Source of the DNA: Enterovibrio coralii
GTDB lineage: Bacteria > Pseudomonadota > Gammaproteobacteria > Enterobacterales > Vibrionaceae
Direction of reading: 5' to 3'
Length of the DNA stretch: 64,000 nt
Assembly (NCBI RefSeq): GCF_001559595.1
Contig: NZ_LNTY01000055.1
Span: 1 to 64,000 of the forward strand
This document shows positions 1 to 64,000 of this stretch, piece after piece. The translations under genes and the position numbers were made by a program. The notes beneath the pieces are model-generated. The model searched no databases. It was not told where the DNA came from and saw only the letters and a program-made list of their open reading frames with translations. Each line of letters begins with the position of its first letter. Position 1 is the first letter of the stretch.

Positions 1-80
1 GCTCCCTTTTGGGAATCGCAGTACAGGCAATGCCTAAGCTGCTAAAAACAATAAAAAATCCAACACTGTTGGAATACAAT

Positions 81-156
81 GCGACACTAGCTCAGCTGGT
101 AGAGCGCAACCTTGCCAAGGTTGAGGTCACGAGTTCGAACCTCGTGTGTCGCTCCA
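81..156 (+). tRNA. tRNA-Gly (anticodon GCC)
   Basis: A 76-nt tRNA with acceptor stem GCGACAC/GTGTCGC, discriminator T and encoded CCA. The anticodon arm AACCTTGCCAAGGTT carries GCC, and the T arm has the GTTCGAAC core. It is identical to the copy at 338-413. In enterobacteria a run of tRNA-Gly(GCC) genes also lies beside queG, so the context is conserved. Confidence 0.97.
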
Positions 157-190
157 ATTTTACTTCCTTTAGGAAGTGCGAAACGCAAGG

Positions 191-253
191 AACCTTGCCA
201 AGGTTGAGGTCACGCCTAAGCCTTGAAGATCGGGAACCTCGTGTGTCGCTCCA
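191..253 (+). pseudogene. tRNA-Gly remnant with altered T arm
   Basis: Positions 191-214 match the anticodon and variable region of the flanking tRNA-Gly genes exactly, and 234-253 match their 3' end including CCA. The acceptor 5' strand and D arm are missing. The five bases AGTTC that begin the T loop are replaced by 19 unrelated bases (215-233). It cannot fold as a tRNA. It is probably a recombination by-product of the tandem array, and could also act as a processing spacer. Confidence 0.75.
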
Positions 254-337
254 AATTTTCTTTCGATAAGAAAGCTCGAATGGCGAACATCGCTGTTTGA
301 TTCAAGTTTACCGAAGCATTTCGGACGCTCTTTGAAT

Positions 338-413
338 GCGACACTAGCTCAGCTGGTAGAGCGCAACCTTGCCAAGGTTGAGGTCACGAGTTCGAACCTC
401 GTGTGTCGCTCCA
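338..413 (+). tRNA. tRNA-Gly (anticodon GCC)
   Basis: Second intact copy of tRNA-Gly(GCC), 76 nt, identical to 81-156: acceptor GCGACAC/GTGTCGC, anticodon GCC, encoded CCA. An 8-bp stem (CTTACAGG/CCTGTAAG, about 419-440) follows but has no T-run, so it is at best a weak 3' processing or stop signal. Confidence 0.97.
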
Positions 414-988
414 ATTTCCTTACAGGGAATCACCTGTAAGCACCAACACTTCGCAATAAACGTATCAGTTGATTTACAGGATACGGCGAGTCGTTGTCTT
501 TAATGCTGTGAAGCATTATCTCTGGGCAAGGTCTAGCCCACTACAATCAGTCAATCTTCTTTGTCGCCGTCTGCTAACTTAGCGTCAAAGCACCATTATT
601 TCGTGTTTCTCAACAGAGTTATCCACACAGGGCTACCTGTGGGTAAAGTCGTTGATTAATATTTAATGAAGTGGTTTTATCCGGTGTGTTTTGAGCGGAA
701 GTTGATCAGATCACTGCGCACGCATGTGTGTAACTTTTTCTGTAACTATATGTTTATAATGAGCTTTATTCTAGAGTTTGTTCGCTTTTCAAACTGATAT
801 CCCCAGCTTCTTCATTATCCGTGACGTGCGTCATTAACTACCCACAGCGTGTGTTTAACTTTATCGATATGCACCTGATTACGGTGTACTGAAAAGGTTT
901 TCCACATTGCGCAGCAGAACTGAATATGTGTCTTATTTTTGGAAAAATGTCTCTGGAAAATTGAGTTAGCTATCAAGGTTTGAATGGA
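414..988. other. Intergenic region, no gene, DnaA-box-like sites
   Basis: No ORF with coding character was found here. It holds a perfect 7-bp hairpin TAATGCT-GTGA-AGCATTA at 501-518. TTATCCACA at 619-627 is a perfect DnaA-box match, followed in inverted orientation by TGTGGGTAA at 638-646 (one mismatch). TTTTCCACA at 898-906 is another one-mismatch site. The stretch 650-780 is AT-rich. The flanking genes are not those expected at a Vibrio chromosomal origin. Confidence 0.5.
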
Positions 989-2143
989 TTAGGCATCTCG
1001 CGGCAATCCCTTTTTGACTATGCGGACCAATCGTTTTGTTGAGGCTGGCAGCACATCAATGGCCAGTGCTTCCTTACTTTTCAATTGTTGGGTGATAGCC
1101 CAATCAATATGCTGATCAAGCATAGCAGAGGATCCCTGCGCCGATTGTAAAAGCGCAACAATTTCTGGATCATAGGGGGCATTACCCATAGCGACAGACA
1201 GGTTCCTGCGCCACTTTTCATGGCCTATGCGACGAATGGCAGAACCTTCAGTTTCTTTTAAAAATGTGACTTCATCCCATGAGAAAAGCGTTTTGAGAGA
1301 TTGCTGGGCAAGACTCGGGCGCGCATAAAAATCCGATTCTTTTGTCAGATCAGATTCCCGGTTGAAAGGACACACCAATTGGCAGTCATCGCAGCCATAA
1401 ATGCGATTCCCCATGGGTTTACGAAACGCTTCAGGGATAGGACCGTCAAGTTCGATCGTGAGGTAAGAGATACAGCGTCTGGCATCCACAATGGTTTCGC
1501 CCACGATGGCACCTGTGGGGCATGACGTCATACAAGCAACGCACTTGCCGCATTGGTTTTCAACGGGCTGATCAACAGGAAGTGGCAAATCAATCAGCAG
1601 CTCACCAAGGAAAAACCACGAGCCCGCATTTTTATCTAGCAGCAGAGAATGTTTGCCTGTCCAGCCAAGTCCGGCTTTTTCAGCCAGTGGACGTTCCAAT
1701 ACGGGCGCAGAGTCAACGAAAGGGCGGTAGCCAAACTTGCCGACTTCTTCTTCAATACGCTCCCCTAATTTTTTCAGGCGATTACGCACCAACTTATGAT
1801 AGTCGCGTCCCAGCGCATAACGACTGATGTAAGCGATGTCTGGGTTACCGAGCGTTTTGGCAAAACCTGCGTGCGGTGGTAAATAATCCATACGCGCACT
1901 GATCACACGAACGGTGCCTTCGACTAACTCTTGTGGCCTTGCACGCATCATCCCGTGGCGTGCCATCCAATCCATATCGCCATGATATCCCTCATCAAGC
2001 CAACGCTGTAAAAGGGCTTCATGCTGACGGAGATCAACATCAGCAATACCAATATGCTGAAAACCTAGTTCATGCCCCCACTGCCTGATATTTTCAACAA
2101 GGTGGTTTAGGTTGAACGACGATGTGGATCGAGAGTCGGACAT
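989..2143 (-). CDS. queG: Epoxyqueuosine reductase QueG
   Basis: Cytoplasmic cobalamin- and iron-sulfur-dependent enzyme that reduces epoxyqueuosine to queuosine at the wobble base of tRNA Asp, Asn, His and Tyr. The 384-residue product contains two ferredoxin-like clusters, CGKCVACMTSCPTGAI and CDDCQLVCPFN, each giving CxxCxxxCP ligands to a [4Fe-4S] centre. I chose the ATG at 2143 (MSDSRSTSSFN) because the family is about 370-390 residues; an open frame extends upstream to 2383 but is antisense to nnr and unlike the family. It is divergent from nnr with only 23 bp between start codons, so the two promoters must overlap coding sequence. Confidence 0.93.
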   Translation of the reverse strand: MSDSRSTSSFNLNHLVENIRQWGHELGFQHIGIADVDLRQHEALLQRWLDEGYHGDMDWMARHGMMRARPQELVEGTVRVISARMDYLPPHAGFAKTLGNPDIAYISRYALGRDYHKLVRNRLKKLGERIEEEVGKFGYRPFVDSAPVLERPLAEKAGLGWTGKHSLLLDKNAGSWFFLGELLIDLPLPVDQPVENQCGKCVACMTSCPTGAIVGETIVDARRCISYLTIELDGPIPEAFRKPMGNRIYGCDDCQLVCPFNRESDLTKESDFYARPSLAQQSLKTLFSWDEVTFLKETEGSAIRRIGHEKWRRNLSVAMGNAPYDPEIVALLQSAQGSSAMLDQHIDWAITQQLKSKEALAIDVLPASTKRLVRIVKKGLPRDA

Positions 2144-2166
2144 AAGATCAGAATGGAAAGCTGAAG

Positions 2167-3659
2167 ATGACGGCAAGTTTACCATACTCACTCTACCGAA
2201 CGGATCAGGTTCGAGACGGAGAGCGCAAGATCGCAGCAGATCTTGGCGTGGAAATGTACACCTTGATGGATCGAGCGGGACAAGCCGCCTTTCAGACTCT
2301 ACAAGAACGTTGGCCTGAGGCGAAAACGATCCTGATTGCATGTGGTGGCGGAAACAATGGTGGCGATGGCTACGTGGTCGCAAAGTTAGCCATTGAAGCG
2401 GGCTTTAACGTGCAGGTGTGGGCCGCAGTGGATCCTTCTTTGCTGCAAGGCGATGCCGAACTGGCATTCAAAGCGTTTGTAGCCGCGGGCGGAAAGGCAG
2501 AGCGAGGATCGTTTCCCGATATAGCGTGTGATCTTCTCGTCGATGCGCTTCTCGGCACGGGATTGAATCGACCTGTCTCCCCTGACTATGCTGAAGCGAT
2601 TACCGCGATAAATCAGTGTCCTTGTCCTGTGCTTTCCATTGATGTCCCGAGTGGCTTGGATGCCAATAAAGGCGTGGTGCTCGGCAAGGCGGTGCGCGCC
2701 ACGGCGACCATCACCTTCGTTGCCCTCAAACAGGGCATGTTTACTGGCGTCGCCAGAGATTATTGTGGTGATATCGTCTTTGATGGATTGGGTATCTTTG
2801 CAGCTTTTGAAGCAAACATCGCGCCTTCTGCCACGCTCCTTCTTGCAGACAATGTTCAACACCTAGAGCCTCAGCGAAAACGCAGCGCACATAAAGGCCA
2901 GCTCGGTCGCTTGATTTGCATCGGCGGTCAAAAAGGCATGGGCGGTGCCATCATTTTGTGTGGCCAAGCCGCCCTTCGCACTGGTGCCGGTTTGGTCTCT
3001 TTGCTGACAGCAGAAGTGAACATGCCCGCGATACTGGCTCGCCAACCGGAGTTGATGACCATGTTTTGGCGGGAGAGACAAGGCGGAGAAATACTCGAAC
3101 ATACTCTGTCTTGGGGTGACGTTATCGCGATTGGTCCAGGTCTAGGATTGTCGAGCTGGTCGCGTCATCTGTTCGATGGGGCATTGGCGATGAACGTGCC
3201 AATGGTGCTCGATGCCGATGCATTAAACCTGCTTGCGCAGTATCCGTGTCGCTACGGAAATTGGGTGCTCACACCACACCCGGGAGAAGCAGCTCGGCTA
3301 TTGAGTAAAGCGTAAGAGAAATTGAACGGGATCGGTTTTCTGCCGTCAAAGAGTTACATAACGTTTACGGTGGTGTTGTGGTGCTTAAAGGTGCAGGCAC
3401 AATCGTTTATGATGGCACCACTTTTTCGGTCGTGAACGCAGGCAACCCCGCGATGGCGTCCGGAGGCATGGGAGATGTGCTGACTGGCTGCATTGCCGCG
3501 CTCATCGCCCAAACAAAAGATATAAGCAGATCAGCGGTTTATGGCGCGTACTTACATAGCCATGCCGCTGATGTCGTTGCACAGCAAGGGGAGCGAGGTT
3601 TACTCGCGGGTGATTTACTGCCGTTGCTGGGAAAAAAGATAAATCAAATGCCGACTTGA
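2167..3659 (+). CDS. nnr: Bifunctional NAD(P)H-hydrate epimerase / ADP-dependent dehydratase (apparent frameshift)
   Basis: Repairs hydrated NAD(P)H: the N-terminal YjeF domain epimerizes NAD(P)HX and the C-terminal ribokinase-like domain dehydrates S-NAD(P)HX using ADP. The N-terminal half shows GGGNNGGDGYV and the SIDVPSGLDA motif; the C-terminal half shows GPGLG, DADALN and the AGNPAMASGGMGDVLTG nucleotide-binding loop. The frame stops at 3315, but the missing segment continues in another frame from about 3309 (SVREIERDRFSAVKELHNVYGG). One extra A in the AAA at 3307-3309 would give a 497-residue protein of normal length. It is followed closely by tsaE, as in many gammaproteobacteria. Confidence 0.9.
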
Positions 3660-3686
3660 TGGAAGGTCCCATCAGGCGAAAAAGCA

Positions 3687-4163
3687 GTGAGAAACATGAC
3701 CAAGATTTTTAATACTGCGCTTGCAGATGAGCAGGCGACTGTCGCTTTTGGCGCGGCCATCGCCGCGGCATGTAACCAACAAACAACCATGTACCTTCAC
3801 GGTGACTTGGGCGCAGGTAAAACCACCTTCTCTCGCGGTTTTATCCAATCTCTGGGTCACGCGGGAAATGTAAAAAGCCCAACGTATACCTTGGTAGAGC
3901 CTTACCAACTGGCAGACTGGCAAGTTTATCACTTCGACCTTTACCGTCTTGCCGATCCTGAAGAGCTCGAGTTTATGGGGATCCGTGACTACTTCACACC
4001 TGACGCATTATGTCTGGTCGAATGGCCAGAAAAAGGCCAGGGTTTGTTGCCTGAGCCGGATCTTGATATCACACTGAAATATAACGGTGAAACACGCACT
4101 GTGCAGGTAGTGGCGAACACATCTGCCGGGGAAGCGTTGCTAGATAAACTGGAGTGGAACTGA
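3687..4163 (+). CDS. tsaE: tRNA t6A biosynthesis ATPase TsaE
   Basis: P-loop ATPase that works with TsaB and TsaD to form N6-threonylcarbamoyladenosine at position 37 of ANN-decoding tRNAs; normally essential. The 158-residue product has the Walker A motif GDLGAGKTT and family blocks [17 protein letters not shown] and LVEWPEKG. The start is GTG at 3687 with AGGCGA eight bases upstream; ATG at 3696 (MTKIFN) is an equally possible start. It lies 27 bp after nnr and 4 bp before amiB, suggesting one transcript nnr-tsaE-amiB-mutL-miaA. Confidence 0.93.
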
Positions 4164-4167
4164 CGAT

Positions 4168-5880
4168 ATGCTTTGGCGGGGCGCGCTGGCAGGAGTATTG
4201 TGTTGGGTAGGGTCGATGTCCCTTGCGTGGGCGAACGCATTGGAAAACGTTCGAGTCTGGCCTGCACCGGATGAAACACGAGTTGTGATGGACATGGCCG
4301 ATGTGCCTGCCTATTCCTTCTTCACACTGACCAAACCTAATCGCCTGGTGGTGGATCTCAAAGACACGTCTTTGGGGATGAAACTGCCGCATGCGGTCTC
4401 TGGCAGTAAAATCCTGACCAAGATCCGCAAAAGCAGTCCGCCAGAAAAAGGCACTTACCGTCTGGTTTTTGAACTCAAAGACAAAAGCTTGCCGCGTATT
4501 TTCACGCTGGCACCGGGTGGCGAATACGGTCACCGTCTGGTGATTGACTTGCCGCATGGCAAAGCTGCAACGCCACCTCCTGTGGCGAAAAAGCCAACGC
4601 CGACTGAAACGCAGGCCGCCCTGCCATTTGGTACCGATGACATCATCGTTGCCATTGACCCTGGCCACGGCGGTAACGATCCAGGCGCTATCGGTCCTCG
4701 CAGAAAATACGAAAAACACGTCACGCTTTCTATCGCTCGACGTGTCGCTGCGAAAATCAATGCTGTGCCGGGGATGAAAGCAGTACTCACGCGAAATGGC
4801 GACTATTTCGTTGACCTTAACAAGCGCTCAGAGATTGCCCGCAGGCAAGGTGCGCACCTGTTGGTGTCCATCCATGCAGATGGTTTTCATAAACCGCAAC
4901 CAAACGGCGCATCGGTGTGGGTCCTGTCGCGTAAGCGTGCGAACAGTGAAATCGGTCGTTGGATTGAGAAGCACGAAGAGCAGTCAAACCTGTTGGGCGG
5001 TGGTGCGCTGCTTGATGACAACCAAGACGAATACTTAAGCCGAGCGGTACTGGACTTGCAGTTCAGTAACTCGCAAAAAGAAGGCTATGACGTGGCAGTG
5101 CGCGTTTTGAAAGAAATGGGCAAGGTCACCAAGCTACACAAAGCGAACCCTGAGCACGCAAGTCTTGCCGTACTGAAATCGCCAGACATTCCATCGCTCT
5201 TGGTAGAAGCAGGGTTTATCACGAACCCGCAAGAAGAGAAGCTGCTGTTGAGCGCGAGTCACCAGCAGAAAATCGCGAATGCTGTGTACAAAGGTGTCTT
5301 GGGTTACTTCGAAGAATTCCCGCCAGATGGCACCTTGATGGCTGCAAGAAAGAACGGCATCAAACACAAAGTGACCTCGGGTCAGTCGCTGTCGGTGATT
5401 GCGAGCAAATACGGCAGTTCAGTGTCTGCAATCAAAGCGGCGAACGGATTGAAATCAAACTCGCTTCGCATTGGTCAGGTGCTGACCGTGCCAAACGTGA
5501 ACCTTGATGCCTTGTCGAGTTCATCTCGCTCAAAACCATCCAGCAGCAAGGCGATTTCGTCCGTATCAACGGCGACAACCTCCGCGGTACACACGGTTAA
5601 ACGTGGTGAGTTCCTTGGCAAGATTGCCGCGAAATACGATGTGTCAGTAGCAAGTATTCGCAGTGCCAACAAGTTGCGTTCGGATGAATTGGCGATCGGG
5701 CAGAAGCTCAAAATCGTTGGCATTAAGCCGAAAGACAAAAAGCACAAAGTGAAACGTGGCGAGTATCTGGGTAAGATTGCATCAAATTACGGCGTTTCCG
5801 TCGACAGCATCCGACAAGCCAACAAGCTGCGTTCGGATGAGTTGGCGATTGGCCAGACCTTGATCATCCCCGGGAGTTAG
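4168..5880 (+). CDS. amiB: N-acetylmuramoyl-L-alanine amidase AmiB
   Basis: Periplasmic zinc amidase that cleaves septal peptidoglycan during cell separation, normally activated by EnvC. The 570-residue product has a signal peptide (about 1-24, ending SLAWANA), an AMIN domain (about 25-125) for septal targeting, and an Amidase_3 domain (about 155-385) with IDPGHGG, SIHAD and LVEAGFITN carrying the zinc and catalytic residues. Three C-terminal LysM repeats begin near residues 400, 474 and 525 ([27 protein letters not shown]); the last two are nearly identical. E. coli AmiB lacks LysM repeats, but they are common in Vibrio-type AmiB. Two bases separate it from mutL. Confidence 0.96.
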
Positions 5881-5882
5881 TC

Positions 5883-7987
5883 ATGGCAATTCAGATATTA
5901 CCTGCGCGTCTGGCCAACCAGATAGCGGCAGGCGAAGTGGTTGAACGCCCTGCCTCGGTGGTAAAAGAGCTGGTAGAAAACAGCATCGATGCGGGCGCAA
6001 CCCGCATCGATGTCGACATCGAAAAAGGCGGCAGTAAACTTATTCGCATTCGCGATAACGGCTCCGGTATTCCTAAAGAGGAGCTGGAGCTAGCATTAAG
6101 CCGCCACGCCACGTCCAAAATCTCCTGTCTTGACGATCTTGAAGCCATCATGAGCCTCGGCTTTCGCGGGGAAGCATTGGCGAGTATCAGTTCGGTTTCC
6201 CGTTTAACCATGACCTCACGTACTGTGGCGCAGGCCGAAGCTGGTCTGCGTATGCGGAAGGTCGTGATATGGCGGTGCAAGTCAAACCCGCTGCACACCC
6301 TGTTGGCACAACGGTTGAAGTGGTGGATTTATTCTTTAATACACCCGCCCGTCGCAAGTTTCTTCGCACAGACAAAACAGAATTTGGCCACATTGATGAG
6401 CTGTTAAAGCGCATTGCGCTGAGCCGATTCGACGTTGCCATTACGCTTCGTCATAACGGCACTGTGGTGCGCCAATATCGCGCTGCGTCCAATGCGGTGC
6501 AAAAAGAACGTCGATTGGCGGCCATTTGCGGCAACCAGTTTGTAAAAACGGCCGTAGAGGTGAGCCTTGAACACCAAGGTTTGACGCTACACGGCTGGAT
6601 TTGTACGCCGGAAGGTGCTCGCGCGCAAAACGATATTCAGCATTGTTTTGTCAATCAGCGCATGATGAAAGACAAACTCATCAACCATGCCATTCGCCAA
6701 GGCTACGAGGCGTCGCTGCGCCCTGATCAGTTTGCGGCCTACGTGCTTTATATAGACATTGACCCGCACCAAGTGGATGTTAACGTTCATCCAGCCAAGC
6801 ATGAAGTGCGTTTCCATCAAGCCCGTCTCGTTCACGACTTTATCTATCAGGCCGTTGCTGATGCACTGATGCAAGTGATGGCGGAGCAACAAGCCGAGCT
6901 GGCAGGTATGGCGTCGGAAGACGCGCAGCAGCCAGAGAAGCAAGACGCGTCTGACTACACGTCTTCAAACGAAGGGTATGAAGAGGCAAACTATACCGCT
7001 TCGCATCATGTGGCTGAAGTGGCAGAGGCGTCATACTCTGCGACAAACCAAGAAGCAGTTTGGCGTCCACAAACGCCGTCATCTGCGACTCGCGGCGCGG
7101 CAAGCTACAGCACAAGTGAGCGTTCAAGCTATGGTGCGAACAGCGACAGCTATGCGGGCCGTGATAGCTATGCGGGCAGTGGTGCTTCACAAGGGTATTC
7201 GTCAGGCGGTCAATCATCAGGAAACCGCGCGTCAGGCAGTCACTCTTCCCCTCGTCAGGAACGCTTTGGTGAAAGTGCGCCGTCCAAGCACGAGCAGCGC
7301 GTTTACCGGGAACTGATGACAACGCCCGTTGTGCCGCATGAGGCGGCGGAACAGACAGCGCCAAAAGAGACAACCCCAGCGTCCGACGGCTTTGCGCCTG
7401 TTTCTGTGGGGCATGCTGACAAAGGATTGGGCAAGGCACTGACCATCATGTCCTCCAAATACCTGCTGCTCCAGCGTCAGGATGGGTTGGCACTGCTGGA
7501 TCTGGATGCGGCAACTGAGCTCAATATGCTCGGGCAGTTTCGCGCGGGGGAGCAAGAGGGACTGAAAGCCCAGCCGCTTTTGATCCCGCAAGCGATCCCA
7601 TCATCTTCTGAAGAGATCGCGTTATTGACGAAATGTGATGGCTTACTGGCACAGTTTGGTATCATAATTCGCCAAAAATCCACCAATCAAATCATGGTGA
7701 TGGCAGTGTGTCAGGCGTTTCGCCGACACAATCTGCAGCAGTTTGTACCGGCATTGTTGGCGCAGCTAAAGCAGTTGGACGAGCAAGAGATGTTGTCGAG
7801 TGGCAACCTCGCCCAGTGGTTGGCAAGCCAAGCGACGCAAAAAACAGACGCCTATGGGCTATCGCAAGCCGTTACACTGATCACGGAATTGGAAAACTGT
7901 TGGCAAGGTGAGCTGGCAGCACATTTTTCACTGTTGTTGCGTCCGGTTGACGTGGCGGCAGCAATAGAAGCTTTTAAACATGAGTAA
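5883..7987 (+). CDS. mutL: DNA mismatch repair protein MutL (apparent frameshift)
   Basis: Couples mismatch recognition by MutS to strand nicking by MutH. The GHKL ATPase motifs are present: [17 protein letters not shown] and [10 protein letters not shown]. The frame shifts at about 6242; adding one T (GAAGCTTGG) restores [15 protein letters not shown] and gives 701 residues. The C-terminal dimerization domain (about 500-701) is intact. The linker (about residues 340-470) is unusually rich in Ser, Tyr, Gly and Ala, with SYAG-type repeats. The last 8 bases overlap the start of miaA (ATGAGTAA), indicating translational coupling. Confidence 0.93.
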
Positions 7988-8906
7988 CGCATTGCCGAAG
8001 GCAATCTTCCTGATGGGGCCGACCGCATCAGGCAAAACAGATTTAGCAATCGCACTGAGAAAGCAGTTTCCAGTGGAGATCATCAGTGTCGACAGTGCGC
8101 TGATCTACAAAGGTATGGACATAGGTACGGCCAAACCAACGGCAGAAGAGTTGGCATTGGCACCGCACCGCCTGATCGACATTAAAGATCCGTCAGAGGC
8201 CTATTCCGCCGCAGATTTTCGTGCGGACGCCCTGCGAGAAATGGAAGAGATTGTCGCAAAAGGGAGAATTCCTCTTTTGGTTGGTGGTACCATGCTTTAT
8301 TTCAAAGCATTGTTGGAAGGATTATCTCCTTTACCATCAGCGGATCCGGTGATCCGAGCTAAAATTGAGCAAGAGGCTAAAGAACAGGGTTGGCAAGCCT
8401 TACACGACGAGCTTTGCCGTATTGACCCTGTCGCAGGCGCGAGGATCCATCCAAATGATCCGCAACGCCTGTCTAGAGCGCTGGAAGTTTTTCGTATTTC
8501 GGGTAAAACTCTGACTGAGTTGACCGAAACCAAGGGTGAACCGTTGCCATATGAGGTTCACCAATTTGCAATAGCCCCTAAGGAAAGGGGAGAACTGCAT
8601 CGCCGAATTGAGCTGCGTTTCGACAAGATGATCGAAGCCGGTTTTGAGGAGGAGGTTCGTGCGCTTTACGATCGAGGTGATCTCAACCCTGACATGCCTT
8701 CGATCCGATGCGTGGGATACCGACAGATGTGGGACCATTTGGCGGGTAGCTGCTCACTTGAAGATGCAGTTTATCGCGGAGTTTGCGCCACTCGTCAGTT
8801 GGCCAAGCGGCAGATCACCTGGCTACGTAGCTGGGAGAATTTGACTTGGCTTGATAGCGACGACGCTCAGCTATCGTTACAAACAGTCACAAAGAGTTTG
8901 ACCTGA
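7980..8906 (+). CDS. miaA: tRNA dimethylallyltransferase MiaA
   Basis: Transfers the dimethylallyl group to A37 of tRNAs that read UNN codons, the first step towards ms2i6A. The 308-residue product starts with the P-loop [11 protein letters not shown], followed by the substrate motif [16 protein letters not shown] and the conserved GGTMLYF, CVGYRQ and [13 protein letters not shown] segments. The ATG overlaps the mutL stop. Hfq begins 96 bp downstream; in enterobacteria promoters for hfq lie in and after miaA. Confidence 0.97.
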
Positions 8907-8990
8907 TCGTTGTTTGAGCAGGGTATACTCGGCTGGTTGTTGGCAGCGTTGTTGAATTTTTTGTTGCTTTATACAACTACAAACCAATAA

Positions 8991-9269
<279 letters not shown>

Positions 9270-9295
9270 ACATCCTTTGGTAAGGAGTTGATTGC

Positions 9296-10585
9296 TTGTT
9301 TGACCGTTATGAAGCCGGTGAACAGGCTGTTTTAGTTCATATCAACTTCACCCAAGAAGGCGAATGGGAAGACCTCAGCGAGTTTGAAATGCTGGTGTCG
9401 TCTGCGGGGGTTACGAAGCTGCAAACTATTACTGGCAGCCGTCAAGCCCCGCATTCCAAATACTTCGTCGGTGAAGGTAAAGCCCTTGAAATCGCTGATG
9501 CAGTTCGAATGACCGGTGCCGAGATTGTCATATTCAATCACGCACTGTCTCCTGCACAGGAACGAAACCTGGAACGTCTGGTCAAATGTCGTGTACTCGA
9601 TCGTACAGGCTTGATCTTGGATATCTTTGCCCAGCGTGCGCGCACACACGAGGGTAAGCTTCAGGTTGAACTTGCACAGCTGCGTCACCTTTCTACCCGT
9701 CTTGTTCGTGGTTGGACGCACCTTGAGCGCCAAAAAGGCGGTATCGGTCTTCGTGGCCCGGGTGAAACCCAGCTTGAAACAGACCGTCGTTTACTGCGTG
9801 ATCGCGTTAAAGCGATTTTGCGTAGACTTGATAAGGTTGCAAAACAGCGAGAACAAGGCCGACGCGCTCGAAACCGCGCAGAAGTACCTACAGTATCATT
9901 GGTTGGATACACCAACGCCGGTAAATCAACACTCTTTAACCGTATCACCCAAGCGGGTGTTTATGCCGCTGACCAGCTGTTTGCGACACTGGATCCGACG
10001 CTGCGTAAAATCGATGTTGAAGACGTGGGTGATGTTATTCTGGCGGACACCGTGGGATTTATCCGCCACTTGCCACACGACTTGGTTGCTGCATTTAAAG
10101 CAACGTTGAAAGAGACACAAGAAGCACAACTGCTGCTACATGTTGTCGATGCAAGTGATGAGAGATTTCGCGAAAACATTGATGCGGTAAACGTTGTACT
10201 CGAAGAGATCGAAGCAAACGAAGTGCCTGTCTTGTTGGTCATGAACAAGATCGACAATATGGAAGATGCTCAGCCACGTATTGAACGTGACGACGAAGGC
10301 GTTCCACGTGTTGTATGGGTTTCTGCACTTGCAGATCGGGGCATAGATCTTCTTTTTGAGGCACTGACCGAGAGGCTGTCGGGGACTATGGTAAACTATC
10401 GTTTACGTATCCCACCTGCAGCTATTGGCAGAATGCACAGTAAATTCTGTCAGTTGCGTTGTATTTTGCATGAAGAATACGAGCAAGACGGACATTTGCT
10501 GATCGATGTGCGGTTACCTCAAACCGATTGGTTGAGGTTAAAAAAACGGGAAGGCAGCGAGTTAGGCGACTTTATCGTCAGCTAG
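9296..10585 (+). CDS. hflX: GTPase HflX
   Basis: Ribosome-associated GTPase that splits stalled 70S ribosomes, especially after heat stress. The 429-residue product has the N-terminal HflX domain, the glycine-rich GPGETQLETDRR segment, a helical linker, and the G domain with G1 GYTNAGKST, G3 DTVGF and G4 NKID. The start is TTG at 9296, supported by AAGGAG at 9282-9287; the following MFDRYEAGEQAVLVHI matches the family N-terminus. It lies 26 bp after hfq, in the conserved hfq-hflX-hflK-hflC order. Confidence 0.96.
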   Translation: MFDRYEAGEQAVLVHINFTQEGEWEDLSEFEMLVSSAGVTKLQTITGSRQAPHSKYFVGEGKALEIADAVRMTGAEIVIFNHALSPAQERNLERLVKCRVLDRTGLILDIFAQRARTHEGKLQVELAQLRHLSTRLVRGWTHLERQKGGIGLRGPGETQLETDRRLLRDRVKAILRRLDKVAKQREQGRRARNRAEVPTVSLVGYTNAGKSTLFNRITQAGVYAADQLFATLDPTLRKIDVEDVGDVILADTVGFIRHLPHDLVAAFKATLKETQEAQLLLHVVDASDERFRENIDAVNVVLEEIEANEVPVLLVMNKIDNMEDAQPRIERDDEGVPRVVWVSALADRGIDLLFEALTERLSGTMVNYRLRIPPAAIGRMHSKFCQLRCILHEEYEQDGHLLIDVRLPQTDWLRLKKREGSELGDFIVS

Positions 10586-10638
10586 TAGGCTGTTAAAGTA
10601 TAAAAACTATCGTCATATCATACTGATGGAGTGCTCTA

Positions 10639-11797
10639 ATGGCGTGGAATGAGCAGGAAATAATGGCGGTCAGGACAAAGATCCGTGGGGTAACAATAAC
10701 CGCGGTGGTCGTGACCAAGGACCGCCTGACCTCGATGAGGTGTTTGGCAAGCTCAGCCGCAAGCTGAGTGGTTTGTTTGGCGGCAAGGGTCCGTCTTTCG
10801 GTGGCAGCAGTGCCGCTGGTTTGGGCGCAATTGCCGTTGTGGGTTTGGTTGTATGGGGTGTGTCAGGTTTCTACACCATCGGTGAAGCAGAGCGTGGCGT
10901 TGTTCTTCGCTTTGGTGAATACGACCGCATTGTCCAGCCGGGTCTGAACTGGAAACCAAACTTCGTTGACGAGGTTATCCCAGTTAACGTTGAAGCGATT
11001 CGTTCGCTGCGTGGTTCGGGTCAGATGCTGACCAAAGATGAAAACATGGTCAACGTCGAAATGGATGTTCAGTACCGTGTTTCGAATCCGGAAAAATACC
11101 TGTTCTCGGTGACAAATGCTGATGACAGCCTTCGTCAAGCGACCGACTCTGCGCTGCGTGCGGTGATCGGTGACGCAGAAATGGATGAAATCCTGACGAC
11201 GGGTCGTCAACAAATCCGTGAACGTACTCAGGTGGAAATCAACCGCATTATTGACCGCTACGACATGGGTCTGTTGGTTGTTGACGTGAACTTCGATGCT
11301 GCACGTCCACCAGAGCAAGTTAAAGATGCATTCGATGACGCGATTGCTGCGCGAGAGATGAAGAGCGTTTCATCCGTGAAGCGGAAGCATACCGCAACGA
11401 CATCCTGCCAAAAGCAACGGGTCGTGCTGAGCGTCTGAAGAAAGAAGCATTGGGTTACAAAGAGAAAATCGTTAACGAGGCAGAGGGTGACGTTGCTCAG
11501 TTCGACAAGCTGCTGCCAGAGTATCAGGCTGCACCGCAAGTAACGCGTAACCGCCTGTACTTGGAAACGATGGAAAACGTCTTTGGTAACACAAGTAAAG
11601 TGATGATCGATTCGTCAGAAGGCGGCAGCAACCTGCTGTACCTGCCTTTGGACAAGTTGATGTCTCAATCGCCTCAACAGCGTACGGCGGTAGATAACAC
11701 GGCAAGTGACTACGGTATTGAGCTGGAAAGCTCACAGCCAGTTGCGCCAGTGAATAACAATTCCCGTCAGTCGACAACGCGTCAGGGGAGATATTAA
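10639..11797 (+). CDS. hflK: FtsH protease modulator HflK (two apparent frameshifts)
   Basis: Inner-membrane SPFH/band-7 protein that forms a cage with HflC around FtsH. The true start is ATG at 10639 with GGAG at 10628-10631, reading MAWNE. The frame is lost at about 10654 (one C missing restores PGNNGG and DPWGNNNRGG) and again at about 11357 (one G missing restores EDEERFIREAEAYRNDILPKATGRAERLKKEA). With both bases added the product is 386 residues, the usual length. It has one membrane segment (AAGLGAIAVVGLVVWGVSGFY) and a band-7 domain. It is followed by hflC after two bases. Confidence 0.92.
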
Positions 11798-11799
11798 TT

Positions 11800-12687
11800 A
11801 TGCGTAAACTATTAATTCCTCTCATTATCGTCTCGATTGTCGTGGGCTTGATGTCTGTGTTCGTCGTGGATGAAGGTGACCGTGGTATCGTGATCCGTTT
11901 CGGTCGAGTACTGAAAACCGATGACGATCTGGCGAAGATCTATCAACCAGGTCTGCACTTTAAAGTGCCATTGTTTGACCGTGTTCAGGTACTGGACGCG
12001 CGTATTCAAACCATGGATGACCAATCTGACCGTTTCGTAACGTCAGAGAAAAAAGACGTGATCATCGACTCCTACGTGAAGTGGAAGATCCAAGACTTTG
12101 GCCAATACTACCTGTCTACAGGTGGTGGTAACCGTCTGACTGCAGAAGCGTTGTTGCAACGTAAAGTGGCGGATGGTCTACGTGCAGAAATCGGTTCTAA
12201 GACCATCAAAGAGATCGTGTCTGAGAAGCGTGAGCAGGTTATGGCTGACGTTCTGACTGAAGTTCAGGCAAGTGCGAACGACATTGGTATCGAAGTGATT
12301 GACCTTCGTATCAAGAAGATCAACCTGCCAGAAGAGATCAGTGAATCTATTTACGCACGTATGCGTGCAGAGCGTGAAACAGTAGCGCGTCGTCACCGTT
12401 CACAAGGTCGTGAGAAAGCGGAAGTTATCCGTGCTCAGGCTGAACTGGAAGTGGCAACTGTGCTGGCAGAAGCGGAAAAAACGGCGCGTGTAACACGCGG
12501 TGAAGCAGACGCAGAAGTTGCACGTATCTACGCAGACTCTTTCAACCAAGAGCCTGAGTTCTACAACTTCCTGCGCTCTTTGCAAGCGTATGAGAAGAGC
12601 TTTAACAACAAGGGCGACATTTTGGTTGTTGACCCTAACAGTGAGTTCTTCCAGTACATGAAAGAGCCAAACGCAAGCCTCAACTAA
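11800..12687 (+). CDS. hflC: FtsH protease modulator HflC
   Basis: Partner of HflK in the membrane complex that limits FtsH access to membrane substrates. The 295-residue product has an N-terminal membrane anchor (LLIPLIIVSIVVGLMSVFVV), the band-7 core (DEGDRGIVIRFGRVL, QTMDDQSDRFVT) and the conserved RMRAERETVARRHRSQG coiled region. It is shorter than E. coli HflC (334) because it lacks a mid-domain insertion after the KREQVMADVL region, as is usual in Vibrionaceae. A strong terminator follows directly. Confidence 0.96.
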   Translation: MRKLLIPLIIVSIVVGLMSVFVVDEGDRGIVIRFGRVLKTDDDLAKIYQPGLHFKVPLFDRVQVLDARIQTMDDQSDRFVTSEKKDVIIDSYVKWKIQDFGQYYLSTGGGNRLTAEALLQRKVADGLRAEIGSKTIKEIVSEKREQVMADVLTEVQASANDIGIEVIDLRIKKINLPEEISESIYARMRAERETVARRHRSQGREKAEVIRAQAELEVATVLAEAEKTARVTRGEADAEVARIYADSFNQEPEFYNFLRSLQAYEKSFNNKGDILVVDPNSEFFQYMKEPNASLN

Positions 12688-12705
12688 GACGCTGCGATGA
12701 CAAGA

Positions 12706-12737
12706 AAGACAAGGCACAATGCCTTGTCTTTTTTTTT
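12706..12737 (+). terminator. Intrinsic terminator after hflC
   Basis: Perfect 10-bp stem AAGACAAGGC (12706-12715), loop ACAAT, GCCTTGTCTT (12721-12730), then a run of nine T. It closes the hfq-hflX-hflK-hflC transcript. Confidence 0.93.
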
Positions 12738-12757
12738 GCCTGAACATTGAGGGTGAT

Positions 12758-12952
12758 ATGAATAATACGCTGTTAGTTGCACTCGGATTAGTGCTGGTGG
12801 TTGAAGGTTTGGGGCCGATGTTAGTGCCGAAAAAGTGGCGTGAGATGGTCAGCGAAATGAGTGCGTTACCTGATACCACATTACGCCGAATTGGTGGCTG
12901 TTTGGTCGTGGCTGGGGCGGTGATCGCATATATGATGTGGCCGTCTAAGTAA
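12758..12952 (+). CDS. Small membrane protein, DUF2065 (YjeT family)
   Basis: A 64-residue protein of unknown function. It has two predicted membrane helices (about residues 3-20, LLVALGLVLVVEGLGPML, and 43-60, GGCLVVAGAVIAYMMW) joined by a basic and acidic loop with KKWREM. YjeT-like proteins are found between hflC and purA in many gammaproteobacteria, as here. The ATG at 12758 has GAGGGTG upstream. The start lies 20 bp past the hflC terminator, so it needs its own promoter or read-through. Confidence 0.85.
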   Translation: MNNTLLVALGLVLVVEGLGPMLVPKKWREMVSEMSALPDTTLRRIGGCLVVAGAVIAYMMWPSK

Positions 12953-13065
12953 ATGAATACTGGAAAGAAATGTGACAGTCGGATGCTCGAGAACGGGACG
13001 ACGGTTAAAAAATGACTGCATCGTTTAATCGAAGGTGCTAGAATCCCGTTTTAATCATCAACTGA

Positions 13066-14391
<1,326 letters not shown>

Positions 14392-14408
14392 TCGGTTCGA
14401 GATTGAGA

Positions 14409-14438
14409 AAAACCAGCCTTCACGGCTGGTTTTTTTTT
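14409..14438 (+). terminator. Intrinsic terminator after purA
   Basis: Stem AAAACCAGCC (14409-14418), loop TTCAC, GGCTGGTTTT (14424-14433), with the T-run continuing to 14438. Confidence 0.93.
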
Positions 14439-14495
14439 ATCCAGCTGGTTCTATACTTTTGAAACAAGCAGCACGAAAAAAATTGTCATTAAAGG

Positions 14496-14522
14496 TAAAG
14501 TTGCTCTGACTGGTGCCGATAC
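14496..14522 (+). promoter_or_regulatory. Sigma-28 (FliA) promoter for motX
   Basis: TAAA (14496-14499), 15-base spacer, GCCGATAC (14515-14522). The enterobacterial sigma-28 consensus is TAAA-N15-GCCGATAA, so this is an 11/12 match with exact spacing. It lies 54 bp before the motX ATG. The motX gene is known to be sigma-28 dependent in polar-flagellate vibrios. Confidence 0.85.
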
Positions 14523-14576
14523 AAGTTAGGTAAGACGAACAGTCTCAAATAACATCACCGTCAAAAGTGGGAATGC

Positions 14577-15197
14577 ATGAAACTGCGAACACTCTTTTTA
14601 TCAATCATATTAGCCAGTGGCACGGCACGCGCGGAAGTGGGGCCTGCTTTACCTGTGTATGATGATTCGCAGTTGATTAGACTGTTTGAAACCAATACCC
14701 ACCTCAATAAAGTGAAAGACGACGACTGTCAGCTTTTACAAGATATCGAAGCACGTGCGCTGCGTGTCGAATCCCCTGCGTATCAGTTCCTGTACGGCGA
14801 CATGCTGGCTTGGGGCGTGTGTGTGGATCGTGATGTGGAAAACGGTATCTACTATATGCAGTTGGCCGCTCAGCAAGGCTTGCCAGCCGCATTAGAGCAG
14901 CTTGGCCGTTATTACTCTCGTGGCACCTTGGTGCAGCAAGACAGAGAACGCGCGATTCCGTATTTCCGTGAAGCGGCTTCTTTGGGGGATACCCGCGCAA
15001 GGCTGCAACTTGCCGAGCTTCTGGTGAACGATTACGGCAGTCCACTCGATTACGAAGATGCCTATCGCTGGCTCTATCACACTATCACTGCAGACCAATC
15101 CACGCACAACCGTATTTCCTCGTTGCGAAAAGCACTCGAAGACAAAATGCCGCGTAATGTGATCGCTCGCGCAAAACGCCGTGACACCTACTGGTAA
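14577..15197 (+). CDS. motX: Sodium-type flagellar motor protein MotX
   Basis: Periplasmic protein of the T ring around the Na+-driven polar flagellar motor, where it recruits PomA/PomB with MotY. The 206-residue product has a signal peptide (about 1-19, ending GTARA) and Sel1-like repeats around residues 80-165 (AYQFLYGDMLAWGVCV, AALEQLGRYYSRGTLV, ARLQLAELLVNDYG). Two cysteines (DDDCQLL and WGVCVD) probably form the structural disulfide. The C-terminal ARAKRRDTYW is typical. The upstream sigma-28 site supports a flagellar role and implies a complete Na+ motor elsewhere in the genome. Confidence 0.93.
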   Translation: MKLRTLFLSIILASGTARAEVGPALPVYDDSQLIRLFETNTHLNKVKDDDCQLLQDIEARALRVESPAYQFLYGDMLAWGVCVDRDVENGIYYMQLAAQQGLPAALEQLGRYYSRGTLVQQDRERAIPYFREAASLGDTRARLQLAELLVNDYGSPLDYEDAYRWLYHTITADQSTHNRISSLRKALEDKMPRNVIARAKRRDTYW

Positions 15198-15441
15198 GCC
15201 AGTAACCCTTTCTATTTTCAGCTAAAAATCTAACTCGTTGTTTCTCAAAAGAACGCCGATTTTCGGTGTGATTTCACCGACATTTCGCGACAAATTCGTT
15301 ATTTGATTGTCCGCTTTTGACATATTCTCTCGCCGATTTTGAGTGGGTCAGAAAGATGACGATGTACACGCACGTCATGAACAGGATGTTCGCGATCTCC
15401 AAGGAACGTCCCAGAGTGTTTATGTACGGAGTGTAGTTACA

Positions 15442-15999
15442 GTGAGTCGTATTTTGTTGGTTTCAGGTCACCCGGATCTGAAAGCTTCTCACGCTAATAT
15501 TGCGATCCTTAATGCGCTGAGCAACGTCTCTGATCTGAGCGTGCGTAAGCTGGATGTGCTTTATCCTTCTTTTGATATTGATGTGGCCGCCGAGCAACAG
15601 GCTTTGGTGGACGCTGAGTTGGTCATTTTTCAATTCCCACTTTACTGGTCAACCTACCCAGCCATCATGAAGCAGTGGTTTGACGCTGTGTTTACCTATA
15701 ACTTTGCCTTTGGCCCAGAAGGGGACAAGCTGAAAGGCAAAAAGGTGATCCTGTCTATCACCTGTGGCGCGACCGAGAACTCTTATGCGGAAGGCGAATT
15801 TAACTTCTTCGCACTAGAGCGTTACCTGGATGCGGCGATGCACCCAGCTAACGCGGCACAAATGGATATCGTCGATGAGGTGATCACCTTCGAAATGAAC
15901 GCGATCGTCGAAGAAGGTGGCGATAAATCTCTGGTTAACACCTTGTCACTGGCACACGCAGAAAAACTGAAAGCGGCCATTCAACAACACATTTCTTAA
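15442..15999 (+). CDS. NAD(P)H-dependent flavin oxidoreductase (flavodoxin-like quinone reductase)
   Basis: Cytoplasmic FMN/FAD protein of the KefF/MdaB/NQO1-like family that reduces quinones or related electrophiles. The 185-residue product shows the flavodoxin-like fold: LLVSGHPD and SHANIAIL at the phosphate site, FQFPLYWSTYPAIMKQWFDAVFTYNFAFG at the flavin site, and LSITCGATENSY. I chose GTG at 15442 (VSRILLVSGHPD), with GGAG at 15428-15431; an open frame reaches 15343 but is unlike the family. It is 14 bp before the nucleoside transporter. An imperfect operator-like repeat TCGGTG-N6-CACCGA lies upstream at 15263-15280. Confidence 0.82.
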   Translation: MSRILLVSGHPDLKASHANIAILNALSNVSDLSVRKLDVLYPSFDIDVAAEQQALVDAELVIFQFPLYWSTYPAIMKQWFDAVFTYNFAFGPEGDKLKGKKVILSITCGATENSYAEGEFNFFALERYLDAAMHPANAAQMDIVDEVITFEMNAIVEEGGDKSLVNTLSLAHAEKLKAAIQQHIS

Positions 16000-16013
16000 C
16001 GGGTAGTTTCTCC

Positions 16014-17258
16014 ATGCTTCAATCTCTTTTGGGTGTAGCGATCCTTATCGCTATCGCTTTCGCGTGCTCGTCGGCGAGAGACCGCGTCAATTGGCGTACC
16101 GTAGGTGGTGCACTGGTTATTCAGCTTGTGGTGGCAGGCTTTGTACTCTCTACTTCGTTTGGTGCAGATGTGCTGCTGTCGATTTCAAACGGCGTGTCGA
16201 ACGTGCTGGGATTTGCGTCGAAAGGTATCGCGTTTGTATTCGGTAACCTGGTGACGTTTCAGGTGGAAAACCTCGGCTTCGTCTTTGCTTTCCAAGTGCT
16301 GCCTGCCATCATTTTCACAGGCGCATTGGTCAGCCTGCTGCACTACCTTGGCATCATGCAGATCTTCGTTCGTATCTTTGGTGGTGCGCTGCAAAAGCTG
16401 CTGGGTACCTCAAAAGCAGAGTCAATGAATGCCATTGCCAACACGGTATGTGGTCAAACGGAAGCCCCGCTTTTTGTTAAACCTTGGCACCCTTATCTGA
16501 CCAAATCAGAAATCTTCGCCATCATGGTGGGTGGTCTGGCATCTATCGCAGGCTCCATTCTGGCCGGTCTTGCGGGCATGGGCGTAGAAATCAAATACTT
16601 GGTCATGGCGTGCTTTATGAGTGCACCAGCAGGCCTTTTATTTGCCAAACTAATGATGCCGGAAGTCGACACACCAGTGAACGACGTGCCAGAGCTGCCG
16701 GATGATGAAAAGCCGTCAAACTTCATTGATGCGGTGGCAAAAGGCGCGATTGCGGGCCTGCAAATTGCGGCGGTAGTGGGCGCGATTTTGATTGCCTGTA
16801 TCGGCCTGATTGAGATGTTTAACGGTCTCTTAGGTTGGGTTGGCCTGCAAGTTGGTATCGAAGGTCTAACCCTTGAGCGCATTCTGGGCGTGCTGTTTGC
16901 ACCTGTGGCGTGGGTGATTGGTGTGCCGTGGGCGGAAGCGCAAATTGCAGGCTCATTCATTGCGCAGAAACTGGTACTGAACGAGTTTGTGGCATACGCA
17001 GGCTTTGCGCCTTACATCAGCGGCGAAATCGTAGAAGCGACAGGTCAGGCGATGTCGGCGAAATCTGTGGCTATCGTGACTGTGGCACTGTGTGGCTTTG
17101 CCAACCTTGGCTCGGTGTCGATGGTCGTTGCCGCTCTCAGCACTATGATCCCGAAAATGTCAGGCTTCATTGCCAAAGTCGGTATGCGTGTGCTGCTGGC
17201 AGCGACGCTGGCAAACCTGCTGTCGGCCACCGTCGTAGGTATTTTCGTGTCTTTGTAA
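16014..17258 (+). CDS. Concentrative nucleoside transporter (NupC/CNT family)
   Basis: Inner-membrane symporter that imports nucleosides with Na+ or H+. The 414-residue product is strongly hydrophobic with gate/core and transport domains, including the family signatures GQTEAPLFVKPW and LVLNEFVAYAGF. The ATG at 16014 follows a short gap after the oxidoreductase gene, so both may share a transcript. Vibrio genomes encode several CNT paralogues, and I cannot assign the substrate range from sequence. Confidence 0.92.
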   Translation: MLQSLLGVAILIAIAFACSSARDRVNWRTVGGALVIQLVVAGFVLSTSFGADVLLSISNGVSNVLGFASKGIAFVFGNLVTFQVENLGFVFAFQVLPAIIFTGALVSLLHYLGIMQIFVRIFGGALQKLLGTSKAESMNAIANTVCGQTEAPLFVKPWHPYLTKSEIFAIMVGGLASIAGSILAGLAGMGVEIKYLVMACFMSAPAGLLFAKLMMPEVDTPVNDVPELPDDEKPSNFIDAVAKGAIAGLQIAAVVGAILIACIGLIEMFNGLLGWVGLQVGIEGLTLERILGVLFAPVAWVIGVPWAEAQIAGSFIAQKLVLNEFVAYAGFAPYISGEIVEATGQAMSAKSVAIVTVALCGFANLGSVSMVVAALSTMIPKMSGFIAKVGMRVLLAATLANLLSATVVGIFVSL

Positions 17259-17278
17259 GCGCAAACCCATACCCAAAG

Positions 17279-17304
17279 AAAAGCCCACTTAGGTGGGCTT
17301 TTTT
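17279..17304. terminator. Bidirectional terminator between nucleoside transporter and hmp
   Basis: Stem AAAAGCCCAC (17279-17288), loop TTAG, GTGGGCTTTT (17293-17302), with T on one side and A on the other. It serves both converging genes. Confidence 0.9.
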
Positions 17305-17321
17305 GTGTCTGTTAATCGGGC

Positions 17322-18512
17322 TTAGCCAATCACTTTATGTGGGCCGAAGCACTCGTAGAAGATGCGATCTGCGGCGACACCTGCATCGGTAAGCTGCTTG
17401 GCGACATACTGCATAAAGCCAACAGGGCCACACAGATAGAAATGACGGGTCGTTGAGTCCAAAAGGCCTTCTACTTGCGTCAGAACCATGTTTCCTGAGT
17501 GGTCAAAGTGCTCACCCGGTTGGTCGTTATCTTGCGGCTCACGGTACCACACGGCGCGTTGTACATTGGTGTCTTGGTGCATTAGTTCACCAATGCGGTG
17601 TGAAAACGCATGGTGCTGACCGTTCTCGGCAGCGTGCAGCCAATGGATGCCGGCTTGGTGATTACCTGTCAGGGTCTCAATCATCGACAACATAGGGGTT
17701 TGTCCAACGCCACCTGAAATCAGCGCGACAGGTGTGTCACTTGTCGATTGGAAGAAGAAGTCGCCTGTTGGCGGCGCAAGTTCAACTACATCACCTTCTT
17801 GAACATGGTCGTGCAGGTAGTTGGATACCGTGCCTTGTGGGTCGCGTTTGACCGAGATGCGATAGGTCTTGCCGTTTGGTTTATCGGACAAGCTGTACTG
17901 ACGAATTTCGCGGTTCTCAAATACCTCTGGCTCGAGGTAAATACCAATGTATTGACCCGGTTTGAATGACGCGACTGGCTTGTCATCTTCAGGGGCGAAC
18001 ACAAAGCTGGTGATTACATCGCTCTCTTTTCGCTTTTCAATCACGCGGAAGCGACGCGTACCACGCCAGCCGCCGTTCTCGTTTTCTTTCTCTTGGTAAA
18101 TTTCTTCTTCACGGGTAATGAAGACGTTGGCAAGCACACCGTAGGCTTCCGCCCATGCATCCAGCACCTCTTGACCAGGTGAGAACATCTCATCAATGGT
18201 CGCCAACAGGTTTTCACCCACAATGGCGTACATTTCTGGTGTGATGGCGAAACTTGCGTGTTTCTGGGCGATTTTCTCCACCACTGGCAGCAGGGCTTCG
18301 AGGTTATCAATGTTTGCTGCATAGCCATGAACGGCGTTAAACAACGCTTCTCGTTGGGCACCCGTGAATTGGTTGCTCATGTTGAAGATGTCTTTGAGCT
18401 CTGGGTGACGGCTGAACATGCGGTCATAGAAATGCGCGGTCAGTTTTGGGCCAGTAGCAGCAAGTAAAGGGGCAGTAGATTTTACGATCTCGATAGTTTT
18501 CGCGTTGAGCAT
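17322..18512 (-). CDS. hmp: Flavohemoprotein, nitric oxide dioxygenase
   Basis: Converts NO and O2 to nitrate using NAD(P)H. The 396-residue product has an N-terminal globin domain (about 1-140; [24 protein letters not shown] near the proximal heme ligand), an FAD domain with RQYSLSD, and an NAD domain with [11 protein letters not shown] and the C-terminal CGPVGFM and ECFGPH. It is divergent from nsrR, and an NsrR operator lies 24 bp before its start codon, so it should be induced by NO. Confidence 0.97.
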
Positions 18513-18535
18513 ATGAAGACCTTTTTATATTTTTA

Positions 18536-18558
18536 AAGTGACATTTAAAATGCATCTT
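18536..18558. promoter_or_regulatory. NsrR operator upstream of hmp
   Basis: The 23-bp site contains ACATTTAAAATGCATCTT and matches the known NsrR consensus (AAGATGCATTT-N-AAATGCATCTT) except for three bases in the left half. The right half AAATGCATCTT is perfect. It lies in the hmp promoter region. Confidence 0.85.
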
Positions 18559-18781
18559 TAAGGTTGTATCTGAAATGAATGTTTAGATCAACCGTTAAAA
18601 GTAAGGTTTGAAAAACAACGCCAGAAGACGTGAGCCAAAAGAGATAGTTGTTGAGTAAGGATGTTTTGATTGCGGTGGTTGTGCTCTAATTCAGTGGTAG
18701 GGTAAGCAATTGAAAAAAATGTGAGCGCACGCGCCTTTTGCTTCAGATCAGAGTACAATGGCGCCGAGGAGATTTGAAAAC

Positions 18782-19216
18782 GTGCAATTAACCAGTTTTA
18801 CAGATTATGGCCTGAGGGCGCTCATGTATCTGGCTATGCTTCCTCCCGATGAGTTGACCAGTATTACTGTGGTCACAGAGAAATATGGGGTGTCACGAAA
18901 CCATATGGTGAAAATCATTCATCGTATGAGTCAGGCCGGCTACGTTGAGGCTGTTCGTGGCAAGAACGGGGGGATTCGGCTTGGTAAGCCAGCGGAAGAG
19001 ATCATTATTGGTGAGGTGATCCGATCGTTGGAGCCACTGCAAATCGTTAATTGTGGTGCCGATAATTGCCATATCACACCTGCCTGTCGCCTGAAAAAAG
19101 CGATTGCCGATGCCGCAAACGCATTTTTGGCTGAAATGGACAAACACACTCTTCATGACATGGTGGCGGGCAACGATGACCTGCGCCATCTTCTAATCCC
19201 GGTTCGCCCGTCCTAA
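18782..19216 (+). CDS. nsrR: Nitric oxide-sensing repressor NsrR (Rrf2 family)
   Basis: Iron-sulfur repressor that loses DNA binding when NO attacks its cluster. From the GTG at 18782 ([14 protein letters not shown]) the protein is 144 residues, with a winged helix ([18 protein letters not shown] as recognition region) and cluster ligands Cys91, Cys96 and Cys102 (CGADNC..PAC), the same positions as in E. coli NsrR. GAGGAG at 18766-18771 supports this start; an upstream ATG at 18758 is in frame but lacks a ribosome site. The local target is hmp. In enterobacteria nsrR also precedes rnr, as here. Confidence 0.95.
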
Positions 19217-19329
19217 AACACAGAAATTGAGACGACTAGAGAGTTTTTTGTCGCAATCGTGGCGGGCACCCATTTTCTTTAACACAAAGCGATATACTGA
19301 GTAACACATATCGCTAACGGGAATCATAT

Positions 19330-21833
19330 ATGTCTAAGGACAAACATCTACATAGCAACGATCCGTTTAGCGGTCGTGAAGCAGAAAAATACGAAAACCC
19401 AGTTCCTAGCCGCGAGCATTTGCTTGAGGTGATTAAAGGGTTCACGACACCTGTAAACAGAGACCAACTTTTCGAAGTGTTGGGCCTGAAAAGCGACGAA
19501 GAATACGAAGCTTACGCCGCCGTCTGCGTGCCATGGAGCGCGATGGACAACTGATTTTTACCCGCCGTCAGTGTTATGCGCTGCCTGAGCGTCTAGACCT
19601 CGTAAAAGGTACTGTTATTGGCCACCGTGATGGGTTTGGCTTCCTGCGTCCAGAAGGTAAAGGCAACCGTGAAGACTGGCTGCTGCCGCATCACCAAATG
19701 AAGCAAGTGATGCATGGCGATTTTATCCTAGCGCAACCTGCGGGCACTGACAAACGTGGTCGCAAAGAAGCGCGCGTGGTGCGTGTGCTAGAAGAGCGCA
19801 AAGGCCAGATTGTTGGCCGTTACTTCGTTGAAAACGGCATGGGCTTTGTCGTGCCGGATGACTCGCGCCTAAGCCAAGACATCGTGATCCCTCAAGAGGA
19901 TCGCAAGGGCGCACGCATGGGTAACGTTGTGGTGGTGGAAATCTTCCAACGCCCAACCCGTCAACACAACCCTGTTGGTCGCGTGGTAGAAGTGCTGGGT
20001 GAGAACATGGCACCGGGCATGGAAATCGAGATTGCCGTGCGTACCCACAACATCCCACACGAGTGGCCACAGGACGTTGAAAAACAAATTAAAGGCTTCA
20101 CCGAACAAGTCCCAGAAGAGGCGAAGCAAGGTCGTGTAGACCTGCGCGAACTGCCGCTGGTCACCATTGATGGTGAAGACGCACGTGACTTCGATGATGC
20201 CGTGTTCTGTGAGAAGAAAAAATCTGGCGGCTGGCGCCTATGGGTCGCGATTGCTGACGTCAGCTACTATGTGCGCCCAGACTCAGCGTTGGACAAAGAA
20301 GCAATTAACCGTGGTAACTCGGTGTACTTCCCGTCTCAGGTCATTCCAATGCTGCCGGAAGTGCTGTCGAATGGTCTTTGTTCGCTGAACCCGCAGGTTG
20401 ATCGCCTGTGTATGGTGTGTGAGATGACCATTTCTGAAGCGGGCAAGCTGTCTGGCTTCAAGCACTACGAAGCGGTAATGAACTCCCATGCTCGTCTGAC
20501 TTACACCAAAGTAGCGGCGATGCTGGAAGGTGATGAAGAACTGCGTGAGCGTTATGCGCCGCTGGTTCCGCACCTTGAAGAGCTGAGTAACATGTACAAA
20601 GCGCTTCGTGCATCTCGTGAACAGCGTGGTGCAATTGAATTTGAAACGGTAGAAACCAAGTTCATTTTCAATGCGATGCGCAAGATTGAACGCATTGTGC
20701 CGCTTGAGCGTAACGATGCGCACAAGATCATCGAAGAATGTATGATTTTGGCCAACATCGCGTCTGCGCGTTACGTGGAAAAGGCCAACGAGCCTGCACT
20801 GTACCGCGTACACGAAGCGCCGGGCGAAGAGCGCCTGACGGGCTTCAAAGACTTCCTGAAAGAGCTGGGTTTGGCACTGGAAGGTGGTTTGGAGCCATCG
20901 CCAACCGATTACGCAAAACTGGCGCACGCGATTGCAGGTCGTCCGGATCAAGAGCTGATCCAGACCATGTTGCTGCGCTCAATGAAGCAAGCGGTATATC
21001 AAGCGGATAACTCGGGCCACTTTGGTCTGGCGTTGAAGCAATACGCGCACTTTACGTCGCCAATTCGTCGCTATCCAGACTTGTTGTTGCACCGCGCCAT
21101 CAAGTATCTGATCGCGAAAGAAGAAGGCCGGAATACGGACCGTTGGACCCCAACCGGTGGCTTCCACTACTCCATGGATGACATGGACGTAATGGGCGAG
21201 CAGTGTTCAATGACTGAGCGCCGTGCGGATGACGCGACCCGTGACGTGTCAGACTGGCTGAAGTGTGAATACATGCAAGACCACGTGGGCGAAGTGATGG
21301 AAGGGACCATTGCTAACGTGACGGGTTTTGGCTTCTTCGTGCGTTTGAACGAATTGCACATTGATGGTCTGGTGCACATCTCGAATCTGGATAACGACTA
21401 CTACAACTACGACATGGTGGGTCAGAAGTTGGTGGGCGAAAGCTCGGGTCGTATTTTCAGACTTGGCGATCAGGTCACAGTCAAAGTATTATCCGTCAAC
21501 CTTGATGAAAGGATGATCGATTTCGAACTTGAAGGAACCACGCGCAAGGCACGAGGAGCAGGTAAAACCGCTCGTCAACATGCCAAGAAAGGTCGTGCTG
21601 AGTCAGGCAAAAATGCCGAGGCCAGCAAAGAGCGACTGTCAGTGCGTCAGCAACTGAAGCGTGGCGCGATTCCAAAAGTGGATGGCGATAAGGCTCCGGA
21701 AGGTAAGCGCGGCGGCAAAGGTAAGAAACCAAAAGCTGCGAATCCGGCTAGAAAGAAAACCAAGGCTGAAAAGGTGCGCAAGAAAAAAGCGCAAAAAGGC
21801 AAAGCTGCCAAAGCAGATAAAAGTAAGAAGTAA
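19330..21833 (+). CDS. rnr: Ribonuclease R (apparent frameshift)
   Basis: Processive 3'-5' exoribonuclease that degrades structured RNA and acts in trans-translation quality control. The reading frame starts at ATG 19330 and is lost at about 19512; one extra T restores [22 protein letters not shown] and an 834-residue protein. Domains follow in order: helix-turn-helix-like N-terminus, two cold-shock domains, the RNB catalytic domain with [12 protein letters not shown] (metal-binding Asp), an S1 domain (about 640-725, [17 protein letters not shown]) and a long Lys-rich tail. It is followed 3 bp later by rlmB. Confidence 0.93.
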
Positions 21834-21836
21834 TCC

Positions 21837-22574
21837 ATGAGCAATGAAATGATTTACGGCATCCACGCCGTCAAAGCCGTACTGGAGTCTGATCCGTCTC
21901 GCTTTATCGAAGTCTTCGTGCTGAAAGGCCGCCAAGACGATCGTGTATTGCCTGTGTTGAACGAACTGACTCGCCTTGGTATCACCATGCAGGAAATGGG
22001 TCGTAAAGCGCTGGATGACAAAGCGAAAGGTGCGTCTCACCAAGGTCTGATTGCCCGCGTGAAGCCGGGTCGTCAGTACAACGAGAACGATCTGGACATC
22101 ATTCTGGATGGTAAAGAAAACCCATTGCTGTTGGTACTGGACGGTGTGACCGACCCGCACAACCTAGGCGCATGTCTGCGTAACGCAGATGCCGCAGGTG
22201 TGTGTGCGGTTATCGTACCAAAAGACAAATCGGCACAACTGAACGCAACCGCGCGCAAAGTGGCTGTGGGTGCAGCAGAAGTCGTGCCTTTGGTTCGCGT
22301 AACTAATCTGGCGCGCACCATGCGTGCTCTACAGGAAAAAGGCGTGTGGTTTGTAGGTACCGCTGGTGAAGCGACGCACGATGTGTACGACGCGAAACTG
22401 ACTGGTCCTCTGGCTATTGTTATGGGTGCTGAGGGTGACGGTATGCGTCGTCTGACGCGTGAAACCTGTGACGATCTGATCAGCATCCCAATGGCGGGCA
22501 GCGTATCAAGCCTGAACGTGTCGGTAGCCACCGGTATTTGTTTGTTTGAAGCCGTGCGTCAGCGCCGCGGATAA
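21837..22574 (+). CDS. rlmB: 23S rRNA (guanosine-2'-O-)-methyltransferase RlmB
   Basis: SpoU-family enzyme that methylates G2251 in the peptidyl-transferase P loop. The 245-residue product has an N-terminal L30e-like substrate domain (about 1-75) and the trefoil-knot catalytic domain with [23 protein letters not shown] and the terminal [20 protein letters not shown]. It is cotranscribed with rnr, as in E. coli. Confidence 0.97.
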
Positions 22575-22589
22575 TACGCCAAGCAATGA

Positions 22590-22615
22590 AAAAGGAGCCT
22601 CATGGCTCCTTTTTT
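22590..22615 (+). terminator. Intrinsic terminator after rlmB
   Basis: Stem AAAAGGAGCC (22590-22599), loop TCAT, GGCTCCTTTT (22604-22613), then T. It probably also serves the convergent operon ending at 22632. Confidence 0.9.
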
Positions 22616-22631
22616 GTTTCTGGCGTTCTGC

Positions 22632-24535
22632 TTAAACCAACTCTTGATGCGCCAGGGTTTTAAAGCATTGGAACTCACTGCACTGTGACAGGTTTTTCCC
22701 CGCCTTGTTGTTCACCAGGGTCAGGAAGAGATCGTAAAGTCCCATCGCTTCTTCATAGTCGTTTTTACTCAGTGCCATAAAGAACACTAAGTAGGCTTTC
22801 TCTCCATTGCCCCAATCGATGCCCTTTGGTGCCGCCACCGTATAAACCAAGGAACGTTTTGCAAACAGCTCAATCGAGTGAGGCAAGGCAATGTGCTCGC
22901 CCATCATGGTCGAGACAATCACTTCGCGCTCCTTGAGCGAGTCGCCGTAGCCTGCTTCCACCAAGCCTTCTGTTTCCAATTGCTCGCACACCATGTCGAA
23001 CAAAGAAGTCTGGTCGATAGGCTCGTCGATATAAAGGAACTGATCGGCAGAGAAGTATTTCTCCAGCATGTAAGGACCGGTACGGTCGACCAGCACCAGC
23101 TTACCCAGCTCTTCAAGTTGATGCTGAGTCGGGAAAGGATCGAGTACAAACACCGGCACAGAAACACCGTCAGGCACGTTAGTCGTGATGATCATGTCCA
23201 CCTGTGGTTGCTGCGCCATCCGCAGTAGCTCGGCAGAGTGCACCGTCTCTAACTCCAATTGCGGGTAATGGCGGCGAATAATGGCTTCCAGCCACGTGAA
23301 ATGGCATTACCCGCATCGCAGTACAGCATGGCTTTGGGCGCGCGATGACCGAGGTAGTGGTTTCGCTCAAGCCCGACGCCGACATGGATAACCAAATAGC
23401 CAATCTCATGCTGCGTCATGCAATAACCCGTTTCGCGAATCCAGTCTGCAATGGCCGCAAGGGTAATGTCGTAGGCTAGCGGGTAGTGCTGTTTGATGTG
23501 TTCGGCGAGCGGGTTCACGGTTGCCACGTGATGCTTCACGCGCACAATCATCTTGCTGATGTGGCATTGCAAATCGCGGCGAAGTTGCATGTCTTGGCGA
23601 ATGTCGTATGGGTAGTGCCTGTGCACGTAATCCAGAATGTGATTAACGAGCTTTTCCGCCTCGATCTGACCGCGAATGGTCTGGGCGTGTTGGCTGGCGG
23701 AGATACGCGCCTGAATATTGATGGCAAGGGCTGCTATCTCATGTTCATTTGCGGGCAGCAGTGTCGGCAGCGCATCAAACATGACTCTCGCGACAGGAAG
23801 GATTTCATTCACTACATCATCCGATGGGAAGTCTTCGAGTGCTTGTCCGCTGGCAAGGCGCTGAAGGGCGACAGCCGCGTACACGGAAAGCCAGTGTAGG
23901 CCATCATCGTTGATGTAGAGCTTGTTCGCCGAGAGGATTTCACGAAAGCGGGCGGCGAAGACTTCTTGGGATTTGCTTGGAAAAAGAGTGCCAATCAGGC
24001 CGCGAGCGCGCTGGGCTTCTTTGTGTTCGGAATAGATGATTTGTGACAGCCTTGCACGAATGGCGGTTTCACTGCCTTTAAGGCGCATGCCGAGGCGCGG
24101 CTTGCTGTCGATACTAATACCAAACGGGGAGAGCTGTGCGCGCACATCCGCCATGTCACCTTGCACCGCGGCCCGGCTTAAATTCCACGTATCGGCCAAG
24201 TCTTCCAGTTTCACCCAATCATCGGCGGTCAGCAGCAGCACCTGAATTTGAACGATACGTTCTTTACTGGTGCGTGGCGCTGGGTCGGAATCGCGCGCGG
24301 CCAATTGAAACGCATCAAAGGCTTCTTGGTTATAAATTTTGAGTTGATAGCCAGAGCCGCGCTGGTGGATAAGGTGCGCGCCGTGGTTGACCATGACATT
24401 GTTTAAGGTCGCGACGTCAGTGCGAACGGTTCGGGTTGATACGTTCAGACGCTGAGCAATTTCTTCTTGGGTTAAAGGTGAGTTGGAGACGGCGTCAAGC
24501 AGACGAATAAGGCGAGGATGCGGTAATTTCGGCAT
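22632..24535 (-). CDS. BglG/MtlR-type transcriptional regulator with PRD and EIIA-like domains (apparent frameshift)
   Basis: Likely activator of the operon it ends. From the ATG at 24535 (MPKLPHPRLIRLLD, with AGGA upstream) it has two N-terminal helix-turn-helix motifs (LTQEEIAQRLNVSTRTVRTD; LEDLADTWNLSRAAVQGD), two PRD domains with conserved His (about 175-390), an EIIB-like segment, and an EIIA-like C-terminus with GEHIALPHSIE, whose His would be the phosphoacceptor. The frame is lost at about 23297; one extra base restores RWLEAIIRRHYPQLELET and 634 residues. The domain order is that of MtlR/LicR-type activators rather than RNA-binding BglG antiterminators, which lack helix-turn-helix domains. 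No EIIC partner is encoded nearby. Confidence 0.82.
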
Positions 24536-24629
24536 TGCGTATTCCTGTTGCTGCACTGCCAGTTTGCCGGGGAGGTCCAACGTAAAGGGGGAGAAGGAGT
24601 GCTGTCCCGGCAAAGCTAAAATCTTTAAT

Positions 24630-24651
24630 GCACGCAGCTTATGCTGCGTGC
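24630..24651. promoter_or_regulatory. Perfect hairpin between aldolase gene and regulator gene
   Basis: GCACGCAGC (24630-24638), loop TTAT, GCTGCGTGC (24643-24651), lying in the 126-bp gap between the KDGP aldolase stop and the regulator start. On the minus strand it is followed by ATTAAAGATTTT, a poor T-run. It could be a partial terminator that lowers regulator expression, or an mRNA-stabilizing stem. Confidence 0.5.
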
Positions 24652-24661
24652 CGACACATGC

Positions 24662-25405
24662 TTAGCGAGCAAGCAGGCGTTTAGAGATTTCTAACAGTGT
24701 TTTTACATCTTCTGGGCGGGTCTCGCCAGTCGAAGAATCGATGATAGAGCTGTACACGTGAGGTATAACTTTCTCAACGCCAGCATCCAAAGCAATTCGC
24801 AAAATCTCTTCGAAATTTGCTAGGTCTATCCCACCCGTTGGTTCCAGCCAGAAACCGTTGCGTGCACAGGCCTTTGCCACTTCTTCAAATTCGTCGCGGC
24901 TGTCCAGTCCACCCATCGGGAAATACTTAACAGAGCTGCAACCCATGTCTTGCAACATGGCAATAGCGGTATCAACTGGGACGATGGCATCTTGCATCTC
25001 TGCGCTCTTAGGACCGGTAGAGATTTTCACCATGCCAACAGTGCCTGTTGGTGAAATCAGACCGTTTACTACGGTCTCATTTTGACCCAGTGCGTTGCGG
25101 CTTTTGCCCACGCCAGTGAACACTTGGTTCACGTGCTGAGGCTGAAGAATACCCGCCAGCTCAGTCACCATGTCAGATTGTTTTGGATCGCCAGCACCCA
25201 GACCGATAGACAGGGCGTTGTTGATTTTTTCCGCACACGCTTTCATGTCTTCCACTGCGCTTGGTACGTCTGGGTAGTTCTTTGACAGCATGCCAACCAG
25301 CACGTGGCCTTCTGCCGCTTCATAAACATCCACAGCGTTTTGGTGAGAGCCAGCCAGAACGTTAAGACAAACGCGGTCAGCGATATATTTTGGGCTTAAA
25401 GACAT
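24662..25405 (-). CDS. KDGP aldolase family protein (DgaF-like)
   Basis: Predicted to cleave 2-keto-3-deoxy-6-phosphogluconate to pyruvate and glyceraldehyde-3-phosphate. The 247-residue product resembles the DgaF family of the D-glucosaminate pathway: GLGAGDPKQSDMV, GLISPTGTVGMVKISTGP, SVKYFPMGGLDSRDEF and WLEPTGGIDLANFEEI, with the Lys of VKYFPMGG a candidate Schiff-base residue. It starts 6 bp after the DgaE-like gene with AGGAG before the ATG, so the two are coupled. The exact substrate is inferred from the family and the neighbour. Confidence 0.85.
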   Translation of the reverse strand: MSLSPKYIADRVCLNVLAGSHQNAVDVYEAAEGHVLVGMLSKNYPDVPSAVEDMKACAEKINNALSIGLGAGDPKQSDMVTELAGILQPQHVNQVFTGVGKSRNALGQNETVVNGLISPTGTVGMVKISTGPKSAEMQDAIVPVDTAIAMLQDMGCSSVKYFPMGGLDSRDEFEEVAKACARNGFWLEPTGGIDLANFEEILRIALDAGVEKVIPHVYSSIIDSSTGETRPEDVKTLLEISKRLLAR

Positions 25406-25411
25406 GGTTAA

Positions 25412-26521
25412 TTACTCCTGAGTCAGCTTGGTCATGGCAGCGAGAATTTGTTCAAGTTCTTCTTTTGAAACGCTGCGGACGTCAAATTCAATGGTGCCTT
25501 CGTTGGCTTTGTAAGCGCGGCAGTAAACCGCTGGGTTACCGTTTTGCAGTTTGGCAACCGCGTCTTTGGCATTCATGCCGAAGGCGTTTGCGTCGAAATT
25601 CACTTCTGCACGGGCGATGTCGCGGCCTGCACTGTCCCACACCACACGGGAGGTGATGCCTTGCAGCGCGTTAAGACCATCGATGAATGCGCTCATCTTG
25701 TCGACCATCGCAGCGCCGGTTTCTTGCTCGCGCTCGAGGTAAAGTTCAATCGCGTGAGTCAGACCCAGAATGCCTTCTTTGCCGACTTTCATTGCGCGGC
25801 CAATGCCCATGGATTGTTGCTTCACCCACTCCACGTATTGGTGCTTACCCAGCACCAGACCGCTGGTAGGGCCTTCAATCGCTTTTGCGCCAGAGTAGAT
25901 GACCAGATCCGCACCTTGCTGGTAGTAAAGACGCAGGTCTTCTTCCGCCGCCGCATCCACAATCAGTGGTAGATCGTGTGCTTTTGCTACCTCAGCAGCG
26001 TCAGCTACGGTCAACATGCTCTTTTGCACACAATGGTGAGATTTGATGTAAAGGATGGCTGCGGTGTTAGGGTTGATGGCTGCCGCCAGTTGCGCTGCCG
26101 AACACTCGTTTGCCCAACCGGCTTCCACCAGTTTGCCGCCACCTAAGTTCACCATGGTGCCGACCGGCGCACCAAAGTTTACGTTGTGGCCTTTTGGCAT
26201 CACGATTTCAGATGGAACGTCGTGCGCATGAGCGTGCAGGTTTTCTAAGCGGTATGCGTCTCCACGTACGATCACCGCAGCCACACTTTGTGAGATACCG
26301 GCTGACGCACAAGAGACGACAACCGCGTTTTCTACGTCCAGCAAACGGGCAATGTATTCGCCAGTTTTGTTCACCAGATCTTTCATTTCGAAGTAGCTGT
26401 TAATGCCGAAGTTAACGGTCTCTACCACTTCAGGCAGTGGCGTAGACACGCCCAACGCGGTCATGCGACCAGACGCATTGATCACCTGTTTCAGGTTATA
26501 TTTTTCAAGAATTGAAGACAT
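25412..26521 (-). CDS. DgaE-like PLP-dependent ammonia lyase (SelA-related fold)
   Basis: Predicted PLP enzyme that eliminates ammonia from a 2-amino-2-deoxy sugar-acid phosphate, as DgaE does with D-glucosaminate-6-phosphate to give KDGP. The 369-residue product has the fold-type I pattern: SCASAGISQSVAAVIVRGD, Asp189 (IVDAAAEED) to contact the pyridine nitrogen, and the likely Schiff-base Lys213 in YSGAKAIEGP. Its 5' end overlaps the end of the amidohydrolase gene by 17 bp. The ammonia-lyase reaction is inferred from DgaE; selenocysteine synthase is unlikely given this context. Confidence 0.85.
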   Translation of the reverse strand: MSSILEKYNLKQVINASGRMTALGVSTPLPEVVETVNFGINSYFEMKDLVNKTGEYIARLLDVENAVVVSCASAGISQSVAAVIVRGDAYRLENLHAHAHDVPSEIVMPKGHNVNFGAPVGTMVNLGGGKLVEAGWANECSAAQLAAAINPNTAAILYIKSHHCVQKSMLTVADAAEVAKAHDLPLIVDAAAEEDLRLYYQQGADLVIYSGAKAIEGPTSGLVLGKHQYVEWVKQQSMGIGRAMKVGKEGILGLTHAIELYLEREQETGAAMVDKMSAFIDGLNALQGITSRVVWDSAGRDIARAEVNFDANAFGMNAKDAVAKLQNGNPAVYCRAYKANEGTIEFDVRSVSKEELEQILAAMTKLTQE

Positions 26522-27641
26522 GGTGAGTTTGTCCTTTTTCTGTCAGTGTCATCTCGCCGCCCACGATGGCAGCAAGAGGTGCAAAGCGCTGTTCACCGGT
26601 GCGGGTATCACCCTCGGTATCGGTGAAGGTCACTTGTGCGTGTTCAATGTTGTACAGGGTCAGGTCTGCATCGCAGCCGACAACCAGTTGGCCTTTGGTT
26701 TCAAGACGAAGTGCACGGGCAACCTTGGTGGTCACGCGTTCAATAATTTGTTCGTGGCTGAGGCCAAGGGTGAAGAACATCGACATCAGGTGTGCCAGGC
26801 CATATACCGGACCATTGATGCGGTTCTTGCAGTAAATGTCAGAGCTGATGGTGTCCGGCAAAATGCCTTGAGCAATCGACATCTCTGCCACGTCAAAGCT
26901 GAAGCTTGCGCTGCCGTGGCCAATGTCTAGCAACATGCCGCGCTCCATCGCTGCTTTGACGGCATCACGCAGCTTGCCTTCAGGCGTCAAAATGCGGTTT
27001 GGTTTGCCGTTGAAGCAGTGCGTCAGGATGTCGCCTTCGCCCAGCAGTTCAGCAATGTCGTCCAGCGTTGGTGGCGCGTTACCTACGTGAACCATTAGTG
27101 GCAGGCATCCGCATTCGCATTGCAGTGCTTTTGCAGATTTCAGCGGCGTCAGGCCGTTCTCGCCGACCACGCTGCCACTCATGCGGGCTTTCAGGCCAAC
27201 CACGAAGTCAGGGTGACGCTCCACCGCGTTTTTTGCCAAGGTCAGATCGATATCGTTTTTATCAGCCAGTTCGTTCTGACGTAGCAGACCAATGCGCGAA
27301 ATGTTCAGAAGCGCGCGTACCTCGGTTTTGCAGTTTTTCGCAATCTCTGCGAAGTCATCCACGTCATCAGCACCTGTGCTGCCTGCGTCGATAACGGTAG
27401 TGACGCCGCCAGTCACGCCAATTGCGTCTGGCTCATCATTGTAAATTGGAGAATTTGGATAGCAGTGTGTATGTCCGTCAATCCAGCCTGCGCTAACGAA
27501 GACGTCGTTGTTCAGAGTCAGCGTCTTAGTGGCTTGTGCATCGGCCAGTTCGCCGATGGCTGCAATCTTGCCGTTTTGAATGGCAATGTCTGCGCATTCG
27601 CCTGAGACAAGTCGGGCGTTTTTAATCAGGAAATCGTACAT
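26505..27641 (-). CDS. Amidohydrolase/deacetylase family metallohydrolase
   Basis: A 378-residue member of the amidohydrolase superfamily with a full two-metal site: HxH at His57/His59 (GWIDGHTHC), candidate carbamylated Lys151 (GLKARMSGS), His185 (VHVGNAPP), His208 (ILTHCFNG) and Asp268 (SSDIYCKN). It therefore looks active, probably on an N-acyl or other amide. Its place directly before a DgaE-like lyase suggests removal of the acyl group from an N-acyl amino sugar acid. In my recollection this subfamily is typed by E. faecalis EF_0837 and A. hydrophila AHA_3915; substrate unknown. Confidence 0.82.
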   Translation of the reverse strand: MYDFLIKNARLVSGECADIAIQNGKIAAIGELADAQATKTLTLNNDVFVSAGWIDGHTHCYPNSPIYNDEPDAIGVTGGVTTVIDAGSTGADDVDDFAEIAKNCKTEVRALLNISRIGLLRQNELADKNDIDLTLAKNAVERHPDFVVGLKARMSGSVVGENGLTPLKSAKALQCECGCLPLMVHVGNAPPTLDDIAELLGEGDILTHCFNGKPNRILTPEGKLRDAVKAAMERGMLLDIGHGSASFSFDVAEMSIAQGILPDTISSDIYCKNRINGPVYGLAHLMSMFFTLGLSHEQIIERVTTKVARALRLETKGQLVVGCDADLTLYNIEHAQVTFTDTEGDTRTGEQRFAPLAAIVGGEMTLTEKGQTHHVFNS

Positions 27642-27657
27642 AGGGGTATCTCGATAA

Positions 27658-27675
27658 CCCCGCCCGAAGGCGGGG
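27658..27675. promoter_or_regulatory. GC-rich intra-operon hairpin
   Basis: CCCCGCC (27658-27664), loop CGAA, GGCGGGG (27669-27675), in the 42-bp gap between the DUF4310 gene and the amidohydrolase gene. There is no T-run. A GNRA-like loop on a 7-bp GC stem suggests mRNA stabilization or a processing boundary between the membrane-protein and enzyme halves of the operon. Confidence 0.55.
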
Positions 27676-27683
27676 TAGAAGTA

Positions 27684-28331
27684 TTACAGAGCGACTGGGA
27701 ACATGGTGCCTAGTGCCATTGCGCCTAGGATTGCACCACCGGTGATTGGCTTGCCCCATACGTAGAAGATCAGCGCGCCAAGCAGAGAGCCAAGACCGAT
27801 TGGAATTGACGCACCCATTGCAGACAGGATGATTAGAGGACCCAGGAAACGGCCAGAGCTGTTACCTGCACCCATCATGACGTCAGCGCCGTAGGTAGAG
27901 TTGCTTTGGTTGATGGTGAACTTACGCGCCAGGATGATGATTGCGCCGATAGCCAGACCTGCAACCATGCCCGTTGCTAGTGCCATTGGGAAATTCTCAA
28001 CCGGGTAAGTGATGCCCGCGCCCAGCAGCAGTGCAGGGATACCCAGACCAACGCCAGTCATGATGGCACCACCGATATCCAAGATACCGACCAGTGAACC
28101 TTCAATGATACGGGCGAACAGGAAGCTTGCACCGAATGCGGCTACCGCGCCGTAAGCACCGGTATCCATACCTGCACGCAGCATAGATACGAAAGCCACT
28201 TCGTTGAATGCGCCTACGCCGTACAAGTAGTACATGTGCGTACCCGCGAATACACCGGCAGACAGCAGACCCACGATGATTGGGAAAGACCAGTCGGCGT
28301 ACCAGAAGTTATTCTTCATTTTCTCATCCAT
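27684..28331 (-). CDS. DUF4310 family membrane protein
   Basis: A 215-residue integral membrane protein with about five to six hydrophobic segments (FPIIVGLLSAGVFAGTHMYYL, AFGASFLFARIIEGSLVGIL, ALATGMVAGLAIGAIIIL, LIILSAMGASIPIGLGSLLGAL and a C-terminal glycine-rich helix). Function unknown. It lies 11 bp after the DUF4311 gene, and the two always seem to occur together, so they may form one transporter. Together they are about the size of E. coli YhfT. It could be the permease of the operon; no PTS EIIC signature is visible. Confidence 0.8.
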   Translation of the reverse strand: MDEKMKNNFWYADWSFPIIVGLLSAGVFAGTHMYYLYGVGAFNEVAFVSMLRAGMDTGAYGAVAAFGASFLFARIIEGSLVGILDIGGAIMTGVGLGIPALLLGAGITYPVENFPMALATGMVAGLAIGAIIILARKFTINQSNSTYGADVMMGAGNSSGRFLGPLIILSAMGASIPIGLGSLLGALIFYVWGKPITGGAILGAMALGTMFPVAL

Positions 28332-28342
28332 GGTAGTTCCCC

Positions 28343-29119
28343 TTATTTACCGCTCATCATGAGGTGGATGTTTTCAAGCCACATTGGAACTTCCATGTGG
28401 AAAGATTTAATCAGTTGCATGTCGAAGCCACGGAAGAAAGCACTCATTGCGAACAGCGCGATGATGGCTGCCATCATGATCTTGGTAACTTTGTTCCAGC
28501 CGCCGTCTTCTACGCCTTTACCGATCAGGATACCCAGTACCAGACCCGGTACGGCGTTACCCATGATTAGCTGAGCCAGACCACCGAAGATGGTTGCCCA
28601 GAAGCCAGATTTCTTGCCCGCTTCAATCGCTGCCAGCCAGAAAATGACAGGCATCACAGTGTTTACCAGCAGGTTTGCCGCAGGAACAAGTACCTTCACA
28701 GCCGTTACCTGAAGGGCTTCAGGAACTGCCGCTGCCGTGGTGTTAAGGAACGCAACAACCAACGCACCCAAGATGGCACAGGTGATACCCATGCGTTTTG
28801 GATCGTGCAGAGTGGTCGCCAAATCGCGGTTTTTCATCATCAGTACCGCTGCGCCCCAGTGAGGCAGTACGCGGTGGTCGATGTCTTGCGTAAACGCACC
28901 GGCAGCAACGGTTGATGCCCATGCGTTGAAGAAGAAGCCAAGGCCGAAAGAGAAGTGAGACGCAGGGTCACCTTCACAAGAGTTCAGCTCGCCCAAAGTA
29001 CGGAAAGCACCCATACCTTGTACGGTTGGTGCGTGGAACATTCGCGCTGCACCGACGCCGACACCGATGCCGACTAAGCCACCAATAATGAGGGACTTCA
29101 AAAGAATGACAGTGAACAT
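28343..29119 (-). CDS. DUF4311 domain membrane protein
   Basis: A 258-residue integral membrane protein of unknown function. It starts with a glycine-rich helix (LLKSLIIGGLVGIGVGVGAA), and has further membrane segments around residues 55-75, 110-130, 140-165, 170-200 and 210-230. The hydrophilic segment FRTLGELNSCEGDPASHF near the first helix is polar and charged and could line a substrate path. It is encoded between DUF4312 and DUF4310. I infer a two-subunit transporter, not shown. Confidence 0.8.
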   Translation of the reverse strand: MFTVILLKSLIIGGLVGIGVGVGAARMFHAPTVQGMGAFRTLGELNSCEGDPASHFSFGLGFFFNAWASTVAAGAFTQDIDHRVLPHWGAAVLMMKNRDLATTLHDPKRMGITCAILGALVVAFLNTTAAAVPEALQVTAVKVLVPAANLLVNTVMPVIFWLAAIEAGKKSGFWATIFGGLAQLIMGNAVPGLVLGILIGKGVEDGGWNKVTKIMMAAIIALFAMSAFFRGFDMQLIKSFHMEVPMWLENIHLMMSGK

Positions 29120-29138
29120 GTCATGGGTTCCTTAGAGA

Positions 29139-29438
29139 TTAACGTAAGATTTGGAAGTCAACTTGCTCCACATCGATGTAGGTAAGGCTGACGGTAACCT
29201 CCAGTTTGACGCGGCACTGGCGTCGTTCTCTGGGTAAAAAGAAGAACAGGAACTTGTCCATCGTGATCTTCTCTTCGGCTTCCAGAACCTTGACGTCTTG
29301 AGGCTCAATCCGGAGTAAGACTTTCTGATTTTCTTTCAGCAAAGTCGGTTGAATCTGGCTAAAGGCAGCAGCAAATGCCTGCTGCCTTGTTTCGCCTTTT
29401 CCACTGACGATGACTTCAGTGGTCAGCTGTTGTTTCAT
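29139..29438 (-). CDS. DUF4312 family protein
   Basis: A 99-residue soluble protein starting at ATG 29438 (MKQQLTTEVIVSGKGETRQQAF), which overlaps the stop of the SFCGS gene as ATGA. It appears to be an alpha/beta protein with an amphipathic helix (QAFAAAFSQIQPTLLKENQ) and alternating strands (VLLRIEPQDVKVLEAEEK; CRVKLEVTVSLTYIDVEQVDFQIL). It contains a FLFFFLPRER segment that may touch the membrane. Function unknown; the position suggests an accessory subunit of the DUF4310/4311 membrane pair. Confidence 0.8.
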   Translation of the reverse strand: MKQQLTTEVIVSGKGETRQQAFAAAFSQIQPTLLKENQKVLLRIEPQDVKVLEAEEKITMDKFLFFFLPRERRQCRVKLEVTVSLTYIDVEQVDFQILR

Positions 29439-29803
29439 GCACCGATACCGTGTTTCGCGATAAACGCTTTCACCAGTTTCTCGCCCAGCTCTTCTTTGTC
29501 CATGAAACCGAAGCCCAGCACGACGCAGCCTTCGTTGATTGCTGCGATACCTTCTTCGATAGAACGCATGCCGTAGCGGCACTTGTAGCCGTATTTGGTT
29601 TGTGCAGTGATTGCACCTGCACCGCCTGAGCCACAGAAAGAAATGCCCATGTGCGCTTCTTGCTGGTTCATGATGTCACCCAGCTTCATGTCCGCAGCCA
29701 TACCTGGGATCACAGTCACTTCTGCACCAGCCGCTTCTGCGCCAGCACCTACTTTTTGGCCTTTACCCATACGGTCGCCGATTACAAGTTTCAATACAGA
29801 CAT
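29435..29803 (-). CDS. Glycine-rich SFCGS family protein
   Basis: A 122-residue soluble protein named for its SFCGSGGAGA motif (about residues 55-64). The start KLVIGDRMGKGQKVGAGAE suggests a nucleotide- or phosphate-binding loop. The Cys in a glycine-rich loop recalls the phosphorylated Cys loops of some PTS EIIB proteins, and the pattern is also close to the IGACNTGAGAA segment of E. coli YhfU (DUF2620). It is 2 bp from the upstream PRD gene. Biochemical role unknown; an EIIB-like phosphotransfer role is a testable guess. Confidence 0.8.
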   Translation of the reverse strand: MSVLKLVIGDRMGKGQKVGAGAEAAGAEVTVIPGMAADMKLGDIMNQQEAHMGISFCGSGGAGAITAQTKYGYKCRYGMRSIEEGIAAINEGCVVLGFGFMDKEELGEKLVKAFIAKHGIGA

Positions 29804-29805
29804 GG

Positions 29806-30156
29806 TTATTCTCCTTTGGCAGTGCTTAGTTCGTTTTCTTTTGCCACTTCAAAGTGGACAGATAAAAGGTGTGCTTCTTCGTAAGCCAGGTTGTCCATCA
29901 AGCCGCAAACTTGTTCAGCAAGTTTCAGCGACAGGGAAGAAATCTCTTCGAACATTTCCAGCTCTAGCTCTGGCAGTGATTCGCCGCTGTGTGAGCGCCA
30001 TGCCATTGCTTTGATGTGTGTTGCCAGCATTTTTTGTTGCAGGTCATCAGGGTAGATGCCGTTTTCGCCAAGCAGCACAATCGCGCGTTCAGTTACAGAT
30101 GCACCGTGTTCCACGATTTCAGTGCTATCTGGGGTTAGGGTCGTTGCCGTTTGCAA
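29806..30156 (-). CDS. Stand-alone PRD-domain protein
   Basis: First gene of the minus-strand operon. The 116-residue product is helical and carries two His in PRD-like positions (LATHIKAMAWR and LLSVHFEVAKEN); it has no DNA- or RNA-binding domain. It starts at TTG 30156 with GGAGAG six bases upstream. PRD domains are normally phosphorylated by HPr or EIIB to control regulators. A free PRD could compete for or relay phosphate to the regulator encoded at the other end of the operon. Recollection links it to the EF_0829/AHA_3910 family. Confidence 0.75.
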   Translation of the reverse strand: MQTATTLTPDSTEIVEHGASVTERAIVLLGENGIYPDDLQQKMLATHIKAMAWRSHSGESLPELELEMFEEISSLSLKLAEQVCGLMDNLAYEEAHLLSVHFEVAKENELSTAKGE

Positions 30157-30465
30157 AGGTGTCTCTCCAGACGTTTTGTTGCGTTGAGTGAAAGATAAAG
30201 TGGAAGGGCACGTTGGAGCAGACGCTGTTTTTCCACTTCAAACTGGAAACGAGGCGGAAATTGGGGGAAATCCGGAAAAAAGTGTGAAAGGGCGCAAGAA
30301 AATTAGGGGGAATCCCCCAAAAAAACGTGATGAAAATGGCTAATGCTGCCTTTCCAGTTTGTAGACGGGAATCTGCGTGCCATCACAAAAAAGCGTTTTT
30401 ACTGGAAAATTGTTGCCTTCTGGCAATCAGTTGGTGGGAGTTTCGTCTTCAACCGCGAATAGTGA
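30157..30465. other. Divergent regulatory region between PRD operon and rpsF
   Basis: No gene. It contains the 20-bp palindrome at 30230-30249 and two related motifs, TTTCCAGTTT (30351-30360) and TTACTGGAAAA (30399-30409). A GGGGG-AAT-CCCCC stem lies at 30306-30318. The DNA left of 30300 has mixed purine-rich sequence. The rpsF promoter begins at 30466. Confidence 0.5.
30230..30249. promoter_or_regulatory. Candidate operator of the PRD/SFCGS/DUF431x operon
   Basis: TTTCCACTTCAAACTGGAAA is a 20-bp palindrome with 9-bp arms differing at one position and a CA centre. It lies 74 bp upstream of the operon start codon. The half-site TTTCCAGTTT recurs at 30351-30360, and in inverted form as TTACTGGAAA at 30399-30408. 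Binding by the operon's own helix-turn-helix PRD regulator is the natural hypothesis. Confidence 0.55.
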
Positions 30466-30494
30466 TTGCTAATATCGTCGATTCTCTGTACTAT
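30466..30494 (+). promoter_or_regulatory. rpsF: Sigma-70 promoter for rpsF operon
   Basis: TTGCTA (30466-30471), 17-bp spacer, TACTAT (30489-30494). It is correctly placed for the rpsF operon with a leader of about 90 nt. Confidence 0.65.
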
Positions 30495-30508
30495 TCCGCC
30501 TCCAAATT

Positions 30509-30554
30509 CCCGGTCTTTTACTTTAGTTCCTTGCTTCCGCTGGTTTTGACCGGG
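30509..30554 (+). promoter_or_regulatory. Candidate S6:S18 autoregulatory leader of rpsF
   Basis: CCCGGTC (30509-30515) pairs perfectly with GACCGGG (30548-30554) around a 32-nt loop, just upstream of the rpsF ribosome site AAGGAG (30580-30585). A leader RNA bound by S6:S18 and carrying a CCG-containing stem is known upstream of rpsF in many bacteria. Whether this element matches in detail needs a covariance search. Confidence 0.45.
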
Positions 30555-30592
30555 CCACTGTTGGAAGCTGAATAATCCGTAAGGAGCAACCA

Positions 30593-30979
30593 ATGCGTCA
30601 TTACGAAATCGTATTCATGGTGCACCCTGATCAAAGCGAGCAAGTTGCTGGCATGATCGAGCGTTACACTGGTTCTATCAAAGAGTCAGGTGGTCAGATC
30701 CACCGTCTAGAAGACTGGGGCCGTCGTCAACTGGCTTACCCAATCAACAAACTGCACAAAGCTCACTACGTTCTGATGAACGTTGAAGCTGACCAAGCTG
30801 TTGTTGATGAGCTGGAAACTGCGTTCCGCTTCAACGACGCTGTGATCCGTAACATGGTCATGCGTACCAAAGGCGCTATCACTGAGCCATCTGTAATGAT
30901 GAAGGCTAAAGAAGAGCGCGCACCACGTCGCGAAGAGCGTGCAGAAGCACAATCTGAAGACGAAGCAGCAGCTGAGTAA
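30593..30979 (+). CDS. rpsF: 30S ribosomal protein S6
   Basis: Small-subunit protein that binds S18 in the platform. The 128-residue product begins [18 protein letters not shown] and contains [20 protein letters not shown], a family signature. The C-terminal tail is acidic with Glu repeats ([15 protein letters not shown]), the region modified by RimK in E. coli. The start follows AAGGAG. First gene of rpsF-priB-rpsR-rplI. Confidence 0.98.
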
Positions 30980-30985
30980 TTTGAT

Positions 30986-31535
<550 letters not shown>

Positions 31536-31568
31536 TCGGCACTGTCCAAGTTAATAGAGGAATAGATA

Positions 31569-32017
31569 ATGCAAGTTATTCTGCTTGATAAAATCGCTAA
31601 CCTGGGTGGCCTAGGTGATCAGGTAACAGTTAAGTCTGGTTACGCACGTAACTTCCTTATCCCACAAGGTAAGGCAGTAATGGCTACTAAGTCTAACGTT
31701 GAGCATTTCGAAGCTCGTCGTGCAGACTGGAAGCAAAAGTTGCTGAAACTCTGGCTGCTGCAGAAGCACGCGCTGAGAAAGTTGCTGCTCTGGAAGTTGT
31801 AGAAATCGCTTCTAAAGCTGGTGACGAAGGTAAACTGTTCGGTTCTATCGGTACTCGTGACATCGCTGACGCTGTAACTGCAGCTGGCGTTGAAGTAGCG
31901 AAGAGCGAAGTTCGCCTGCCAGAAGGTGCACTGCGTAACACTGGTGAGTACGAAATCAGCCTGCAACTGCACTCTGAAGTATTCGCTACTGTTAAGCTGA
32001 ACGTTGTTGCTGAGTAA
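31569..32017 (+). CDS. rplI: 50S ribosomal protein L9 (apparent frameshift)
   Basis: Elongated large-subunit protein of two globular domains joined by a long helix. The N-terminal domain ([32 protein letters not shown]) is in frame from 31569; at about 31725 the frame is lost inside the connecting helix. One extra A (GCAGAACTGG) restores [27 protein letters not shown] and continues to VKLNVVAE at 32017, giving the normal 149 residues. A terminator follows. Confidence 0.95.
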
Positions 32018-32040
32018 TTCAGACACACCGTCGCTTTGAA

Positions 32041-32067
32041 AAAACCGGCCTTTGGGCCGGTTTTTTT
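32041..32067 (+). terminator. Intrinsic terminator after rplI
   Basis: AAAACCGGCC, loop TTTG, GGCCGGTTTTTTT. A 6-bp GC core at 32045-32050/32055-32060 is extended by A-T pairs. It may also serve the convergent DUF481 gene. Confidence 0.92.
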
Positions 32068-32122
32068 GTATCTGTTATTTGAGTATTGGCGTCGACGAAC
32101 TGGATGCTGAGACTGCCTGTCT

Positions 32123-32878
32123 TTAGAAGGCATACACCATATTGATGGTGAAAATCGAGTCGAGGTTCTTCAAGCCCGGCGGGACGTCATTGATGTATTT
32201 CTGGGTCGTCGACAGCTTGATGCCCAAGTCCGCGATAAGGCTGGTGGCCATCGACGCCCTTGCTTCGAGACTGGTATTGCTTGAGCCTGAAATCATGGTG
32301 ATACGGCCTTCAAACTTGGCGTTTTTATTGATTTGCCATGAAAGCTCCGCCTGTCCACGCACAATGAACTCCTGCACGTCGTAGGGCATGATGAGGTCAT
32401 CATCATCGATTTCATCTATGTTGGGGCGCTGGTAACGGTAGCCGGGGCCCAGCTCCAAAAGCAGCGACAAATCCTCTCGCCAAATGGCCTGATAACCCAA
32501 ACCAGTCGCAAAGGTCAGGTCCGTGTAATAGGGGCCGTACTTGTCATCCAAATAGCTGACGTTGCCCAGCACGTAGCGTTTAGGGTCAAACTTGTAGTTA
32601 GCCTGACTTTCCGCTTCGGTCTTTCGTTTGTCTTCCTCGCCATCTTTCTCGACTAACAAAAAACGCGCCTCTGAAGTGTGTCGATACGGGCCAGAGATAT
32701 AGTCACTCGCCAAGCGGCTGTTAATGGTCATCGAGTCTGAGTTGCCCGTCAGTGCCTGAAACCCCAGCTCCACTTCGGACTGCCACGGGTCAGAAACACT
32801 TGCGTGCGCAAAAACTGGTAGTGTCACCAGACAAAACAGAGATGCATTCGACAGCGCAGACGCCATATGGGTTACCAT
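32123..32878 (-). CDS. DUF481 outer-membrane protein (YdiY-like)
   Basis: A 251-residue exported protein with a signal peptide (about 1-27, ending VFAHAS) and a beta-rich barrel region with alternating polar and aromatic residues. DUF481 features include WQSEVELGFQALTGNSDSMTINSRL, ETESQANYKF-type repeats and a C-terminal aromatic MVYAF, typical of BAM substrates. Role unknown; E. coli YdiY responds to acid. An internal Met (residue 5) is an alternative start. It is divergent from dnaB with about 150 bp between. Confidence 0.82.
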   Translation of the reverse strand: MVTHMASALSNASLFCLVTLPVFAHASVSDPWQSEVELGFQALTGNSDSMTINSRLASDYISGPYRHTSEARFLLVEKDGEEDKRKTEAESQANYKFDPKRYVLGNVSYLDDKYGPYYTDLTFATGLGYQAIWREDLSLLLELGPGYRYQRPNIDEIDDDDLIMPYDVQEFIVRGQAELSWQINKNAKFEGRITMISGSSNTSLEARASMATSLIADLGIKLSTTQKYINDVPPGLKNLDSIFTINMVYAF

Positions 32879-33031
32879 TACAATACGAGGAGCGACATTC
32901 TATCTGAATCTTTCATTTGTGCGTCAGCAAGATGTTAAATTGGCTAAAAAATAAATCAGCCATGCACTGGGTCGTGCGTCTGAAAGCGATTCGGATATAA
33001 TGACCTGCGTAGAGGCAAGGTATGAAGTGAT

Positions 33032-34441
33032 ATGGCAGAGCAACGCAGCAAGCAATTTAATTCCAACAAGCCAAAAGACCGTCAGGTAGATGCCCTGAAG
33101 GTGCCGCCGCATTCATTAGAAGCGGAGCAATCGGTACTGGGTGGCCTGATGCTCGATAACGAGCGTTGGGACAGTGTGTCTGAGAAGGTGATTGCTAGCG
33201 ACTTTTACAGTCGGCCGCACCGTCTGATTTTTGAAAGCACCAAGCGATTGCTCGATGATGGCCATCCACTCGATCTGATCACCTTGTCCGAGCATCTTGA
33301 AAAGCACGGTTCGCTGGAAGATGTTGGCGGTTTTGCCTATCTGGCAGAGCTGGCGAAAAACACCCCAAGTGCGGCAAACATCGTAGCCTATGCAGACATC
33401 GTTCGCGAACGAGCGATGGTGCGTAATCTGATTGGCGTGGCCAATGAAATCGCTGATGCGGGTTATGAGCCAGATGGCCGTACCTCAGAAGATCTGCTGG
33501 ATATGGCAGAGAGCAAGGTGTTTGCGATTGCCGAATCTCGCACGTCAGAAAGTGAAGGTCCGCAGAACATCGACAACGTATTGTCGAAAACCCTTGAGCG
33601 TATTGAAATCCTGTTCAAATCTCCGCAAGACGGTGTGACAGGTGTGTCGACGGGCTTTGCCGACTTGAACAAGAAGACCGCGGGTCTTCAAGGGTCGGAT
33701 TTGATTATCGTGGCAGCGCGTCCGTCGATGGGTAAAACCACCTTTGCGATGAACTTGTGTGAAAACGCCGCGATGGATCAGGAAAAACCCGTTCTGATCT
33801 TCTCCCTCGAGATGCCCGCCGAACAGCTGATGATGCGTATGCTCGCATCGCTTTCTCGCGTTGATCAAACCAAGATCCGTACCGGCCAGTTGGATGATGA
33901 AGACTGGGCGCGTATTTCATCGACCATGGGCATCTTGATGCAAAAGCGCAATATGTACATCGATGACAGCTCTGGTTTGACGCCGACGGATGTGCGCTCG
34001 CGTGCGCGTCGTGTGGCGCGTGAGCACGGCGGTCTGTCGATGATCATGGTCGACTACCTTCAGTTGATGCGTGTACCGGGTCTGCAAGATAACCGTACTC
34101 TTGAGATTGCGGAAATCAGCCGCTCGCTGAAAGCACTGGCAAAAGAATTGAACGTGCCCGTTGTCGCCCTGTCGCAGCTTAACCGCTCGCTGGAGCAACG
34201 TGCCGATAAACGTCCTGTTAACTCCGACTTGCGTGAATCGGGCGCAATCGAGCAGGATGCTGACCTTATCATGTTCATCTACCGTGATGAGGTTTACCAC
34301 CCAGAAAGTCCGCTGAAAGGCATTGCAGAAATCATCATTGGTAAGCAGCGTAACGGTCCTATCGGCTCGGTGCGACTGACCTTCCAAGGCCAGTTTTCTC
34401 GCTTTGATAACTACGCTGGCCCTGCATTTGATGAAGAGTAA
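33032..34441 (+). CDS. dnaB: Replicative DNA helicase DnaB
   Basis: Hexameric 5'-3' helicase of the replisome. The 469-residue product has the N-terminal primase-binding domain ([19 protein letters not shown]) and the RecA-like motor with Walker [10 protein letters not shown], Walker [10 protein letters not shown] and the arginine-finger region [14 protein letters not shown]. The ATG at 33032 is preceded by GAAGTGAT. The dnaB-alr pair is conserved in Vibrionaceae and enterobacteria. Confidence 0.98.
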
Positions 34442-34453
34442 GTCTGAGGTGTT

Positions 34454-35529
34454 ATGAAAGCGGCGACCGCTCTTATCCATACTGGTGCGTTGAACCACAA
34501 TATCGACATTATCCGAGCCATGGCACCCAACAGTCGCACGTGGGCGGCGGTGAAAGCCAATGGCTATGGTCACGGCTTGGTGGAAGTGGCGAAAGCCTGT
34601 CGTGCCAAGCGGATGGCTTCGGTGTCGCGCGACTTGAAGAAGCTGTTCGCTTGAGAGCAGGCGGTGTTATTAAGCCTATCATGTTGCTCGAAGGCTTCTC
34701 TTCGCCGGCGGAGTTACCGATGCTGCAAGCGCACAACCTGCAAACGGCCGTGCACTGCACCGAGCAACTGGAAGCACTGGAAAAAGCCAACTTGGAGCAC
34801 CCGCTGCAAGTGTGGCTAAAGATTGATACCGGCATGCACCGTCTTGGCGTTCGTCCAGAGAGCGTACCTGAGTTTATCGAGCGTTTGAATGCTTGCCAGA
34901 ACGTTGCCAAGCCGCTGCACTTTATCAGCCACTTTGGCTGTGCGGATGAGCCGGAAAAACCGTTCACTCAACAACAAATTGATGTCTTCAAAACCCTCAC
35001 CAATGGACAACCTGGCTTTAAGTCGCTGGCGGCCTCGTCTGGCTGTTTGATCTGGCCAGAAAGCCATTTTGACTATGTACGTCCGGGGATCAGCCTTTAC
35101 GGTGTATCGCCGATGGCAGAACGTTGTGGTGCCGATTTTGGCTTAAAGCCAGTGATGACCATGACATCGAGCTTAATTGCTGTGCGTGAGCATAAGAAAG
35201 GTGAGCCTGTGGGCTACGGTGCGCGTTGGTTTGCCGAGCGCGATACCAAAATTGGTGTGGTGGCGATCGGATACGGTGACGGTTACCCGCGCGTAGCACC
35301 TGATGGCACGCCTGTGCTGGTCAATGGTCGTCGCGTTGCGCTGGCAGGTCGTGTTTCGATGGACATGATCACCGTTGATTTAGGCCCTGATTCGACGGAC
35401 CGCGTGGGCGATGAAGTCGTGCTCTGGGGCGATGGCCTTCCTGTTGAAGAAGTGGCGCGCCACGTTGGCACTATCGGCTATGAGCTGGTGACCAACCTGA
35501 CCTCTCGCGTCAAACTCGTATACACCTGA
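34454..35529 (+). CDS. alr: Alanine racemase (apparent frameshift)
   Basis: PLP enzyme that makes D-alanine for peptidoglycan. The PLP Lys lies in [11 protein letters not shown] near residue 34, and the catalytic Tyr region [11 protein letters not shown] is in the C-terminal domain. The frame is lost at about 34609; one extra G restores [25 protein letters not shown] and a 358-residue protein, the normal size. Alr is essential unless another racemase exists, so a real null here would need backup. Confidence 0.94.
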
Positions 35530-35547
35530 TTTATGCCGTAGGTTGTT

Positions 35548-36797
35548 TTGAAAAAATCTCTGACTAAAGCCGCAACGCTGGTTGCGGCTTTCTTTTGCTC
35601 GCCGGTTTTGGCGCAAGCAGACCGCGAGGCTCCGAAAGCCCTCGATATCGAATTTGTTCCTTTTGCATTCTCCACCGAAGCCATGGGCTTCTCTGCGGGC
35701 GTGGCAGGACTTTGGAAAGGGGCGGGGCAGCCACAAGCGTCTATCTTTGCTGCGGGTCTTGGCTCGTCGAAAGGCACTTGGCTGACGTTTCTTTCTGCCA
35801 ACAACTATGCGCTTGCGGCTGACAGCCGTTGGCTGTTTGGTGGTCAGTTTTACGAAGCAGACTATAAACAGTTTGATTACTACCTCGGTGACGCGGCCTC
35901 GAACGATTCTGCCTTTGACGACAGAATCAAACTCGACAGCCGAGAAGCGCAGCACCATCTCTCTTTTCGCTACATTCTGCCTTGGGGCGCTGCAAAGTCG
36001 TCACCCATCCGTGCTGCACTGAGCCCGAAACGGCATGTCGAAGGCAATGCGCCATGGAGCAGCGGCGTTTCCTCCGTCACTTCCGTCCTTTCTACAAAGC
36101 GCAGCACCTGACAGGTATAGGTGCTGACACGCCAAGCGATTTTTCCGATGCGTCAGAAACGTGGGGGGTGGAAACGCGCTTTAAGTGGGATAACCGCGAC
36201 AGCAACACCAATCCAACCCAAGGCAGTCTGAGTGAGTTTATCGTCACGGTCGATCCAGGCTCTGACAGTCGCGCGAGCTGGTGGAAATGGGAAGCCAGCC
36301 AAAGCTGGTATTGGAGCATTGGTGATTGGGAGGAGATGGCAAAAGAGCAGGTGTTCGCTTTTAACATCTACACCGCGGATACTCCAAGCTGGAACGACAC
36401 GTCAGAGATTGACGGTAAAAAGGCGTTCAATCGACCGCCGGAATTTTCCAGTGTCAGACTGGGCGGCCTTTACCGTCTAAGAAGCTTCCAAACAGGCCGT
36501 TATGCCGACCGCTCCGCGCTGAGCTACAGCATGGAATATCGCGTGATCCCTGAGTGGCAACCATTGGGCGGTGTGCCCGTGTTCAATTGGTATGACGTGC
36601 CGTGGTGGCAATGGGTGCTGTTTGCTGACGTTGGCCGTGTGGCGGATGATTACAACCTGAAAACCCTGCATCAAGACATGAAATGGAGTGCCGGTGCGGC
36701 GATGCGTTTTCAAGTCGAAGGCGTGGTAGTGCGCTCAGAAATGGCGTGGGGAAGCGAAGAGGGCTTGTTCCGCGTGATGATCAACCAACCGTTTTAA
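35548..36797 (+). CDS. Outer-membrane beta-barrel protein, surface-antigen (D15)-like (apparent frameshift)
   Basis: Predicted outer-membrane barrel of 416 residues. The start is TTG at 35548 with a signal peptide MKKSLTKAATLVAAFFCSPVLAQ-type (cleavage near residue 23). The C-terminal half has repeated barrel strands (FKWDNRDSNTNPTQGS, RLGGLYRLRSFQTGRY, WVLFADVGRVADDYN) and ends MRFQVEGVVVRSEMAWGSEEGLFRVMINQPF-like strands, resembling Omp85/BamA-family barrels without POTRA repeats. The frame is lost at about 36081; one extra T restores SVTFRPFYKAQHLTGIGAD. The alr terminator stem lies within its signal-peptide codons. Confidence 0.75.
35566..35596 (+). terminator. Terminator-like hairpin inside the signal-peptide codons
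   Basis: Perfect 11-bp stem AAAGCCGCAAC (35566-35576), loop GCTG, GTTGCGGCTTT (35581-35591), then CTTTT. It encodes residues 7-16 of the downstream outer-membrane protein. It is positioned to end alr mRNA but lies within the next coding sequence. Confidence 0.65.
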
Positions 36798-36808
36798 GAA
36801 TTGATTTT

Positions 36809-36837
36809 AAAAAAGGCGAACTGAGGTTCGCCTTTTT
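36809..36837. terminator. Bidirectional terminator between barrel gene and diguanylate cyclase
   Basis: AAAAAAGGCGAAC, loop TGAG, GTTCGCCTTTTT (36809-36821/36826-36837), symmetrical A and T tracts. It serves both converging genes. Confidence 0.92.
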
Positions 36838-36839
36838 GT

Positions 36840-38603
36840 TTAACGACTGCAGCAGTTTTTAGTTTTCTGTTTCGCGCGATACATGGCTTCATCGGCATGG
36901 CGGATGAGCGAGGTGGTGTCTTCGGCGTCTTCAGGACATACCGCTACCCCAAGGCTTAATGTGACCGGAATGGTCGCACTCACTAGCTTCAGGCCAGTCT
37001 CAATGGCGACCACGATCCTTTCTGCAATGACCAACGCCTCATCGGCATTGCTGATGTTTGTGATAAGCAACACAAACTCATCACCGCCAATACGCGCGAC
37101 AAAATCACCCTCTCTTAATGTGCCCTCAAAAATACGCGCCGCAGACTTCAATACTTCATCACCAATGTGGTGTCCAAGCGTGTCATTCACGGTTTTAAAG
37201 TTATCAAGGTCGGCGAACATGACTGCAAATGGTAAGTGTGACCGGTTGTAGTCTTTGGTCAGGTCTTGCAGCTTTTCGGTAATGAGCTCTCGGGTAGGAA
37301 GGCCCGTTAGCATGTCGTGGTGTGCCATATAAGTCAGCTCTTTCTGGAGCTTGTCCCGTTCAATGGCGTTGCCCTTAAAGACTTCGAGGGATTTCGCCAT
37401 GTCGCCCACCTCGTCTTCGCGCTCTGACACAGAGATATTGATGTCGAGTTCATTGTTCGCGAGGCGGTGCATCATCTGCGACATGCTGGCGATGGGCTTT
37501 GCTATGTTATTAGCGAGGATGTAACCCACCACGAAAATGACCACTGTGCCTATGGTGACGGAGATCGCCAGTGCCGATACGAAGGCGTTGAGCGGCGCGA
37601 GGATCTCTGCTTTTTCGATTTCCGCAATGATTGCCCAGTTCAGTGTCATGAAATTAAACGGGGTGTAAGCACTCAACACTTCGACGCCACGGTAGTCGGT
37701 CTCGAATTGTGCCCCTGTTAGTCCTTTTAAGGCTTTGCCAGCAGATTCGGTATGTACCGAGGCATCCAAAATGTTCTCGCCGTTGAGAAAGCGTGAATTG
37801 CTGCGCATCAGCTCATCGGAGCCGACAAGAATGGTTTCACCGGTTTCTCCCATGCCAGCACTGACTTGCATGACGCTATTGATGTACTTGATGGGCATTT
37901 CAAAGATCAATACACCAATATACTGTTCGCCGTTTCGATGAACGGGCACCGCAAAAAACGCTTCCGGCTGGTTAAAGCTGGGTTCATAGCGTTGAAAATC
38001 CGTCAGAAAGGAAACGCCTTGTGACGGGTTCTTATTTACGATGGAAAACGCGCGGGCTAGGTGGGTATCTCGCCATCGCCCGTTTAAAAGATTGGTGGCG
38101 AAGTCCTCTTCCTTTTTCACCGAGTAAACGACATCGCCTTGGGTGTTGACGAGGAAAATGTCGAAATAGCCATGCTCTGCCGCAAGGCTTCGAAAGAAGG
38201 GGTGGTACTTATTGTGCCGCTCGCTATACACGGTGCCATCTTTGGCATCAGTCAGGGCTTCTTTTTCGCCAACATCGAAGGGGTTTTCTTCGATATACGC
38301 GTTTTGCAGCTTGGAGGTCTGATTTTCTTCTAACATCTCCCAAGCGACGGAGAGCTCAACCAGTGCGCTTCGAGTCTGCAATGAACGGCTATGGATAAAC
38401 AAATCGCGCTGAACGGTTTCAAAATACTGTTCAAGCGACTCTTTTCGCGACTCGAGCAAGGCGATCAGCTTGGACTCCGCAGAGGCTGTAAGCTGCTCGG
38501 AAGCAAATTTATAACTCATAAAGCCAGTGGCTATCGAAGAAAGAAGCGCAAAAGAAATGATTACCAGCGGAAGCTTCTTCGTTATTTTAACGTTCTCAAG
38601 CAT
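36840..38603 (-). CDS. Membrane-bound diguanylate cyclase with periplasmic sensor
   Basis: Makes the second messenger c-di-GMP. The 587-residue product has an N-terminal membrane helix (LPLVIISFALLSSIATGFMSY), a large periplasmic sensor (about 35-330, double-Cache-like), a second helix (ISVTIGTVVIFVVGYILANNIAKP), a HAMP domain and a C-terminal GGDEF domain. The catalytic motif is IGGDEFV, preceded by REGD (RxxD), the inhibitory I-site, so product feedback is likely. No EAL domain is present. GGGAGG lies before the ATG at 38603. The ligand is unknown. Confidence 0.93.
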   Translation of the reverse strand: MLENVKITKKLPLVIISFALLSSIATGFMSYKFASEQLTASAESKLIALLESRKESLEQYFETVQRDLFIHSRSLQTRSALVELSVAWEMLEENQTSKLQNAYIEENPFDVGEKEALTDAKDGTVYSERHNKYHPFFRSLAAEHGYFDIFLVNTQGDVVYSVKKEEDFATNLLNGRWRDTHLARAFSIVNKNPSQGVSFLTDFQRYEPSFNQPEAFFAVPVHRNGEQYIGVLIFEMPIKYINSVMQVSAGMGETGETILVGSDELMRSNSRFLNGENILDASVHTESAGKALKGLTGAQFETDYRGVEVLSAYTPFNFMTLNWAIIAEIEKAEILAPLNAFVSALAISVTIGTVVIFVVGYILANNIAKPIASMSQMMHRLANNELDINISVSEREDEVGDMAKSLEVFKGNAIERDKLQKELTYMAHHDMLTGLPTRELITEKLQDLTKDYNRSHLPFAVMFADLDNFKTVNDTLGHHIGDEVLKSAARIFEGTLREGDFVARIGGDEFVLLITNISNADEALVIAERIVVAIETGLKLVSATIPVTLSLGVAVCPEDAEDTTSLIRHADEAMYRAKQKTKNCCSR

Positions 38604-38716
38604 ACAACCTCCCTAAACTCAGTAAAAAGTATAGGTGGTAGTGAGCAACCTATTGAATATATTGCTCACTTTATGACTTGAATATCACTGTCTCTGCAAG
38701 TGCGTGGCAAAAGGCC

Positions 38717-39136
38717 TTATTCGCCCTGAATCGTCGCGACCAAGCGGCGCGAGCCGCCGTGGTCGCGGTGCTCGCCAAGGTAAATGCCTTGCCATGTGCC
38801 TGTTGCTAATCGTCCGTTGGTGATGGGTACGGTAATGCTGGCACCCAATATGGAGGCTTTGATGTGAGCTGGCATGTCGTCATCGCCTTCGTAAGTGTGC
38901 TGGTAATAGGGCGCACGCTCTGGGACGAACTCGTTGAAATGGGCTTCCATGTCGCTGCGAACCGTCGGGTCAGCGTTTTCATTCAGTGTCAGACTTGCCG
39001 AGGTATGCTGGATAAACAAGTGCAAAATGCCGACGTTAATATCGCGAAGCTCAGGGAGGTGTTGCACCACTTCTTCGGTGACAAGATGAAAGCCACGAGG
39101 GCGAGCACGGAGATTAAAGGTTTTTTGTTTCCACAT
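38717..39136 (-). CDS. YjbQ/UPF0047 family protein
   Basis: A 139-residue soluble protein of the UPF0047 (secondary thiamine-phosphate synthase-like) family. Conserved blocks are [48 protein letters not shown] and [25 protein letters not shown]. Members can show weak thiamine-phosphate synthase activity; the physiological role is not clear. It appears to be a single-gene unit. Confidence 0.9.
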
Positions 39137-41108
<1,972 letters not shown>

Positions 41109-41136
41109 TCGCCGCGTGTTGAAACGTTGAAACAAA

Positions 41137-41163
41137 AAAACGCCGCATGATGCGGCGTTTTTT
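41137..41163. terminator. Bidirectional terminator after pgi
   Basis: AAAACGCCGCA (41137-41147), loop TGA, TGCGGCGTTTT (41151-41161), with flanking A and T runs. It also ends the convergent cheX-zur side. Confidence 0.93.
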
Positions 41164-41180
41164 ATTAGTTGAGCTCAAGA

Positions 41181-41642
41181 TCAGTCGAAACAAATTTCGA
41201 TGTAAGCTCGGCCATATTCTGATTCGAACGGCATGATAATGATTTGACCTTCACTCTTGTGGGTGATGGTGTGCTCACGGCCAGATACAACGATCGGTGT
41301 CGCCATATCGAAATCAAAACCTTTCTCGGCCAAAATGCGTTTTGCACCGCCGGTCACCATGTTGGTGATTTCACCTACCATGTCGGTCACGTCCGCATTG
41401 ATAGACGTTGGGCGCTCACCCAACATGCGGCTCATGATTTCAAGGGCCAAGTCTTCTTCAAACGTCACTGAAAAAGAGCCTTTGGTTTGCGCCCCTACCA
41501 TCCCAATAAGACCCGATACGTCGCCTTTCGCAACTTCGGTTTTTTTTATTTGTGGCTTCTTAGGCGTGATGTCGAGTTGCGCCATTGTGGTCAGTACATT
41601 GACCAATGAAGACAAAAAAGGGTTTACAAATTCTGCGCGCAT
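41181..41642 (-). CDS. cheX: Chemotaxis protein CheX (CheC-like phosphatase)
   Basis: A 153-residue protein of the CheC/CheX/FliY family that removes phosphate from CheY. The active-site pattern E..NMV.G is visible in MVGEITNMVTGGAKRIL. The N-terminus MRAEFVNPFLSSLVNVLTTMAQ matches Vibrio CheX-type proteins. It lies outside any flagellar operon, 17 bp downstream of zur, so the two may be cotranscribed. Confidence 0.86.
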   Translation of the reverse strand: MRAEFVNPFLSSLVNVLTTMAQLDITPKKPQIKKTEVAKGDVSGLIGMVGAQTKGSFSVTFEEDLALEIMSRMLGERPTSINADVTDMVGEITNMVTGGAKRILAEKGFDFDMATPIVVSGREHTITHKSEGQIIIMPFESEYGRAYIEICFD

Positions 41643-41659
41643 AATGTTAGTTCACCGTC

Positions 41660-42118
41660 CTACTGCATTTTCTGTGTCGACGTCTGACAGACGTGACAAG
41701 TTCCATGTGTTTCAACGACGTGATGATTCACTTTAAAGCCAACCTGACTTGCTCTTTCCTGCAGTGCCTCCGATAACGCATCGGCGTGACACTCTTCCAC
41801 CGTACCGCACGAATCACAGATTAACAATTGAGAACAATGCTGATCGTGACCGATATGGCAGCAGGCAATAAAACTGTTTGTCGACTCTACTTTGTGAACA
41901 AACCCTTGAGAAAGCAGAAAATCGAGTGCTCGGTAAACCGTTGGCGGCTTAGCCTGAGGCTCGGTTTCTCTCAGTTTATCCAGCAAGTCGTACGCACTGA
42001 TCGCGCGCTTGCTCTGGATAATAATTTCATAAACCCGCTCACGTTGCGTCGTCATTCGCACGCCGCGTTGTTCGCATAGTGACTGCGCTCGGGTAATTAG
42101 CTGTGCAAGATTGGCCAT
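41660..42118 (-). CDS. zur: Zinc uptake regulator Zur (Fur family)
   Basis: Zinc-responsive repressor. The 152-residue product has the Fur-family winged helix (MTTQRERVYEIIIQSKRAISAYDLLDKL, PPTVYRALDFLLSQGFVHKV), the regulatory CCHIGHDQHC segment, and the structural zinc Cys pairs CDSC and CHVC. These residues and the length separate Zur from Fur. It precedes cheX. No clear Zur box was identified upstream. Confidence 0.93.
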   Translation of the reverse strand: MANLAQLITRAQSLCEQRGVRMTTQRERVYEIIIQSKRAISAYDLLDKLRETEPQAKPPTVYRALDFLLSQGFVHKVESTNSFIACCHIGHDQHCSQLLICDSCGTVEECHADALSEALQERASQVGFKVNHHVVETHGTCHVCQTSTQKMQ

Positions 42119-42298
42119 AAGACCTCAGAAATCAGGCTGAAGGCTTTATTCTATCACAGCATTTTTAACGCGCACTCGTTGCGCCGTGACCGTGGTTCGC
42201 CTTTGGATAATTGTAGATGATGAATATCAATAAGTTGGTGTGAGCTAGAGAAGATAAACGTGTTTTTCACAAGGTATAGAGAATCCGTCGCGTGCGCA

Positions 42299-42331
42299 AA
42301 AGAAAAATGGGAGCGGGGGCACTCCCATTTT
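42299..42331 (-). terminator. Intrinsic terminator of the aga operon
   Basis: On the minus strand: AAAATGGGAG, 8-base loop, CTCCCATTTT, then TCTTTT (stems 42304-42313 and 42322-42331). It lies 15 bp after the aldolase stop codon. Confidence 0.9.
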
Positions 42332-42345
42332 GGTGTCACGAATGA

Positions 42346-43772
<1,427 letters not shown>

Positions 43773-43797
43773 CTTGATTCCTTTTTGTCGAGAGAGG

Positions 43798-43815
43798 GGG
43801 AGGATTGCTCCTCCC
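43798..43815. promoter_or_regulatory. Hairpin between agaD and agaF
   Basis: GGGAGGA (43798-43804), loop TTGC, TCCTCCC (43809-43815). There is no T-run. It may set the ratio of IID to IIA or stabilize the upstream mRNA. Confidence 0.5.
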
Positions 43816-43866
43816 GACCTTCATACTTTTGTTTGCGTTATTGTGTGAATCAAAGAGCGTTGAGAA

Positions 43867-44751
43867 TTACAGGATGCCTGCGAAGCGGCCGACAATACCG
43901 ATGGTGACGGTGATGATGATCAGACGCACTGGGCTCCAGCCGCGTTTCACCAAGCCGAACATGCAAAGGGTGTAAACCAATGGCAGGAAAGCTGGCATCA
44001 GTTTGTCGATAACGTCTGCCTGCAGTTTGACGACCGCATCACCGGCAGTGATTTCTGCGGTAGTAGACAGGCGAACATAAGTCGCAACCAGCGCACCAAT
44101 CACCGTCATACCCACGATGGAAGCGGCGTGGCCGACTTTCTTCGTGTTGGCTTTGATCATCGGAATCGCTGCCACACCCATGTTGTAGGCGTAATGCGCC
44201 AGACCAAAGCGCAGACCAAAGTGGAATACGTTAAAGACAACGAAGAAGATAATCGCGCCCATGATGGAGCCTTGCAGCGCAAGGTCTGCACCGATACCGC
44301 CACAGATTGGTAGTAAGGTCAGCCAGAACATGGCGTCACCGATACCACCGAGTGGTGCACCGACAGCGATCTTGGTGCTTTGGATACTGTTTACGTTCTG
44401 TTTGGAACGTTCCATCGCCAAGATGATCCCCATGACGAAGGTCACCAAGAATGGGTGAGTATTGAAAAAGCCCATATGGCCGCGCATGGATTTCGCCAGA
44501 TCGCTCTTGTTGGTGTGGATCTTCTTCAGCGAAGGCAGAAGTCCGTACAACCAACCCGCAGCTTGCATACGTTCATAGTTGAACGACGCTTGTAGCAGCA
44601 GGGAACGCCATGCCATGCGGTTAATGTCTTCTTTTGTCAGCTCTGCACCGACACTTTGATCTTCATAGACGTCGCTGTTGATTTGAGAAACGGTTGGCGC
44701 GTCGTCTTTGTGGGCATTCAGATGGCCCATGGTGTTTGCATTAGATTCCAT
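43867..44751 (-). CDS. agaD: PTS mannose-family EIID (AgaD)
   Basis: Membrane subunit of the sugar PTS. The 294-residue product starts with a hydrophilic segment and continues with the IID core (DINRMAWRSLLLQASFNYERMQAAGWLYGLLPSLKKI, GVAAIPMIKANTKKVG) and a C-terminal membrane helix. It overlaps the agaW stop by 11 bp, so IIC and IID are coupled. Confidence 0.92.
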   Translation of the reverse strand: MESNANTMGHLNAHKDDAPTVSQINSDVYEDQSVGAELTKEDINRMAWRSLLLQASFNYERMQAAGWLYGLLPSLKKIHTNKSDLAKSMRGHMGFFNTHPFLVTFVMGIILAMERSKQNVNSIQSTKIAVGAPLGGIGDAMFWLTLLPICGGIGADLALQGSIMGAIIFFVVFNVFHFGLRFGLAHYAYNMGVAAIPMIKANTKKVGHAASIVGMTVIGALVATYVRLSTTAEITAGDAVVKLQADVIDKLMPAFLPLVYTLCMFGLVKRGWSPVRLIIITVTIGIVGRFAGIL

Positions 44752-45511
44752 CTTCCAGCTCCTCTTTGATTGGTGCGCTTTGCTCTGGTTTGCGCATAAA
44801 GTCGATCAGGGCGATAGCCAGTGCGGCTGCTGCAATGGCCAGCATTGGCAGTTGAAGCCAAGCCGCGCCAACGAAACCAAGAATGAAGTAAGGGATGTAG
44901 GCGTTTTTCATCATGATCTTCATGAGAACCGCAAAACCGATCGCTGGCATCATGCCGCCCGCAACACCTAGACCGTCGATCAGTTGTTGTGGCAGGGCTT
45001 CAACCATTGGCTTGGCGTGCTCGGCACCGAAGAAAATCGGGAGGAAGGCACACAAGAAATAGAAGGAGCCCAGTACCGCTAGCGCAAAATAGTTAACTTT
45101 TTCAATGCCGTCTGTGTCAGCTTCGTCTGCCATCTGGTCACATTTAGACATAACAGGCGACATGGCCGAGAACAGGAAGGTGATACCCATCTGTACGGCA
45201 ACTGCAAATGGCACTGCGATACCGACAGCGACGTTTGGCTCCACATTGGTGGTGATAGCGAACGTTGCACCCACAATGGTTCCGATGATGACGTTAGGTG
45301 GCTGAGCACCGGCTAAAGGTGCCAGACCCATCCAGACCAGTTCCAAGGTACCGCCAACCAAAATACCCGTTTCCAGATCGCCCAAGATCAGGCCAACCAG
45401 AGGACCGAGCACCACAGGTCGGTGCATGTGAGTGAGACCGTTAAAGAGGTCGAGACCGGCGATGAACGCCAGGATCCCGAGCATCAATGCTTGCAAGAAA
45501 CTGATTTCCAT
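44741..45511 (-). CDS. agaW: PTS mannose-family EIIC (AgaW)
   Basis: Sugar-translocating membrane subunit. The 256-residue product is largely hydrophobic, with the IIC family pattern GLDLFNGLTHMHRPVVLGPLVGLILGDLETGILVGGTLELVWMG-type substrate region near the N-terminus. It lies 12 bp after agaV. Substrate assignment to amino-galactose sugars rests on the AgaS, AgaY and AgaR neighbours. Confidence 0.92.
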   Translation of the reverse strand: MEISFLQALMLGILAFIAGLDLFNGLTHMHRPVVLGPLVGLILGDLETGILVGGTLELVWMGLAPLAGAQPPNVIIGTIVGATFAITTNVEPNVAVGIAVPFAVAVQMGITFLFSAMSPVMSKCDQMADEADTDGIEKVNYFALAVLGSFYFLCAFLPIFFGAEHAKPMVEALPQQLIDGLGVAGGMMPAIGFAVLMKIMMKNAYIPYFILGFVGAAWLQLPMLAIAAAALAIALIDFMRKPEQSAPIKEELEDGI

Positions 45512-45523
45512 TACAGTTACTCC

Positions 45524-45997
45524 TTACAGAAGTTTGAAGATGTCGGTAGCAGGTTCCGTAGGAACACCTTGGACATAACATTCCACGCCTGCTTCTTTCA
45601 GGGCGGTGAAGGCATTGATGTCGTTAGCGTCAACGGAGACAGTTTTGTGGATCTGATTTTTCCCCTCAGCAAAGTGCATGTTGCCGACATTGATCCGGTC
45701 AATCGGCACACCACCTCTGACTAAGGCAAGGAAATCGGTGGGGGTTTTACACACCAGCAGGATCTTTTGGCGATCCGCGGCTTTGTGGATGGTGTCTATG
45801 GTTTTTTGCACCGTCCAAAAACGAATGGCGATCCCGTCAGCCAGCACCATTTCCATCAGGTTTTGCTGGATCTGATCGTCGGCGACTTCATCGTTGACCA
45901 CGACAATGATGTTGGCGCCTGCAAAGCCGACCCACTGCACGCCTACCTGGCCGTGCACAAGGCGTTCGTCAATGCGACTAAGTACGATATTTGGCAT
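45524..45997 (-). CDS. agaV: PTS mannose-family EIIB (AgaV)
   Basis: Phosphoryl carrier between EIIA and the sugar. The 157-residue product begins PNIVLSRIDERLVHGQVGVQWVG, where the His of LVHGQV (His15) is the phosphorylation site of this family. It follows agaS by 23 bp and begins the PTS block. Confidence 0.93.
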   Translation of the reverse strand: MPNIVLSRIDERLVHGQVGVQWVGFAGANIIVVVNDEVADDQIQQNLMEMVLADGIAIRFWTVQKTIDTIHKAADRQKILLVCKTPTDFLALVRGGVPIDRINVGNMHFAEGKNQIHKTVSVDANDINAFTALKEAGVECYVQGVPTEPATDIFKLL

Positions 45998-46020
45998 GAT
46001 GAAACTCCTTAACCTGATGA

Positions 46021-47180
46021 TTAATGGTGACTAAACGGATAAATGGTGACGCCTTGAACCACGCGGTTTACTTCGCCGGTTGGGCAAGGGTTATCTGGGC
46101 TGTAACCCAACTGCAGTGACTTCGACATGGCGAGCATTTGGGCGAAAACCACGTACGGGAAGGTCAACCACACATCCGAAAACGCTGTGTCTGAAACGGA
46201 AACCACGTCACCATCAAGACCAGCAGGATTACCTACTGTCAGAGCAAGTTGGTGCATGGCCTGGCTGTTGGCATGTATCTCGCGATACATGTCTATGTCG
46301 TATTGCTGGGTGTAGCTGTCTGAGGAGATGAACTGAATAACCAAGGTCTGTTCATCAATCATGAATTTCGGGCCATGACGAAAACCAAGCGATGACTCAA
46401 ATGTCGTGGCGACTTGCCCTGCGCTGAGCTCGAGCGACTTCAACGATGACTCGCGTGCGACACCGGCCAAACCGCCGCTGCCAAGGATCACCAGACGTTG
46501 ATAGTCTTTGTCCGCCAGGCTATTGGCTGTGTGGGTCCATTCTGTCATGCCCGTTTCGACCACTGTCGCGATGCTGTCGACGCGCTGAGAAAAGGTATCT
46601 CTAGGGATGCGGCCTATCAGTGCCATGGCGGCAAGAGTCATGCAGGTAAAGCTTGATGTCATGGCAAAGCTCTTGTCGTTAGAACCTTCAGGCATCAGAT
46701 GACACAGGGCATTGTCGTGTGTCAGTGCGTAGCGGTAGAGTTCGCCTTGCTCATTACAGGTAAGGATCAGATGCCAGAGGTTATTCACGACCTGATCGGC
46801 GATGGTGACAGCGGCGACACTCTCAGGGCTGTTACCTGAGCGAGCAAAAGACACTAACAAAGTTGGAACGTTGGCATCGAGGTATTCGGTGGGATTGGAC
46901 ACAATATCTGTGGTGGCAACAGCGCGCGCGTCCATACCTTGGGTACGAAGCCAAGGGGCGAGTGCGTCACCCGCGTAAGCGGATGTGCCAGCACCGGTAA
47001 GCAAAACACGAAGCGTTGATTGAGCGAAAATGGGAGCAAGAAACGCGTTGTCGTTTGCGTCTCGGTTTGCCAGTACAACGGCGAGCTGACGCCAGAGGTT
47101 TGGTTGCTGAGCAATTTCAGTGGCGGTGTATTCTGCGCCGTGTTGAGCCAGCCATTCCGCGCTGTAGCTGGGTAATTCAT
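46021..47180 (-). CDS. agaS: SIS-domain amino-sugar isomerase/deaminase AgaS (probable N-terminal frameshift)
   Basis: Predicted galactosamine-6-phosphate deaminase/isomerase producing tagatose-6-phosphate and ammonia. Two SIS domains are visible (LLTGAGTSAYAGD, SFARSGNSPESV; LGSGGLAGVARESSLKSLELS, FRHGPKFM). The open frame reaches a GTG at 47244 and an ATG at 47223 with no good ribosome site. In another frame an ATG at 47180 has AGGAAG five bases upstream. Adding one C in the CCC at 47170-47172 joins it to the AgaS frame as MNYPSYSAEWLAQ, giving 386 residues. I prefer this start; without the added base the start is 47223. Confidence 0.88.
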
Positions 47181-47442
47181 GGTGTCTTCCTCGGTCATTC
47201 TTCTCGCTGGCAATCGCCGGCATCACATCGAATATCGCGGTCACTGAGGCCGCATCTTGTTATGTGTTATCGAGGTAGGTGACGTTCACGGGAACGGTCT
47301 GCCTCCGCATGCCAAAGACAAGATCCTTGGCTGGGATAGCCAGATTGAGTGGGAAGCACGGAATGGCGTTATGTTTCCATTACGTGTTGCTGCCAGGCGT
47401 TTCCTGTGCAGGCGAGAGCAAGAGGGCGAACCCAATCAGTGT

Positions 47443-48216
47443 TTAGTTGTCCTGATCGGCGATGATGACGTCTACACCCATGGTGGTCAGTGCCTGTACA
47501 TACTCGTTCGGGATCCGGCTATCGGTAATCAACTTATCGATACCCCCGGCGTGGCGGATCATGCAGAAGCTTTTGCGACCAAATTTGCTGGCATCGGTTA
47601 CCGCGATAACCTCTCGAGCGACGTCGCACATCACACGGTTGATGTGTGCTTCGCCTTCGTTTGGCGTGGTAATACCTGCATTCAGGTCGAAACCATCTAC
47701 ACCCAGAAACAGCTTGTCGAATCGGTAGTGCTTCAACAGCTGTTCACCTGCCGGGCCATGAAGCGAGAAGGACTGGCGTCGAAGTGTTCCCCCGGCCACC
47801 ATGACTTCAATGTTGTCATAGCTGGCGAGGTCGTAGGCAATGTTGAGCGAGTTTGTCATCACGACCAGTCCGTTTTTCTCCGCTAGGTGGCGGGTGATTT
47901 TTGCGGTGGTCGAGCCTGAATCGAGAATGATGGCATCACCGTCACGCACTAGCTCGGCGGCCTTGGCTGCAATGCGTGATTTGATGTCGGCGAACATGCG
48001 GCCTTTGTCTTGCACCGGCTGGTCAAAAGCAAAATGTCGATTGACCATGGCACCGCCGTAACAGCGCACTATGCAGCCTTTTTTCTCAAGGTAGTTCAGG
48101 TCATTTCTAATCGTCACGGTAGACACGTTAAAGCGGAGGGACAGGTCCTCAACCTTGACGGTATTGTTCATTCGAGCAAGCTCGACGATCTGTTCTCTGC
48201 GTTCTACTGTGGACAT
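47443..48216 (-). CDS. agaR: DeoR-family repressor AgaR
   Basis: Sugar-phosphate-responsive repressor of the aga genes. The 257-residue product has the DeoR helix-turn-helix (ERREQIVELARMNNTVKVEDLSLRFNVSTVTIRNDLNYLEKKG) and the sugar-phosphate effector domain with LDSGSTTAKI, TNSLNIAYDL and GVDGFDLNAGITTP. The 262-bp gap to agaS probably holds the aga promoter. Several CTTTC/GAAAG inverted motifs upstream of agaR suggest autoregulation. Confidence 0.92.
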   Translation of the reverse strand: MSTVERREQIVELARMNNTVKVEDLSLRFNVSTVTIRNDLNYLEKKGCIVRCYGGAMVNRHFAFDQPVQDKGRMFADIKSRIAAKAAELVRDGDAIILDSGSTTAKITRHLAEKNGLVVMTNSLNIAYDLASYDNIEVMVAGGTLRRQSFSLHGPAGEQLLKHYRFDKLFLGVDGFDLNAGITTPNEGEAHINRVMCDVAREVIAVTDASKFGRKSFCMIRHAGGIDKLITDSRIPNEYVQALTTMGVDVIIADQDN

Positions 48217-48292
48217 GATGTAACTCTCTCTTTCACTGTCTTGCGATCGAGTTGCGAGTCTTTCGCTTCATTTCGAGATTCATTTCAGCACA

Positions 48293-48380
48293 CGAAAGAA
48301 AACGAAAGTTAATGGCCGATCACATTCGATAGAAACCTGAAAAAAGCCTAAATTTCTTTCACTTGATAAGAAAGTGAAAG
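48293..48380. promoter_or_regulatory. Candidate AgaR operators (CTTTC/GAAAG motifs)
   Basis: CGAAAGAAAACGAAAG at 48293-48308 has two direct CGAAAG copies ten bases apart; CTTTCACTT (48356-48364) and AAGTGAAAG (48372-48380) form a perfect 9-bp inverted repeat. DeoR-family sites such as E. coli AgaR boxes are repeats of TTTCG-like sequence, so these are plausible AgaR boxes. Confidence 0.5.
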
Positions 48381-48413
48381 GTTTTGGTTTGTGATTTATA
48401 TCGTCCGTTCACA

Positions 48414-48433
48414 AGGAAACTCACGAGTTTCCT
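48414..48433. promoter_or_regulatory. 20-bp palindrome, operator-like
   Basis: AGGAAACTCACGAGTTTCCT: perfect 9-bp arms around AC. No T-run follows, so it looks like a protein-binding site rather than a terminator. Its owner is unknown. Confidence 0.5.
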
Positions 48434-48650
48434 AGAGGTCGGTTTTAGGGAGTGAAAGAGCGGAAATCGAAAGGTCAACTTTTCGCCTTTCGTTGTCAGA
48501 TTTGATGAAAATCACACATTGAAAAATTGGGTGATTTTTACGCTTTCATTTTCTTTTTATCGATAACGTCGTTCATGGAAGGGGTATCACAAACCAATGT
48601 AGCAGGGGGGGGATAAGGCTATGAGGGCAGAATAGAAACAACCAAAGAGA

Positions 48651-48670
48651 GGGGAGCCTTTCGGCTCACC
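48651..48670 (-). terminator. Weak terminator-like stem after patB
   Basis: Read on the minus strand: GAGCC, GAAA loop, GGCTC, then CCCTCTCTTT. A short stem with a poor T tract, 33 bp past the patB stop codon. Confidence 0.4.
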
Positions 48671-48702
48671 CAGAGGAAATAGAGGGGAAATCTCGGTGTT
48701 GA

Positions 48703-49872
48703 TTATTTCAATACAGTGCGAAGGCGACGGATTTTTTCTTCCAACACGGATTTTGGACAACCCAAATTCAAACGAATAAAGCCGCGGCCTTCTTCGCCAA
48801 AGTTGTAACCCATAGTAGGGATGACGCCAGCAGCATGAAGCTGCTTTTCTAGCTCTTCATCAGCAAGGCCCATGTCACGACAATCAACCCATGCCAGATA
48901 GGTCGACTCTTGAACGCGGTAGGTCACTTGCTTCAGTTCGTTACCAATAAAATCGGCCAGCAGCTGATTGTTAGCATCGAGGTACTTCAGTGTGTCGTCT
49001 ACCCAAGCTTTACCGTGACGGTACGCAGATTGGTTAGCCAAAATACTGAACGCGCTATAAACATCAATGCCGTAAGCGAGAAGCTTGGATTTCAATGCTT
49101 CGGCTTCTTTTTCATTCGGGATCATGGTGTTAGTGAGGCGAAGTGACGGCAAACCAAAGGTTTTCGTGCCCGCAATGCACACGGCCATTTTTTCGAAGTA
49201 GATAGGGTCGACACGCAAGCAACTGAAGAAGGTGTTTTCACCAAACACGATGTCTGCCCAAATCTCATCAGAAATCAGGTAAACGCCATATTGGTGGCAA
49301 AGCTTGCAAAGGCGCGTAACTTCTTCTTCTGTCCAAACACGACCACCTGGGTTGTGCGGATTACAGAAAATCATCACCTTCACGCCGTCTTTGAATTGCG
49401 CTTCCAGATCGTCAAAGTCGATGGTGTAGTAGCCGTTGTCATTGTGCATTTTTGAGGTCGCTACGGTGCGGCCAGTGTGCTCAATGGTGCGGTAAAACGC
49501 ATGGTAAACCGGACTTAAGATCAAAACCTTGTCGCCTTCTTGGCTCCAGCGTTCAACCAACATGGCAATAGCTGGCAGGCTGCCCGGTGTGGTGTGGAAC
49601 CATTCTTTTTTCAAGGTCACTTGATGGCGTTCTTGCCACCAGTCAATCACAGAGTTGAAGTATTCGTCTCCACGCTCTGAATAGCCGAAAATGCCGTGCT
49701 CCAATCGCGCTTGCAGCGGCTTGGTAATGAATTCTGGGGCTTTGAAATCCCAATCAGACACCCAGCTTGGCAGTGCTTCACCTTCCGGCACGCCCAGCCA
49801 TTTTTCCATGTAGTCCCATTTCAGGCAGTCGGTGCCGTAGCGGTTAATTACTGTATCCAGTTCGTGAGCCAT
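48703..49872 (-). CDS. MalY/PatB-type PLP-dependent C-S lyase (aminotransferase class I fold)
   Basis: Predicted cystathionine/cysteine-S-conjugate beta-lyase. From ATG 49872 (MAHELDTVINRYGTDCLKWDYMEKWLG) it is 389 residues. The family pattern includes LPSWVSDWDFKAPEF, SPVYHAFY, CNPHNPGGRVW, the PLP Asp in LISDEIWAD and the Schiff-base Lys in IAGTKTFGLPSLR. It is 72 bp downstream of nhaC and likely shares its LacI-family control. The substrate is unknown: cystathionine, cysteine conjugates or another beta-substituted amino acid. Confidence 0.86.
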   Translation of the reverse strand: MAHELDTVINRYGTDCLKWDYMEKWLGVPEGEALPSWVSDWDFKAPEFITKPLQARLEHGIFGYSERGDEYFNSVIDWWQERHQVTLKKEWFHTTPGSLPAIAMLVERWSQEGDKVLILSPVYHAFYRTIEHTGRTVATSKMHNDNGYYTIDFDDLEAQFKDGVKVMIFCNPHNPGGRVWTEEEVTRLCKLCHQYGVYLISDEIWADIVFGENTFFSCLRVDPIYFEKMAVCIAGTKTFGLPSLRLTNTMIPNEKEAEALKSKLLAYGIDVYSAFSILANQSAYRHGKAWVDDTLKYLDANNQLLADFIGNELKQVTYRVQESTYLAWVDCRDMGLADEELEKQLHAAGVIPTMGYNFGEEGRGFIRLNLGCPKSVLEEKIRRLRTVLK

Positions 49873-49881
49873 AACGTCCTC

Positions 49882-49916
49882 AAAAAAAGTGGGAAGCCTT
49901 GAACAGGTCAAGGCTT
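49882..49916 (-). terminator. Terminator-like hairpin between nhaC and patB
   Basis: On the minus strand: AAGCCTTGA, loop CCTGT, TCAAGGCTT, CCCAC, TTTTTTT (stems 49894-49902 and 49908-49916). It lies just before the patB ribosome site GAGGACG and may attenuate expression of patB from the nhaC promoter. Confidence 0.55.
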
Positions 49917-49944
49917 CGATTTGTTATTGTTTTAGGTCTTTCTT

Positions 49945-51388
49945 CTACACTGCCGCTGCAGGCTGCGCGCTTTTCATGTGCTCTTTAGCTTGCGCAATAC
50001 CGATACCGGTGACTGCCCAAATCATTGCAAAGAAAATCGCGGAATAGTTTTGAATTGCCCATGGTAGGTAGTCCAGCGTCGATACACCCAAGGTTGCAGC
50101 CATGAATACACCCGCGTTGGTCCAAGGCACCAAAGGTTCGATGATGGTGCCTGCATCTTCAATGGTGCGAGACAGGTTCTTCGCATCCAGTTTCATTTTC
50201 TTGTAAGTATCACGGAACAGCTCGGATGGGATAAGCAGTGCCAGCTTGCCATCAGAGGTGGTGCATACCACGGTGATGGTAGTCACTATGGTTGCGCCAA
50301 TCAGGCTGGTGGTGCCTTTGATGCCTTTAGCCATGGTGTCTACCAGCACTTTCAGGCCGCCAGTCAGAGCCAGTGTGCCAGCAAATGAGAAGGCACAGAA
50401 AACCAGTAACACCACGCCCATCATTGACGTCATGCCACCACGGTTAACCAGAGTCAGCACGTCTTTAACAATGTCTACATCACCCAGACCTGCTGTTGCG
50501 AACATGCTGGCGTTAAAGCCACTGATCATTGCAGTCAGTGCGGTTTGAAGGCTGAAGCCTTGGAATACAACCGCATTCAATACACCAATTGCGATGGCTG
50601 CCAGCATCAAAGGAATGGTTGGCAACTTGTGGATAGCACCCCACAAAATGAGGCTGGTGGCAAGATGAGGAACACGTTCAGTGAGAACAGTTGCTCAAGG
50701 TTTGCCAGAATCGCCGTCACTTTCTCTGGTGTGTCTGCCGATACATCGCTGCTGCCAACAAAGAAGAACACAACGGCAGAGAGGATGAATGCAGGAATGG
50801 TTGTCCACAGCATGTGCTGAATGTGTGAGTACAAATCGGTGCCGGCAACAACCGGTGCAAAGTTGGTGCTGTCTGACAGCGGAGAAATTTTGTCACCAAA
50901 GTACGCACCTGACACCACGGCACCCGCAACGGCTGCCAAGTTTGCATCCATACCTGCTGCAACGCCCATCAGTGCGACACCGACAGTACCTGCCGAGCCC
51001 CAAGAAGTGCCCGTGCACAGCGATACCATGCAGGTAACCAAGAAAGACGTCAGCACCAAGTATTCAGGCTGATGATTTTCAATCCGTAATAAACCAGCAT
51101 CGGAATGGTACCGCCGACCATCCAGCTGCCAATCAGGCCGCCTACCAGAATGAGAATGAACACCGCAGGCAGGGTTTGCGCCAGACGATCGATAATTGCT
51201 TTTTGAATGTCGTCCCAGCTATAACCCATTTTCCACGCAACGCCAGCGGCTACGATTGCCGACGCCAGAAGAAGACTTTCGATTGGTAGACCGAATACGC
51301 CGTATCCAATCACCAGAAAACCAAGCATGGCAACCAATGGCAGCAATGCTAAAACCTTGGATGGAGCAGATATTACTTTGTTATTCAT
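49945..51388 (-). CDS. nhaC: NhaC-family Na+/H+ antiporter (two apparent frameshifts)
   Basis: Inner-membrane sodium/proton antiporter-type protein. The start is ATG 51388 (MNNKVISAPSKVLALLPLV). Frames change at about 51069 (one C added gives LKIISPEYLVLTSFLVTC) and about 50654 (one base added gives LILPPALILWGAIHKLP). Rebuilt, it has 481 residues and about twelve hydrophobic segments, with the family blocks GTSWGSAGTVGVALMGVA and SGAYFGDKISPLSDSTNFAP. Some NhaC relatives carry amino acids, malate or tyramine; the PatB neighbour makes import of a sulfur amino acid possible. Confidence 0.86.
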
Positions 51389-51401
51389 GTAATTTACATC
51401 C
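51385..51401. promoter_or_regulatory. LacI-family operator overlapping the nhaC start codon
   Basis: TCATGTAATTTACATCC matches 15 of 17 bases of the palindrome at 51525-51541. Its CAT (51386-51388) is the reverse complement of the nhaC ATG, so a bound repressor would cover the start codon. Confidence 0.75.
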
Positions 51402-51524
51402 GATAGGGCAGGAAAAAACAGAGATAAATAAAATTTCAAATCAGTTCTAAGTCGCATTATTAAAATAATCTGTTAATTCCCTGCGATCCGTGATGGATTT
51501 CACCAATGCAAAACAATATGATTG

Positions 51525-51541
51525 TCATGTAATTTACATGA
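51525..51541. promoter_or_regulatory. LacI-family operator upstream of the repressor gene
   Basis: TCATGTAATTTACATGA is a perfect 17-bp palindrome centred on T, 25 bp before the repressor ATG. With the copy at 51385 it brackets the divergent promoter region (140 bp centre to centre), an arrangement suited to repression looping and autoregulation. Confidence 0.8.
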
Positions 51542-51566
51542 TTAAAAAGTATGATCGAGGACACAA

Positions 51567-52553
51567 ATGGCGACCATCAAGGACGTTGCTAAAGTGGCTG
51601 GCGTGTCGATAGCCACCGTATCGAGAGTGATTAATCGAGCGAACAATGTGGTACCAGCGACCGTTGCCAAAGTGGAAGCGGCGATGGTGGAGCTAGGTTT
51701 TGAAGTGCAGGGAAATCGCCGCCTGACCATTAACCAAGGAAATGATCTGCTGGGCTTAGTGGTAAGTCGCTTCAATTCACCGTTTTATGGCTTGTTGACG
51801 CAGGGCGTTGAAAAAATTGCCCGCAAGCACGGCCGTAATCTTATGGTGTTGAGTGGCGAGTACGACGAAGCGAGAGAACAAGAAGCCATTGATGTCTTAT
51901 TGGCAAAAGGTTGTCGTAATATCGTGCTGCACAGCAAAGGCATGTCAGACAAAGTGCTAACCAAACTGGCTAAACAGTTGCCGGGATTGGTGTTGGTAAA
52001 CCGTCACGTGGAAGGCATGGAAGAGCAATGCGTTTGGCTGGATAACGGCGAAGGCACGTACCTTGCGACCAAACATTTGATTGAACAAGGCCACCGCGCC
52101 ATCGCCTATATCTCTTGTGAAATGGCGGTAGATGACAAAGCTGACCGCTTTAACGGCTATTGCCGCGCGCTTGAAGAAGCGGGTATCTCGCTGGATCCTG
52201 ATTGGATTGAAGAAGTGCCGTTTGGCGAACAAGGTGGTGTCACTGCGGCAAACAATCTACTCAACAAGGGGCTACCTGTTACCGCGTTAGTCGCGTTCAA
52301 CGATTTCTTTGCAGCGGCAGCCATGCAGGTCTTTAAAGAGCAAGGCATTAGCATTCCAGAGAGACTCTCGATTGTCGGGTTTGATGATGTGCTGCCAGAG
52401 TGCTATTTCAGCCCAAAACTCACGACCATTAGAAATCCAATCGAAAGCATGGGAATGAACGCGGCAAGACTGTCAATTGAAGGGAAGGACAGTGCATTGG
52501 TAAGGGCGTTCCAACCGCTTTTAATCAAGCGAGATTCCGTACATTCGCTGTAG
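51567..52553 (+). CDS. LacI/GalR-family transcriptional repressor
   Basis: A 328-residue repressor with the LacI helix-turn-helix at the N-terminus (TIKDVAKVAGVSIATVSRVIN), a hinge region and a periplasmic-binding-protein-like effector domain (LLGLVVSRFNSPFYGLLTQG, VLVNRHVEGMEEQCVWLDN, VALVAFNDFFAAAAM-type and IVGFDDVLPECYF). It is divergent from nhaC-patB, and two matching operators lie between. It most likely controls both units; the inducer is unknown. It ends one base before the convergent hypothetical gene. Confidence 0.9.
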   Translation: MATIKDVAKVAGVSIATVSRVINRANNVVPATVAKVEAAMVELGFEVQGNRRLTINQGNDLLGLVVSRFNSPFYGLLTQGVEKIARKHGRNLMVLSGEYDEAREQEAIDVLLAKGCRNIVLHSKGMSDKVLTKLAKQLPGLVLVNRHVEGMEEQCVWLDNGEGTYLATKHLIEQGHRAIAYISCEMAVDDKADRFNGYCRALEEAGISLDPDWIEEVPFGEQGGVTAANNLLNKGLPVTALVAFNDFFAAAAMQVFKEQGISIPERLSIVGFDDVLPECYFSPKLTTIRNPIESMGMNAARLSIEGKDSALVRAFQPLLIKRDSVHSL

Positions 52554-53009
52554 TTACTGTACTTTTTTCGACATTTCACAAAACAAAGGGGCACCTCGCT
52601 GTGAGAGTGCCCGGACAATTTTCATTGCCACAAGCGATTCTTGAAACTCTTCAATAGGAAAGCTCTCTGAGCGTGTTTTCCCTTCACCTGCAAAAATGTA
52701 TCTCGCTTCGACGTCTATTTTTCCTTTTTGCGGATTGGCCGAGATTGAGAGGATCTCTCTGTCGTGCACCAGCAGTTGGTATTTCTTGTCATAGTTTAAT
52801 TGGCAACACTTCACCGTGCGTTTGTTAACGTCGTCATAGCGGTGACTGACAAGCTCCATGGCCGGTGAGATAACTTTGTTACTCACATGCTTAAACTTCT
52901 CAATGAATTCAGCCTCTAGAGCTTTTTTCTCCAGCTCTTTCTCGAGCTCCTGCGCCTCTTTTACTTTTGATTCAGCGACGCTCAGCAAACGCTTTAGGTT
53001 GTCAGTCAT
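52554..53009 (-). CDS. Hypothetical protein with N-terminal coiled coil
   Basis: I do not recognise this 151-residue protein. From ATG 53009 (MTDNLKRLLSVAESKVKEAQELEKELEKKALEAEF-like start) it opens with a charged helical segment (about 8-45) predicted to form a coiled coil. The middle has an alpha/beta part (KKYQLLVHDREILSISANPQKGKIDVEARYIF). Two Cys (VKCCQLN) and a further one near the C-terminus (LFCEMSKKVQ) are present; no signal peptide. It is convergent with the LacI-family gene. Confidence 0.65.
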   Translation of the reverse strand: MTDNLKRLLSVAESKVKEAQELEKELEKKALEAEFIEKFKHVSNKVISPAMELVSHRYDDVNKRTVKCCQLNYDKKYQLLVHDREILSISANPQKGKIDVEARYIFAGEGKTRSESFPIEEFQESLVAMKIVRALSQRGAPLFCEMSKKVQ

Positions 53010-53281
53010 GGTGAGTTTCCTACCAAACATTGCACGCTTATCCCAAATATAGGAAACATATTGCTGTCAAGCTAATCGTACATGTTTTATCCAATTGGGC
53101 CGACTGGCGAGGAACAGGAAACGCGCGCCTTAGTCCGGGGCAGAAACGCTTTTTTACAAAGGTCGTGATGAGCCATTTTCCGTTTCGGATTATTGTTGCA
53201 GCCACCCAGAAAAGGGGTACGATCCGGCAAAGCAGGGATCCTTAGCCCCACATTCTCAACGGCGTTTTATTAGGACAAGAC

Positions 53282-54430
53282 ATGCATTTTACCTACGTCA
53301 ATCCAACCGTGATCCATTTCGGCCAAGGCCAAATCGCGGCCATTCAAACCGCAATTCCCGCTAACAGTAAAGTGTTGGTGATTTACGGTGGCGGCTCCAT
53401 CAAGCGTAACGGCGTTTACGATCAAGTTTCTGCAGCTCTCGAAGGCCACGATTGGCTAGAGTTTTCTGGTGTAGAGCCGAACCCGACTCGTGAAACGCTG
53501 GATAAAGCGGTCGCGATTGTCAAAGCGCAAGGCGTGGATTTCATTCTGGCCGTTGGTGGTGGCTCGGTCATTGATGGCTCGAAGTTTGTGGCGGCAGCAT
53601 CAAAGTATGACGGCGATAGCTGGGACATCATGACCGGAGAGCACGTTGTGACAGAAGCAACGCCGCTTGGCGCGATTTTGACCCTGCCAGCAACGGGCTC
53701 TGAGTCAAACTGCGGCGCGGTGATCACTTACGCAGCCGAGCAATCAAAGCTCGACTTTTTAACCCCTGCGGTTCAGCCAAAGTTTGCGGTACTTGATCCT
53801 GATGTCATGAAAACCCTGCCGGAACACCAACTGATCAACGGCATTGTGGACGCATGGGTACACATCTGTGAGCAATACATCACTTACCCGACAGGCAACA
53901 TGGTGCAGGAAGGTTACGCTGAAACCTTGCTGAGAAATCTTCTGGTGCTGGGTAAAGCGTTTGACGAGCGAGACAATGATGCGTGGCGCGCGAATCTCAT
54001 GTGGACGGCAAACCAAGCACTGAATGGCATGTTGGCCTCTGGCATTCCGCACGATTGGGCAACACACATGATTGGCCATGAGATCACCGCGTTGTGGAAC
54101 GTTGACCATGCCCGCTCTTTGGCCATTGTTCAACCGTCATTACTGCGTGACCAAATCACTGACAAACAAAGCAAGCTTGAGCAAATGGGCCGCAATGTCT
54201 TTGGTTTGGTTGATGGGGCTGATCTTGCTTCTCGCACCATTGATGCGATTGAAAGTTTCTACCGTTCTTTAGATGTTGATACCACCTTCTCTGCATCTGA
54301 CATGTCGAAAGAAGAAGCGGTTGACGCCGTGGTTTCTAAGCTTGAGAAACATGCTATGACGGCGTTGGGTGAGCATGAAGCGATCACGCTTGAGGTTTCT
54401 CGCCGTATTTTGAATAACGCGTTTATGTAA
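53282..54430 (+). CDS. Iron-containing alcohol dehydrogenase / NADP-dependent aldehyde reductase (YqhD-like)
   Basis: Cytoplasmic group III alcohol dehydrogenase that reduces short aldehydes, useful against lipid-peroxidation products. The 382-residue product shows the Rossmann GGGS motifs (IYGGGSIK, AVGGGSVIDGSK), LPATGSESN, and metal ligands in DAWVHICEQY, DWATHMIGHEITAL and DHARSLA. It resembles E. coli YqhD over most of its length. It has its own strong terminator; no YqhC-like regulator is adjacent. Confidence 0.9.
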   Translation: MHFTYVNPTVIHFGQGQIAAIQTAIPANSKVLVIYGGGSIKRNGVYDQVSAALEGHDWLEFSGVEPNPTRETLDKAVAIVKAQGVDFILAVGGGSVIDGSKFVAAASKYDGDSWDIMTGEHVVTEATPLGAILTLPATGSESNCGAVITYAAEQSKLDFLTPAVQPKFAVLDPDVMKTLPEHQLINGIVDAWVHICEQYITYPTGNMVQEGYAETLLRNLLVLGKAFDERDNDAWRANLMWTANQALNGMLASGIPHDWATHMIGHEITALWNVDHARSLAIVQPSLLRDQITDKQSKLEQMGRNVFGLVDGADLASRTIDAIESFYRSLDVDTTFSASDMSKEEAVDAVVSKLEKHAMTALGEHEAITLEVSRRILNNAFM

Positions 54431-54445
54431 GACTAAACGGAAACG

Positions 54446-54482
54446 AAAAAAGCCGGGCATTGCTGCAATGTCCGGCTTTTTT
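54446..54482. terminator. Bidirectional terminator after the YqhD-like gene
   Basis: AAAAAAGCCGGGCATTG, loop CT, GCAATGTCCGGCTTTTTT-type stem (one mismatch), A- and T-tracts on both sides. It also ends the convergent marR gene. Confidence 0.92.
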
Positions 54483-54486
54483 GCGC

Positions 54487-55059
54487 TTAATTTTCGCGAG
54501 ATTGTGAATGTTCGCGACAAATAAGATCCGCACCAGAAATGTTCAGGGTCATTTTGGTTAAATCGCAGAAGAAGGTTTGATCGCTGTCAGGCTTATGAAA
54601 ACGGCAGGTTTTACACAGACCGAAGCTTGCGCTGTTGGTTGATGTTTGAATGTCTCGGAGCAGATTTTCCAACTGCGTTTTCAAAGCATCTTGCGCATCA
54701 CCAAGGTTGTCCAACCCACGGCGTAAAGAGGCTGGCGGAATGGCGTCTTGCGCGATGGCTTGCCCTTGCTCTGTCAACACCAAGTGGGTGACGCGGCGAT
54801 CGACCGGATCTTTTTCTTTTTTCAGAAAGCCTTTCTTCTCTAACAAAGTGATCGACTGAGACGTTGTGCCTTTCGTTATCCCTAAAAACTCGGTGACCGC
54901 AGCAGGCGTATCACTGAACTGGTTACAACGAGAGAGGTAGTAGAGCACTTCAAGATGCACGGGATGCAAACCGTGTTCAAGGCCAGCCAATCTCACTTCG
55001 TTTCTGAATAATGTTGTGATGCGTTCAATAATGTCGCAGATCGGATCCACATCCCTCAT
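54487..55059 (-). CDS. MarR-family regulator with a C-terminal Cys-rich extension
   Basis: A 190-residue winged-helix regulator: core PAAVTEFLGITKGTTSQSITLLEKKGFLKKEKDPVDRRVTHLVLTEQG. It carries an extra C-terminal segment (about 145-185) with CKTC, then FFCDL and LICREH, i.e. four Cys that could bind a metal or sense redox; ordinary MarR proteins lack it. It is divergent from the periplasmic-protein gene; a strong promoter and two similar palindromes lie between. Confidence 0.85.
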   Translation of the reverse strand: MRDVDPICDIIERITTLFRNEVRLAGLEHGLHPVHLEVLYYLSRCNQFSDTPAAVTEFLGITKGTTSQSITLLEKKGFLKKEKDPVDRRVTHLVLTEQGQAIAQDAIPPASLRRGLDNLGDAQDALKTQLENLLRDIQTSTNSASFGLCKTCRFHKPDSDQTFFCDLTKMTLNISGADLICREHSQSREN

Positions 55060-55075
55060 GCACGTTTCCTTAAAA

Positions 55076-55092
55076 AGTTTTTTGTCGAAACT
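55076..55092. promoter_or_regulatory. Candidate MarR operator 1
   Basis: AGTTTTTTGTCGAAACT: partial palindrome sharing GTTT..CGAAAC with operator 2. It lies between the -35 element and the marR start. Confidence 0.5.
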
Positions 55093-55095
55093 ATG

Positions 55096-55123
55096 TTGAC
55101 AAGCATAACAGCCTTCTTATACT
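55096..55123 (+). promoter_or_regulatory. Sigma-70 promoter of the periplasmic-protein gene
   Basis: TTGACA (55096-55101), 16-bp spacer, TATACT (55118-55123), 70 bp upstream of the ATG at 55193. Confidence 0.8.
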
Positions 55124-55130
55124 GAATAAA

Positions 55131-55145
55131 GTTTCGAGGCGAAAC
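55131..55145. promoter_or_regulatory. Candidate MarR operator 2
   Basis: GTTTCGAGGCGAAAC: perfect 6-bp arms, just downstream of the -10 element, where bound repressor would block initiation. Confidence 0.6.
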
Positions 55146-55192
55146 CAAGCTAACGAAAATACCGTTAAATCAGACAAGAGAGGGAATTCACC

Positions 55193-55927
55193 ATGAAAAA
55201 AACGCTTATTGCTCTACTCACTGCAACGGTTTCTGCATCTGTGTTTGCACACGACAAACACCAGGGTCATATCGTTTCACCCAAAAATGCCGACGTGACA
55301 CCGACCTTTGATATTGTTCACGCCAAAGTCGTGAAAAATGGCAGCAAACTCACCTTTCAAACTGAAGTGGTCGACGAGATTGGAGAGATAAAGCCTGCTG
55401 TCGTCGGCGAGCTTGCTGGCTCCAGCGTGTATAGCTATGTATGGCCAACGGCACTTAATTCCGCTGACATTGGTTTTGGTAAAGACAAAGGCATCGTCGC
55501 ACTGGCGGTGACGGCGCATCCCGATTTTGATGACACGCCGCGTTACGATGAAAACCAAGATGGCGACTATGCGAACGACGGCAACGAATGGCACTCTCAC
55601 TGGGTAGTACTGGTTGAAGATAAACAATGTCCTGCGGGGCTCAAAGTGCGCGACATTCCTGAAGGCACGGCTCCCATCGTTCCAGTGACTTGGCCTGACC
55701 TTCCCATTTATATCGACAGCCCAGGTTACGAGCCAAGGTTTACTAAAACAGAACTGACCGTCGATGTACCGACCAAAGACATAGCCTTTAAAGATGACTT
55801 CAATTTTGATGCAGTGACAGCGGTGTTAAAGGTGAATGCCAGTGTTCATAACCCCTTATTGTGTGTAACAGGCGTGGATGACATTGCTTCAGGCGATCTG
55901 TCTTTACCTGGCGTGGTGAAAGGGTAG
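55193..55927 (+). CDS. Exported protein of unknown function
   Basis: I do not recognise this 244-residue protein. It has a clear signal peptide (MKKTLIALLTATVSASVFAHD, cleavage after VFA). The mature N-terminus is His rich (HDKHQGH) and an EWHSHW motif lies mid-protein. The rest appears to be beta-rich, with Cys at EDKQCPAG and LLCVTG. These residues could bind a metal. It is followed by the DUF2024 gene after a short gap, in a unit probably repressed by the divergent MarR protein. GAGGGAA before the ATG is its ribosome site. Confidence 0.8.
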   Translation: MKKTLIALLTATVSASVFAHDKHQGHIVSPKNADVTPTFDIVHAKVVKNGSKLTFQTEVVDEIGEIKPAVVGELAGSSVYSYVWPTALNSADIGFGKDKGIVALAVTAHPDFDDTPRYDENQDGDYANDGNEWHSHWVVLVEDKQCPAGLKVRDIPEGTAPIVPVTWPDLPIYIDSPGYEPRFTKTELTVDVPTKDIAFKDDFNFDAVTAVLKVNASVHNPLLCVTGVDDIASGDLSLPGVVKG

Positions 55928-55935
55928 GAGGGGAG

Positions 55936-56190
55936 ATGGCGATTCATGTTTACGATACGTATGCGACAGCATCGTCCGGGAAAATTCTTCATTTTGATGT
56001 GTTGCAGCGAGTGAAAGATGACGTGCTGGCGGTGAAATATGCCAAAGCATGGCTGGCTGAAATTGGCGAACCTGATGCAAACGTGAAATCTGGCAATTGC
56101 GCGTTTTGCCATACCACCGCTGACTTACCCCAGTTTGAGCATGACTTAAATGAAAAGGGCTATGCGATTTACAAGCTGGAGGGTTGTTAA
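55936..56190 (+). CDS. DUF2024 family protein
   Basis: An 84-residue soluble protein with the family start IHVYDTYATASSGKILHFDVL and the motif NCAFCHTTA (CxxC plus His), a possible metal or thiol site. The last residues KLEGC add another Cys. Function unknown. It is 8 bp downstream of the exported protein gene and so likely cotranscribed; a terminator follows. Confidence 0.85.
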   Translation: MAIHVYDTYATASSGKILHFDVLQRVKDDVLAVKYAKAWLAEIGEPDANVKSGNCAFCHTTADLPQFEHDLNEKGYAIYKLEGC

Positions 56191-56211
56191 GTGTCAGAAT
56201 GTTAGAAAAGA

Positions 56212-56237
56212 AAAAGCCAGCTTGCGCTGGCTTTTGC
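56212..56237 (+). terminator. Terminator after the DUF2024 gene
   Basis: AAAAGCCAGC (56212-56221), loop TTGC, GCTGGCTTTT (56226-56235). Confidence 0.88.
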
Positions 56238-56450
56238 TCCCATATTATCAACCAAAGAGCTAAGCAGAGCGACTGATTGATAACACAGATAACTATTGAT
56301 ACCCCATTCCTTGAGGCCTGTGTCAATGCGGACATTTTATGGAGTAAATATCTGCATATCGCACAGGTGTGCAATCTAACACTGTCAGTGGCTCAATCAA
56401 CCAATTCAGAAAGCTTATGCGTAAGTGACATATAGTTCTGCGCAAAATGC

Positions 56451-56482
56451 AAAAAAAAGCCAGCATCAAACATGATGCTGGC
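56451..56482 (-). terminator. Minus-strand intrinsic terminator
   Basis: On the minus strand: GCCAGCATCA, loop, TGATGCTGGC, then TTTTTTTT. It points away from the barrel-protein fragment, as if it once ended a minus-strand transcript. Confidence 0.8.
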
Positions 56483-56731
56483 AAAACAAGATAAATATGC
56501 AATAAGAAATAGAGCTTGTAGTTAGCTGGAACTACAATGCGAGGATATGCGATAAGTTGGAATGCAAGTGAGATCTAGAACTCGCTTTTTTTTGAGATGC
56601 ACAAAGCTGAATTCTTCATGCACGTAACAATAGAAAATTGTTCAAAATTCATACTTGTGGGTGTTTGGGCTGGCTGTTTGCAAGACATTGTTTTGAGTTG
56701 TTAGTCGTTGCCCCACGCATTCTACCTAGCT

Positions 56732-56764
56732 AAAAAATCCCTCAGCAGAACTCAGGGATTTTTG
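56732..56764. terminator. Terminator just downstream of the fragment
   Basis: AAAAATCCCT, loop of 11, AGGGATTTTT, with A and T tracts on both sides; it sits 37 bp past the stop codon of the barrel fragment. Confidence 0.75.
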
Positions 56765-56800
56765 CGTTAAACGGAAAGTCCGTTTAAGACGTTATCTGGA

Positions 56801-57079
56801 TTACAGGTAGTAACAAATACCCAGTTTCCACTGGTTGTTGTTATCTTCTGAACCGTCAACAACTTCTTTTGTTTTGCTAGTGCTGTGCTCGCCTTGCCAG
56901 CCTGCAGCCAGTGTTAGCGATTGGTTTTCAGCCAGTGCCAGTGTGTTGATGTAGCTCACCATCTTGTCAGCACGGCCTGTGCCTAGGTTTGCGTGGTCGT
57001 TGTAAGTGAAGTCACTTGCGTAAGAGATAGGCTTATCAGTTGCTGCAACAGCATTGTAGTAAGGTGCCCACTGAGTTTT
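56801..57079 (-). pseudogene. 3' fragment of an outer-membrane barrel protein gene
   Basis: The minus strand encodes 91 residues ending in a stop at 56801, with barrel-like alternation (PISYASDFTYNDHANLG, MVSYINTLALAENQSLTLAAGWQGEHS, NNQWKLGICYYL) and well-biased codons. Upstream, coding character ends abruptly at about 57080, an in-frame stop follows at 57092, and there is no start codon. I read it as the remnant of a porin-like gene whose 5' part was deleted. The parent family is not certain. Confidence 0.7.
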
Positions 57080-57459
57080 TATTCCGTTTAATTAATGGTC
57101 TGTTATGTCCAAAACAGCCAATAGGCGTCTCAAACGCCCTTGGCTACTTAACAGGCTCGAACCGGAATGTATTCCATAAGTGAATGATTTAACTCATGAA
57201 ACAATCTCAATAAATGAAAAATATAATAAATGACATATCTATCAATTGGTTATGGGCGAACTGGTTGATATTTGATTTATCTTGCTGCTCACTTTTTTAT
57301 CTATTTGTACGCGACGTCGGCGGCAGGAAATTGCTGGAATTGAATTGCGATTGACTGTTCATTGATATGGAAAATGAAGGAGAGAAGTACAAGTAAGTTG
57401 CGATAGAGATCTTTAATTTTGACGATTTTGACGGAGGAGGGCCTTTGCGTTGACTAAAT

Positions 57460-57488
57460 TTGAAGCGGTAGAGGGGGGTATGTATAAT
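57460..57488 (+). promoter_or_regulatory. Sigma-70 promoter of dusA
   Basis: TTGAAG (57460-57465), 17-bp spacer, TATAAT (57483-57488); leader about 140 nt. Confidence 0.75.
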
Positions 57489-57636
57489 CCCGCCTCCAAA
57501 GGCTCGAAACCCGCTCTTTAACGACGTTCATCATGAGCTCGTTAAGAGAAAAATCCCGAGTCATGACGAGAAATTACATTGCTTCGCCGAAGTGGAATAT
57601 ATAGCTAAGGCGCTGAAATTTAGTGAGATGTTAACT

Positions 57637-58617
57637 ATGTATCCTACTGCCCGCTTTTCCGTTGCGCCGATGTTGGACTGGACGGATCGCCATTGCCGCT
57701 ACTTCCACCGTATCTTGTCGAAGAATGCGCTGCTGTACACCGAGATGGTGACAACGGGTGCGATCATTCACGGTAAAGGCGATTTTCTTCAGTTCAACGA
57801 AGAAGAACATCCGGTTGCATTGCAGTTGGGCGGCTCAAACGTGGCGGACTTGGCGCATTGTGCGAAGCTAGCGCAAGAACGTGGCTACGATGAAATCAAC
57901 CTGAACGTCGGTTGTCCTTCTGATCGCGTTCAAAATGGTCGTTTCGGTGCGTGCCTGATGGGTGAAGCTGATCTGGTGGCGCAGTGTGTCGCGGCGATGA
58001 AAGAAGTGGTCGATATTCCAGTGACGGTGAAAACCCGTATCGGTATCGATGACCAAGACAGCTATGAGTTCTTGGTCGATTTCGTTCGTACAGTGAGCGA
58101 GAAAGGTGGCTGTGATGATTTCACGATTCATGCGCGCAAAGCGTGGTTGTCGGGTCTCAGCCCGAAAGAAAACCGTGAAATTCCGCCGTTGGATTATCCG
58201 CGCGTGTACCAACTGAAGAAAGACTTTCCACACCTGACCATGGCTATTAATGGTGGCATCAAGTCGTTGGAAGAAGCAGAAGAGCACCTGAAATTTATGG
58301 ATGGTGTGATGATCGGCCGCGAAGCCTACCAAAGCCCGTACTTGCTGGCAGAAGTGGACAGCCGTTTGTTTGGTAGCGATGCGCCAATCATTAAACGCTC
58401 TGAAGCGGTAAAAGCCATGTTCCCTTACATCGAAGAGCAGCTGAGCAAAGGCACCTATCTGAATCACATCAGCCGTCACATGCTGGGCATATTCCAGAAC
58501 ATGCCGGGTGCACGCCAATGGCGTCGTCACATCAGCGAAAACGCGCACAAGCCGGGTTCAGGTATCGAGGTATTGGAAGCTGCTTTGGCGAAAATCCCAG
58601 CTCACTTGGACGTGTAA
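57637..58617 (+). CDS. dusA: tRNA-dihydrouridine(20/20a) synthase DusA
   Basis: FMN enzyme that reduces uridines 20 and 20a in the tRNA D loop. From ATG 57637 ([23 protein letters not shown]) the product is 326 residues, near the E. coli length. The catalytic Cys is in [21 protein letters not shown], and the flavin site includes INGGIKS and [16 protein letters not shown] lies nine bases upstream of this ATG; earlier in-frame ATGs at 57592 and 57628 are less like the family. It is followed by pspG, as in E. coli. Confidence 0.95.
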
Positions 58618-58685
58618 CCTTTGCTAGTGTGAGTGGTTGGTTAATTTTGCCGCACTTTCTGGCGTAAAATACCAAGAATAACGAA

Positions 58686-58714
58686 GCCGCAGTTCTATTA
58701 GAACTGCGGTTTTT
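58686..58714 (+). terminator. Terminator after dusA
   Basis: CCGCAGTTC (58687-58695), loop TATTA, GAACTGCGG (58701-58709), TTTTT. Confidence 0.92.
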
Positions 58715-58749
58715 CTTTATCTGCTTGAAAAATAATAATAAATAAAAGT

Positions 58750-58765
58750 TGGCCTGCTTCGTGCA
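58750..58765 (+). promoter_or_regulatory. Sigma-54 promoter of pspG
   Basis: TGGCCTGCTTCGTGCA: the -24 GG and -12 GC have the required ten-base spacing (consensus TGGCACG-N4-TTGCA). It lies 46 bp before the pspG ATG. In E. coli pspG is driven by sigma-54 with PspF. Confidence 0.82.
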
Positions 58766-58810
58766 ATAACATCAGAAAAAGAAAGTCTCTGTGTACCTTA
58801 GGAGGGTCTG

Positions 58811-59077
58811 ATGATTGAGTTTCTGTTTCTGGTTGGTTTTACATTAGTGCTGTTGGCAACAGGTATTAGTTTCCTTGGCATTGTCGCAGCGATGGCGGTG
58901 GGCTTTATCGTAATGGCGCTGGCCGGCATGATTGGCTTGGTGTTTAAAATGCTGCCTTGGATTATCTTGATTGCGGTGATTGTGTGGCTACTGAAAGGGC
59001 GAGATAAAACCGCAGAAAACGCACGTGATTACTGCTACAAGCGTTCCCGTCGCTACAACCGAGCACGCCGTTATTAA
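58811..59077 (+). CDS. pspG: Envelope stress response protein PspG
   Basis: Small inner-membrane protein of the phage-shock-protein response. The 88-residue product has two or three membrane helices (FLFLVGFTLVLLATGISFLG, MAVGFIVMALAGMIGLVF, LPWIILIAVIVWLLKG) and a basic Tyr-rich tail (RRYNRARRY). Position after dusA and the sigma-54 promoter match E. coli. AGGAGG precedes the ATG. Confidence 0.9.
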   Translation: MIEFLFLVGFTLVLLATGISFLGIVAAMAVGFIVMALAGMIGLVFKMLPWIILIAVIVWLLKGRDKTAENARDYCYKRSRRYNRARRY

Positions 59078-59114
59078 GGCAAATTCCAGTAAGATAGTCT
59101 GGATTTAACTGGAT

Positions 59115-59151
59115 GATTCCGCATAAAAAACCGTCAGTTTTGTGCGGAATC
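59115..59151 (+). terminator. Possible terminator after pspG
   Basis: GATTCCGCA (59115-59123) and TGCGGAATC (59143-59151) pair around a 19-nt loop, followed by TTTGGTTGTTTTTT. The loop is long, so the call is tentative. Confidence 0.45.
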
Positions 59152-59214
59152 TTTGGTTGTTTTTTGCTATAGTGCCCGCAAACCATAATCCAAAATGTAA
59201 GGCGGAGCCTTTCA

Positions 59215-59856
59215 ATGAAAAAACTAAACCTATCTCTTGCTGCACTGGCAGTGGCCGGTACGTTTGCACTTCCTGCACAAGCAGCAGTTCTTTTAGGGGC
59301 AAAAGTTGGCGCAGATGCGTGGTACGCAGATGCAAAAATTAACGATGTTCGTGCTGATGATGCAAACGTACAGATGTCTTACTACGCGGCGTTTGAACAC
59401 TTCATCCCACTGGTTCCTAACGCAAAAATTCGCCACACCAGCGTTGAATCAAACAAGTTCAACACTGACTTCAATCAAATCGATTTCATTGCTTACTACG
59501 AAATTCTGGATAACGACCTGATCTCTTTTGACGTTGGTCTGAATCTACAAAAATTCGATGGCCGTTTTAACAACCAGAACTTCGATGAGTGGCAACCAAA
59601 CGTATACAGTGACGTTCGCCTGGGCATTCCAGCAACGCCTCTGTCTCTGTTCGGTACTTTCAGCTTCGGTAGCTACGATGACACCAGCACTGTCGATGCA
59701 GAAGCAGGCGTTCTGTTCACTCTGGGTCTCGTTGCAGCGGATCTAAACATGAAAGCGGGTTACCGCGTTCAAGATTACGACTTCAACTACTTCGGCGCGA
59801 ACAACGGTAAATTCATGAACGACGGTTTCTTCGTTGGTGCTGAATTTAACTTCTAA
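59215..59856 (+). CDS. TIGR04219-type outer-membrane beta-barrel protein
   Basis: A 213-residue outer-membrane protein with a signal peptide (ending LPAQA, about residue 23) and a small barrel. Strand-like segments include AVLLGAKVGADAWYADA, IDFIAYYEILDNDLISFDVGLNL and the C-terminal DGFFVGAEFNF, whose final Phe is the BAM signal. It resembles the TIGR04219 family common in Vibrionaceae; function unknown. Confidence 0.83.
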   Translation: MKKLNLSLAALAVAGTFALPAQAAVLLGAKVGADAWYADAKINDVRADDANVQMSYYAAFEHFIPLVPNAKIRHTSVESNKFNTDFNQIDFIAYYEILDNDLISFDVGLNLQKFDGRFNNQNFDEWQPNVYSDVRLGIPATPLSLFGTFSFGSYDDTSTVDAEAGVLFTLGLVAADLNMKAGYRVQDYDFNYFGANNGKFMNDGFFVGAEFNF

Positions 59857-59880
59857 TTCGCTGCTTATCAGTTGAAATGA

Positions 59881-59907
59881 AAAACCGCGCCTTAGCGCGG
59901 TTTTTTT
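59881..59907. terminator. Bidirectional terminator
   Basis: AAAACCGCGC (59881-59890), loop CTTA, GCGCGGTTTT (59895-59904), then TTT; also ends the convergent permease gene. Confidence 0.93.
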
Positions 59908-59927
59908 GTGCCTGTTTTAAATCAAAC

Positions 59928-60719
59928 CTAACCGCCTTTCTTGCCTTGATCTCTTGTTGGTTGGAAGCCAACGACCGCCAGTACGATAAACACCAGAGTA
60001 CAAGCTGACACCACCAGCAGTGCCGTCAGATTAAGTTGCTGATAGAGCGCGAAGCGAATGAGTTCTACCCCAAAAGTAAAGGGATTGAAGCGGCAGATGT
60101 CATAGAGCCAAATACTCGCTTCTTGCATCTTCCAAAGCGGATACAGCGCAGAGGAAAGAAAGAACATGGGGAAGATGACAAAATTCATCACGCCAGCAAA
60201 GTTCTCTAACTGTTTGACTCTAGAGGCGATGACGATACCGAGTGCGCTTAGCATCAGTGCCGTTAAAAAGAGGGCGGGGAGTGCCATGATGTAACCCATG
60301 GCAGAAAGCGGTCTGTCATACAGCGCAGCAATCACCAAAAAGGCACCCACCTGCAGCACACTAACCAAAGCACTGGCGATTTGCTTTGAAAGCAGCAAAA
60401 ATGGGCGCGGAAGCGGACTGGTGAGCAAGACTTTAATGCTGCCCATTTCCCTGTCGTAGACGATAGAAAGCGAGCTTTGCATGCCATTGAACAACAGAAT
60501 CATGGCGCAAAGGCCGGGGAGAATATATTCCTCGTAATTAATGTAGGTGGCGTAAGGCTCCATGATGGCGATGCCAAGCGCAGCGCGAAAGCCTGCGGCG
60601 AACACAATCAACCACAGCAGCGGACGCACTAAACTTGCGGCAAAGCGAGCACGTTGTTGGAAAAATCGCAGCCACTCTCGATAGCAAATCCCTTTAAACG
60701 CATACCAATATTGCATCAT
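59928..60719 (-). CDS. ABC-2 type transporter permease, Ped/PQQ cluster
   Basis: Inner-membrane permease of an ABC exporter. The 263-residue product has six membrane segments of the ABC-2 type (RPLLWLIVFAAGFRAALGIA, YILPGLCAMILLFNGMQSSLSIVYDREMGSIKVLLTSPLPR, FVIFPMFFLSSALYPLWKM). It overlaps the ATPase stop codon by 4 bp. In Ped-type PQQ alcohol-oxidation loci such permeases are paired with an ATPase and a beta-propeller, as here; the substrate is unknown. Confidence 0.85.
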   Translation of the reverse strand: MMQYWYAFKGICYREWLRFFQQRARFAASLVRPLLWLIVFAAGFRAALGIAIMEPYATYINYEEYILPGLCAMILLFNGMQSSLSIVYDREMGSIKVLLTSPLPRPFLLLSKQIASALVSVLQVGAFLVIAALYDRPLSAMGYIMALPALFLTALMLSALGIVIASRVKQLENFAGVMNFVIFPMFFLSSALYPLWKMQEASIWLYDICRFNPFTFGVELIRFALYQQLNLTALLVVSACTLVFIVLAVVGFQPTRDQGKKGG

Positions 60720-61440
60720 CGGCTGGCCTCCGGTGCATTATCGGCGGTCAGGTTGGCAAAGACTTTCGCCAGCGTCGGGTGCTGATGAATTTCCCTCAAG
60801 GTATGCGCGACATTGTGGGCGCGAAGGGTGCCGCGATGCAGAATGAGCACGTCGTCGTCGTCATCCACCTCTTCAATCAAATGCGTCGCCCAAAGCACGC
60901 AAAGTGGCTGCTGCTCGCAAAGGGCGCGAACCGCATCAGAAAGCGATGCTCTGGCTTTGGGGTCCAGTCCGCTGTCGGTTCATCAAGCAGCAGGATCTCC
61001 GGAGAGTGCATTAACGCGCGAACCAGTTCGGTGCGTCTTCGATGGCCGCCGTTTAGCGCGCGGATTTTGTCATTCAGCCTGTCTTGCAGGGCGAAGTGCT
61101 CCAGCAGGGGCGCGGCTTTTTTCAGGCTTTGCGCTTTGCTATAGCCATGCAATGCACCGTAGTAACTGAGGTTTTGCGCGACAGTGAGGTCCAAATCGAG
61201 GGTGTTTTGCTGAAAAACGACGCCAAGTTTCGCCATGGTTTGGCGTTTGGGTATTTCACCAAGTAGGGTTATTTCACCGCTTTGGACGGGTGTAAGGCGA
61301 GTGAGCAGGGAAAACAAGGTGCTTTTCCCTGCGCCATTGGGGCCCAGCAACATATGCAAGCCACGCCCCAAGGACAGCGAAATGTCCTGCAGAGCGTGGC
61401 GCGAGCCATAGTGGTGGTTGAGATGGGTGACCTCAATCAT
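60716..61440 (-). CDS. ABC transporter ATP-binding protein, Ped/PQQ cluster (apparent frameshift)
   Basis: ATPase partner of the permease. Walker A is GPNGAGKST, Q loop VVFQQNTLD, signature-like LNGGHRRRTELVRAL, and Walker B LLLDEPTA. The frame is lost right after Walker B at about 60969; one extra base restores AGLDPKARASLSDAVRALCEQQPLCVLWATHLIEEVDDDD and a 241-residue product. The signature LNGGHRR instead of LSGGQRR is unusual but occurs in this subfamily. Confidence 0.88.
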
Positions 61441-61449
61441 ACGGTGCCG

Positions 61450-62442
61450 TTATTCGACAGTGCGAACAGCAACACCCCAAGGGTAACGACCCACTTTCAC
61501 GGTTTTAATCACTTCACGGTTTGGCACGTCAATGATCGACACGTCACCGCTGACACCGTTGGTTGCCAGCAATCTGTCTTCTGCCTCATTGAACGCCATC
61601 TGCCATACGCGGCGACCGACCAAAAGGTAATCTTCAACTTCCAAAGTGTCGGTATTGATCACCGCCACATGGTTAGCAGGGCCTAATGCTACAAAAGCTG
61701 TTTTGCCATCAGAGGTCAGTTTTACCCCCACTGGCTGCACTTTGTCTTTGTGTACGCCTTTCGGTGCGAAACCAATTTTTTTGATGATTTCTTTGCTGTC
61801 GGTATCAATCACTGACACCGTGCCACCAATCTCAGAGCTGACCCAAAGTTGCTTACCGTCAGGGCTGAACTGGGCATAACGCGGACGTGCATCCACCAAA
61901 GTGTTATGGAACATCTCGTTGGTGTCGGTGTTTATCCAGTGCGCCATGTTCGAGGTTTCAGAGGTGATGATGGCTGTTTTCCCATCAGGACTTACCGCCA
62001 CACCTTCTGGCTCAACACCCACTTCCACTTGGGTCACGACGCTAGAGGTGGGAATATCGATAACCGTCATCAGCGCATCGTCTTCGTTGGCGACATACAA
62101 GCGATTGCCGTCTGGCGAGAGTGCAAACAGCTCAGGATCTTCGCCTGAAGGAAGGTCGCCAATGATGGTGTTGTTCGCGACATCCAACACCTGAACCGTG
62201 TCATCTTCACTGGCACAAATGTAGAGGTATTTGCCGTCTTTACTGACTTCGATGCCACGCGGACGGTCGCCAACATCCACAGTGTTGATCACTTCCATGG
62301 TATCCATGTCGATTATGCTAACGGTGTCATCCTTTTCGTTTGCCACGTAGGCAAGCTCTTTCGCCATCGCTTCTGAAGAGAGAAGCGGCGAAGCCATCAG
62401 CGTTGCAAGTGTTAAAGCGAGAATCGATTTGGCCTTTTGCAT
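61450..62442 (-). CDS. YVTN-family beta-propeller protein, PQQ-catabolism associated
   Basis: Periplasmic seven-bladed propeller. From ATG 62442 (MQKAKSILALTLATLMASPLLSSEAMAKE) it has 330 residues with a signal peptide. YVTN-type repeats are seen as LAYVANEKDDTVSIIDMDTMEVI, RLYVANEDDALMTVIDIPTSSVV and GTVSVIDTDSKEIIKKIGF. Such proteins accompany PQQ-dependent dehydrogenases and the pedF cytochrome; no direct function is proven. It lies 9 bp upstream of the ATPase gene and 11 bp after the binding-protein gene. Confidence 0.88.
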   Translation of the reverse strand: MQKAKSILALTLATLMASPLLSSEAMAKELAYVANEKDDTVSIIDMDTMEVINTVDVGDRPRGIEVSKDGKYLYICASEDDTVQVLDVANNTIIGDLPSGEDPELFALSPDGNRLYVANEDDALMTVIDIPTSSVVTQVEVGVEPEGVAVSPDGKTAIITSETSNMAHWINTDTNEMFHNTLVDARPRYAQFSPDGKQLWVSSEIGGTVSVIDTDSKEIIKKIGFAPKGVHKDKVQPVGVKLTSDGKTAFVALGPANHVAVINTDTLEVEDYLLVGRRVWQMAFNEAEDRLLATNGVSGDVSIIDVPNREVIKTVKVGRYPWGVAVRTVE

Positions 62443-62453
62443 AGTCGGTATCC

Positions 62454-63644
62454 TTACTGATTGTCTGTTGCGTTCATTGTGAATAATCGGCACTGGCTTT
62501 GTGCTTCATCGATGCCCAAAGAGTCGAGCTCATTGCGAGGATGAAGGAAGCCTTCGAAAGGGGCTGTAGCAACCAGTGCCTGTGAGTCAAATAGCGGTAC
62601 AGTTTGACGAAGTTGACCATTCCATGGTCGGTAAGAAAGCTTGCGTCCTTTGTAGGCCGCAAGCTGAAAACGGTCGCTCATGATGAAAGGTAATACTGTC
62701 TCTACATCGCCTTTGTTGAGCGCAGTAACCGCTTCATTGACCGAACGAACGGCCACCCAGGCGGCATAGTCTTTCGCCGTCATGTAGCGGTCAAAAAGCT
62801 TGGTAAATCGGTTTTGAAACTGAATCGCGGCCCATTGCTCAATCACATAACTCCAGCCATCGGCACGCAGGCCGTGAGTGCCAATCACAGGGCGTGGAAG
62901 CCACGTGTTGTAGGGCAGGTGCTGACCGAACAGGTTGCTTTCATCAATCACCAGCACGGCATCGTAGTTACTGGCTTGCGTGAACAGCGGGATCTCTGCA
63001 GAAGCGGAGCGACGAAGGTCAGTGTCGAAGTTCCATACCTTCTCTTCGACGACCTTGTGGTTGTATTTCCTCAGTGTGGTTTTGACAGCGTCTAGGTAGG
63101 CGTTATCTGCCTCGGTCACACCGGAAACCAAAAAGACGTTATTGAGGCGTTTTACCCTGAGCCATTGAGACAGCGCATCGCCTTGCATGGCGTAACTCAG
63201 CGAGGTTTGCAGTGTGTTTGGTAAGCAGATTTCGGTGCGCAGTGACACGTCATGATTGCCCACGTTGAACAGCAGGGCGTCGTCGGGAATCGCTTTTCTC
63301 AGCGCAACAAGATACGGGGTATCGACATCGACAAGGAAGTAGCGAATCCCTTCTTTGTACCAAGTGCTCGCAGTGTTTTTTAGCTGCTCGACATCGTCAG
63401 AGGTTTCCACCACTAAGGCGTAATTTTGTTTGAGGAATTTGCCTGTGCCGTTGGCATCTTTGATGGAAAGCTCGGCACCTGCAAGCCCATTATTTTCGGG
63501 CTCTCTGAGGTATTCAGGTACGGCGCGCGTTTCTTCTACGGGCAGGCGAAGCATACCAATTTGTACGTTCACTTCGGCGTAAACGCGCAATGAGAAAAAC
63601 AGACCAGAGGCCAGAAAGAATAGCGCAATGAAGCGATTAAGCAT
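62454..63644 (-). CDS. ABC-type periplasmic substrate-binding protein, PQQ-catabolism associated
   Basis: A 396-residue exported protein of the branched-chain amino-acid-binding type fold found in Ped/PQQ loci. I chose ATG 63644 (MLNRFIALFFLASGLFFSLRVYAE), which gives a good signal peptide; ATG 63665 adds seven residues. Segments LVDVDTPYLVALRKAIPDDALLFNVGNHD and FQNRFTKLFDRYMTAKDYAAWVAVRSVNEAV fit a two-lobed binding protein. It heads the minus-strand unit binding protein-propeller-ATPase-permease and is divergent from pedF. Confidence 0.84.
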   Translation of the reverse strand: MLNRFIALFFLASGLFFSLRVYAEVNVQIGMLRLPVEETRAVPEYLREPENNGLAGAELSIKDANGTGKFLKQNYALVVETSDDVEQLKNTASTWYKEGIRYFLVDVDTPYLVALRKAIPDDALLFNVGNHDVSLRTEICLPNTLQTSLSYAMQGDALSQWLRVKRLNNVFLVSGVTEADNAYLDAVKTTLRKYNHKVVEEKVWNFDTDLRRSASAEIPLFTQASNYDAVLVIDESNLFGQHLPYNTWLPRPVIGTHGLRADGWSYVIEQWAAIQFQNRFTKLFDRYMTAKDYAAWVAVRSVNEAVTALNKGDVETVLPFIMSDRFQLAAYKGRKLSYRPWNGQLRQTVPLFDSQALVATAPFEGFLHPRNELDSLGIDEAQSQCRLFTMNATDNQ

Positions 63645-63857
63645 GTTGACTCGGTAACTTTCCATAAAGTACTGCACTCCGAAAAAGGCAACGTTTTTAG
63701 GGTAAGCAGGGACTGAGATTTTTGCCAAATCAGCACGTCTAGGTAATAAGAATATCCTTCCAAAGAATGAGGTTTCCCCCCGCCTTTGTAGCATGTCATT
63801 GATGTGCTGCCGCTCCTACACTTTTCCCCAAACCTGAGTGCAAAGGAGTTTTGTAAC

Positions 63858-64000
63858 ATGGAAAAGGTTGAGCGAAAGATTTGTATATTCACGGCATTAG
63901 CACTGGTGGCAGGGCTGACTTCCCAATGGGCATTTGCCCACGGCGACGTCACGCCACAGTCTATCGACACCTCCTCAATTCCGGTGTTAGGGGCAGAGTG
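63858..64000 (+). CDS. pedF: Cytochrome c-550 PedF, partial (5' end)
   Basis: The first 47 codons of a gene cut by the window edge. The signal peptide (KICIFTALALVAGLTSQWAFA) is followed by HGDVTPQSIDTSSIPVLGAEW, which matches the mature start of the PedF c-550 cytochromes, electron acceptors of PQQ-dependent alcohol dehydrogenase. AAGGAG lies nine bases before the ATG. The heme CxxCH motif must lie outside the window. A PQQ dehydrogenase gene is expected just to the right. Confidence 0.85.
   Translation, partial: MEKVERKICIFTALALVAGLTSQWAFAHGDVTPQSIDTSSIPVLGAE

Follow-up and report, generated by a model that had tools for sequence, protein, structure and literature searches.

The window analysed here, a 64,000-nucleotide stretch of an Enterovibrio coralii contig, carries on its minus strand an operon that, judged from its gene families, probably couples three enzymes for the breakdown of an acylated amino-sugar acid to membrane and partner proteins forming a candidate importer. 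We propose, with a probability of about one half, that it is an inducible operon with which the cell takes up and degrades an N-acyl-D-glucosaminate, most probably N-acetyl-D-glucosaminate (GlcNAc1A), whose cargo is phosphorylated via phosphotransferase system (PTS) phosphate. According to this model, DUF4311 and DUF4310 would build the channel through the membrane and DUF4312 and SFCGS would be subunits accompanying it; C6 of the cargo would receive its phosphate from the PTS during entry or immediately afterwards. The amidohydrolase would, by its family, take off the acyl group; family membership and an operon swap suggest that the DgaE-type lyase would then convert glucosaminate-6-phosphate to KDG-6-phosphate and the PF07071 aldolase would yield pyruvate and glyceraldehyde-3-phosphate. 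An MtlR-type PRD/EIIB/EIIA activator and a free PRD protein may read PTS phosphorylation, with the activator predicted to bind a palindrome identified by conservation, TTTCC-N10-GGAAA. Counting against the proposal are the lack of a detected relation of DUF4310, DUF4311 and SFCGS to enzymes II, exceptions in Enterococcus faecalis, a missed equivalog cut-off of the lyase (NF047797) and a modest link to chitin-active lytic polysaccharide monooxygenases (LPMOs).

Layout and control of the operon

Eight genes, from the free PRD protein to the KDGP aldolase, lie on the minus strand where the original prediction placed them, with the close spacing it described (gaps of 2, 19, 11, 42 and 6 bp and two overlaps, one of 4 and one of 17 bp). 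The profile searches it proposed for each product matched every one to its claimed family.

30230..30249, unstranded: operator-like palindrome TTTCCAGTTTGAAGTGGAAA, core TTTCC-N10-GGAAA, from conservation
30192..30197, minus: putative -10 element TATCTT, from sequence, 32 nt downstream of the palindrome
29806..30156, minus: free PRD-domain protein, TTG start (TIGR03582 over its curated cut-off)
29435..29803, minus: SFCGS protein (PF14272/TIGR03577 over curated cut-offs)
29139..29438, minus: DUF4312 protein, small and soluble-looking (PF14189/TIGR03578 over curated cut-offs)
28343..29119, minus: DUF4311 membrane protein (PF14188/TIGR03580 over curated cut-offs)
27684..28331, minus: DUF4310 membrane protein (PF14187/TIGR03579 over curated cut-offs)
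27657..27676, minus: hairpin at the junction of membrane-module and enzyme genes, a TTCG loop on a perfect 8-bp stem, without a long T run
26505..27641, minus: amidohydrolase/deacetylase family metallohydrolase, EF_0837 type (TIGR03583 over cut-off)
25412..26521, minus: DgaE-family PLP ammonia lyase (TIGR01437 over cut-off)
24662..25405, minus: KDGP aldolase (PF07071/TIGR03581/NF047796 over cut-offs)
23249..24535, minus: regulator piece 1, with HTH, Mga and PRD plus the beginning of an EIIB-like stretch, where the frame breaks off
22632..23258, minus: regulator piece 2, in another frame, with the remaining EIIB-like stretch and EIIA (PF00359) with its conserved histidine

DUF4310 was found in 469 confirmed stretches across 84,980 species genomes. 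The best 80 of these, which are therefore nearest relatives and no random draw, showed an identical eight-gene order in 78 cases, the remaining two being truncated contigs (L064 and L086). DUF4311 and DUF4310 were 78–93% and 81–92% identical across 25 and 27 relatives, respectively, and the aldolase (PF07071 over cut-off) and DUF4310 co-occurred in the identical 63 of 394 sampled genomes of the order. None of the 32 pattern matches among viral contigs encoded a relative, and E. coli genomes gave no DNA match to 24662–28331.

The nine-gene operon originally predicted holds for these eight genes and fails for the ninth as a single ORF. The MtlR-type regulator occupies two reading frames in the window, 126 bp separating the aldolase gene from the ATG at 24535 that we took as its start. 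Both pieces align to one ORF of a relative (L015; 92% and 94%), and the regulator is a single ORF of 634–677 aa in 76 of the 77 relatives (among the 80) that reach it, the exception, L071, being broken into 595 and 73 aa. Because the activator gene is split in this strain, induction may be impaired. Its HTH-Mga-PRD-EIIB-like-EIIA layout is that of MtlR-type PRD regulators, from which the operon differs in its own palindrome and in the second, free PRD protein at its head. The latter matched the Pfam PRD model only below that model's cut-off. Its two histidines are kept in all 93 alignment rows, which include the window, and 89 of the 90 regulators aligned retain the EIIA histidine; both sets of rows contain near-duplicates. 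These conserved PRD and EIIA histidines form part of the support for a PTS link. The operon encodes an EIIA domain on its regulator and no separate EII protein.

In 91 of 92 loci the palindrome core lies 5' of the PRD gene; this set likewise contains near-duplicates (L024 and L115 are apparently one contig, L010 and L014 near-identical plasmids), and control windows rarely matched as well. Allowing at most one mismatch, the palindrome is the single site in the whole 5.5 Mb genome; it was not found at the E. faecalis locus. The putative -10 element is kept in five of six aligned upstream regions and has no good -35. At the module–enzyme junction, 50/73 loci have a perfect stem of 7 bp or longer, versus 6/70 at the DUF4312–DUF4311 junction, counting junctions of 25 to about 260 bases. 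The palindrome, this hairpin and the likeness of SFCGS to RpiB/LacAB described below are new observations beyond the original prediction.

The enzymes and an exchange with a dga-type operon

The amidohydrolase scored 537.5 bits against TIGR03583 (cut-off 432.15; closest solved chains 8wzy and 2ics), the lyase 585.5 against the TIGR01437 subfamily (385.3) and the aldolase 346.1 against PF07071 (26.7) and 376.7 against NF047796 (300; closest chains 3lm7, 3nzr and 3m0z). The closest solved chain of the lyase, 7lc0, is a D-glucosaminate-6-phosphate ammonia lyase, and the window lyase falls below the NCBI equivalog for that activity, NF047797 (380.8 versus 600 bits).

A closer indication of the intermediate came from one genome (G603), in which the dgaEF pair of the DUF operon (L186) recurs in an operon with LevR and a mannose-family PTS EIIA/B/C/D (L184). 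Aligned as DNA (1,843 columns), the two copies are 99.2% identical, with 7 mismatches and 8 gap openings; their proteins are 99.7% (DgaE) and 97.1% (aldolase) identical. The EIIC of L184 is 83% identical to that of a dga operon in another genome (G166), whose DgaE exceeds the NCBI D-glucosaminate-6-phosphate ammonia lyase cut-off (710.9 versus 600 bits) and is only 40% identical. Since the same pair sits in a dga-type (D-glucosaminate) operon, the lyase–aldolase pair most likely handles D-glucosaminate-6-phosphate. The predicted order of deacylation, deamination and cleavage thus fits the enzyme families, and this comparison backs a glucosaminate-6-phosphate type of intermediate. A published parallel exists in E. 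faecalis: the passages seen of two reports describe ef_0839 and ef_2975 as "strictly identical" (PMC2912369) and dgaEF as duplicated in 97.5–100% of strains analysed (PMC7396535).

The DUF operon resembles Salmonella dgaABCDEF for D-glucosaminate which, in the part of the source seen (PMC4987338), combines a DgaE-family lyase and a PF07071 aldolase after PTS-linked uptake under PRD control. The dga system differs from the DUF operon in having a mannose-family EIIABCD in place of the DUF module and a LevR-type sigma-54 activator; unlike the DUF operon, the dga loci examined contain no amidohydrolase.

The membrane module and possible cargo phosphorylation

As originally claimed, the operon contains no kinase, EIIC or ABC permease, an absence that also holds in close relatives. 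BLAST and profile searches of the cassette loci found no PfkB-type sugar kinase in any of the 80 DUF loci, two of them truncated. In the three cases where the enzyme trio was found without the module, a sugar kinase of this type accompanies it: in Priestia, together with a GntP symporter, in Niallia and in C. difficile. Two Bartonella plasmids, nearly identical to each other, carry an HPr–enzyme I fusion after the cassette. Plasmid records comprised 217 with the amidohydrolase (5 examined), 195 with the lyase (4 examined) and 14 with the aldolase; these 14 contain every trio locus discussed, and two are near-duplicates. Because of this kinase pattern and the Bartonella HPr–enzyme I, the DUF module probably serves as an importer, with phosphorylation of its cargo preceding the lyase step. 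The Bartonella fusion could serve the regulator alone, and the kinase rule is not clean, since the E. faecalis locus carries the DUF module together with EIIC, MupG and a PfkB kinase. The cassette link drawn in the original prediction (EF_0829-EF_0839/AHA_3910-3917) is borne out by NCBIfam model names; the E. faecalis locus is larger by these genes, and an EIIA domain was not detected in its regulator. A split of the lyase phosphate site by kinase presence was also considered and rejected: the C-terminal end sets the Niallia and Priestia lyases apart but not those of C. difficile and E. faecalis, which leaves no clean division between kinase-bearing and kinase-free loci.

Homology searches detected no relation to enzymes II, and the original suggestion that the module also phosphorylates its cargo gained no support from them. 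DUF4310 and DUF4311 had no match in the PDB and no detected relation to EII-Sor, EIIC-GAT or YhfT profiles, nor are they homologues of each other. Comparison of SFCGS, DUF4310 and DUF4311 with known EIIB/EIIC by hhalign gave 0.1–0.4%; positive controls reached only about 10% (regulator EIIB-like stretch versus EIIB, 10.6%; free PRD versus regulator PRD, 10.0%), which makes this a weak test. SFCGS has an EIIB-like Cys-Gly-rich loop, yet as an EIIB it was rejected at 0.1–0.4% against both EIIB and the regulators' EIIB-like stretch.

These results bear on the alternative of an ordinary (ion-driven or facilitated) importer, in which the amidohydrolase and lyase use unphosphorylated substrate, a KDG kinase elsewhere makes KDG-6-phosphate and the PRD parts only regulate. 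The missing EII homology agrees with it, as does the symporter and kinase accompanying the Priestia trio; a chromosomal KDG kinase could phosphorylate after the lyase, and the ong pathway runs in this way with OngB, OngC and KdgK in the excerpts seen of PMC9537276. We nevertheless consider it rather unlikely, given that the lyase–aldolase pairs of the DUF operon and a mannose-PTS operon are interchangeable, the DUF-only cassettes examined lack a kinase, the regulators retain the EIIA histidine and HPr–enzyme I travels with the cassette in Bartonella.

SFCGS, in which Cys57 is conserved, resembles the RpiB/LacAB fold in profile comparison and may be a divergent protein of that fold. RpiB-type models matched 25–29 of 30 members, all far under curated cut-offs, and unrelated glycine-rich models matched nearly as often (DUF1685: 22/30). 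The window protein itself lies below the RpiB/LacA/LacB family cut-off (13.9 versus 24.7 bits; TIGR02133, 17.5 versus 168.2), and a PDB profile search with SFCGS gave no RpiB chain at E ≤5. By hhalign, the RpiB/LacAB match reached 21% with the catalytic-type cysteine aligned; its score of 25.8 exceeds all 60 column shuffles (maximum 15.7) and, narrowly, all 60 block shuffles (maximum 24.8). The matches and the kept cysteine would also suit a role outside the transporter, with SFCGS and DUF4312 as an RpiB/LacAB-like enzyme (isomerase or epimerase) and its partner that carry out one further reaction ahead of the lyase. The sub-threshold scores and DUF1685 matches argue against this, as does the position of both genes, which in full-order loci always stand with the membrane genes, before the hairpin; we consider this role improbable. 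Returning to the importer with PTS-derived phosphate, we tentatively suggest, while regarding it as more doubtful than the proposal as a whole, that DUF4311/DUF4310, DUF4312 and SFCGS constitute a new class of phosphorylating transporter with no sequence relation to known PTS enzymes II. An RpiB-fold, invariant-Cys protein would replace EIIB, EIIA would reside on the regulator, and Aeromonas, Serratia, Vibrionaceae and others would have a PTS-style counterpart of ong for the products of chitin LPMOs. Four uncharacterised protein families, found together in hundreds of species, would gain a role and might define a new transport mechanism.

Candidate substrate and related systems

We favour GlcNAc1A, an end product of chitin LPMOs, as the substrate. 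AA10 LPMOs were present in 28/63 DUF4310 genomes versus 78/331 others (odds ratio 2.6, p = 0.001, uncorrected for kinship). By family, genomes with DUF4310, LPMO and both numbered 17, 19 and 17 (f88), 24, 10 and 8 (f4), 3, 27 and 2 (f1), 1, 2 and 1 (f77) and 18, 0 and 0 (f90). As proof of the chitin reading this linkage was rejected, the co-occurrence being modest and absent from family f90 (0/18 carriers). The same 18 carriers without an AA10 LPMO are consistent with a different N-acylated 2-amino sugar acid that has no connection with chitin oxidation, either an isomer or the aldonate of a disaccharide. Of the 80 loci, 30 contain a lactonase, which suits any C1-oxidised sugar, and MupG and EIIC in Firmicutes loci suggest phospho-disaccharides there; the interchangeable dga-type operon instead indicates the D-glucosaminate configuration, and this different cargo seems possible but unlikely.

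For GlcNAc1A itself, the ong system of Pseudoalteromonas prydzensis comprises, in the portions seen of PMC9537276 and PMC12017989, a similar deacetylation, deamination to KDG and formation of KDG-6-phosphate. As described there, it differs in a D-aminoacylase-like OngB, the SSS symporter OngIT, KdgK acting after the lyase and a RidA protein, without PRD control and with phosphorylation not first. The ong-type set of OngB-type D-aminoacylase, SSS transporter and KdgK is not in this cluster, whose gene families differ.

The E. coli K-12 yhf operon (yhfSTU-php-yhfWXYZ) is alike in its free PRD protein YhfY (hhalign 60%, E = 9e-5 versus the free PRD profile) and its small Cys/Gly-rich YhfU (DUF2620 weakly matches 9 of 30 SFCGS proteins); it likewise has a hydrolase and a PLP enzyme, besides a single membrane protein. 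It differs in its enzymes and in YhfT, which has no significant relation to DUF4311/4310, and is uncharacterised as well. DUF4311 and DUF4310 as a split YhfT seemed fitting by order and was rejected, the real scores lying inside the shuffled range; with DUF4310 by itself, 2 of 60 and 7 of 60 shuffles scored equally high.

Open-licence full texts included no paper on DUF4310, only irrelevant ones for DUF4311, DUF4312, SFCGS, EF0837 and AHA_3915, and none for N-acetylglucosaminate terms (two of five required together). According to the parts seen of an Aeromonas study (PMC11653859), ong genes were sought in A. rivuli and A. bestiarum and the route was not confirmed. Should GlcNAc1A be the substrate, this operon closes the gap stated there; the genome of A. 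rivuli DSM 22539 contains the whole operon (L031).

The nine-gene operon and its distribution

The enzymes of this operon are known and their arrangement is new. The operon reads, in order of transcription, as follows:

22632-30156, minus strand: free PRD, SFCGS, DUF4312, DUF4311, DUF4310, EF_0837-type amidohydrolase, DgaE-family lyase, KDGP aldolase, regulator

In the window sequence these genes are tightly spaced, with two overlaps, and they are flanked by what we take to be rlmB-like and rpsF-like genes on the opposite strand. We scanned 84,980 species genomes for DUF4310 and confirmed 469 stretches, the best 80 of which formed the comparison set. These 80 loci came from Vibrionaceae, Aeromonas, Yersinia, Serratia, other Enterobacterales, and Chromobacterium, and the eight-gene order was kept in 78 of them, the other two being truncated contigs. 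A lactonase gene, assigned to PF10282 via a Klebsiella relative, precedes the regulator in 30 of the same best 80. Among 394 genomes sampled from the order, 63 carry DUF4310, and PF07071 scored above cut-off in the identical 63 genomes, with six more below it; both sets include two partial cases, G323 and G334.

The G334 cassette (L116) is decayed, with pieces of the amidohydrolase, aldolase, and regulator only. In Aeromonas caviae KAM479 (L013), the DUF4310 match is limited to residues 1-41 and the aldolase match to residues 84-246, at overlapping record positions, and the intervening enzyme genes look deleted. The KDGP aldolase of E. faecalis record L011 (14731-15487) was read as two ORFs and is absent from the gene table. 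A DNA-level search of E. coli genomes with 24662-28331 as the query gave no match, so K-12 lacks a counterpart of the operon by that measure.

Apparent lyase–aldolase exchange and candidate substrate

The sampled genome G603 carries the full operon on one contig (L186), while another contig (L184) encodes a LevR-type regulator, EIIA, EIIB, EIIC, EIID, a lyase, and an aldolase. The lyase–aldolase DNA of the two loci is 99.2% identical. The L184 EIIC shares 83% identity with its counterpart in the dga operon (D-glucosaminate utilisation with a mannose-family PTS) of genome G166, whose lyase passes the NCBI cut-off for D-glucosaminate-6-phosphate ammonia lyase; the L184 lyase, however, is 99.7% identical to the DUF-operon lyase and just 40% identical to the G166 dga lyase. 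The simplest reading of these sequences is that the native pair in L184 was replaced by that of the DUF operon, in which case the pair would accept the PTS product, D-glucosaminate-6-phosphate. A parallel exists in E. faecalis, where the second dgaEF copy presumably adjoins a mannose-type PTS. There, ef_0839 and ef_2975 are termed strictly identical in a passage of one study (PMC2912369), and an excerpt of another describes dgaEF duplicates in nearly all E. faecalis strains analysed (PMC7396535).

We infer a D-glucosaminate skeleton for the substrate because of this dga-type exchange, and an N-acyl form because an amidohydrolase is present; a sugar oxidised at C1 would be in keeping with the lactonase that some loci carry. 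N-acetyl-D-glucosaminate (GlcNAc1A), a chitin LPMO end product, fits as the substrate. The window genome has three AA10 LPMO genes, and LPMO genes occur in 28 of the 63 DUF4310 genomes vs 78 of the 331 others (p 0.001, kinship ignored). This co-occurrence is modest, and LPMO genes were absent from all 18 DUF4310 carriers in family f90. In G609 (L118, L119), ~20 kb separate the cassette from an AA10 LPMO gene, and like distances recur in several relatives; such proximity may be plain synteny. The ong route, the GlcNAc1A pathway of Pseudoalteromonas prydzensis, was not found in A. rivuli according to the excerpted text of an Aeromonas study (PMC11653859), and the A. rivuli type-strain genome carries the DUF operon (L031). 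A second amino-sugar-type locus in the window (42346-48216, minus strand) encodes a class II aldolase, EIID-AGA, EII-Sor, a SIS-domain protein, and a DeoR regulator.

Uptake partners and the membrane module

The trio of amidohydrolase, lyase, and aldolase was found without the DUF module (SFCGS, DUF4312, DUF4311, and DUF4310) in three settings, each with a PfkB kinase: the Priestia megaterium locus also encodes a GntP permease, the Niallia locus EIIC and MupG, and a C. difficile plasmid MupG and lactose/cellobiose-type PTS parts. In E. faecalis, the DUF module is accompanied by EIIC, MupG, and a PfkB kinase. L. paracasei combines a mannose-type PTS with the lyase and aldolase; no amidohydrolase is listed there, and ~2.2 kb past the aldolase is unannotated. 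In the best 80 of the 469 DUF loci, BLAST and profile searches based on four kinases detected no PfkB-type kinase, the sole matches being three chance-like stretches of 22-41 residues. The uncharacterised DUF module is very probably an importer, and it may have a phosphorylating, PTS-type function, the best-supported of several readings.

Residue alignment revealed that the PRD histidines of the regulator are conserved in 90/90 sequences, its EIIA histidine in 89/90 (the exception being E. faecalis), and its EIIB-like cysteine in 84/90, with serine in L108-L113; the free-PRD histidines and SFCGS Cys57 are conserved in 93/93. On two near-identical Bartonella plasmids, the cassette is followed by an HPr–enzyme I fusion. 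Since Bartonella PTS proteins are normally regulatory only, the phosphate source appears to travel with the cassette, where it could supply either the regulator or the transporter, or the two together.

RpiB/LacAB models from two libraries matched 25-29 of 30 SFCGS members across residues 40-116 (best E ~1e-3 to 1e-4), with scores far under curated cut-offs, and unrelated models matched nearly as often (DUF1685, 22/30). Profile comparison aligned SFCGS Cys57 with the RpiB cysteine, at a score exceeding all shuffles, albeit by a narrow margin over block shuffles; a PDB profile search with SFCGS did not find an RpiB chain. Judged by sequence, a relationship between SFCGS and RpiB/LacAB is probable. 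Comparisons of DUF4310 and DUF4311 with EII-Sor, EIIC-GAT, YhfT, and PDB chains gave no sign of a relationship. The window genome holds two YhfT-type loci, L206 (G000:C50) and L207 (G000:C34), one with YhfU and the other with Php- and YhfY-like genes, counterparts of genes in the E. coli yhf operon, which is itself uncharacterised.

Regulator, putative operator, and junction hairpin

In the window sequence, the regulator is split over two frames, through a natural break or a sequencing error, with HTH-Mga-PRD in one and EIIA in the second, and it is a single long ORF in 76 of the 77 relatives that reach the regulator gene. The Mixta theicola regulator (L071, 14879-16815) is likewise split (595 + 73 aa).

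The palindrome TTTCCAnTTnnAAnTGGAAA is located about 70-230 bp upstream of the PRD gene. It recurs with 0 mismatches in 51 of 92 loci and with ≤3 in 88, and the core TTTCC-N10-GGAAA is present in 91; ≤3 mismatches were reached in 19 of 2,601 control windows. It was not found at the E. faecalis locus. In the window genome, the operon palindrome is the only site with ≤1 mismatch, so the regulator is probably dedicated to this operon alone. A TATCTT box lies 32 nt downstream of the palindrome, a position that suggests an activator site.

A strong stem-loop, differing in sequence among loci, recurs at the DUF4310–amidohydrolase junction, where perfect stems of ≥7 occur in 50/73 loci vs 6/70 at the DUF4312–DUF4311 junction. 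This hairpin may set separate levels for the module and the enzymes.
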